IMG/VR virus record: IMGVR_UViG_3300042884_000575
Coordinates: 1 to 28,286 of that record
DNA length: 28,286 nucleotides
Strand: one strand, 5' to 3'
Source of the DNA: a virus
Below are positions 1 to 28,286 of this stretch, one piece after another (positions within the stretch are counted from its first letter, which is position 1; each line of letters opens with the position of its first letter). Under the pieces are notes generated by a model that worked only from the letters and a program-made list of their open reading frames with translations, made no database searches and was not told the DNA's origin. Made by a program: the position numbers and the translations under genes.

Positions 1-430
1 GGCGCTGAAGGCTCGACAGAATAGCGGCCTCGGCCTCGGGCCGCAGGATGCCAGCGGCGGGCGATGCAAGTATCGCGAACAGCGTTATCGCGGTGATCCG
101 TTCCGCCTCATGCGTGGCGTCAAGCTGCGGCGCGTCAGTCCGATTGAACAGTTCCACGGCCTGCCGCGCGACATTGTGCGCCACATGGCCCGGCGTCGAA
201 GCCGCGTCCAGAAGGGCTATCATCGCCGTCTTCGGGTCTGCCGCGCTTACCTGCGCCTGGTCCGGGGCCAGCGTGTTGCGGAACACCTTCGCAATATCTT
301 TGAAGGGCACAACGCCCCAGGTCAGCAAGGCCGCGTCCGGCGCATTAAGCGCGGCGGCAACATCCCGCTCTGCCATTCCGGCGAACTGCGCCACCTTCGC
401 CGCAATCTTCTGTTCGCGCTCCGCCGTCAT
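1..430 (-). CDS. Hypothetical protein, 3' end outside the window
   Basis: An open frame starts at the ATG complementary to 428-430 and runs to the window start without a stop, giving about 143 visible residues (MTAEREQKIAAKV...). Its ATG overlaps the TGA of the upstream membrane-protein gene in an ATGA junction, the same coupling used throughout this operon, which supports both the start and its reality. The visible part is Ala-rich, largely helical and soluble, with no signal peptide or membrane segment. I do not recognise the family. Its place at the distal end of the late operon, after the lysis genes, suggests an accessory late protein, but no function can be assigned. Confidence 0.7.
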   Translation of the reverse strand, partial: MTAEREQKIAAKVAQFAGMAERDVAAALNAPDAALLTWGVVPFKDIAKVFRNTLAPDQAQVSAADPKTAMIALLDAASTPGHVAHNVARQAVELFNRTDAPQLDATHEAERITAITLFAILASPAAGILRPEAEAAILSSLQR

Positions 431-873
431 TCATCACCCCCATAGGCCCGCTTCGCACGGGGCCAGACATACAGTACCATGGAGACGATCAAAACAGCAA
501 GCCAGGCGGCACATCCAAGTTCATTGAAGCCCAGCTTGATTTCCGGTCGGAACGTCACCTCATACAGGGACACAAGAGGTCCTGCCGCACCCAAGCCCCA
601 AAAGTAGGTGTCATTTATCGTGTCCCACCTGCGCCAGCCCTGCCGAAGGTATTCGATGACAAAAGCGTAGAAGCCTACCACGGCAAACCACAATGCCCAG
701 CGATAGGGCATTTCACCGTACCTGACCGCCCAGATTGCGCAGATGGCCACGACAACACAAGTACCCATTGCAACATGTGTGCCCTGATTGCCGCCGCCGC
801 CCACAGGATCAGAGTAGAATTTGTCCGGCGTGTTCAGGTCATTCCAGAACGCGCGCATAAGTGACCAAAACAT
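427..873 (-). CDS. Four-helix integral membrane protein
   Basis: The 148-residue protein has four predicted membrane segments, at about residues 33-50, 58-75, 90-107 and 119-136, and a charged C-terminal tail. A glycine run precedes an NQGTH motif near residues 29-33, and the loop before helix 3 reads WDTINDTYFWGLGA, with Asp84 and Asp88. Such polar loop residues look conserved, but I cannot name the family. It begins one base inside the TAA of the preceding gene (TAATG) and ends in ATGA with the next. Its position a few genes beyond the endolysin makes a lysis or superinfection-related membrane role possible. The 108-residue two-helix protein is the simpler holin candidate. Confidence 0.75.
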   Translation of the reverse strand: MFWSLMRAFWNDLNTPDKFYSDPVGGGGNQGTHVAMGTCVVVAICAIWAVRYGEMPYRWALWFAVVGFYAFVIEYLRQGWRRWDTINDTYFWGLGAAGPLVSLYEVTFRPEIKLGFNELGCAAWLAVLIVSMVLYVWPRAKRAYGGDE

Positions 874-1280
874 TAGGCACCGCTTGCGGTCAGCGTGAAG
901 GCCGTGACGTTCACCTGCTGGCCCGCCGCAATCGACGTGTTGTCCAGGGTCATGTCACCGCCGCCGCCTGTGGCCGTGATCGTGCCTTGGATATGGCAGA
1001 CTGCGCCCGTGCTGTCATAGACGCGAAAGTGGGCTGCGACACCGGTAGCGTCCGCAGCTAAGTCTTGCCACGGGCTGTTAAAAGACTTTGATCCAGACAC
1101 CGCATCTGCCATCCAGTTAGTTGGAAGGTTCAGCTGTGCAAGGACAGTACCGCTGTCGGCAGTGGAGCACGCGGCTGGAACAGCGCCTGTTCTAAGACGC
1201 AGGACTGCGGACGTACCTACTGTTGTCTCAATCGCATCAAGCGAGGCGTTACGAGCCGCCGTAGAAAACTGAAAAGCCAT
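873..1280 (-). CDS. Beta-rich phage protein, probably virion-associated
   Basis: The protein has 135 residues. It opens with MAFQFSTAARNASLDAIE, then a hydrophobic strand pattern rich in Gly, Thr, Ala and Val. The central part (about 75-115) reads WQDLAADATGVAAHFRVYD followed by a short CHIQGTI strand. The sequence ends with an alternating beta segment, VNVTAFTLTASGA. This pattern recurs in small phage proteins encoded near fibre genes and is compatible with a head-decoration or tail-associated protein. That role is inferred from composition and location, not from a known structure. A ribosome-binding site (GAAAGGGTGAACT) precedes the ATG. The gene is preceded by a hairpin at 1296-1310 and overlaps the next gene by one base. 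Confidence 0.7.
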   Translation of the reverse strand: MAFQFSTAARNASLDAIETTVGTSAVLRLRTGAVPAACSTADSGTVLAQLNLPTNWMADAVSGSKSFNSPWQDLAADATGVAAHFRVYDSTGAVCHIQGTITATGGGGDMTLDNTSIAAGQQVNVTAFTLTASGA

Positions 1281-1295
1281 AGTTCACCCTTTCAA

Positions 1296-1310
1296 GCCGC
1301 ACTGCGCGGC
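1296..1310 (-). other. Intergenic hairpin
   Basis: GCCGC and GCGGC arms (5 bp) enclose a 5-base loop in the 56-bp gap between the holin-like gene and the gene starting at 1280. There is no U-run after it in the leftward direction, so it is more likely an mRNA stability or processing element, or a weak attenuator, than an intrinsic terminator. Confidence 0.35.
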
Positions 1311-1336
1311 ACTGTATTTGTTTTTCGTATTGACCG

Positions 1337-1663
1337 TCACGGCTTCCGAAGGACTTTTTTAGCCAAGTCGATAGCCGCTACGACCTGACCAGGAGTAGCC
1401 CGGTTCTTTGTAACGTAGGCAACGCTGCTGCCGCCAAGCACTGCCACAATGGCTGACACTGTGACAGCAATCCGCTCGCCGTAAGCTGCGGCGAACGTAG
1501 GTGCCCATGCTCCAATAACGTCCATCACATGAGGAAAGACTACAGGCGCCAGCGCTACGGCTGTAGCAATACCGGAGCTCAGTCCGGCAAACCATTTTCG
1601 CGTCGGCATCATAGTCGGATTTCCAGACGCGTCAGTCTGCACTACCAGAGGAAGTTTTTCCAT
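1337..1663 (-). CDS. Holin-like two-helix membrane protein
   Basis: The 108-residue protein has two hydrophobic segments, at about residues 25-45 (WFAGLSSGIATAVALAPVVF) and 65-86 (IAVTVSAIVAVLGGSSVAYV). A basic hinge lies near residues 20-23, and the C-terminal tail ends in KKVLRKP. Size, paired helices, basic C-terminus and position directly downstream of the endolysin gene fit a holin, which would open the cytoplasmic membrane to release the peptidase. No named holin family signature was recognised, so the assignment rests on topology and context. The ATG at 1661-1663 has a strong AAGGAG Shine-Dalgarno 7-8 bases upstream. It lies 10 bases downstream of the endolysin stop. Confidence 0.65.
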   Translation of the reverse strand: MEKLPLVVQTDASGNPTMMPTRKWFAGLSSGIATAVALAPVVFPHVMDVIGAWAPTFAAAYGERIAVTVSAIVAVLGGSSVAYVTKNRATPGQVVAAIDLAKKVLRKP

Positions 1664-1673
1664 AATAGTCTCC

Positions 1674-2111
1674 TTAGTTTCCGGGGTAAACTGCCCGATT
1701 TAGTTCAACGTGAGGGTAGTCTCGAAACTTGCGCCAGTCGCCGCCGTAGGTGATAGAAACAAGTTCTTCTATTGCTGCGGCCTTAATGGCTTCGGCGATA
1801 GGGAGCATTAGACGTACGTTAGCCATTTCTTCAAAAGACACCTTGCCGTCTTTATTGATGTCAACAAGAGCGTAGAAGTCAAATGCGTGGCCGTAACCAT
1901 CAGCCTGTTTCAGGTGCCTGCTTTTCAAGGTTTTTGTAGCCTTGACGCGCAAAAGTTCTTTTTGACGCTCCAACGAGCGTAGACCTTCGACGACAACGAA
2001 CATGGTTGGTGAAGTTTGCAGAGTTCGATTGAGCACCCGGATAAGATCAGGATGCAGCCCTTTCATATTGTTAAGGCTGCGTTCGGTCCACTGTCTCATA
2101 GCCAAAGACAT
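1674..2111 (-). CDS. Endolysin, M15-family (L-Ala-D-Glu / D-Ala-D-Ala type) peptidase with EF-hand loop
   Basis: The endolysin has 145 residues and would cleave peptidoglycan cross-links or stem peptides at lysis. It carries the zinc-peptidase pattern of the M15/VanY group: SRH at 64-66, GHAFD at 74-78 and DYPHVEL at 131-137. The probable zinc ligands are His66, Asp78 and His134. Between the second and third ligands lies a canonical EF-hand loop, DINKDGKVSFEE (84-95), with Asp84, Asn86, Asp88, Ser92 and Glu95 in calcium-ligand positions. There is no signal peptide, so a holin is needed. A frame extending to a TTG six codons upstream exists. The ATG at 2109-2111 is preferred because GGGGGTG lies about 7 bases before it. 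This start leaves 4 bases between the previous stop and the ATG. Confidence 0.9.
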   Translation of the reverse strand: MSLAMRQWTERSLNNMKGLHPDLIRVLNRTLQTSPTMFVVVEGLRSLERQKELLRVKATKTLKSRHLKQADGYGHAFDFYALVDINKDGKVSFEEMANVRLMLPIAEAIKAAAIEELVSITYGGDWRKFRDYPHVELNRAVYPGN

Positions 2112-2115
2112 CGTT

Positions 2116-2409
2116 TCACACCCCCACAATCTTTACAACGTAGGCGATTATACCGCCCACGATGATCCAAAAAACCTTGTCGAACATACCAAAGACAACT
2201 GAGTGTTTAGTCGATCCCTGTTCGATACTTTTTACACGGCTGTCTAGGTGTTCGTGACGAGACTCGTAAGAGTCCATGCGCCTGAAAAGCGTTACCATAC
2301 GCTCCTCAATTCGGGCCATTGCCGTAACAACTTTTGTCAGTTCGTCAATCTTGTCTCCAAGCTTGTCGATGTGCTTTTCTACGCGTTCGAGTCGAATGTC
2401 TTCGGTCAT
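2116..2409 (-). CDS. Coiled-coil protein with C-terminal membrane anchor (XhlA-like)
   Basis: The protein has 97 residues from the ATG at 2407-2409, whose ATGA overlaps the upstream stop; a GTG two codons earlier is less likely. Residues 1-70 form a charged heptad-patterned coiled coil (RLERVEKHIDKLGDKIDEL...). Residues about 74-95 form one hydrophobic helix (VFWIIVGGIIAYVVKIVGV) ending at the C-terminus. This layout matches the haemolysin XhlA-like proteins found in phage lysis cassettes. Its position just before the endolysin supports a membrane-associated lysis role, such as a holin partner. A Rz-like spanin is less likely, because the anchor is at the C-terminus and there is no lipobox partner. 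Confidence 0.7.
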   Translation of the reverse strand: MTEDIRLERVEKHIDKLGDKIDELTKVVTAMARIEERMVTLFRRMDSYESRHEHLDSRVKSIEQGSTKHSVVFGMFDKVFWIIVGGIIAYVVKIVGV

Positions 2410-2825
2410 GTCCACACCATTTTAGGGAGCCCCGCAATCGGGCTTTCGGGAATTTCCCCGCCCGCCTGGACCGCCGCAAGCATTGCCAGCGCCGCAGTCC
2501 AGACATCATCACGCCATGCCACGAAAGCCACGCCTTCGGCCTGCCATGCCGGAATTGTGCTTGCCACGTAGGTCGCACAGGATACCGCAGAGGTATATCC
2601 GCGCGCCCGTGCCGTGGCCTCTACATGCGCTTCGATTGCAGCGGTATATGCCGCCTGCATTTTTTCCGGCGTTGGCGGGGGTGGCTGATTTACAGTGGCC
2701 TTACCTGCAATGGCGTCCTGCACGTCTTGCCAGAACCGGCTTGCTTCGGTGATGCCTGACCATGATGTACCGTCAATGTTGGCGCTGTAGGTGTCAGGGG
2801 CAGTGAGAGTGATGTTAGTAATCAT
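2406..2825 (-). CDS. Tail-fibre accessory / assembly-chaperone-like protein
   Basis: The 139-residue protein has an N-terminal beta segment (1-30), a Pro-rich hinge (QPPPPTPEKMQ, near 47-57) and a helical C-terminal domain. That domain holds the recognisable stretch GYTSAVSCATYVASTIPAW, followed by AEGVAFVAWRDDVWTAAL. This Trp-rich AWRD motif recurs in small proteins encoded immediately after phage tail fibres. They are usually interpreted as fibre assembly or attachment factors, though the exact function is generally not demonstrated. The gene starts two bases after the fibre stop and ends in an ATGA junction with the coiled-coil gene. Its base composition is visibly richer in G+C than the flanking fibre and lysis genes. 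Confidence 0.65.
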   Translation of the reverse strand: MITNITLTAPDTYSANIDGTSWSGITEASRFWQDVQDAIAGKATVNQPPPPTPEKMQAAYTAAIEAHVEATARARGYTSAVSCATYVASTIPAWQAEGVAFVAWRDDVWTAALAMLAAVQAGGEIPESPIAGLPKMVWT

Positions 2826-2827
2826 GA

Positions 2828-4462
2828 TTATATCTCCGCATCTGCTGACCAGTTAATGAAACAATATCCACCATTGGCGGTTGCAAATCCATTGAAGCCA
2901 ATAGAGCTATGGCTAACATTTTGTGGTGCAATAGAACCTGTATTAAAATTTCCATTAAACCCTAAGTTTGTTGCAATAGTTGGTCCCACTCGCTTGGGCA
3001 CTGAGAATTGGCCACCAACGGCCGCTGTTCCAACAGAGGGACTTTGCAGAAGAAAAATCCCGGTTTCGTAATATCGTTGGCACATTGCCAATTCTGTTCC
3101 CACATCACGAGGAACATAAAGCGCAGCATCTGCCGCAGTCCATACGCCGGGGCGAATGTGGATACCAAAAAGATCAACTTCGATTGTTTGAAGCCCGATA
3201 CTTGCTGCCCTCGCGGAAAACGTCGAACCAGCTGACGTCCAGAATTGCAAGCCTAAAAAGCTGTTGCCGGTAGTGCCGAGTGTTTTTCCAGCTATTGACG
3301 GAACATTGATGGTGACAGCAAAAGGCGTCCATGCGCCCGTCAGTGTAATTTGCGAAGAGCCAATTCCAGTCACTTCTGCCGAGGGGCTACCACCAGAGCC
3401 AAAGTTTTGAACGACTTCGATTGCTACGTTTCCGGTTCCACTGTTGCGCTTAGCCCAACCCAAGACTGTAATGGTCTGCCCGGCATAGGTACGCACGTCC
3501 TCAATACGTTGTGTAGTGGCGGCAAAGTGCGTTGAAAGGCTCTGCCCCGTTACATCTTGTCGCAAGAAAAAGGCCGGACAACTCGCGCCAAATATAGTTC
3601 CGGCCGGGTGGTTCTGCCGACTTTGCGTGATCGTGCCGCCTCCGAAAAAATTTGCCCAACGATCAGCGGCAACGTATCCATTGCCGGTCCCGAACGTTGC
3701 ACGCTGCCAGACGCTAAAATCACCGTTTATGATGCGATCTTGCCCAACTTGCGAGTCTGCAATACCAAGCGCTATTCTTGCAGCTGTCTTATCTACGGCT
3801 TTGAATACGCCATTACCAATAGCTGTTCCACCCAGATTAGCTAACGCTGCCGTCTTATTTGCGAGGTCATTTAAGTTTTGCGAAGACAACATGTCTCCTG
3901 TACCGACGCCGGAGGCCCCACGCTGAACATAGATGCTCCACCGTCCCGCCGACAAGTCGGTAGTAAAAACTCCAGAAACGTGTGCCAAAATACACTGGTA
4001 CCCGTTCCCAGATACCGGTTCAAAAATACGATCACCTACAACGTAGGCCTGCGCAGTCGACCAAGGCCCTAAAAATTCTCCAATCAAATCAACTTCACTC
4101 GGCGCTGCGACAAGCAAAAGTTCTTGCATAAGCATAGTAAGTTTGTCCCAAACAAACTCAGCTACTGCCGGATCGTAACGTGTTTGCGCGCTTACAGAAA
4201 CTTCTTGTGTAACATCTGTCTCACGCGCAATAAGCAGGCGAACACCGGCCAAGGGCGCAGGCGTGATGGTGACTAGCCCACCCACTCCGTTTGAGTTTAT
4301 CGCGGTAGTATAGGTTCCAGGTGTTAGAGGTATCTTAACCCCACTAACCACACTGTAAACTTTAACGCTCGCGGCTGTTTGAACTCGGAACGGAAAGTCA
4401 AAGACTTGTGTAGCACCATTGCCGAAGCGAGTAGCTGTAGACGTAGTTACTTCAACAGTCAT
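2828..4462 (-). CDS. Tail fibre with T7 gp17-like N-terminal attachment domain
   Basis: The 544-residue receptor-binding fibre has a modular layout. Residues 1-125 match the T7 tail-fibre N-terminal domain that docks to the tail tube: FPFRVQTAASVKVYS, TPGTYTTAINSNGVGG, then YDPAVAEFVWDKLTMLMQEL. Residues 130-180 form a small carbohydrate-binding-like linker (AYVVGDRIFEP...GYQCI). Residues 196-240 are a fibre-type repeat. From about 245, the INGDFSVWQR motif and ADRW (267-270) start a beta-sandwich adhesion domain, with an ELAMCQRYYE motif near its end. Host specificity presumably resides in the C-terminal half. The start forms an ATGA overlap with the ejection-protein gene, as in the T7 gp16-gp17 order. 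Confidence 0.9.
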   Translation of the reverse strand: MTVEVTTSTATRFGNGATQVFDFPFRVQTAASVKVYSVVSGVKIPLTPGTYTTAINSNGVGGLVTITPAPLAGVRLLIARETDVTQEVSVSAQTRYDPAVAEFVWDKLTMLMQELLLVAAPSEVDLIGEFLGPWSTAQAYVVGDRIFEPVSGNGYQCILAHVSGVFTTDLSAGRWSIYVQRGASGVGTGDMLSSQNLNDLANKTAALANLGGTAIGNGVFKAVDKTAARIALGIADSQVGQDRIINGDFSVWQRATFGTGNGYVAADRWANFFGGGTITQSRQNHPAGTIFGASCPAFFLRQDVTGQSLSTHFAATTQRIEDVRTYAGQTITVLGWAKRNSGTGNVAIEVVQNFGSGGSPSAEVTGIGSSQITLTGAWTPFAVTINVPSIAGKTLGTTGNSFLGLQFWTSAGSTFSARAASIGLQTIEVDLFGIHIRPGVWTAADAALYVPRDVGTELAMCQRYYETGIFLLQSPSVGTAAVGGQFSVPKRVGPTIATNLGFNGNFNTGSIAPQNVSHSSIGFNGFATANGGYCFINWSADAEI

Positions 4463-7400
4463 TTTTCGCCTCCAAACATCGCTTCGGCTACACGGTCAAA
4501 CAGCTGCCGAAAGAGAAAATGGTTTTGGTAAGGGATAAAGACCTGCCGCAGCCGTCGCATGTTTTGTTCCTGATCTTCGTTATCAAGGGTAGCCGCGACA
4601 GTAAACAGTCTGTCGGCCTGGGTATACGTTGGGCCGAGAAACACGCCGAGCAGGCCGGAAGGCTTTCGGAAAACCATAGGGCTATCGTCTCCGCTTATCC
4701 ACGGAGTCCGTTCCGCCGCGTCCGCACCAATCGACAAAGCGCCCAAAATTCCACTCCGTTTTGTCGCTTCCCAAACCCAGGCTTCCGGCGACATTTCTTT
4801 CATGTCTTCGAGGGTCCGGCCTCCAGCAGCATATGCATATGTATAGTATGAAAGGGCGCCAAAAGCAAGTGAAAAAGCAACGCCTTGCATTAGGTATGGG
4901 TCATTACCTTGAAGCGCGCTCATCACCATTCGAGAGTTTGAGGCGAAGAGGAAACTCTTAAACTGAAATAGAAGAGAATAGGCCATGTTTTCGTCAACGA
5001 CGTTTGGACGCTCGAGTCCGGGCGTCACGATAAGCTTGTTGACCTCGCTAGCGACGGCAGCTTGATAAGCGCGAAACGCTTGCGGATCATCCCACAAGTG
5101 GACGTTAGGAAGGACTCCTCCGTTGGAAAAATACTCTACACCATTGGGAGCTTCCATCTGCTGCGCGATGCGATGGATCATGAGATCACTTAACCCGGCT
5201 TCACGCAAGTTAGTCCGCATGGTAAGAAGGTCGCCGGTGAACTCAGCGTTTTCCCTCCAAGCTTTTGCCACGGTCGGTATGTATTCAGCAAAGGTAGCGT
5301 GAGCTACATTGCCGCTGATGGTCTTCATGCCCGCTGTCCAGTAGTCATACAGTGCAATGAGACCCATTTTTTGAGTTGCTAACGTGACGCCCCGTTCCAG
5401 CTTTGTTTTGCCGATAGTGTCTTCGGCTAAATCAAAAAGACCTTGTGCCCGACTGTGCAAGACAGGTTCAAGATTTAAGCCAATCTTACGATTGAGCTCT
5501 TTTGATTTAAGTCTGAACGCTTTATCGTTTTCAGTTACGTTTTTTACAAAAGGCTGCCAGCCGTGTTTGAAGACTTTAGTTGGCCCATGCTTCCAGATTG
5601 GCCGCGCCATGTCTGAGATTGACGAGATCGTACTTACACCCATCATTGTCAGGACGTTGAGGTTTTTGATCATACGACCGCCGCGCCACCACATTGAACT
5701 AGCGTCTCTCGGAACGCCTCGTTGTGCACGAAGCCGCTGTATTGCTACGTCGAAGTTGTAGGTTTGTTTTTTAGTCTCGGCCGTAAAGTAGCGCCCGATC
5801 TGTTGACGAAGCTCCTGAGTAAGCGGCTGGTAGCCCATATCCGGCGTGTCAGAGAAATTCTTTTCTGTTAGAAACAAATCTTCGCCAGCTCCAAAGTCAA
5901 ACAACCGTTTGGCAACCTGATCAATATACTTTGCGGAAGCGTCTACCCAACCTTTCGGCAGCTTAACAAACTGCGCCGTCGCCAGCTTATTCATCAGAAC
6001 AGTTAACTCATCGTTCATTTCCCCAATGACATTTTTACCGCTTGGGCTGCCGAAGGCCCGCCAAAGTTCTAAGTCAGGCGCCATCACTCTATCATACGCG
6101 GAGGCAATAAGTTCCACATCGTTTATAAGCCACTTCTTTTTCAACGCAAAAGGAGTTTTCCAAACGCGAAGCAGCTCTGCGCTACGGGCGTCTTGCCGCA
6201 AGGCATGGTAGGCTGGAGAAAGTTCAATCTCTGTATTGGTTAGTTTCTGCGCAAGCACTGTTGCAAGGTCACGAGACTGTTCTTTGAAATCGGGAACCGG
6301 GTCTACCTCTGGGTCGTCAACGCCATATTGGTTGGAGAACTTAACTTCCAGGTTGTAAAGTTCTTCGTCAATTTGAGCACCAGACTTGCTCCGTTCCTCT
6401 GCCGTAAGCGGAGCTTTTTCCTTAACTTCTTTCGCGGCTGCTTCTTCCAAGTCTTGGGCGCGACTCGCCTTAGACCTAACCAGCCGCGTTAAGTCCGCAA
6501 TCACATCTTCACGAACTAAGTTAATTTCAGACAGCCAAGCGTCAAGCCCTACGGACCGACCTTGGGCCACAGTAAGTCTTTCAAACATGTCATCGTGTCG
6601 AGCTTTCGCCTTGGCAAAGTACTCTTGTGCCACCACACGCGAGGCGCTGTTTTGCCGTTTACTGACCGCAAGTTTTTCTAGCGCAAGACGTCGCTTCTCT
6701 AGCGCGGCAATCGCTTTTTTTAAGTCTTTTGTAGTCTTCCCAAGCAAAGCTTCTTTAGCCTTCTGCGTCTTTGCCAGTGCTACGTCTGTCGTCGACAATC
6801 GTGCAGGCGGCGTTCTAAACATGTCGGCAATGTCGTCAGTCAGTTTGGTTGCGGAGGCCTGAAGGTTGCTCACCTTTTCTGTCGTCTTAGCCCCGTACTT
6901 TTTGTAGAGACGGCCAAGCGCCAACAGCTTCTTACGCTCCTCAAGCCAACCTTTAACTTCTTTTGAAAGGTTATCGTTTAAGTCCTTCATCTGAACTTTT
7001 AATTCTTCCTTGGACCAACCTTCTTCTTTCGCCTGACGCGTCAGCGCTAGCCGCTCGTTACGGTAGTCTACCATTTCAGGAAGTTCATCGAGGAACACAA
7101 TGTCCGACTCAACTTCTTCCATGCGGGCGACAAGCTCAGTTTCGGTAAGTCCAACGACTTCCCGTTCAAACTCCAACTTCAGCTTGTCCTTTGTGAAAGC
7201 TTTGGCTGCTTTCTCATACGCCTCCAGCATCGCCTTTTCGTTGTAGGCGCCGAAGTCGTTGATAAACTCAGCCAGGTTGTCGATGATCTTATTCTGATCT
7301 GGAATGTGGTGAGCGTAGTCGGTAATGCCGTCGCCGAGATCATCTTCGAGAAGTTCTTTGTAAAGCGGCTCAAACTCGTCGCCAGAGGCTTCCATCTCCT

Positions 7401-9162
7401 TCATGTATTCTTTATGTCTAGAATTGTACTCGGCAAAGAATTTTTTAAAATCAGCAACTGCCGGCGCAAACTCCGGTTGCACTTCTCCAGTGTTCAGTTG
7501 TTCAAATACTTCCCGCTTAAATTCCGGCCATGAAATTTTGCCTGGAGGCAGCGTTCCAAATTGCGAACGAAGTTGAGTAAATGCTTCGATGTTCATATCA
7601 AAGCCCTCAACGCCGTCATAGACATAGGTGTAATAGTGCCTATCAAGGGCCTTGAAAAACTCAACTTTGTAGGGATCGTAGCCGCGAATACGCTCGATAA
7701 GCGAGCCTTCCTTAGCCGAGGCTTCCATGACCGCGAGACCGGCCTGCCTGATCCCCGCCGTTTCCATTAGCGCAGACGCGTGACGAAGCGAAGCAAAGAG
7801 TGGTTGCGTCAACATACGGTATGCAGGTGACATGCGGCCAAGAGTGTCGAGAGCGGCCTGCTGGGCTTTGTTTGGCGCTTTCTGCGCACCGAGGGTGTTT
7901 CGGGTTTTGCGAGCAGCGGCGGAAAGGCTACCGCCTTCGCCAGCGCCGCGCGATACTGCAGGAGTGTCAGCATTTAGGTTTGAGTTAGGTATGGTTTCTT
8001 TCATGTCGAAACGAGCCATATCGCCCTCGTCCGCCGCTTCCAGCATCTTATACAGCTGATCATCAAGTTCGCCTTTGGCGAGGGCCTCGACTAGTTCAGC
8101 CTGCTTGTAAAACGGAGTTCGACCGGCGAGTACGAAAGACTCCATGTTTGGGTCGCGAGGTTGATTGATACGAATTTCCGTACCATCGTCCAAGTGCAGG
8201 CTGATGGAATATTCTCCACCAACAAAAAACTTAGACCCAGAGGAGGCTTTCACAAACCGCGCCGTTACGCCCTCCGCAATTTTAGCCTCAAGCCAGCTAC
8301 CGCCGAAGCCGCTTAGCTCTACGCCGTCTTTTGCCTTGCGACGTTTTGGCTTCTCGATCGTTAACGCACGGTTACGCAGCGGCACATACATATCCGCATC
8401 TACCGTCTCATCCAGCATCTGTTGGATAGTTCCCGGATCACGGATGCCTTCGGCAATAACCTCTTCCTTAACCTGTGCCTTTGTCATATCCTCAATCTGC
8501 AAAGGCTTTGGGGGCAAGCGCAGTACGTCCATCGGGCCTTGCGGCATGTCAACCTTGGTACTGTTGCGCGCAATGTCTTTTTGCAGTTTTACTCGCGCAG
8601 GACGTGTAAGCCCCATATACGCCCCGCCCATCAGGCCAAGCAGCAGCGTGTCCATTGCTACGCCATTAAACAACTCGGCTTGCGTCATTGTCTCTTGGTT
8701 CAGAAACAGTGCTGCGTTCTGGGCGCCTGCAGCGGCACCAGCCAGTGCAAACATCTGGGCTACACCTTTGGCCCCACGCGCCTGACCTACCAACGGAATA
8801 AACACTGTTGGCGACAAGATACCAGCGCCAAGTGCAGCTACTGTTCCAGACCAGCCACTTGCCGCCAGCACCATTTTGTCACGTTCTTCTTTCGCCGCTT
8901 TCGCGACGCGGAAGTCCAGCTCCGCCGCAGACTTTGAGTCAGCAAGCCTCACCATCATATTCATGGGAAGATTACGAGTTTTGAACTCTTTGGCAAAATC
9001 AAAAGTGAGGTCTGGAGAAAACATTGGCCGGTTAAGATACTCGTAAATGTTGGCTACATCGCTGCCTAGTGAAAAAGCACTGCGAGTAGTATCTCGCGCA
9101 CTTGGCTCAATGTTTACCGGGTCTGCAATAGGGAGCGTTATCGGTTGGATAAGATTGTCCAT
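4459..9162 (-). CDS. Giant internal virion protein (T7 gp16-position DNA ejection protein)
   Basis: The protein has 1567 residues, longer than T7 gp16 (about 1318). It sits where gp16 lies in the T7 gene order, between the gp15-like protein and the fibre. Hydrophobic stretches lie near residues 101-126, 136-153 and 168-184, with another near the C-terminus (QGVAFSLAFGALSYYTYAYAAGG). The middle third is a long charged helical region with coiled-coil character (LEERKKLLALGRLYKKYG, KKAIAALEKRRLALEKLAV). A segment reading LNVLTMMGVSTISSISDM is typical of very large phage internal proteins. It probably enters the cell envelope during infection and helps form the DNA conduit. No transglycosylase signature was seen in it; that activity sits in the preceding protein. 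Confidence 0.85.
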   Translation of the reverse strand: MDNLIQPITLPIADPVNIEPSARDTTRSAFSLGSDVANIYEYLNRPMFSPDLTFDFAKEFKTRNLPMNMMVRLADSKSAAELDFRVAKAAKEERDKMVLAASGWSGTVAALGAGILSPTVFIPLVGQARGAKGVAQMFALAGAAAGAQNAALFLNQETMTQAELFNGVAMDTLLLGLMGGAYMGLTRPARVKLQKDIARNSTKVDMPQGPMDVLRLPPKPLQIEDMTKAQVKEEVIAEGIRDPGTIQQMLDETVDADMYVPLRNRALTIEKPKRRKAKDGVELSGFGGSWLEAKIAEGVTARFVKASSGSKFFVGGEYSISLHLDDGTEIRINQPRDPNMESFVLAGRTPFYKQAELVEALAKGELDDQLYKMLEAADEGDMARFDMKETIPNSNLNADTPAVSRGAGEGGSLSAAARKTRNTLGAQKAPNKAQQAALDTLGRMSPAYRMLTQPLFASLRHASALMETAGIRQAGLAVMEASAKEGSLIERIRGYDPYKVEFFKALDRHYYTYVYDGVEGFDMNIEAFTQLRSQFGTLPPGKISWPEFKREVFEQLNTGEVQPEFAPAVADFKKFFAEYNSRHKEYMKEMEASGDEFEPLYKELLEDDLGDGITDYAHHIPDQNKIIDNLAEFINDFGAYNEKAMLEAYEKAAKAFTKDKLKLEFEREVVGLTETELVARMEEVESDIVFLDELPEMVDYRNERLALTRQAKEEGWSKEELKVQMKDLNDNLSKEVKGWLEERKKLLALGRLYKKYGAKTTEKVSNLQASATKLTDDIADMFRTPPARLSTTDVALAKTQKAKEALLGKTTKDLKKAIAALEKRRLALEKLAVSKRQNSASRVVAQEYFAKAKARHDDMFERLTVAQGRSVGLDAWLSEINLVREDVIADLTRLVRSKASRAQDLEEAAAKEVKEKAPLTAEERSKSGAQIDEELYNLEVKFSNQYGVDDPEVDPVPDFKEQSRDLATVLAQKLTNTEIELSPAYHALRQDARSAELLRVWKTPFALKKKWLINDVELIASAYDRVMAPDLELWRAFGSPSGKNVIGEMNDELTVLMNKLATAQFVKLPKGWVDASAKYIDQVAKRLFDFGAGEDLFLTEKNFSDTPDMGYQPLTQELRQQIGRYFTAETKKQTYNFDVAIQRLRAQRGVPRDASSMWWRGGRMIKNLNVLTMMGVSTISSISDMARPIWKHGPTKVFKHGWQPFVKNVTENDKAFRLKSKELNRKIGLNLEPVLHSRAQGLFDLAEDTIGKTKLERGVTLATQKMGLIALYDYWTAGMKTISGNVAHATFAEYIPTVAKAWRENAEFTGDLLTMRTNLREAGLSDLMIHRIAQQMEAPNGVEYFSNGGVLPNVHLWDDPQAFRAYQAAVASEVNKLIVTPGLERPNVVDENMAYSLLFQFKSFLFASNSRMVMSALQGNDPYLMQGVAFSLAFGALSYYTYAYAAGGRTLEDMKEMSPEAWVWEATKRSGILGALSIGADAAERTPWISGDDSPMVFRKPSGLLGVFLGPTYTQADRLFTVAATLDNEDQEQNMRRLRQVFIPYQNHFLFRQLFDRVAEAMFGGEK

Positions 9163-12080
9163 TATTTTGCTCCAAGATAAAGTTGCACAACTTTCTGCGC
9201 GTCAGATGTAGACAGCTTAAGTTCTTTGCTGACTATTTCTACCAGCGCTGTTTCCTTAGGATTGGGGACGCCAGCACGGCTATTCTTATCCGTCAGAAAG
9301 GTCAGGCGGCGCGCCGTTGTAGGGTCGTTGGAAAGTGCTTCCCCAAGCATCTTAGCACTGTCGGTAATCATAGACTCGGGCGCATCAGGCTGCGTCAAGT
9401 TTATATATCCCTGTTCCGAAGCCGAAAGCCTAGCTGCCGATTTAGCACGCTCCGCTTCGGTAATTTGCTGTTGAGCAAGGTCTGCCATGGCGGAGTTACC
9501 TGAGGCCTCTGCGTTACGCAGCGCGCCTTCTGCCTCAAGAATGTTAGTTTCAGCTCCACTTATCTTAGCCAGCGCTGCCTTACGTTGCGCTTCATCAGTC
9601 ATCATTTCATCTTGCCGCTGTTGGAGAATAGGCCCACCAAAACGGCCGGGCAAAAGAATGGCGGCACCAAACTCGTCTGTGGCTACTACTTTATAAGTTG
9701 GAAGTTTCCCAGCCCTGACTTCCTTTTCAGTTTCACCGTCAGACATTAGTCCGATACCAAAAGGTTTTGCACCTTTTACTACAGCAAAATTTTTCATGGA
9801 GTTATACAGAAAATCCATGCTTCCATCTGCTCCGGTGTAAAACTTTTCCGGGGGAAACCGTGTTAACACGGACTCTTTTTCTTGCGTAAAAAATCTGTTT
9901 ATGGAAACGTCGTACGGGTTATACGCTTCAGGCGTGGTGTAAGTCACGCCCCAAATCTTATCAAGGTATGTTTTCATGTAGGCGTCAGCAGCTTCAGCAT
10001 TGGCGTATATGCGCCAGCCAGTTTCATAGGCTTGCCTTGCGTCTGAGTAAAGTTGGCCTTCCGCCGCCGGATTGATAACTGTGTTACGTTCAGGGGCAAA
10101 CCAACCTTCAAACCTTTCGATTATGTTTTCTGGAAGCGGGTAGGTTTCTGTAAACGATGTTGCACCTTCCTTTGCTACTTTTGAAGGGTCACGAGTTACG
10201 CCTTCGTTAGCAAGGATTGTTTGCATTTGTTTTTCAGCAGTCTCAAGGTCAGGAGCTCGCGAAGCCAAGTCTTGGAAGAGTTGAATTTCAGCAATCTCGT
10301 TTTGCGTAAAACCGCTGCGGTCGAGTATAGTCGGATCACTTTTATGCAGCGACGCTAGGAACGACCGAGCCTGAGTCATAGTTGAGGGACTTGCCAGCGC
10401 AATGTTAAAAGCGTCGTTTATACCCTTGGGAAGTATTCTTGCTCGGTTTACCGCTCCAGTAAGTTTTTCGTACGCTGCTGCATCGCCGTTAGCGATACCA
10501 GCAAAACTTTCATTTCCAAACCACTGAGCAAAAGCTGTACCTTGTTCGCGAGACAATGGTATGTTTGCTGCAAGCGAAGACTCTACGCCGGAAATACCGC
10601 GTTGCGTGGAAGCGTATATTTCGCGTCCGGTGTTTTCTTTTGCTTGAGCTTCGCCATCCCAATAAGAGGACTGTTTCAAACTGGCGAGCAGGGCTGAGTC
10701 ACCCGCAACGCTGGCGTTGTAAACCTGGCCTAGAAACGTGTCACGTTGAAGTTGCATTGTCGTGGCTTGCTCACGCTGCCGAGCGTCCGTCGCCGCCGCA
10801 ATCTGATTTGCGTAAGTCATTTTGCTGTCTAGCGACATATCAGCAAAACGTGGATCAGTCCAAACATTCGGGCCTTCAGCCGCACCAGTGCCACCACCGG
10901 CTATACCGCTTTGGCCGAGCATCATTTGAATAAACTCTTGGTCTCCCATTTTACCAAGACCTTCCCATTCAAGGTCTTTAGGGTTGGCACTGCGGGGCTT
11001 ACCAAGCACGTCACGGATCATTAGCAGTTCTTCTGGAATTGCCGTATCCAAAATCTGCCTAAAAGTTTTTCCGGTGTGGTACTTATTAAATTGTACCTCA
11101 GCCCAATGCAGCGCTACACGGTCCTGCCACTCCGGAGAAAAATCTGGAACCGCTACTCCATAGGCTCGTTGGTAGGAAGCGGTAGCTGCTCGCCAAGTGC
11201 CAAGAATGAATTGATACTTTCCCGCAGCAGTGCTTTCTCCCGGCGCCGATTGCGTCGCCGCAGGATGATCTTCATACCCTGTAAACGAAGTCCCTCCGTT
11301 CCATATGTCATAACCGGGAGACTCTCTGGAGGCAATGGCATTTAGCACACCCCTTTCCTGAGGAAGCAAGTTAGCAGCGACTACGTCGCCGGTAGAGCCG
11401 TCGCCGACTGCGCCGTAACCGCCAGCTACTTTTTCTACTTCATTGCTAAAAGCTAGGCCTTGCACGGCCGATCGTCCGTTAAGTAGGAACTCTTGTTTAG
11501 TCGCTTCCGGCAGCGCAGACTGCGTTACCATTGCTTCCCAACGAGACTGGCCTTCCTCAAGAGAGACGCCACCAGCCTTTACGTTTGACGCAATGGAGTT
11601 TAGCCCCTTGTTTAGCGTAGCTGCGTCTGCAGTGTCAAGAAGTTCCAATTCAGCAACGAAAGCTGAGCTTACTCTATTGGCACGATCTTCCGCTAGCCGT
11701 GCGGTGTATTCTTCGCGAAACCGCTCCGGAACAGTTGTTATAAATTCTTTCTCACGCGCGGCAAGGAGACTATCGTACTCTCTCGTCATACCTCCTGGCG
11801 AAGCGCTTCTACCCCGTGAGTACTCTGTATACTCTTTCGCGCGAGCCGTTTGGTACTCAAGAAACTGCGTGTCAAGGGTGAGCGCTTCCGAGGCCATTGC
11901 CCGCCGGTCATAGACAGCTTCTATGTCGGTGCCGGTGTTGAGATAGGTAAGGCCGGCTTGTGCCAACCTGTTTACCGAGTCTCCAAGACCCATCGTGGCT
12001 TGGGCGAGAATTGTGCTCGAGCGATCCTGTATCGGCTGAGACTCAAGCCCGCCAGACGCTCTTACATTACCAATAACCAT
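9162..12080 (-). CDS. Internal virion protein (gp15 position) with lambda-lysozyme-like (GH104) domain
   Basis: The protein has 972 residues. Residues about 240-385 resemble the phage lambda endolysin transglycosylase: IASRESPGYDIWNGG, then FTGYEDHPA, then STAAGKYQFILGTW, then FSPEWQDRVALHW. Glu253 lies in the position of the lambda catalytic glutamate. The N-terminal 240 residues are helical, and residues about 850-910 form a helical coiled-coil-like stretch before the C-terminus. A peptidoglycan-cutting domain inside a virion ejection protein fits local wall opening during DNA entry. In T7 this function lies in the N-terminus of gp16 and belongs to a different fold family (SLT). Start and stop both overlap neighbours (TAATG). 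Confidence 0.88.
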   Translation of the reverse strand: MVIGNVRASGGLESQPIQDRSSTILAQATMGLGDSVNRLAQAGLTYLNTGTDIEAVYDRRAMASEALTLDTQFLEYQTARAKEYTEYSRGRSASPGGMTREYDSLLAAREKEFITTVPERFREEYTARLAEDRANRVSSAFVAELELLDTADAATLNKGLNSIASNVKAGGVSLEEGQSRWEAMVTQSALPEATKQEFLLNGRSAVQGLAFSNEVEKVAGGYGAVGDGSTGDVVAANLLPQERGVLNAIASRESPGYDIWNGGTSFTGYEDHPAATQSAPGESTAAGKYQFILGTWRAATASYQRAYGVAVPDFSPEWQDRVALHWAEVQFNKYHTGKTFRQILDTAIPEELLMIRDVLGKPRSANPKDLEWEGLGKMGDQEFIQMMLGQSGIAGGGTGAAEGPNVWTDPRFADMSLDSKMTYANQIAAATDARQREQATTMQLQRDTFLGQVYNASVAGDSALLASLKQSSYWDGEAQAKENTGREIYASTQRGISGVESSLAANIPLSREQGTAFAQWFGNESFAGIANGDAAAYEKLTGAVNRARILPKGINDAFNIALASPSTMTQARSFLASLHKSDPTILDRSGFTQNEIAEIQLFQDLASRAPDLETAEKQMQTILANEGVTRDPSKVAKEGATSFTETYPLPENIIERFEGWFAPERNTVINPAAEGQLYSDARQAYETGWRIYANAEAADAYMKTYLDKIWGVTYTTPEAYNPYDVSINRFFTQEKESVLTRFPPEKFYTGADGSMDFLYNSMKNFAVVKGAKPFGIGLMSDGETEKEVRAGKLPTYKVVATDEFGAAILLPGRFGGPILQQRQDEMMTDEAQRKAALAKISGAETNILEAEGALRNAEASGNSAMADLAQQQITEAERAKSAARLSASEQGYINLTQPDAPESMITDSAKMLGEALSNDPTTARRLTFLTDKNSRAGVPNPKETALVEIVSKELKLSTSDAQKVVQLYLGAK

Positions 12081-12604
12081 CAGCGACCTCCTGCGTAGCT
12101 AGGGCTGGACAGGCTAAGCCTGCCTCGAGTATATTCGTTTACCATGCTTGCGCCGGATAGGTAAGACGCGGGAACGGCCAGCGCCGTGCTGAGAAGACTA
12201 GTACGACCACCACGCCGCGTAGCCTCAGCTTCATTTCTTACAGTGTTTGCTTGAGTGCGCGTGTTGTAAAGCTGCACGTCTTTCTTCTGCGTTAGTCGCT
12301 GACGATCCTGTTTAGCAAGAGAAGCCGCGCTAGCTTGCCGCATCACAAAAGAGCCGGAAGACGAGCTAAGACCGCTCGCAGCAAACTGCGACAGCATGTT
12401 GGCAACATCTGCCCGCGCGGAAACATCTTGATCCTCAATGTCCTGTGTAGCAGCAAAGTTTTCTCGCAGCGCTTGCTCTTCTAACAACTGCGCATTTTTC
12501 ATGCCTACAGCAGCTTGATAGGTTGCGTCACGGTTAGCGGATAGTCCGCTAAGCAAAGTTGCCCCGGCGGAGATGAACGGCATAGCAGGTGCAAGGAAAG
12601 CCAT
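12080..12604 (-). CDS. Internal virion protein B-like (T7 gp14 position)
   Basis: The 174-residue protein has a hydrophobic N-terminus (about 1-22: AFLAPAMPFISAGATLLSG), a long polar helical middle rich in Ala, Gln and Arg, and a second weakly hydrophobic segment near 134-155. Ser/Gly-rich repeats lie at about 78-86 (SGLSSSSGS). This plan matches gp14-type ejection proteins, which are carried in the virion and inserted into the outer membrane on infection. The evidence is size, composition and exact position in the T7 order (gp13, gp14, gp15, gp16). It shares a TAATG junction with both neighbours. Confidence 0.75.
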   Translation of the reverse strand: MAFLAPAMPFISAGATLLSGLSANRDATYQAAVGMKNAQLLEEQALRENFAATQDIEDQDVSARADVANMLSQFAASGLSSSSGSFVMRQASAASLAKQDRQRLTQKKDVQLYNTRTQANTVRNEAEATRRGGRTSLLSTALAVPASYLSGASMVNEYTRGRLSLSSPSYAGGR

Positions 12605-12933
12605 TATATACTCCGCGTGTAGATTTTTCTATCTTCGTAAGACTGTTCGTAGACGAAACCAAGAAACTCAAGCAGCCGTTGATTTCGAGGTTTATCAATC
12701 TCAGCTTCGGCATAAACCTTTGGTAGGTTCATTAGGATTTGAAACTCGCTGATAATGCTAGGAGATTTTCTCACGTTGCAAAAACCACCATTAAGCACTT
12801 TTGCCCACAACCACGGCGGCGCAAAAAAGCTTGACTTCATCACCCCAAGTACAACTATCTCGTGGTACGCCCAAACCGAGGTAGTCCATTTTGCTACCTC
12901 TGGAGGAAGCTCAAATGTTATCTCTCGCCACAT
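12604..12933 (-). CDS. Small acetyltransferase-like internal protein (gp13 position)
   Basis: The protein has 109 residues. The C-terminal part, AEIDKPRNQRLLEFLGFVYE, resembles the final strand-helix of GNAT-fold acetyltransferases (N-x-x-x-L-x-F-L-x-x-L-G-F). The N-terminal part could supply a shortened core fold. Small GNAT-like proteins often occupy this place between tail tubular protein B and the gp14-like protein. Whether they are catalytic is unclear, and the length is short for a full enzyme with an acetyl-CoA site. The ATG follows directly after the TAA of the tail gene. Confidence 0.6.
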   Translation of the reverse strand: MWREITFELPPEVAKWTTSVWAYHEIVVLGVMKSSFFAPPWLWAKVLNGGFCNVRKSPSIISEFQILMNLPKVYAEAEIDKPRNQRLLEFLGFVYEQSYEDRKIYTRSI

Positions 12934-15411
12934 TTAGCCCCCCACGTCCAGGTCAAAGGTATAGCCTATAACGGCAGCCGGAAGAGGATAGCGTTGAGTA
13001 AAACAAACCATCGCGTCTTCGCTCCAGTCTCCTGAGCCCCACAACTCATGGTTAGTCAACTCAGTTTGAATTGACAAAGGATTTCCCCAATCTTCATAGC
13101 TTCGAGAAGGAAGGTCTTCGAGGTTATCGAAAGAAGTGCCAACAGCCAGACCGCGTGTTTGCAACTGCCGGATAGCGAGTCCGCGCAGTGTAAGTGCTGA
13201 ACCACCAAGAACATACTGCGGCAGCGAAAGCGGAAGGCTTTCACCCCTGCTAGTGTAGCTTAGCCCAGCCACTATAAACGCTGAGGGAGTGTTTATCTTA
13301 ATCTTGCTGTTCACGACTGGAATATTAATTTCAGCATCCCCGTCATGAAGAACACTAACAGTCTCCCCGTCAAGCCACCACAATCCGTCAAGTTCTTCTA
13401 TGACGGTATTGTAGCCCCAAGAGCCCGCTTTGAACCGAACGCCGGTTTTATTGTATTCTTCTGAGTAATCTGGAAGAACCATCACGGCCAGTGTTACTTT
13501 GCCTGCGGTTACTGCAGTTACTCTAAACATGCCGACGCCAAGGTAAATAACTTGATTTAAGGCTGCCCATGAAACATCAGAAACATGTAGAGTCCAAATG
13601 CTTTCGTTAAGCTCGAGACGTGCGACGTAGTTTGGGCGTAGTAACTGACGGCTTACTCCAGCGTCAACGTACCACATCTCATTGAACGCTCTATCGCGGC
13701 GAGGCTCTTCACGTTCCAAGAACATGACGCTAAGACCTTTAATTGTTCTACGCACGGTTTGGTACACCAGCGCGCGCGAGTCCTCAGTCACTGAAATAAG
13801 TTTTAGGTAATCTCCTTGTGTGCGGGCACGAGTCCATCCGTACACCTCAAAATTACGCTCGTAAGTTAAACAAACACGTTGCCCATCTTCCCTAACGTAA
13901 TGCACCAGCTTGTGAGGCTCAGCGGACCACGTTACATCAACCGCCTTGTTGTCAGGACCAAACAAGTGTGAGGACAAAACAAGAATGTCTTGCATCTTAA
14001 AGCTATTTGTGTATTCAGTGTAAACCATTTGGTTTACCTCGGTGTTCAGCGAGGTAAGAAAAATAACGTCAAGGTTAATAGCAAGTGGCGATAGGTCGCT
14101 GACGCTGACGTAGGCTTGTGGCTCGGCAATAGCGTTCAACGCAGTTATCGACACGTTGTCGCCGCCGCCACGAAGTTGAGTTATGTTGTCCTCTGTAAAC
14201 AGCATAAGGCCGTAGCGGAGCGCCAGCATGTGTTTTATTGGCCGCTCGCTCTCAGCGTCGATGGTGTAGCTATAGCTGTCGGTGGCAACTGGGGGGAACG
14301 AAAGGCTAAACAAGGATTTGTCAAAAGCAAGGCTACCTACAATCGTCAAAGGCTCATTCGCCAGACCCGCATAAACGCCGCGTTGTTGAAAACGAGAGTA
14401 GACAGCCGGAAAGTTGTTTCCAGAAAAAAAGTCAACTAATTCTGGGATTGTTTTACTTCCGTCTGAGACTATGTTATTGTCTACAAAGGAGGTCCCTGTG
14501 GTGTAACCTACGTAGCTTAACTGCGCTCCGGTAGGATAGGCTCCAGGATATATAATCGAACGGTAGACGTTGTAGCGTTCCGCCCCGGCAACCGCACCCC
14601 AAGTTAAAGTAAATGATCCTGCTGTTACGCTGTAGTTGACAATAGAAGATGTTACAAGAACAACACTTATCCCCGACTCAACACCGTTTATAACGGCGGT
14701 CACGGCAAAGCCAACTGAGGCAGAGCCGCTGCCAGATGCAACTCCAGCTACTGACCCCGGAGCCGTCGGTAGTACGTTAGTGAAATTGGCAATTGTCCAA
14801 TTATTGTCCGCCACCCGAGTTATAAAAACTGGAAGACGAGTATCCCGCGTACAAACCACACGATTAAAGTCTTGCGAAACTTTTAGCCCAGCGATGTCTG
14901 CGTCTGTAAACGTAGTGCTGCGTTCGTATACAGGCGCCCACGTCGCCGCACCGTTTGGTAGGTTCCAACCAATCGGAGAAGTTAACTGAAATCCACCAGC
15001 CGAGGCGGAAGAGACTGTGAAGTAACCTTCAAAGGCCCCAACTTTTAACCAAACTAACTGTCCAACAGTAACGGTGTTTGCGGCAGTAACAAGGCCATTA
15101 ACGACTGTACCTGCGGCGTCAGCAGCGGAGTGAATAAACTTTTTGTTTCGTAATACCCGCATTTTACCTGCGGTAAAAAATAAAACCAAGTCGTAAGTCT
15201 TAGTGCGAAATTTTGCAAACAGGTGAACTTGTTCTGGAAGCATACTTATGAATGAAGTTCCAGCACGATTGAACAGGCCCCCGTGGTAATCAACAAAAAA
15301 ATTTTCAGCGGTCTTTAGCCCTACTGGATAGCGGTCAAGGTCTAAGCGCCCATAAAACGCGGGCGCTACTTCTCCAGCGATAAACGCAAAGGTTTGGTTT
15401 TTAGTTGTCAT
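12934..15411 (-). CDS. Tail tubular protein B (T7 gp12-like nozzle)
   Basis: The 825-residue protein is close to T7 gp12 in length (about 794). The N-terminus shows the family pattern FIAGEVAPAFYGRLDLDRY, followed by KTAENFFVDYHGGLFNRAGT. The rest is overwhelmingly beta-rich, in keeping with the propeller-like nozzle at the tail tip. It would connect the gp11-like ring to the fibres and close the DNA channel. The start overlaps the tail tubular A stop by ATGA, so the two partners are translationally coupled. Base composition is lower in G+C than in the capsid and scaffold genes. Confidence 0.92.
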   Translation of the reverse strand: MTTKNQTFAFIAGEVAPAFYGRLDLDRYPVGLKTAENFFVDYHGGLFNRAGTSFISMLPEQVHLFAKFRTKTYDLVLFFTAGKMRVLRNKKFIHSAADAAGTVVNGLVTAANTVTVGQLVWLKVGAFEGYFTVSSASAGGFQLTSPIGWNLPNGAATWAPVYERSTTFTDADIAGLKVSQDFNRVVCTRDTRLPVFITRVADNNWTIANFTNVLPTAPGSVAGVASGSGSASVGFAVTAVINGVESGISVVLVTSSIVNYSVTAGSFTLTWGAVAGAERYNVYRSIIYPGAYPTGAQLSYVGYTTGTSFVDNNIVSDGSKTIPELVDFFSGNNFPAVYSRFQQRGVYAGLANEPLTIVGSLAFDKSLFSLSFPPVATDSYSYTIDAESERPIKHMLALRYGLMLFTEDNITQLRGGGDNVSITALNAIAEPQAYVSVSDLSPLAINLDVIFLTSLNTEVNQMVYTEYTNSFKMQDILVLSSHLFGPDNKAVDVTWSAEPHKLVHYVREDGQRVCLTYERNFEVYGWTRARTQGDYLKLISVTEDSRALVYQTVRRTIKGLSVMFLEREEPRRDRAFNEMWYVDAGVSRQLLRPNYVARLELNESIWTLHVSDVSWAALNQVIYLGVGMFRVTAVTAGKVTLAVMVLPDYSEEYNKTGVRFKAGSWGYNTVIEELDGLWWLDGETVSVLHDGDAEINIPVVNSKIKINTPSAFIVAGLSYTSRGESLPLSLPQYVLGGSALTLRGLAIRQLQTRGLAVGTSFDNLEDLPSRSYEDWGNPLSIQTELTNHELWGSGDWSEDAMVCFTQRYPLPAAVIGYTFDLDVGG

Positions 15412-16076
15412 ACGGAGGCGCTCACACGGAAAGTCTGCGTAGGATAGATAAATTGCGTTTGAACCTGGGGCACACTAAACCCGGTGCCAGCCCAAAGAGT
15501 TGGGATAGCCTCGTAATAGGTGTCGTCAGAGTTTGCAGCCGTCTCGGCGGCCTTACCGATTAGTCCTATTACTTGATTTTCCAGCTTTTGCGTGACCTCC
15601 ATCTTTCCGCTTTTTGACATATTTATGCAGGCAGCGAGGGACCAGAGGACACAGCGGTAAAGGTCCAATTCCCAATTTGTTGGGACTGGATCATCAATAG
15701 TGTAATGTAGGATGGGATCAAGCGTGTTACAAAAAAGAACTTTTTGCGCGCCGATCCGGCCAAGTTCAAAACGGGTAAAGTCTTGCAGGTACTGCGGGGA
15801 TGCCATGTCAGGCGGCAAACTGAATGCATAGCGGTAGTCTGGCGCTGGATCATCGTTTGTCCAAGTTGATCCTTCCACACGCTCTTTGACGAGGGCTAGG
15901 CGAAAGCTTACACGGAGACTCGGCCAGTGAGCCGCCGTGAAAACTGCCTGTCTTGCTACAGGATACCAAAGGTTGCATATGTCAACAGGCTGACCTGTTC
16001 CAGACGGGTTAGTGATATTAGCGGCAGCGCCTACGGCGGAGAGGGCTTGGTTGTAAAGTGACAACAGCGTTTGCAT
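15408..16076 (-). CDS. Tail tubular protein A (T7 gp11-like adaptor)
   Basis: The 222-residue protein opens with LLSLYNQALSAVGAAANI, then CNLWYPVARQAVFTAAHWPS. This is the helical adaptor pattern of gp11-type proteins that form the ring under the portal. Helices in the C-terminal half (YRCVLWSLAACINMSKSGK, then NQVIGLIGKAAETAA) match the gp11 fold. It follows a strong hairpin at 16102-16121, so it may head a separately controlled tail segment. A ribosome-binding site (AAAGGTAGGG) precedes the ATG. It overlaps the nozzle gene by four bases. Confidence 0.92.
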   Translation of the reverse strand: MQTLLSLYNQALSAVGAAANITNPSGTGQPVDICNLWYPVARQAVFTAAHWPSLRVSFRLALVKERVEGSTWTNDDPAPDYRYAFSLPPDMASPQYLQDFTRFELGRIGAQKVLFCNTLDPILHYTIDDPVPTNWELDLYRCVLWSLAACINMSKSGKMEVTQKLENQVIGLIGKAAETAANSDDTYYEAIPTLWAGTGFSVPQVQTQFIYPTQTFRVSASV

Positions 16077-16101
16077 GACAAGCCCTACCTTTGTTGTAAG
16101 A

Positions 16102-16121
16102 GAGGGGGATTGCTCCCCCTC
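16102..16121 (-). terminator. Strong hairpin between head and tail genes (partial terminator or processing site)
   Basis: An 8-bp perfect stem (GAGGGGGA / TCCCCCTC) closes a GCAA tetraloop when read leftward; GCAA is a stable GNRA loop. Only TCTTAC follows, so a U-run is lacking and full intrinsic termination is doubtful. It lies downstream of the capsid and cement genes and upstream of the tail genes, close to where T7 has its T-phi terminator after gene 10. It could lower tail expression relative to head proteins, or protect transcript ends. Confidence 0.55.
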
Positions 16122-16133
16122 ACTAGTTTTTAA

Positions 16134-16406
16134 TCAGTCTTTGGCAGGCGTGTCTGCGACAACTTCCGGCGACGGAATTGGAGCAAGAAGCTTTGCTGAG
16201 TCAGGCACAAAACCTTTGTCGAGCGCCACGATGCCCGGAGAGTGCATGACTCCGTTTCTGTCTAGGTGATAACGGATAAGCCGTACCCAGACCTTGCCTT
16301 CCGGCGCGGGCTTGAAAGCTACTTCCAGGTCCTCGCGCAACTGCGCAGCGGACTCGTCATTAGCAGACTTAGCGATCTGAGCGGCTAGTGAAGTTGGTTT
16401 GCCCAT
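16134..16406 (-). CDS. Small conserved-type hypothetical protein after the cement gene
   Basis: The 90-residue soluble protein is Lys-, Glu- and Ala-rich at its N-terminus. A central segment, GKVWVRLIRYHLDRNGV, looks like a beta hairpin, and the Pro-rich C-terminus is probably flexible. I do not recognise the family. It starts six bases after the cement-protein stop, with a good AGGTGAT ribosome-binding site. It ends 13 bases before the GNRA hairpin, so it is the last gene of the head segment. A head-completion or decoration role is possible from position only. Confidence 0.6.
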   Translation of the reverse strand: MGKPTSLAAQIAKSANDESAAQLREDLEVAFKPAPEGKVWVRLIRYHLDRNGVMHSPGIVALDKGFVPDSAKLLAPIPSPEVVADTPAKD

Positions 16407-16411
16407 TCAGA

Positions 16412-16867
16412 TCACCTGTTCGTTACGGACGGGTAGCCGCGCCATTGCCGCTTGTCTCCGACAAACTCAATCGACAGCGTACCGCCAGTAAAGACGGCAG
16501 CGCCAACCGCGATACGCCAAGCCAGATACCGCTCAAACAGGTCGGTGTCCGGGAGCGGCACAAACAGGTCCATCTTTACCATCTGTGCCAGCGTAAACGT
16601 CGGCGAGGTAAAAAGGGTGGTTGGCGAAGACAGTGCGGGGTTGTCGTCAGTTACGAGAAGCAACTGAGCCGTAGCTGCGCCGCCAGAGGTTGCCAATCGT
16701 CCGTTGAGTTCCCAGCCGGGACCGTTGAAACCGGTGCCAACGAGGCCGTTGTTCCGGGCAACGCCGAGGTCAAAGACTTTGGCGGCACCGCCGACTGTCT
16801 GAGTCGATACGGAGTAGGTGTTCAGCGCCGTTCTGATAGCAGGCGAGAGAAGTTGATCTACGATCAT
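16412..16867 (-). CDS. Capsid cement / decoration protein (Bbp16 family)
   Basis: The 151-residue beta-rich protein resembles the Bbp16 family of capsid cement proteins first described in Bordetella phage BPP-1. Recognisable parts are AAKVFDLGVARNNG (29-42), then a GGAATAQLLLVTDDNPALSS segment and a LSSPTTLF-type stretch, followed by KMDLFVPLPDTDLFERYLA. Such proteins form clamps on the outside of HK97-fold capsids and stabilise them against internal DNA pressure. The gene directly follows the major capsid gene (12 bases between) with an AAGGAG ribosome-binding site, which suits near-stoichiometric expression. Confidence 0.8.
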   Translation of the reverse strand: MIVDQLLSPAIRTALNTYSVSTQTVGGAAKVFDLGVARNNGLVGTGFNGPGWELNGRLATSGGAATAQLLLVTDDNPALSSPTTLFTSPTFTLAQMVKMDLFVPLPDTDLFERYLAWRIAVGAAVFTGGTLSIEFVGDKRQWRGYPSVTNR

Positions 16868-16879
16868 TTGCTGATCTCC

Positions 16880-17911
16880 TTAGACGACACGAGCTTCGTC
16901 AACACGCATCACATCCATGCGCCGGATTGGAGTTTCTTGGAAGGCGTCAACACGCTTCCCGCCAACTTCCATAACTTGGAGCGTGGAGTTTTTTACCACG
17001 TTTGGAAGCTGTTGCCGCAACTTCGTTTTGATCGCCGCGTCCATGTAGAAGACGGGACGGCAGTTTTCCATCGAGGGAAGGTATTCCATTGCCTCGAAAA
17101 GAAGGTTTGGCAAATTCGCGCCGGTGTAACCTGAGATGGTCGGATCAGCGCCAAGCAGGCTTCGGTCGATGTTGGCGATGCGGACAACGTAGCGGTAGTC
17201 CTGCACGACGAGTCCCAGGTCCCAACGATAGTGGGTGCGATAGGCCTGATAGTAACCGTTGCTAGACCCATCAGGAGTCTTTGCAAATTCGGTGACTTCT
17301 CCGTGGTCTTTCACCTGCAGGCCGGCTTTGGAGCCTTTGGGGAAAATCCCATAGACGCTGTTAGGCGACCAGCCGATCAACAGGATCGAAGCGTTGTCGG
17401 TGCCAGTGCCACCAGCGTCGATGATCTGCTGGCCTACGCCGGTGGAGCCTGGGGTTGCCGTGAAGTGCGGCATAAGCCCTGTGATGGCTTCCGGGTTGTT
17501 ATCTTCGCTCTCGTAGATGAGGGAGCGTGCGACCTTGATGTTGAAGCCCTCGATGTGGGCGGCGTCTTCTTGCAGGCGAAACCTAACGGTGTTGCCGTTA
17601 AGGTCGGCCAGCGCCTTGTCTACAACGGCGTAGTCTTCCAGCATACCGGTGCTGGCAGTGACTTGTGCGCGCGTAGACTTGGTAGGTTGCACGCCCTGAT
17701 ACAGGCGACGCCAAGTCGGCTCGGGCAGGCCCGTGCGGATCGAGAAACGGTGGCCGGTCAGGAGGTTGCCTTCCTGAAAAGTCATGTCAGGCCACAGTTG
17801 GTTCGTCTGGTGAAGAAGTTCACCGAGATCGGAAACGGCATCGTCCGGGCCGAGAGCCTGGATGAAGTCCATCAGGGTAGGGTTGAAGGGAACATCAGGA
17901 AAGACAGACAT
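16880..17911 (-). CDS. Major capsid protein (BPP-1 Bbp17-like)
   Basis: The 343-residue protein resembles the BPP-1-type major capsid protein. Notable stretches include EDYAVVDKALADLNGN, EGFNIKVARSLIYE (helix), HYRWDLGLVVQDYRYVVRIANID and VFYMDAAIKTKLRQQLPN. The last looks like part of the P-domain helix and strand of an HK97-type fold. The gene lies between scaffold and cement genes, exactly as expected for a head module. The ribosome-binding site CCTAGGAG lies 6-9 bases before the ATG. A GGGG/CCCC hairpin spans the scaffold stop just upstream and could separate translation of the two genes. The fold is known for the family, while the assignment here rests on sequence pattern and synteny. 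Confidence 0.9.
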   Translation of the reverse strand: MSVFPDVPFNPTLMDFIQALGPDDAVSDLGELLHQTNQLWPDMTFQEGNLLTGHRFSIRTGLPEPTWRRLYQGVQPTKSTRAQVTASTGMLEDYAVVDKALADLNGNTVRFRLQEDAAHIEGFNIKVARSLIYESEDNNPEAITGLMPHFTATPGSTGVGQQIIDAGGTGTDNASILLIGWSPNSVYGIFPKGSKAGLQVKDHGEVTEFAKTPDGSSNGYYQAYRTHYRWDLGLVVQDYRYVVRIANIDRSLLGADPTISGYTGANLPNLLFEAMEYLPSMENCRPVFYMDAAIKTKLRQQLPNVVKNSTLQVMEVGGKRVDAFQETPIRRMDVMRVDEARVV

Positions 17912-17940
17912 GGATTACTCCTAGGTGGGGTTGAACGGGG

Positions 17941-18648
17941 TTACTGCCCCGCCGAGGTGTAGATGTTGCCGCCAAGCTGTCTCCCGCTTGCCGGTTTCGG
18001 AACACCCCCTACAGCGGCTCCTTCGAGGAACGGCTGCACGAGGCGGTGGAGAACCTGCGCAATGGCAGGATGGTTACCAGCGCCTGTCAAGTCTAGCGCG
18101 GCAAAGAACTCGTCGCCAGCATTTACAGCTTTGAGGCCTTGCATTACTTTGCCGGCCTCGGCGTCGGGGTTAGATTTGAACTCAGGCAGTTCCTTGATCT
18201 GGCTCTGCCACGTCTCCTGCATCTGCGACCACAGGTCGTTGCCCTGCTGTTTCACGGCCGCCGTCACCGTTTCCACAGTCTTGGCGTGAAGGTCTACAAG
18301 GGCTTGGCCCAGCTCCTTTGGCGGCAAATTCTTACCAAGAAGTTCTGCAAACTCTTTCCCGGTTGCCTCGTCAAGGGTAAAGCCTTCCGGCAGCGTCAGC
18401 GCTTCAAGTGAAAACGCTTCCGGGGTTTCGCCTTTCTCGGGCGGGGTCTCGCCTTCAGGCGTCTCTGCGGGCGTGGTTCCACCAGTGGACAAAAACGAGG
18501 TGGCGGCGACTCCCGTATCGCCAGCTACGTCGGGAGCCGCTTCCGCGCCAGCGCCGGTGTCTGCGTCACCCTCCGCGCCAGCGCCGCCACCGTCAACCCC
18601 CTCCGCATTGCGAAGAAGGCTGATCCAAAATTTGTTATTCGGGTTCAT
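17941..18648 (-). CDS. Capsid scaffolding protein
   Basis: The 235-residue acidic protein has a long disordered N-terminal half (about 18-80) rich in Gly, Ala, Glu, Pro and Thr. A helical C-terminal half follows, containing LGQALVDLHAKTVETVTAAV, then AGKVMQGLKAVNAGDEFFAALDL and HPAIAQVLHRLVQPFLEG. The alternation of an acidic disordered arm with a helical coat-binding end is typical of scaffolds. The position between portal and major capsid genes confirms the role. The start lies inside the end of the preceding gene (14-base overlap), with AGAGGAA as ribosome-binding site. No protease motif was seen, so the scaffold probably exits intact or is cut by another protein. Confidence 0.85.
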   Translation of the reverse strand: MNPNNKFWISLLRNAEGVDGGGAGAEGDADTGAGAEAAPDVAGDTGVAATSFLSTGGTTPAETPEGETPPEKGETPEAFSLEALTLPEGFTLDEATGKEFAELLGKNLPPKELGQALVDLHAKTVETVTAAVKQQGNDLWSQMQETWQSQIKELPEFKSNPDAEAGKVMQGLKAVNAGDEFFAALDLTGAGNHPAIAQVLHRLVQPFLEGAAVGGVPKPASGRQLGGNIYTSAGQ

Positions 18649-18931
18649 TTGGCGTAAGTTCCTCTTGCAGAAGGGCGGGGATTAAAGCTGGGTCCGCCGA
18701 AGTGAGAAGGGCCGCAAACTCAAAACCGGCAGCTTGCAGTCCTTGGTTGTAGGCGTTTTGAACAGGGTTAACGTCAAAGACTCCGTTTGGCGGAAGCACG
18801 TTGCAGTGTGCCAAAAATGTCTTGACAAGAACCCTTAAATGGCGGTCGCCAGCTATCAGGCGTCCTGCAAACTGCAGGTGCGCTTCGAGCGTTATTTCCT
18901 CCTCAGAGATAACAGGCGAGTCTTGAGCCAT
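18635..18931 (-). CDS. Small conserved phage protein between portal and scaffold
   Basis: The 98-residue soluble, mainly helical protein has an N-terminal acidic segment (DSPVISEEEITLEAHLQFAG) and a C-terminal helix (NAYNQGLQAAGFEFAALL). Similar small proteins occur at this position in related podoviruses, but I cannot name a function. It starts after a GAGGAAAGGA ribosome-binding site and overlaps the scaffold start by 14 bases, so it is probably co-expressed with the scaffold. A portal- or scaffold-associated role is an inference from location. Confidence 0.65.
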   Translation of the reverse strand: MAQDSPVISEEEITLEAHLQFAGRLIAGDRHLRVLVKTFLAHCNVLPPNGVFDVNPVQNAYNQGLQAAGFEFAALLTSADPALIPALLQEELTPNEPE

Positions 18932-18988
18932 ACGAAAGTCCTTTCCTCTTTAACCTATCACGGCTTCCCCCATCACGTCAATCATATT

Positions 18989-20683
18989 TTATCCGCCCGC
19001 GAGAAGCGACTGCACGGCGTTCAGTCCGCCGCCAACGTCAACATTGCCAAGAGCTCCCGCCGCGCTACCAAAATTCTTTGCCACTTCGGAGGTGGCAAGG
19101 AGACCTTGCATATCGTTTTCCGGCGCGGTTGCTTGTTGAACCGCTTCATCTTCCTTGAGAACGGTAGGACGAACACCAAGACCCTCCGCGTATTGTTTGA
19201 TGATGTCGAGAATGTCGACCTTGGCTTGCGCTTCCGGCCAAGTCGGGACAAGTTGCCCTACGAAGACTGAGAACCGTTCCAGCGTTGCTACGTCACTTGC
19301 TTTCTGCACATCTGAGAGGATGTTAGAAAATTCGATCTCCGCACCTTCGTCATCGTTGAGTGGTGGGAGAACTCCCTTACGCGAGGCGATGCCAAACACG
19401 CGCTTTACTACAACTCCAATATCTTCAAGGTAGCTGCGGTGAAGCACCGGCCCAAGCATGACCAGCTTTTCTTCCCGCCTCGCGTCGATCTCTGTTGCCG
19501 AACGGACTGTGTCGAGGCTAGAGATCATGTCGAAGAGGTAGTTGTAAAGGCCGTCTTTTATAGCCTGAACAATGCGGCTACGTTTGACTTCCATTTCCTG
19601 AAAAGGCATCTGCAAATTTAGCAGCGGACGTGCCCCTGTATTTGGCGCAAGGTTATTTGTGTATGTGATGCCATTAGCGCTGAAAGCTTTTGGCCTATTC
19701 CGTAAAGACAGGTCCGCAAGCAGCGGCGGCGAGATCATCTTGTCCAGGCCTTGGTCAGACCGAAACTCGAGGTTTTGTAGCTGCACGGCTTTGCCAAGCA
19801 CCGACAGGGTAGGAGGTACACCGTAGGTAGCGTTGTCCGGACAAGACCAACGCAGCACCGCTACCGGCCACTCGTACAGCGGACGGCAGGCCAAGTAAGG
19901 TTTTGCTCCGGCGATTGGCGCGGAAAACCAATAGCACTCACGAAAGGGGTGGTTTGTGGGAAGCGTACCGTCGGGTACGTTTTCCTCAATCAGGTGAGAT
20001 ACGAGATAGTCGGTTCTTGCGTTGCTACCGCCTTTCTTTGCCCGCGTAACGATCTCCGGCGGCAGCGCATCCTCGCCAAATTCTTCCAGCAAGTCGCTCG
20101 CCTTCATACGAAACTCGCGGCAGAACTTAACCACTTTGTTGGAATGGTCCGTGACGAGGTAGTACGATCCAGGCGCGCACAGCGTGAACTTGCACACAAA
20201 GTCACGATCCTCGTAGCAGAGCAAAGCGCCGGTGCCTATACCGCAAGCGTCGTATACCTGCTCTGCGCGGCTGTCGTAGTAATTGGTTCCGGCGAGGATT
20301 TGAAGTATCTTTGATCGAATTTCAGAGTGAACCAGGCTCTGGTCGTTTTCAGGTTGCTCGTAGGGTTTGGTCCCCGGTTTCTTGATGTTCACCCACTTTC
20401 GAGCGGGAGAGGTAACACCGTTCATGAATCCGGAAGATAAGATGAGAAGGGCAAGTGCAGGCTCCCCATCCAGCATCTTAGGGTTGGCTATGCGGTCGGG
20501 CTCTTGCTGATGCATAGCTGTAGTGTTTGTGAGATTGTTATAGAGGAACGGATAGAAGGCCTCGTTAAGCTTGCGCCAGATTGTAAGCCACTTTGCTTGC
20601 TCTGCTTTCGCGGCGAGAAGAGTGTCACGGCTTCGTTTGATGGGGGAGTATTCTTCTTCACGCATGGCTTTGGCTAGCATCAT
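18989..20683 (-). CDS. Portal (head-tail connector) protein
   Basis: The 564-residue protein is of the podoviral head-tail connector type (T7 gp8-like, Head-tail_con family). The N-terminal helix reads RDTLLAAKAEQAKWLTIWRKL. It is followed by the wing region with LALLILSSGFMNGVTSPARKW, and then DSRAEQVYDACGIGTGALLC. Later comes a stem region (GLDKMISPPLL) and a C-terminal crown region with LGVRPTVLKEDEAV. The dodecameric ring would sit at one capsid vertex, the docking point for terminase and tail. The ATG forms ATGATG across the stop of the preceding gene. Length fits the family. Confidence 0.92.
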   Translation of the reverse strand: MMLAKAMREEEYSPIKRSRDTLLAAKAEQAKWLTIWRKLNEAFYPFLYNNLTNTTAMHQQEPDRIANPKMLDGEPALALLILSSGFMNGVTSPARKWVNIKKPGTKPYEQPENDQSLVHSEIRSKILQILAGTNYYDSRAEQVYDACGIGTGALLCYEDRDFVCKFTLCAPGSYYLVTDHSNKVVKFCREFRMKASDLLEEFGEDALPPEIVTRAKKGGSNARTDYLVSHLIEENVPDGTLPTNHPFRECYWFSAPIAGAKPYLACRPLYEWPVAVLRWSCPDNATYGVPPTLSVLGKAVQLQNLEFRSDQGLDKMISPPLLADLSLRNRPKAFSANGITYTNNLAPNTGARPLLNLQMPFQEMEVKRSRIVQAIKDGLYNYLFDMISSLDTVRSATEIDARREEKLVMLGPVLHRSYLEDIGVVVKRVFGIASRKGVLPPLNDDEGAEIEFSNILSDVQKASDVATLERFSVFVGQLVPTWPEAQAKVDILDIIKQYAEGLGVRPTVLKEDEAVQQATAPENDMQGLLATSEVAKNFGSAAGALGNVDVGGGLNAVQSLLAGG

Positions 20684-21225
20684 TTTTTCTTACCACCGCT
20701 GCTCTTGCTGTCTTTAGGGTTGCCCTTTTTATCGTTGAGGCTGTATCTTGTGGACGGTTCCGGGGCCGCAGACTTTGTTGAAGACGTGCCTGAACTTGAG
20801 TTTGTATTCGGGTTTGCTTTCGGACGAGGACTTGTTGACGGGGCCAGACCGTTTGGCCCTCTATCTGTAGACGGTCTTGGTTCAGGCCGGGGCGACGTAG
20901 CTGGGGCGAGGCCGTTGGGGCCACGGTCACTTGACGGCGCATTATACATGTTACTGCCAAGCTCGCGGTCACGTTGACTTTCTTTAGGCGCAGGCTGTTC
21001 TTGTCTTACCTCAGGGGCTCCGCCGCCGCCTCCACCTCCGCCGCCCCCGCCGCCTGCTGGGGCCTGGCTTTGATTTTTTACGCCCCTATTAGGACGATAA
21101 TACTTGCCGAGGAAAGAATTTTCCGGCGGCGTTTGATCTTCTGCAAAGCTGGCTGCGACCGCATCGGTCGCCGCCGCGGGCGGCAGTACAGGTTGCGGGG
21201 CCAGCATAATTGGTTTCTTTCTCAT
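20680..21225 (-). CDS. Intrinsically disordered protein between terminase and portal genes
   Basis: The 181-residue protein is almost entirely low complexity. It has a short basic start (MRKKPIM), a more ordered patch near 33-50 (PENSFLGKYYRPNRGVKN) and twelve consecutive glycines at 58-69. A duplicated 21-residue unit covers about 98-138, with core DRGPNGLAP-S/A-TSPRP in both copies. The tail is Ser-, Thr- and Lys-rich and ends GGKKK. Glycine codons are mixed, so the glycine run is not a simple triplet expansion. The frame is supported by overlaps with the terminase stop on one side and the portal start on the other. Function is unknown; a flexible packaging or portal-associated linker is a guess from position. 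Confidence 0.75.
   Translation of the reverse strand: MRKKPIMLAPQPVLPPAAATDAVAASFAEDQTPPENSFLGKYYRPNRGVKNQSQAPAGGGGGGGGGGGGAPEVRQEQPAPKESQRDRELGSNMYNAPSSDRGPNGLAPATSPRPEPRPSTDRGPNGLAPSTSPRPKANPNTNSSSGTSSTKSAAPEPSTRYSLNDKKGNPKDSKSSGGKKK
20809..20934 (-). repeat. Two-copy 63-bp in-frame coding repeat
   Basis: Two adjacent 21-codon units encode DRGPNGLAPATSPRP and DRGPNGLAPSTSPRP with diverged flanks. The DNA copies differ at many codon third positions, so the duplication is old or has been kept for its protein sequence. Confidence 0.6.
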
Positions 21226-22805
21226 TATCTCACCTGTGTTGGGTTAAACCGCGAAGAGCTTACGGCAGCGTAGGGGTTTACTTCAGCGTAGTGATCGCCT
21301 TCAGTTTCGCCGTCTCTAGGTGTGGGCGTGAAAGCTTCCTCGAGGTACGGGTAGGCAAAGGTAATGGCTATGGCGTCTGCGTCGTCTGGGGATATACCAA
21401 GCCTGCGGCGTAGGTCTTTCTTGCTTTCCAGCTGTAGTTTTACGTCAGCTTGGTAGGAGTAGGTAGGCGCTGTAAGCTGCGCGGACAAACCTTTTTCCTC
21501 CAGGCCTGGCCTGTCCGGAGGCAAGCATCCACCCTTCTTAATCCACTCACGAAGCCGACCATACATTTCAGCACGCTTGTTGAGGTATTTTTCCCCCGAA
21601 CCATCGTTGTCCGGAGAACTAGAAAAGTCAACTGCGTAGACGTTGATCTGCATGAGTTCTAACTGGTCGTAGACGCCGCCGCCGACACCCCCCGTGTCTA
21701 CTACAAGGGAAGAAAGATTATGGCGCATGTATTGTTCAAAAGCCCAGCGGGCCACCATGACGGTATTTTGGCCTTGCACATCCTCCCACTTTCGACTTGA
21801 GGCGTCACGGCCTTGACGGAAAGCGATTACAGAACTGTCAGGTCCAAAACGGGCAACATCGAGACCGCCGATTATCGGAAGCCCGTCTTGACCTTCAGGC
21901 TTCCGCTTCTGCGCTTCCTCTACGTCAGCGAGAGAGATGTACGAAACGGCGTCAGTGCGTGGGAAGACTCCGCGAACGCGAACGCGAACAAAGTCGTGAT
22001 CCTCGCCGTAGTCATCTACCCATGCCTGCAGCTGCGTTTTGTTGCTGATCTTAACTGTGCGGGAGTCTATAGCGCGGCTATGCCAGCGGTGAGCGAAACG
22101 GCCTCCAGCAAAACACTCGCGGAAGCGACCACTATTCTTTGTAGGGTTGCCGAAGGCGAGCCAGATGATCTGAGTGTCTTTGTCGGTTAGCGCGCCTTCG
22201 GTAACCTCCCAGATCAGGTCGGCAATAGCTGACGCTTCGTCAAATATGATTAGGATGCGCTTGCCGTGGTTGTGCAGTCCGGCGAAAGCTTCGGTATTCT
22301 TTTCGCTCCACGGAACCATGTCGATGCGCCAGGTTTTTTCATGCAGCGGGTCGATTGAAAACCGTGCGGTCGCCGTCATGCGGAACAAGTTCTGTGTGAT
22401 CGACAGACGGTGCCACTTAGCAAGCTCGGCCCAGGTCTTAGTCTTCAACTGGTTTTCGGTGTTAGCTGTGACCACGCCTTTAGTGTCTACCTGCGTGGAC
22501 ATAGCCCAATCTATCACCCACGCGACCAGCGCTGACTTGCCGATACCGTGACCGGAAGTTATAGCTTCCATGACGGGAAATGTTTCGCTTTCCTCGTGGC
22601 GCTCACGGGCCTCAGCTATCGCTGCGTCAATCGTGGTAACTCCGTCTCGAAGACGGCAAAGCAACTCAATCTGCCATTCGTCCGGGCCATCGTAACGAAG
22701 AAGTTCTCCACTTCCCCACTCATACGCGCCAAGCACGAAAGCGTAAGGATCGTTGCGTACTTCCGCAAGCCAGGTAACGAGAAGTTCTACTTCGTCTTCA
22801 GTCAT
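21225..22805 (-). CDS. terL: Terminase large subunit
   Basis: The 526-residue DNA packaging motor has an N-terminal ATPase and a C-terminal nuclease. The Walker A is SGHGIGKS (84-91), and the Walker B with catalytic Glu is ILIIFDE (184-190). A motif III-like AFGNPT stretch lies at 217-222. The nuclease has an RNase H-like acidic set: GGLDVARFGPD (Asp316), VVDTGGVGGGVYD (Asp370) and SPDDADA (about 473-478, Asp477). The protein would cut concatemers and pump DNA through the portal. It overlaps the small subunit by ATGA, and its stop abuts the linker-protein start, so the packaging genes form one coupled unit. Confidence 0.95.
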   Translation of the reverse strand: MTEDEVELLVTWLAEVRNDPYAFVLGAYEWGSGELLRYDGPDEWQIELLCRLRDGVTTIDAAIAEARERHEESETFPVMEAITSGHGIGKSALVAWVIDWAMSTQVDTKGVVTANTENQLKTKTWAELAKWHRLSITQNLFRMTATARFSIDPLHEKTWRIDMVPWSEKNTEAFAGLHNHGKRILIIFDEASAIADLIWEVTEGALTDKDTQIIWLAFGNPTKNSGRFRECFAGGRFAHRWHSRAIDSRTVKISNKTQLQAWVDDYGEDHDFVRVRVRGVFPRTDAVSYISLADVEEAQKRKPEGQDGLPIIGGLDVARFGPDSSVIAFRQGRDASSRKWEDVQGQNTVMVARWAFEQYMRHNLSSLVVDTGGVGGGVYDQLELMQINVYAVDFSSSPDNDGSGEKYLNKRAEMYGRLREWIKKGGCLPPDRPGLEEKGLSAQLTAPTYSYQADVKLQLESKKDLRRRLGISPDDADAIAITFAYPYLEEAFTPTPRDGETEGDHYAEVNPYAAVSSSRFNPTQVR

Positions 22806-23374
22806 GGTGACTCGACATCCGAAAGAGCGTCTAGCGGCGTTATGTTTTTCATAGACGTTGTGCGGATTTGGGCAGCGGCAAGTCGGTCGGCAAAGCCTAC
22901 TTTTATGTTTACCTCACTCTTCTGTGAGGGGCCGTGTCCTGTTCTATCAGCACCCACCTGCACAACTTGCAGCAGCAGGGCATCGCTCAACTTCTCTGGT
23001 TCCAACTCCATTCGGTCTTGCAAGATGCCAGCGGCGTCAATAGCAAGGTCACTCAGCTTGCGTTGAAAGTCAACAAATTGCTCGTTTACAACGTCGCGGT
23101 AGTGAGCGACAAGTTCGCCAAAGGCAGGGTCGCTGAGAAGGATGCTCATACGGCTTTGAGAGTACCGGCAGAGGATGGCAGCTTCGCCGGGTTTTTTACC
23201 CTCAGCGATAAAACGCGCTAGCGCATGGTGCCGCTCGCGAAGCTGAACAATAGTAGGGGCAGTTGTCCCTTTCTCAGCAAGCAGCGAGGCCACGTCCATG
23301 TCTTCCAGTTCCCGCTCAACCTCCGCAATCAGCGAAGCCTTAGCCCGTCCAGTCGTGCGAAGTCCAAGGGTCAC
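22802..23374 (-). CDS. terS: Terminase small subunit
   Basis: The small subunit recognises phage DNA for packaging and regulates the large subunit. The conserved region includes TIVQLRERHHALARFIAEGK, then a helix-turn-helix-like PGEAAILCRYSQSRMSILLSDPAF. It is followed by a helical oligomerisation region and an acidic C-terminus. The start is uncertain. The frame is open to an ATG at 23492-23494, but that region overlaps a palindrome shared with non-coding DNA and has no ribosome-binding site. I prefer the GTG at 23372-23374, which has TTGAGGT four bases before it (190 residues). ATGs at 23408-23410 and 23297-23299 are the alternatives. The stop overlaps the large-subunit ATG. Confidence 0.85.
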   Translation of the reverse strand: MTLGLRTTGRAKASLIAEVERELEDMDVASLLAEKGTTAPTIVQLRERHHALARFIAEGKKPGEAAILCRYSQSRMSILLSDPAFGELVAHYRDVVNEQFVDFQRKLSDLAIDAAGILQDRMELEPEKLSDALLLQVVQVGADRTGHGPSQKSEVNIKVGFADRLAAAQIRTTSMKNITPLDALSDVESP

Positions 23375-23462
23375 GGCAACCTCAATCCTACGAGCGCGCA
23401 ATCCTAACATAGCACAGGTCGGCAATCGGCGCAAGAGCCTTTCGGCGGTGGGGTGGCGGTAG

Positions 23463-23497
23463 CATATGGGCGCTTTCATGGGGAAAGGAGCCATACC
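23463..23497 (-). repeat. Dyad element, copy A (one degenerate arm)
   Basis: Read leftward, the first arm is GGTATGGCTCCTTTC, identical to an arm of the dyad at 24898-24932. A 5-base loop follows, then a degenerate second arm that keeps GAAA and GCCCATATG. It lies just upstream of the preferred terminase start. A shared 15-mer in two places more than 1.3 kb apart, each with a partner arm, is unlikely by chance. It may bind a protein as an operator or packaging signal. Confidence 0.6.
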
Positions 23498-23544
23498 ATT
23501 CCAAAACTGGTAAACTTTTGCTGGGGGCCTCCCCCCGGGCGTGA

Positions 23545-23556
23545 GGTGCCGGCACC
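23545..23556. repeat. 12-bp perfect palindrome
   Basis: GGTGCCGGCACC is fully self-complementary. It lies in the divergent region, and its flank ACCAGCG recurs inverted as CGCTGGT about 45 bases further on. It is a candidate operator half-site pair. Confidence 0.4.
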
Positions 23557-23726
23557 AGCGAAAGGGGGTCCGCCGTGGGGCTTAGAGTCGCCCGGTCTGG
23601 CGCTGGTGGCCAGTGTCATCGCGCACAGCGCCGAACAAAAATCGACAAACCGGGAATGAAATATTGTGATCTGGTGTTGACAAACCTGCAGGCTGGCCCC
23701 ACCTTTGGCGTGCCGATTGACGGCGG

Positions 23727-23740
23727 GGGCGATAATGCCC
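23727..23740 (+). other. Leader hairpin before the first rightward gene
   Basis: GGGC and GCCC arms enclose GATAAT, just upstream of the conserved ribosome-binding leader. Position and arm sequence match the hairpins before the later rightward genes. Confidence 0.4.
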
Positions 23741-23746
23741 GATAGT

Positions 23747-23760
23747 TAGGAGTCCAAACT
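23747..23760 (+). promoter_or_regulatory. Conserved GGAGTCC ribosome-binding leader, copy 1
   Basis: TAGGAGTCCAAACT sits directly before the ATG at 23761 and is identical over all 14 bases to copy 3 at 25642. The GGAG core is 8 bases from the ATG. Confidence 0.75.
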
Positions 23761-24402
23761 ATGACGAACACCACCACCACCCGTGAACGCTTTGATGTGA
23801 TGCTGAATGGCGTGCCAGTTTCACACGTCAACGTACCGATGCTGGCCACCAGCGTTGTCATTGAGTCCAATGGTGCAAAGGTTGAATTTGTGCCTGCTGA
23901 TTTGCCTAGCCACATCTTGAACGCTGCGTTGTTCAAGGTGATCAGCGACAAAGTGCTGGACGCGGCTAGCGGTGCTTTGATGGCGACGATCAAGGCAAAG
24001 CTGGGTGACAATGCCCCGCCGCTTTCGGACGATCAGAAAGCAGACTTCAAAACTGCCAATGCCGCGCTGATCACCGAAACCGCCCAAATCATGCTGGACA
24101 AAGCGGTGCGGGCACTGGTTGAAGGCAGCGCATCGTTCAAAGGGACGCCGCGCGACAAGGCAGCTGCCGATCCGCTGTCCGCGCTGATTGACTGGCTTGA
24201 TGACAAGGCCCAGCGCGACCTGCTGAAAGCGCTTATCCCGACAATCGGCACGATCAAGAAAGCACCGGACCGTCTGCCGGTCATCAAGGCTTTCCTTGAG
24301 TCGGATCCGGCGAAACGTGCCAAAGTGGAGGCCATGCGTGACCGCGCTGTCGCCGCCGCGAAAGCGCTTGCGGATGAATATGCCGCGATGATGAACGCAT
24401 AA
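23761..24402 (+). CDS. Hypothetical protein, first rightward gene
   Basis: The 213-residue protein has a short Thr-rich start (MTNTTTTRERFDVML). A beta-strand-rich N-terminal part (about 10-50: VPVSHVNVPMLATSVVIE, KVEFVPADLPSHI) follows, then a long helical remainder. Helices include FKVISDKVLDAASGALMATI, DKAVRALVEGSA and a C-terminal Ala/Lys-rich helix. It has no signal, membrane segment or recognisable catalytic motif. I do not recognise the family. The start is set by the GGAGTCC leader, and the gene is followed by a clear terminator, so it is a single-gene unit. It is separated from the other rightward genes by the 820-bp control region, suggesting separate, perhaps early and strong, expression. 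Confidence 0.8.
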   Translation: MTNTTTTRERFDVMLNGVPVSHVNVPMLATSVVIESNGAKVEFVPADLPSHILNAALFKVISDKVLDAASGALMATIKAKLGDNAPPLSDDQKADFKTANAALITETAQIMLDKAVRALVEGSASFKGTPRDKAAADPLSALIDWLDDKAQRDLLKALIPTIGTIKKAPDRLPVIKAFLESDPAKRAKVEAMRDRAVAAAKALADEYAAMMNA

Positions 24403-24427
24403 CGACCAGTCCATCGCAACAACTAAG

Positions 24428-24453
24428 CCGGGGCAGCAATGCCCCGGTTTTTT
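24428..24453 (+). terminator. Intrinsic terminator
   Basis: A perfect 7-bp GC stem (CCGGGGC / GCCCCGG) with loop AGCAAT is followed by six T. It lies 26 bases after the stop of the first rightward gene and is the clearest terminator in the window. Confidence 0.88.
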
Positions 24454-24674
24454 CATTTCCAGCAGTCCGGTACGGCTGGAACCGTGCCACGCCATGCCGC
24501 ATAGGACGGCGCTAGACCGGCCACGTCGCCGCGCCGGTGTATGGTAGCGCCACGTTCGACATCGCCACCCACGGCCCGCCCACGTACGCCATGGCCCCGC
24601 CGCCACGATCCGCCCCCATGATCCGGCCCGCCGCGCGGCACCATCAGACGCAATCGCCGCCTCCAACCGATAGC

Positions 24675-24730
24675 CGCTACCCCATACCCTCCACCCCATA
24701 CCCGCTACCCCATACCAGTTCCCCCATACG
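24675..24730. repeat. Four tandem 14-bp iteron-like repeats
   Basis: Units at 24675, 24689, 24703 and 24717 read CGCTACCCCATACC, CTCCACCCCATACC, CGCTACCCCATACC and AGTTCCCCCATACG. Units 1 and 3 are identical. The constant core is CCCCATAC. A CCATAACCC follows. Contiguous short direct repeats beside palindromes and an A/T run are a common layout of initiator-binding iterons. Confidence 0.7.
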
Positions 24731-24791
24731 CCATAACCCTGGCATCCCCTGAAATCCGCAATCCAGTCGATTGACCCACCCTCACGTGGTT

Positions 24792-24827
24792 CGTATGGCT
24801 CGTTTCCATCGCGAAAGCAGCCATACG
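24792..24827. repeat. Dyad element, copy B
   Basis: CGTATGGCTCGTTTC and GAAAGCAGCCATACG arms pair at 13 of 15 positions around a 6-base loop. It is the same consensus as copies A and C, with C/G exchanged at the outer pair and retained complementarity, which suggests selection on the dyad. Confidence 0.7.
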
Positions 24828-24858
24828 CGGCCTCGGTTTGTTTTCGTTTTCTTTGAGG

Positions 24859-24878
24859 TTTTTTTTTTTTTTTTTTTT
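24859..24878. repeat. 20-nt poly-T tract
   Basis: There are twenty consecutive T on the plus strand, lying between dyads B and C and followed by AAATTAAAAG. It gives an A/T-rich, easily melted or bent segment inside a GC-rich region. Exact length is prone to sequencing error. Confidence 0.85.
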
Positions 24879-24897
24879 CCAAATTAAAAGTGAGGAC

Positions 24898-24932
24898 GGT
24901 ATGGCTCCTTTCTTCTGGAAACGAGCCATACC
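24898..24932. repeat. Dyad element, copy C
   Basis: GGTATGGCTCCTTTC and GAAACGAGCCATACC arms pair at 14 of 15 positions with a 5-base loop. It is the best-preserved copy. Its first arm equals the intact arm of copy A near the terminase gene. Confidence 0.72.
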
Positions 24933-25081
24933 AACCATGGGGGGTGGGGTCAACGTGCCAAACCGGCCAAAACAGGACATGCCAGGACCATCGCCTATGG
25001 ACTAGCGCCAATGGGGGCATTGCAATGGTATAGCGGCAATGAGGCAGCGGCTATGTCTTTGCGCCAGCTACGCCTGATATA

Positions 25082-25091
25082 CCGCTAGCGG
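25082..25091. repeat. 10-bp palindrome with TACCGC-type flanks
   Basis: CCGCTAGCGG is a perfect palindrome preceded by GATATA. Related motifs GGTATAGCGG (about 25027) and CATACCGCC (about 25110) lie nearby, in opposite orientations, suggesting a second set of binding sites. Confidence 0.4.
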
Positions 25092-25130
25092 CACCGCCTG
25101 CGTTAGGACCATACCGCCTCACCGACCCCC

Positions 25131-25159
25131 TTTACATTGGCGCGAAAATAGTGGATGAT
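25131..25159 (+). promoter_or_regulatory. Weak candidate promoter for the rightward gene cluster
   Basis: TTTACA and GATGAT are separated by 17 bases, upstream of the first gene of the cluster. The -35 matches sigma-70 consensus at five of six positions but the -10 at only four, so this is tentative. Confidence 0.25.
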
Positions 25160-25188
25160 TGTGGCATGGGCGCTTTATGTCCAGCGAC

Positions 25189-25205
25189 GCCGCCTCGTCG
25201 GCGGC
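25189..25205 (+). other. Leader hairpin
   Basis: A 6-bp stem, GCCGCC / GGCGGC, has loop TCGTC and lies 10 bases upstream of the conserved leader. There is no T-run after it. Confidence 0.45.
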
Positions 25206-25214
25206 AATTCTAAA

Positions 25215-25225
25215 TGGAGTCCAAT
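25215..25225 (+). promoter_or_regulatory. Conserved GGAGTCC ribosome-binding leader, copy 2
   Basis: TGGAGTCCAAT lies directly before the ATG at 25226. It is two bases shorter after the core than copy 1. Confidence 0.7.
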
Positions 25226-25390
25226 ATGGAACATAAGCCAGACTACGAAAAGATATACGCGGCGCGTCGCGCGATTGACAAGTTGCAAGCCTGGGAAAAG
25301 CACGAAATGCAGCCGCAGGCTTACCGCGAAACGGAAACGCTGTCCGAAATTTTGCAAGAAGCATTGACCGTAGCCAACAAACAGGAGTGA
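25226..25390 (+). CDS. Small helical hypothetical protein
   Basis: The 54-residue protein starts MEHKPDYEKIYAARRAIDKL. It is predicted to be a helical hairpin with a charged amphipathic pattern and a single Trp at residue 23, without membrane or cysteine motifs. The gene is too short to stand out by length. It is supported by the conserved GGAGTCC leader, sensible codon use and a coupled gene 8 bases downstream. Phage early regions often encode such small host-directed proteins, but no target can be suggested. Confidence 0.65.
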   Translation: MEHKPDYEKIYAARRAIDKLQAWEKHEMQPQAYRETETLSEILQEALTVANKQE

Positions 25391-25398
25391 GACTGCTG

Positions 25399-25542
25399 AT
25401 GTTTGAAGTATATACGTACTTTGGCAGAGTTCTGCGCCGTTTCCATATTGGCGACAGCGAGACGCACCACCAAGCTATGGAACAGGCGCGCATGTTTATA
25501 AAAGGCTACACCGGCAAAGCTTGGTGCAGGCTAAAATTCTGA
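25399..25542 (+). CDS. Very small basic hypothetical protein
   Basis: The 47-residue protein begins MFEVYTYFGRVLRRFHIG and continues as a beta-strand followed by a helix (HQAMEQARMFIKGY). The C-terminus is basic (KAWCRLKF). The ATG follows the stop of the previous ORF by 8 bases. The CAGGAG overlapping that stop serves as a ribosome-binding site, so the two genes are probably coupled. The beta-alpha pattern resembles small phage nucleic-acid-associated proteins, but no family is recognised. Its TGA starts the motif TGACGAAACGCC, repeated exactly at 26332-26343. Confidence 0.6.
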   Translation: MFEVYTYFGRVLRRFHIGDSETHHQAMEQARMFIKGYTGKAWCRLKF

Positions 25543-25551
25543 CGAAACGCC
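25540..25551 (+). repeat. Post-stop repeat TGACGAAACGCC, copy 1
   Basis: These 12 bases begin with the stop codon and are identical to 26332-26343. In the second copy the sequence leads into a clear hairpin; here the following pairing is weak. Confidence 0.45.
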
Positions 25552-25596
25552 TGCGGGGGCATTGATAGTCGCCAACAAGTAGGATTGAGTGCGATG

Positions 25597-25616
25597 CACG
25601 GCCTTGCGGGGCCGTG
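25597..25616 (+). other. Leader hairpin
   Basis: A 7-bp perfect stem, CACGGCC / GGCCGTG, with a 6-base loop lies about 26 bases before the next conserved leader. It has no T-run, so it is a better candidate for mRNA end protection or processing than for termination. Confidence 0.55.
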
Positions 25617-25641
25617 TTACGCTGGCAATCCCGCCATGCAA

Positions 25642-25655
25642 TAGGAGTCCAAACT
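25642..25655 (+). promoter_or_regulatory. Conserved GGAGTCC ribosome-binding leader, copy 3
   Basis: TAGGAGTCCAAACT is identical to copy 1 over 14 bases, although the two genes that follow are unrelated. Confidence 0.75.
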
Positions 25656-25844
25656 ATGAAACTGATGCAAGTAACCATCTCCGTCATCGGATCAAAACAT
25701 GAGGGCATGAACGTCGGGCGCTGTTCGCGGCTGGATGAAGTGCCAAACCTCGTTCAGCAAGCGATTGAGGCAATGAACCTCGATATGGTAGGAGAACTTC
25801 GAGAGTTCCGCGTTGAAGTATTGGCGCAACCGGAGGTGGTGTGA
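25656..25844 (+). CDS. Small hypothetical protein, first of a coupled trio
   Basis: The 62-residue protein runs MKLMQVTISVIGSKHEGMN, then a short helix (LDEVPNLVQQAIEAM), then a beta-strand (REFRVEVLAQPEVV), an alpha/beta ferredoxin-like order too short to classify. A longer open frame extends 14 codons upstream, but the conserved leader fixes the ATG at 25656. Its TGA overlaps the next ATG (TGATG), the first of two such junctions in this trio. Function is unknown. Confidence 0.7.
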   Translation: MKLMQVTISVIGSKHEGMNVGRCSRLDEVPNLVQQAIEAMNLDMVGELREFRVEVLAQPEVV

Positions 25845-26089
25845 TGCAGGTCCACCTTCTCACTATCGTCGATCAGGCCGACTTCGGCGCGCAGCTGCAC
25901 CAGTCGGTGTGGCACAAAGCCAGCGACGCAGAGGCCTTCGCGCTTCGGTTTCGCGCAGAAAAAGTTGCTGCTGAACCTGAATGGTATCAGGAATGGGATC
26001 GCTATGGCGAGGGCATCGCTTACACAATCGTGGAGTATAATGTGCAAGAAACTCGGTCAGGACGCACGGTTATATGGGAGGATTGCTGA
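25844..26089 (+). CDS. Small hypothetical protein, second of a coupled trio
   Basis: The 81-residue protein runs MQVHLLTIVDQADFGAQLH, then a helical segment (DAEAFALRFRAEKVAAE), then an acidic aromatic stretch (WYQEWDRYGEG). It ends in strands reading YTIVEYNVQETRSGRTVIW. The alternation suggests a small alpha/beta domain with an exposed acidic surface, a style seen in phage inhibitor or DNA-mimic proteins, but that is speculation. The start overlaps the previous stop and the stop overlaps the next start (TGATG both times), so the three products are made together. Confidence 0.7.
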   Translation: MQVHLLTIVDQADFGAQLHQSVWHKASDAEAFALRFRAEKVAAEPEWYQEWDRYGEGIAYTIVEYNVQETRSGRTVIWEDC

Positions 26090-26334
26090 TGTTCGGGGCA
26101 AACAACGTCGAGTCATTTGAAATGTGCTGCCAGAATATCATTCGTGATCGCAACCTACCAGCGGTCAACTATGCCGTAGGTTACGCCGAGGCCGGGATCG
26201 GGATGACCGACCCGATTGAGATAAAAGTGCAATGCTTTTACATCCTCAATAACATCCTTGGGTGGCGCGGAGATACCGCCAAGGAAACCCGGACAGAGTT
26301 GAAACGGCTTTCCAAAGGAACCAACTGGAATTGA
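26089..26334 (+). CDS. Small helical hypothetical protein, third of a coupled trio
   Basis: The 81-residue helical protein has two adjacent Cys (residues 13-14) and a third near 49. The C-terminus is basic (RTELKRLSKGTNWN). The start is the ATG in the TGATG junction, with GGGAGG 7 bases before it; an in-frame ATG five codons upstream lies inside the previous gene and is less likely. The middle segment QCFYILNNILGWRGD carries one moderately hydrophobic helix that is too short and polar for a membrane anchor. No family is recognised. Confidence 0.68.
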   Translation: MFGANNVESFEMCCQNIIRDRNLPAVNYAVGYAEAGIGMTDPIEIKVQCFYILNNILGWRGDTAKETRTELKRLSKGTNWN

Positions 26335-26354
26335 CGAAACGCCCACTAGGGCGT
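26332..26354 (+). other. Post-stop repeat copy 2 leading into a hairpin
   Basis: TGACGAAACGCC at 26332-26343 repeats 25540-25551. Within it, ACGCCC pairs with GGGCGT (26349-26354) across an ACTA loop, a 6-bp stem right after the stop codon. Confidence 0.5.
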
Positions 26355-26395
26355 CTGGGAACTTGACATGTTTCCACTGATGAGTCTGTCAAAAC

Positions 26396-26409
26396 ATGGA
26401 GTCTATACT
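26396..26409 (+). promoter_or_regulatory. Conserved GGAGTC ribosome-binding leader, copy 4
   Basis: ATGGAGTCTATACT lies before the ATG at 26410. The core keeps GGAGTC, with T in place of the final C. The segment upstream has TTGACA and TGTCAA facing each other at 26363-26390. Confidence 0.65.
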
Positions 26410-26781
26410 ATGGAAATCTATCTTGGGATTGAGAAAGCATCCGACGATTTGTTTAAAATCGGGAGAAGCATGTTTGTCGAGTCCGACTTTTCGCTTCCAG
26501 CGCACACGATATTCCTTGTCGAGCCCGATCTGAAAATGGCCAGCTGCATTGTAGATGCGTCGCCGTTCGATGAAATAGAACCGCGCTTTCTGACCGAGTT
26601 TATCGGTTCAGTGATGGCCAAAGCCACGCGGGAAATGCGGGCAAAGGCGATCATTGACGCGCTGGAGCAGACAGCCGAGAAAGACACGATGAAGGCGCTG
26701 GCGAGCGAACTCGCCGACTACGATCTGGATAATCTTTCAGAGCATCTTCGCGCCCTCGCCGACGCCATCGACGCCGCCTGA
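26410..26781 (+). CDS. Hypothetical protein
   Basis: The 123-residue protein has an N-terminal beta-rich part (MEIYLGIEKASDDLFKIGRS, then a HTIFLVEPDLKMASCIVD strand pair). A long helical C-terminal half follows (EFIGSVMAKATREMRAKAIIDALEQ, with later acidic helices ending ALADAIDAA). The longest open frame begins 14 codons earlier, but the leader places the ATG at 26410. There is no membrane segment, signal or recognised motif. The gene stands alone between two hairpins, so it forms its own cassette. Confidence 0.72.
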   Translation: MEIYLGIEKASDDLFKIGRSMFVESDFSLPAHTIFLVEPDLKMASCIVDASPFDEIEPRFLTEFIGSVMAKATREMRAKAIIDALEQTAEKDTMKALASELADYDLDNLSEHLRALADAIDAA

Positions 26782-26792
26782 CACATTGCCAG

Positions 26793-26811
26793 CAGCCCTC
26801 ACTTTGGGCTG
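26793..26811 (+). other. Leader hairpin
   Basis: CAGCCC / GGGCTG (6 bp) has a 7-base loop 11 bases after the preceding stop. The arm sequence AGCCC...GGGCT recurs in the hairpins at 27277-27319 and 27792-27810. Confidence 0.55.
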
Positions 26812-26826
26812 TTGTGCCATGTGCCA

Positions 26827-26836
26827 ATACCGGTAT
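26827..26836. repeat. Palindrome ATACCGGTAT
   Basis: A perfect 10-bp palindrome lies between the hairpin and the conserved leader. It shares the ATACC core with the control-region repeats, so it may be another site for the same protein. Confidence 0.35.
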
Positions 26837-26844
26837 GTGAAACT

Positions 26845-26857
26845 AAGGAGTCCTACC
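26845..26857 (+). promoter_or_regulatory. Conserved GGAGTCC ribosome-binding leader, copy 5
   Basis: AAGGAGTCCTACC is directly before the ATG at 26858 and has the strongest match to the anti-Shine-Dalgarno sequence of the set (AAGGAG). Confidence 0.7.
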
Positions 26858-27133
26858 ATGTCCATTATGATCCACCCAGCCATTGTCATAATCGCAGACG
26901 CCCTTTCTGTTTACAGGGCACTGCAGCAAAAAACATTCGCGCAAGCGGCGTTTGACCTCAACAAGCCAGTTGAAGAAATCTACGAGTGGGCCGACATATT
27001 CGGCCTAACCCACGAGGTTGTGCAGGGTCCAGTTAAACCGTTGCATAAACTGATTGGAAGTGGCCCACAGAAGGGCGGCAACTATCGCGCAAACGTCGTC
27101 AGCTTGAAAAGCTTTGAAGGAGCCGCAAAATGA
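26858..27133 (+). CDS. Small hypothetical protein with helix-turn-helix-like pattern
   Basis: The 91-residue protein contains DALSVYRALQQKTFAQAAFDLNKPVEEIYEWADIFG around residues 13-48. A helix, a short turn and a second helix starting after a Lys-Pro-Val pair are reminiscent of an HTH with a recognition helix. The C-terminus is basic and Gly-rich (GPQKGGNYRANVVSLKSF). A DNA-binding regulator is plausible but the fit is by eye only. The frame is open 24 codons further upstream, but the conserved leader sets this start. It ends in an ATGA overlap with a tiny membrane protein. Confidence 0.65.
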   Translation: MSIMIHPAIVIIADALSVYRALQQKTFAQAAFDLNKPVEEIYEWADIFGLTHEVVQGPVKPLHKLIGSGPQKGGNYRANVVSLKSFEGAAK

Positions 27134-27264
27134 CCCCAAGAGAGGTTGTTATCACTTTCGTATCCGGCTGCCTTTTCGGTTTGGCACTGGTCGCCGTAGG
27201 TTACATCGCAACCAAGGCTATCGCTAACGTAGCCTACGAAACCGCGAAGCCCCGCCTTGACTAG
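27130..27264 (+). CDS. Tiny single-helix membrane protein
   Basis: The 44-residue protein has one membrane-spanning segment at about residues 6-29 (VVITFVSGCLFGLALVAVGY), a Thr-Pro-Arg-Glu start and a short polar C-terminal tail (ETAKPRLD). The ATG overlaps the previous TGA (ATGA), which makes the small frame credible. One-helix proteins of this size in phages often act on membrane enzymes, exclusion or lysis timing, but nothing here identifies the target. It is the only membrane protein in the rightward cluster. Confidence 0.62.
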   Translation: MTPREVVITFVSGCLFGLALVAVGYIATKAIANVAYETAKPRLD

Positions 27265-27276
27265 CTTTCAGCGATG

Positions 27277-27319
27277 CGCAGCCCCGTTTCGGTTTAATCG
27301 CCGATAGCGTTGGGCTGCG
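27277..27319 (+). other. Long-loop leader hairpin
   Basis: CGCAGCCC pairs with GGGCTGCG (8 bp) around a 27-base loop. A second small stem (GATGC / GCATC) follows at 27324-27339, before the conserved leader. Confidence 0.5.
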
Positions 27320-27350
27320 TTACGATGCAAGCTCGCATCAGCACCTATGA

Positions 27351-27363
27351 ATGGAGTCCTATC
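27351..27363 (+). promoter_or_regulatory. Conserved GGAGTCC ribosome-binding leader, copy 6
   Basis: ATGGAGTCCTATC lies directly before the ATG at 27364. Confidence 0.7.
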
Positions 27364-27783
27364 ATGTTCGATCAACTCATCGTTGCCGCCGACGACCTTC
27401 GCGAGCGCCTGCTTCGCACAAAGGGATACGATAGCGTGGCAGTCCAATACAACCTTAAAGCAAAGGGCGACGGGCAGTACGAGTACGGTTGCTGGCTGGA
27501 GCTTCGCGATAATTTTCAGCCTGTCTACGGCAACGATAAAGTTGACGTTGGCGACTACTATATTTTCGAAAGCTCGCTGAGCTCTATGCACGAAGAGGTC
27601 GCCGCGACGCTTGCCAAGCTGCGAGGCCGTGAACAGCGCGAATTTACCTTCCTCATGAAGGGTCTAACTGCCAGCGTCGAACACCGTGACATGCTTACCA
27701 CCGCCGCAGGACGTGACTTCGCCGCCGCCCTGCTCGAGGAACGTAACAAGTTCATCCACCTTCTCACCGCCGACCAAAGCTAA
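27364..27783 (+). CDS. Hypothetical protein
   Basis: The 139-residue protein begins with a helix (MFDQLIVAADDLRERLLRTKG). A beta-rich central part follows (DSVAVQYNLKAKGDGQYEYG, then CWLELRD...YYIFESSL), and two C-terminal helices with basic and acidic patches (SSMHEEVAATLAKLRGREQR, RDFAAALLEERNKFIHLL). No family or active-site motif is recognised. An open frame extends 18 codons upstream, but the leader defines the start at 27364. The gene has hairpins on both sides, so it is a single-gene cassette. Confidence 0.75.
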   Translation: MFDQLIVAADDLRERLLRTKGYDSVAVQYNLKAKGDGQYEYGCWLELRDNFQPVYGNDKVDVGDYYIFESSLSSMHEEVAATLAKLRGREQREFTFLMKGLTASVEHRDMLTTAAGRDFAAALLEERNKFIHLLTADQS

Positions 27784-27791
27784 TCTGGTGT

Positions 27792-27810
27792 TCAGCCCCG
27801 TGTGGGCTGA
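27792..27810 (+). other. Leader hairpin
   Basis: TCAGCCC / GGGCTGA (7 bp) has a 5-base loop 8 bases after the preceding stop. Arms share AGCCC/GGGCT with the two earlier hairpins. No T-run follows. Confidence 0.58.
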
Positions 27811-27847
27811 CATCCTGACTATCAATGAAACACAGGAGGGAAGGCGA

Positions 27848-28286
27848 ATGACTGATGATCTGGTGAAACACGTCAGGGACAATTTCATTGACCCGAAAAC
27901 GGTCCCTTGGAGTTTCAAAAGCCCAAACATACTGCTCCACAAATTAGCCGACCGCATCGAAGCCCTGATTGCGCAGCTTGCCGAAGATGCAGACGGGCGG
28001 AAACAGATCGACCACCGCCTTGAGGAACTGGTGGGGCAGGTGGACGCCCTGACGGCAGAGCGTGACCGGGCAATCTGCGGAAATCATCGCTCAAACGAGT
28101 ATGAGCCGACTTGGGCAGAACTTACCGGCGTCTGGAAAGCCCGCGCCGAGGCCGCAGAGAAAAAGCTGCAAGAAATGCAGGCCCACATTGACCATGCCGA
28201 TGCTTACCATAAGGCAATGCTGGCCGCAGAGGCATACAACACGAGGCTGCTGAATGACTTGAAGGTTATCAGCCAGTTTCAGGCGA
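27848..28286 (+). CDS. Ea22-like coiled-coil protein, 3' end outside the window
   Basis: 146 residues are visible from the ATG at 27848, and the frame is open to the window end. The start has AGGAGGGAAGG upstream, a plain strong ribosome-binding site instead of the GGAGTCC leader. After an N-terminal segment (MTDDLVKHVRDNFIDP) the protein becomes a long heptad-patterned helix: KLADRIEALIAQLAED, then HRLEELVGQVDALTAERD, then later KARAEAAEKKLQEMQAHID. This layout resembles Ea22-type proteins encoded in many phage early regions, whose role is poorly defined. The family link is by overall pattern only. Confidence 0.65.
   Translation, partial: MTDDLVKHVRDNFIDPKTVPWSFKSPNILLHKLADRIEALIAQLAEDADGRKQIDHRLEELVGQVDALTAERDRAICGNHRSNEYEPTWAELTGVWKARAEAAEKKLQEMQAHIDHADAYHKAMLAAEAYNTRLLNDLKVISQFQA

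Follow-up and report, generated by a model that had tools for sequence, protein, structure and literature searches.

GGAGTC upstream of six small phage genes

Why should six small genes of one phage, coding for unrelated proteins, carry the same GGAGTC directly in front of their start codons? The question arises from a window of 28,286 nt (the whole stretch of DNA that was analysed), for which the sequence-only reading had described near-identical leaders and had suggested a shared control of the early genes or a recent shuffling of cassettes with their leaders. The core was indeed found 4-6 nt 5' of all six ATGs (Table 1), and the genes are essentially unrelated, their proteins sharing one weak 18-residue match (E 0.02). 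Copies 1 and 3, reported as identical over 14 bases, in fact agree over 18 nt (TAGGAGTCCAAACTATGA), and the next base, given as C or T, is C in five copies and T in copy 4. The likeness of the leaders holds for GGAGTC(C) and its A/T-rich flanks and does not extend to the 60-100 nt upstream, which differ between the copies. Bare GGAGTC was not enriched in the whole window (15 observed, 10.4 expected); GGAGTCC-N2-6-ATG was found 5 times, always on the + strand, where 0.11 were expected, and none of 100 shuffles of the window reached 5.

Table 1. Cores, hairpins, promoter and ribozyme in the leaders of the six genes
Feature	Position	Strand	Details
Leader 1, RAUNNY hexaloop hairpin	23727..23740	+	GGGC-GATAAT-GCCC; match of model R1 at 23726-23754 (training sequence)
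GGAGTC core 1	23749..23754	+	before first early gene 23761-24402; ATG 23761
Leader 2, sigma70-like promoter	25131..25159	+	TTTACA-17-GATGAT; 9/12 matches; predicted transcript start ~25166
Leader 2, two hairpins	25167..25205	+	TGGGCG-CTTTA-TGTCCA and GCCGCC-TCGTC-GGCGGC; read from sequence
GGAGTC core 2	25216..25221	+	before gene 25226-25390; ATG 25226
Candidate decayed hammerhead fragment	25540..25560	+	TGACGAAACGCC..GGGGC; at stop codon of upstream gene; tentative
Leader 3, first hairpin	25596..25617	+	RNAfold; comparison of close-clade leaders
Leader 3, RAUNNY hexaloop hairpin	25623..25636	+	TGGC-AATCCC-GCCA; R1 match 25622-25649, 28.2 bits (training sequence)
GGAGTC core 3	25644..25649	+	before gene 25656-25844; ATG 25656
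Leader 4, type II hammerhead ribozyme (predicted)	26332..26394	+	Rfam RF02276, strict search, RNAfold three-way fold
GGAGTC core 4 (GGAGTCT)	26398..26403	+	before gene 26410-26781; ATG 26410
Leader 5, first hairpin	26790..26814	+	CAGCAGCCC-N7-GGGCTGTTG; read from sequence
Leader 5, RAUNNY hexaloop hairpin	26818..26839	+	CATGTGCC-AATACC-GGTATGTG; three G-U pairs; RNAfold
GGAGTC core 5	26847..26852	+	before gene 26858-27133; ATG 26858
Leader 6, two hairpins	27276..27339	+	long hairpin, then GATGC-AAGCTC-GCATC; RNAfold
GGAGTC core 6	27353..27358	+	before gene 27364-27783; ATG 27364

A hexaloop hairpin in front of the core

Leaders 1, 3 and 5, like those of many relatives, contain a covarying 5-bp hairpin with a six-base loop RAUNNY, located 4-13 nt 5' of the ribosome-binding site, in which the loop is conserved and the stem variable. 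It was found at 14 of 83 GGAGTC sites versus 9 of 921 other GGAG sites, an association that exists only at loop length 6, and in 14 of the 31 leaders of homologous first genes (shuffles: mean 0.32, maximum 3, with 0 of 2000 reaching 14); about half of the first-gene leaders lack it. In an alignment of 24 hairpins 96.7% of the cells are paired and all five pairs vary on both sides, a figure that is biased when taken alone because these hairpins were chosen partly for their pairing, so that the comparison of 14 in 31 with shuffles is the fairer test. No curated Rfam family matches the hexaloop leaders, the sole alignment being a marginal one of PrrB_RsmZ over an L306 copy (21.4 bits versus 44, E 0.92). 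In the hairpin we seem to have a new motif of leader RNAs, carried by a clade of uncultured phages.

We also found that these hairpins begin at or near predicted transcript starts. TTGAC is present in 15 of 29 first-gene leaders (2.9 expected), and in the nine leaders with a recognisable promoter the distance between predicted start and hairpin base is -1 to +5 nt. Within the window the promoters of leaders 1, 3, 5 and 6 are weak or unrecognisable.

The remaining leaders are structured in other ways. In leader 2 the first hairpin begins 1 nt past the start predicted from a weak promoter (5 such sites were found, 3.0 in shuffles); RNAfold supported the second hairpin and preferred a different pairing for the first. 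Neither has a RAUNNY loop. A similar GGCATGGGCGC-N5-TGYCCAGCG plus a hairpin precedes an unrelated gene in G003. The fold of leader 6 has a z of -2.9 and was equalled by 0 of 200 shuffles; its second hairpin has the six-base loop AAGCUC, which is not RAUNNY. Rfam searches of leaders 1-3, 5 and 6 gave no other ribozyme family.

A hammerhead ribozyme between stop and start

As its leader, gene 26410 has a complete type II hammerhead that occupies the gap between the upstream stop codon and the ribosome-binding site, and this may be expected to cleave in vivo. It has the type II core (CUGANGA, GAAA, A15.1-U16.1 and H17, with T26354 and C26355), loop-closed stems III (6 bp) and I (7 bp) and an open stem II (3 bp), and RNAfold concurs. 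One strand of stem II (26333-26335) is followed by GAAA (26336-26339), stem III (26339-26354), the predicted cut site (26355/26356), stem I (26356-26376), CTGATGA (26377-26383) and the other strand of stem II (26384-26386); a 6-bp pseudoknot joins loop I to the tail after stem II (TTGACA 26363-26368 with TGTCAA 26387-26392). The RF02276 score of 28.4 bits (E 1.3e-5 per genome) is below the gathering score of 37, a curation cut-off and not a structural feature, which seems strict for this clade because the model also misses a clear copy in G004. This second, covarying hammerhead stands before GGAGTCC, at an unrelated downstream gene.

A strict search gave 12 matches (0 and 0 in two null sets), and in 10 of these 12 the distance from the end of the upstream stop codon to GAAA is 1-7 nt. 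The ribozyme ends at GGAGTC in the window, G004, L339 and L404c. Scanning viral contigs for TTGACAT..CTGATGAG returned mostly random matches, of which only structure-filtered ones were retained. The candidate fragment in Table 1 shares 81% identity over 21 nt with 26332-26352.

Type II hammerheads of bacteria and phages (RF02276; PMC3088659) share with this copy the full catalytic core, closed stems I and III, an open stem II and the described pseudoknot of loop I with the 3' tail. They occur near small phage genes, for which processing of long transcripts was already proposed, and their role in phages has been an open question since their discovery there (PMC3088659). The copy described here differs in its precise order of stop codon, ribozyme, ribosome-binding site and start, and in its sub-threshold Rfam score. 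Since this position is exact and the core is sometimes shared with promoter-borne hairpin leaders, the role can be tested by reporter and decay assays.

Distribution of GGAGTC in the clade

Among the GGAG sites of the close clade, GGAGTC is found at 12 of 26 genes that follow a gap versus 7 of 74 genes that abut their neighbour (p 1.5e-4); in distant relatives this link was not significant (p 0.22). TC follows GGAG at 29 of 131 sites in the close clade, versus 7 of 103 in alphaproteobacterial samples and 13 of 508 in other terminase relatives. These rates, together with the association with leaders and gaps, support the proposal that a TC conserved beyond the ordinary Shine-Dalgarno sequence marks a subset of genes. 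Because GGAGTC is concentrated at leader-bearing genes and rare in related phages and in the sampled alphaproteobacteria (which may not be the host's group), it is not the general ribosome-binding site of the phage, and it does not appear to be the ordinary one of its host, the case that would have refuted the sequence-only reading. Some relatives carry GGAGTCG or GGAGTCA.

It could still be that GGAGTC is a mere habit of ribosome-binding sites in this lineage, with hairpins and ribozyme independent of it, an explanation that we regard as rather unlikely. It would fit the occurrence of GGAGTCC before some genes that have no structured leader (one orthologous gene in G003 and G004) and of GGAGAC, GGAGCA or AAGGAA instead of GGAGTC in some hairpin leaders, but it does not account for how strongly GGAGTC goes with gaps in the close clade and with the hairpin, nor for the persistence of the core before orthologous first genes with diverged flanks (core 1 is retained in most close homologs of gene 23761-24402).

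The same persistence, and the different upstream parts of the leaders, leave the idea of a recent shuffling or duplication of whole leaders unsupported. One leader type can stand before genes that are unrelated, as the hammerhead does in the window and in G004, and some older exchange is therefore possible. A role of GGAGTC as a GANTC methylation site was rejected: the clade has almost no GAATC and GATTC (13 sites where 343 were expected) while GAGTC and GACTC are near expectation, so that avoidance of GANTC does not explain the motif.

A possible function of the leaders

We think that a subset of genes has structured leaders in which GGAGTC(C), at the 3' end, is probably the core for ribosome binding, and that both leader types would give an mRNA headed by a hairpin. 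In the first type a sigma70-like promoter would initiate the transcript at the base of the 5-bp RAUNNY hairpin. In the second, serving genes that follow each other on one transcript, the type II hammerhead would fill the space from stop codon to ribosome-binding site; after cleavage, stem III would remain as a hairpin at the 3' end of the upstream message, and the downstream message would start with a 5'-hydroxyl right at stem I. By either route, the mRNA of the downstream gene would consist of a 5' hairpin, with GGAGUC, unpaired, and the start codon shortly after it. The putative role of this hairpin is most likely to guard the mRNA end from decay and to shield translation from upstream sequence.

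A 5' hairpin can stabilise an mRNA and impedes RppH, and the stabilising stem-loops of the ompA type likewise lie at or near the 5' end, before the ribosome-binding site (PMC3997798). The phage hairpin differs from these in being short, in the conservation of its six-base loop and in the characteristic core at the ribosome-binding site, and its stabilising effect is putative. The synthetic insulator RiboJ (a hammerhead plus a 23-nt hairpin; PMC7536230) may be comparable, being a leader whose self-cleavage makes the 5' end in front of the ribosome-binding site uniform; it is engineered and has a separate hairpin after the ribozyme, whereas stem I of the phage copy would itself become the 5' hairpin, and the comparison is one of working only. 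If the leaders work as we infer, the hexaloop hairpin would be a natural counterpart of RiboJ, and phage ribozymes would have the job of providing every gene with a separate mRNA that starts with a hairpin.

An RNA-binding protein of phage or host could instead use the hexaloop hairpins, with GGAGUC as part of its site, to switch the translation of the leader genes. This has a small probability in our view, slightly below that of a lineage habit. A conserved loop on a variable stem, this close to the ribosome-binding site, would suit it, since known translational operators have a similar position, and the phage operators that coat-type or regulatory proteins bind are small hairpins with a conserved loop near the start codon. 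The leaders studied here differ from the latter in their many copies with differing stems, and we know of no operator that their loop and stem match. Leader types are mixed in one genome, some GGAGTC genes having a hammerhead or other hairpins, and no candidate protein was found, which argues against such a switch.

A role of the hairpins at the DNA level, as inverted repeats across the transcription start that a repressor dimer would bind as operators, is quite improbable: their location at +1 of predicted promoters is typical of operators, but the arms vary between copies of one genome (GGGC, TGGC, CATGTGCC), 5 of the 9 non-Watson-Crick cells in the 24-hairpin alignment are G-U pairs, and the loop is asymmetric and always in sense orientation. 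A small hairpin of GGAGTCC itself (GG-AGU-CC plus flanking pairs) that conceals the ribosome-binding site was rejected as very improbable, since the flanking bases, although paired by RNAfold in leaders 1 and 6 and with a G-U pair retained in GGAGTCT of copy 4, match at chance frequency (~10 of 25 close-clade sites, counted by hand), and GGAGTCG or GGAGTCA of relatives could not pair.

Beyond the hairpin-first mRNA that we favour, we tentatively consider an undescribed class of phage leaders, in which RAUNNY hairpin and stop-to-start hammerhead would be interchangeable, sealing the 5' end of each cistron and exposing GGAGUC, possibly for a dedicated RNA-binding factor. If true, phage hammerheads would have a definite task, to separate cistrons and to make 5' ends.

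Related sequences in other genomes

Homologs of the first gene were absent from the cultured phages searched and from 385 alphaproteobacterial genomes, the latter being a weak result in that no positive control was detected. A genome scan for GGCAATCCCGCC..GGAGTCC..ATG gave 22 matches, mostly one homologous leader family in betaproteobacterial contigs (one of them a plasmid), upstream of a gene that we take to be radC. This family was kept separate from the phage leaders because the scan pattern itself demanded GGAGTCC.

The GGAGTC core and its gene context

The sequence-only reading had described a near-identical GGAGTC leader before six small genes, and we indeed found GGAGTC 4-6 nt ahead of all six starts; the identity of copies 1 and 3 was borne out as well, with 18 bases the same. 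GGAGTCC followed by ATG after 2-6 nt is enriched in the window (5 observed vs 0.11 expected), and no enrichment of bare GGAGTC was found there. The window genes preceded by GGAGTC are those with a gap ahead of them, and the genes that abut or overlap (at about 25400, 25844, 26089 and 27130) are without it. This association is general in the close clade, where, on gene calls made by a simple script, TC follows GGAG at 12/26 sites with a gap of 40 nt or more vs 7/74 of the others. TC after GGAG is also common in more distant relatives (34/185 sites), with no tie to gaps found there. The preference is absent from other terminase relatives (13/508), from phage AF (2/46) and from sampled alphaproteobacteria (7/103), which may not be the host's group.

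To our knowledge, Shine-Dalgarno pairing does not account for the TC following GGAG. Self-pairing of the core was rejected as its cause, and so was methylation-site avoidance, since GAWTC-type depletion spares GAGTC and GACTC. GAATC and GATTC are nearly missing in the window and close relatives (13 vs 343 expected, pooled), which may mean that these genomes avoid a restriction or methylation site of the GAWTC type; GAGTC and GACTC occur there at near normal frequency, and most other terminase relatives have little or no GAATC/GATTC depletion. As the GGAGTC core is common to the leaders, it is plausible that they form a shared expression device.

Features of the window and of two compared contigs
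Feature	Position	Strand	Description
Structural genes		-
Small genes	from 23761	+	family unknown
First early gene	23761-24402	+
Leader 1	before ATG 23761	+	RAUNNY hairpin type fits
Leader 2	before ATG 25226	+	two other hairpins, like the leader before an unrelated gene in the related contig G003
Leader 3	before ATG 25656	+	RAUNNY hairpin type fits
Leader 4	before ATG 26410	+	predicted hammerhead
Leader 5	before ATG 26858	+	RAUNNY hairpin type fits
Leader 6	before ATG 27364	+	six-base loop, sequence other than RAUNNY
Hammerhead match	26332-26394		Rfam type II model
Stop codon TGA	26332-26334		overlaps hammerhead stem II
Hammerhead-like fragment	25540-25560		at stop codon of gene preceding leader 3
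Terminator-like hairpin	24425-24450		strong, with T tail, directly 3' of first early gene
Repeat region	24640-24960		non-coding
Repeat region, contig L093	4235-4390		non-coding
Hammerheads, contig L404	about 140-860	-	three strict type II matches in ~0.7 kb

A hammerhead ribozyme in leader 4

Leader 4 is, by its sequence and predicted fold, a hammerhead ribozyme with a predicted cleavage. The Rfam match scores 28.4 bits (E 1.3e-5 for the window genome), below the gathering score of 37; the core bases are complete, stems III, I and II have 6, 7 and 3 pairs, respectively, and plain RNAfold gives the same three-way junction. TTGACA of loop I pairs with TGTCAA downstream, a pseudoknot described for type II hammerheads (PMC3088659).

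The collected sequences contain 12 distinct type II hammerheads by a strict structural search, which gave no match on reversed or complemented sequence. An open frame ends 1-7 nt upstream of GAAA in 10 of the 12, and a start codon usually lies 20-27 nt downstream of the core; the ribozyme thus sits where one cistron gives way to the next. In the related genome G004 a second copy, with different stems and an unchanged loop, also ends at GGAGTCC, and the gene after it is unrelated to the one after the window hammerhead. Leader 4 is a new representative of an already known ribozyme family, and its placement is strikingly regular. GGAGTC follows one of the three hammerheads of L404, and L339 has a further strict match, then GGAGTCTATC. 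The window fragment ahead of leader 3, 81% identical to the hammerhead start, is possibly a decayed ribozyme.

A hexaloop hairpin in other leaders

Among terminase relatives, a hairpin with 4 or more pairs, at most 14 nt upstream and with a six-base loop beginning AAT or GAT, is present at 14/83 distinct GGAGTC..ATG sites vs 9/921 other GGAG sites; loop lengths of 5, 7 and 8 gave none at GGAGTC sites. A hairpin with the loop RAUNNY occurs in 14 of 31 leaders of first-gene homologs; in 2000 dinucleotide-shuffle sets of these leaders it averaged 0.32 per set and never exceeded 3. This is a fairer test than the 24 collected hairpins, selected partly for pairing, in which 96.7% of cells are paired, both sides vary at every pair and slid alignments fail. 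G-U pairs make up five of their nine non-Watson-Crick cells, an indication of structure in RNA and not of a palindrome in DNA. A covariance model matched mostly its training sequences, and the few other placeable matches are GGAGTC leaders too. An Rfam scan of the hairpin leaders gave no family at its threshold; we found no place for the motif in Rfam, and, the literature checked being open-access only, it may be described elsewhere.

Promoters and a proposed mechanism

TTGAC is found in 15/29 first-gene leaders vs 2.9 expected; for scored promoters the excess is less clear (9 vs 2.9 expected, with a maximum of 9 among 300 simulated sets). For the nine leaders listed in which a promoter can be recognised, the base of the hairpin falls between -1 and +5 nt relative to the predicted start. 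Among the window leaders, an acceptable promoter candidate is seen in leader 2 alone, in a scan that found barely more than in shuffles.

We infer ribozyme cleavage, transcript starts and leader function from these patterns: promoter or ribozyme alike would yield an mRNA beginning with a hairpin, then an exposed GGAGUC. A hairpin at the 5' end can make an mRNA more stable and hinders RppH in converting that end, some mRNAs being unresponsive (PMC3997798). The proposed arrangement would be comparable in action to the engineered RiboJ, in which a hammerhead and a hairpin normalise 5' ends (PMC7536230).

Relatives and other conserved regions

The 28,286-base IMG/VR viral record is probably a fragment. 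Its cultured-phage terminase relatives (Pseudomonas phages UFJF_PfDIW6 and AF, epsilon15 group) reach at most 47% identity, and the closer relatives recovered are all viral contigs. The final bases of one, the 49,005-base G003 (L089-L091), are repeated near position 3519, and it is therefore probably a complete genome of ~45.5 kb.

The repeat regions of the window and L093 combine tandem repeats of 14 bp (CCGCTACCCCATAC) with a T tract of ~20 and inverted GAGCCATACC copies, and may represent a replication origin. The window holds 7 copies of GAGCCATACC with at most 1 mismatch vs 1.5 expected; the motif surrounds a T tract in G004 as well, and many relatives have exact copies of it.

GGCAATCCCGCC and GGAGTCC are both part of a leader conserved in contigs that are mainly betaproteobacterial (L360-L381); in the contigs scanned it gave no Rfam match. 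It is found on several genomes and one plasmid, before one gene family, presumably radC.
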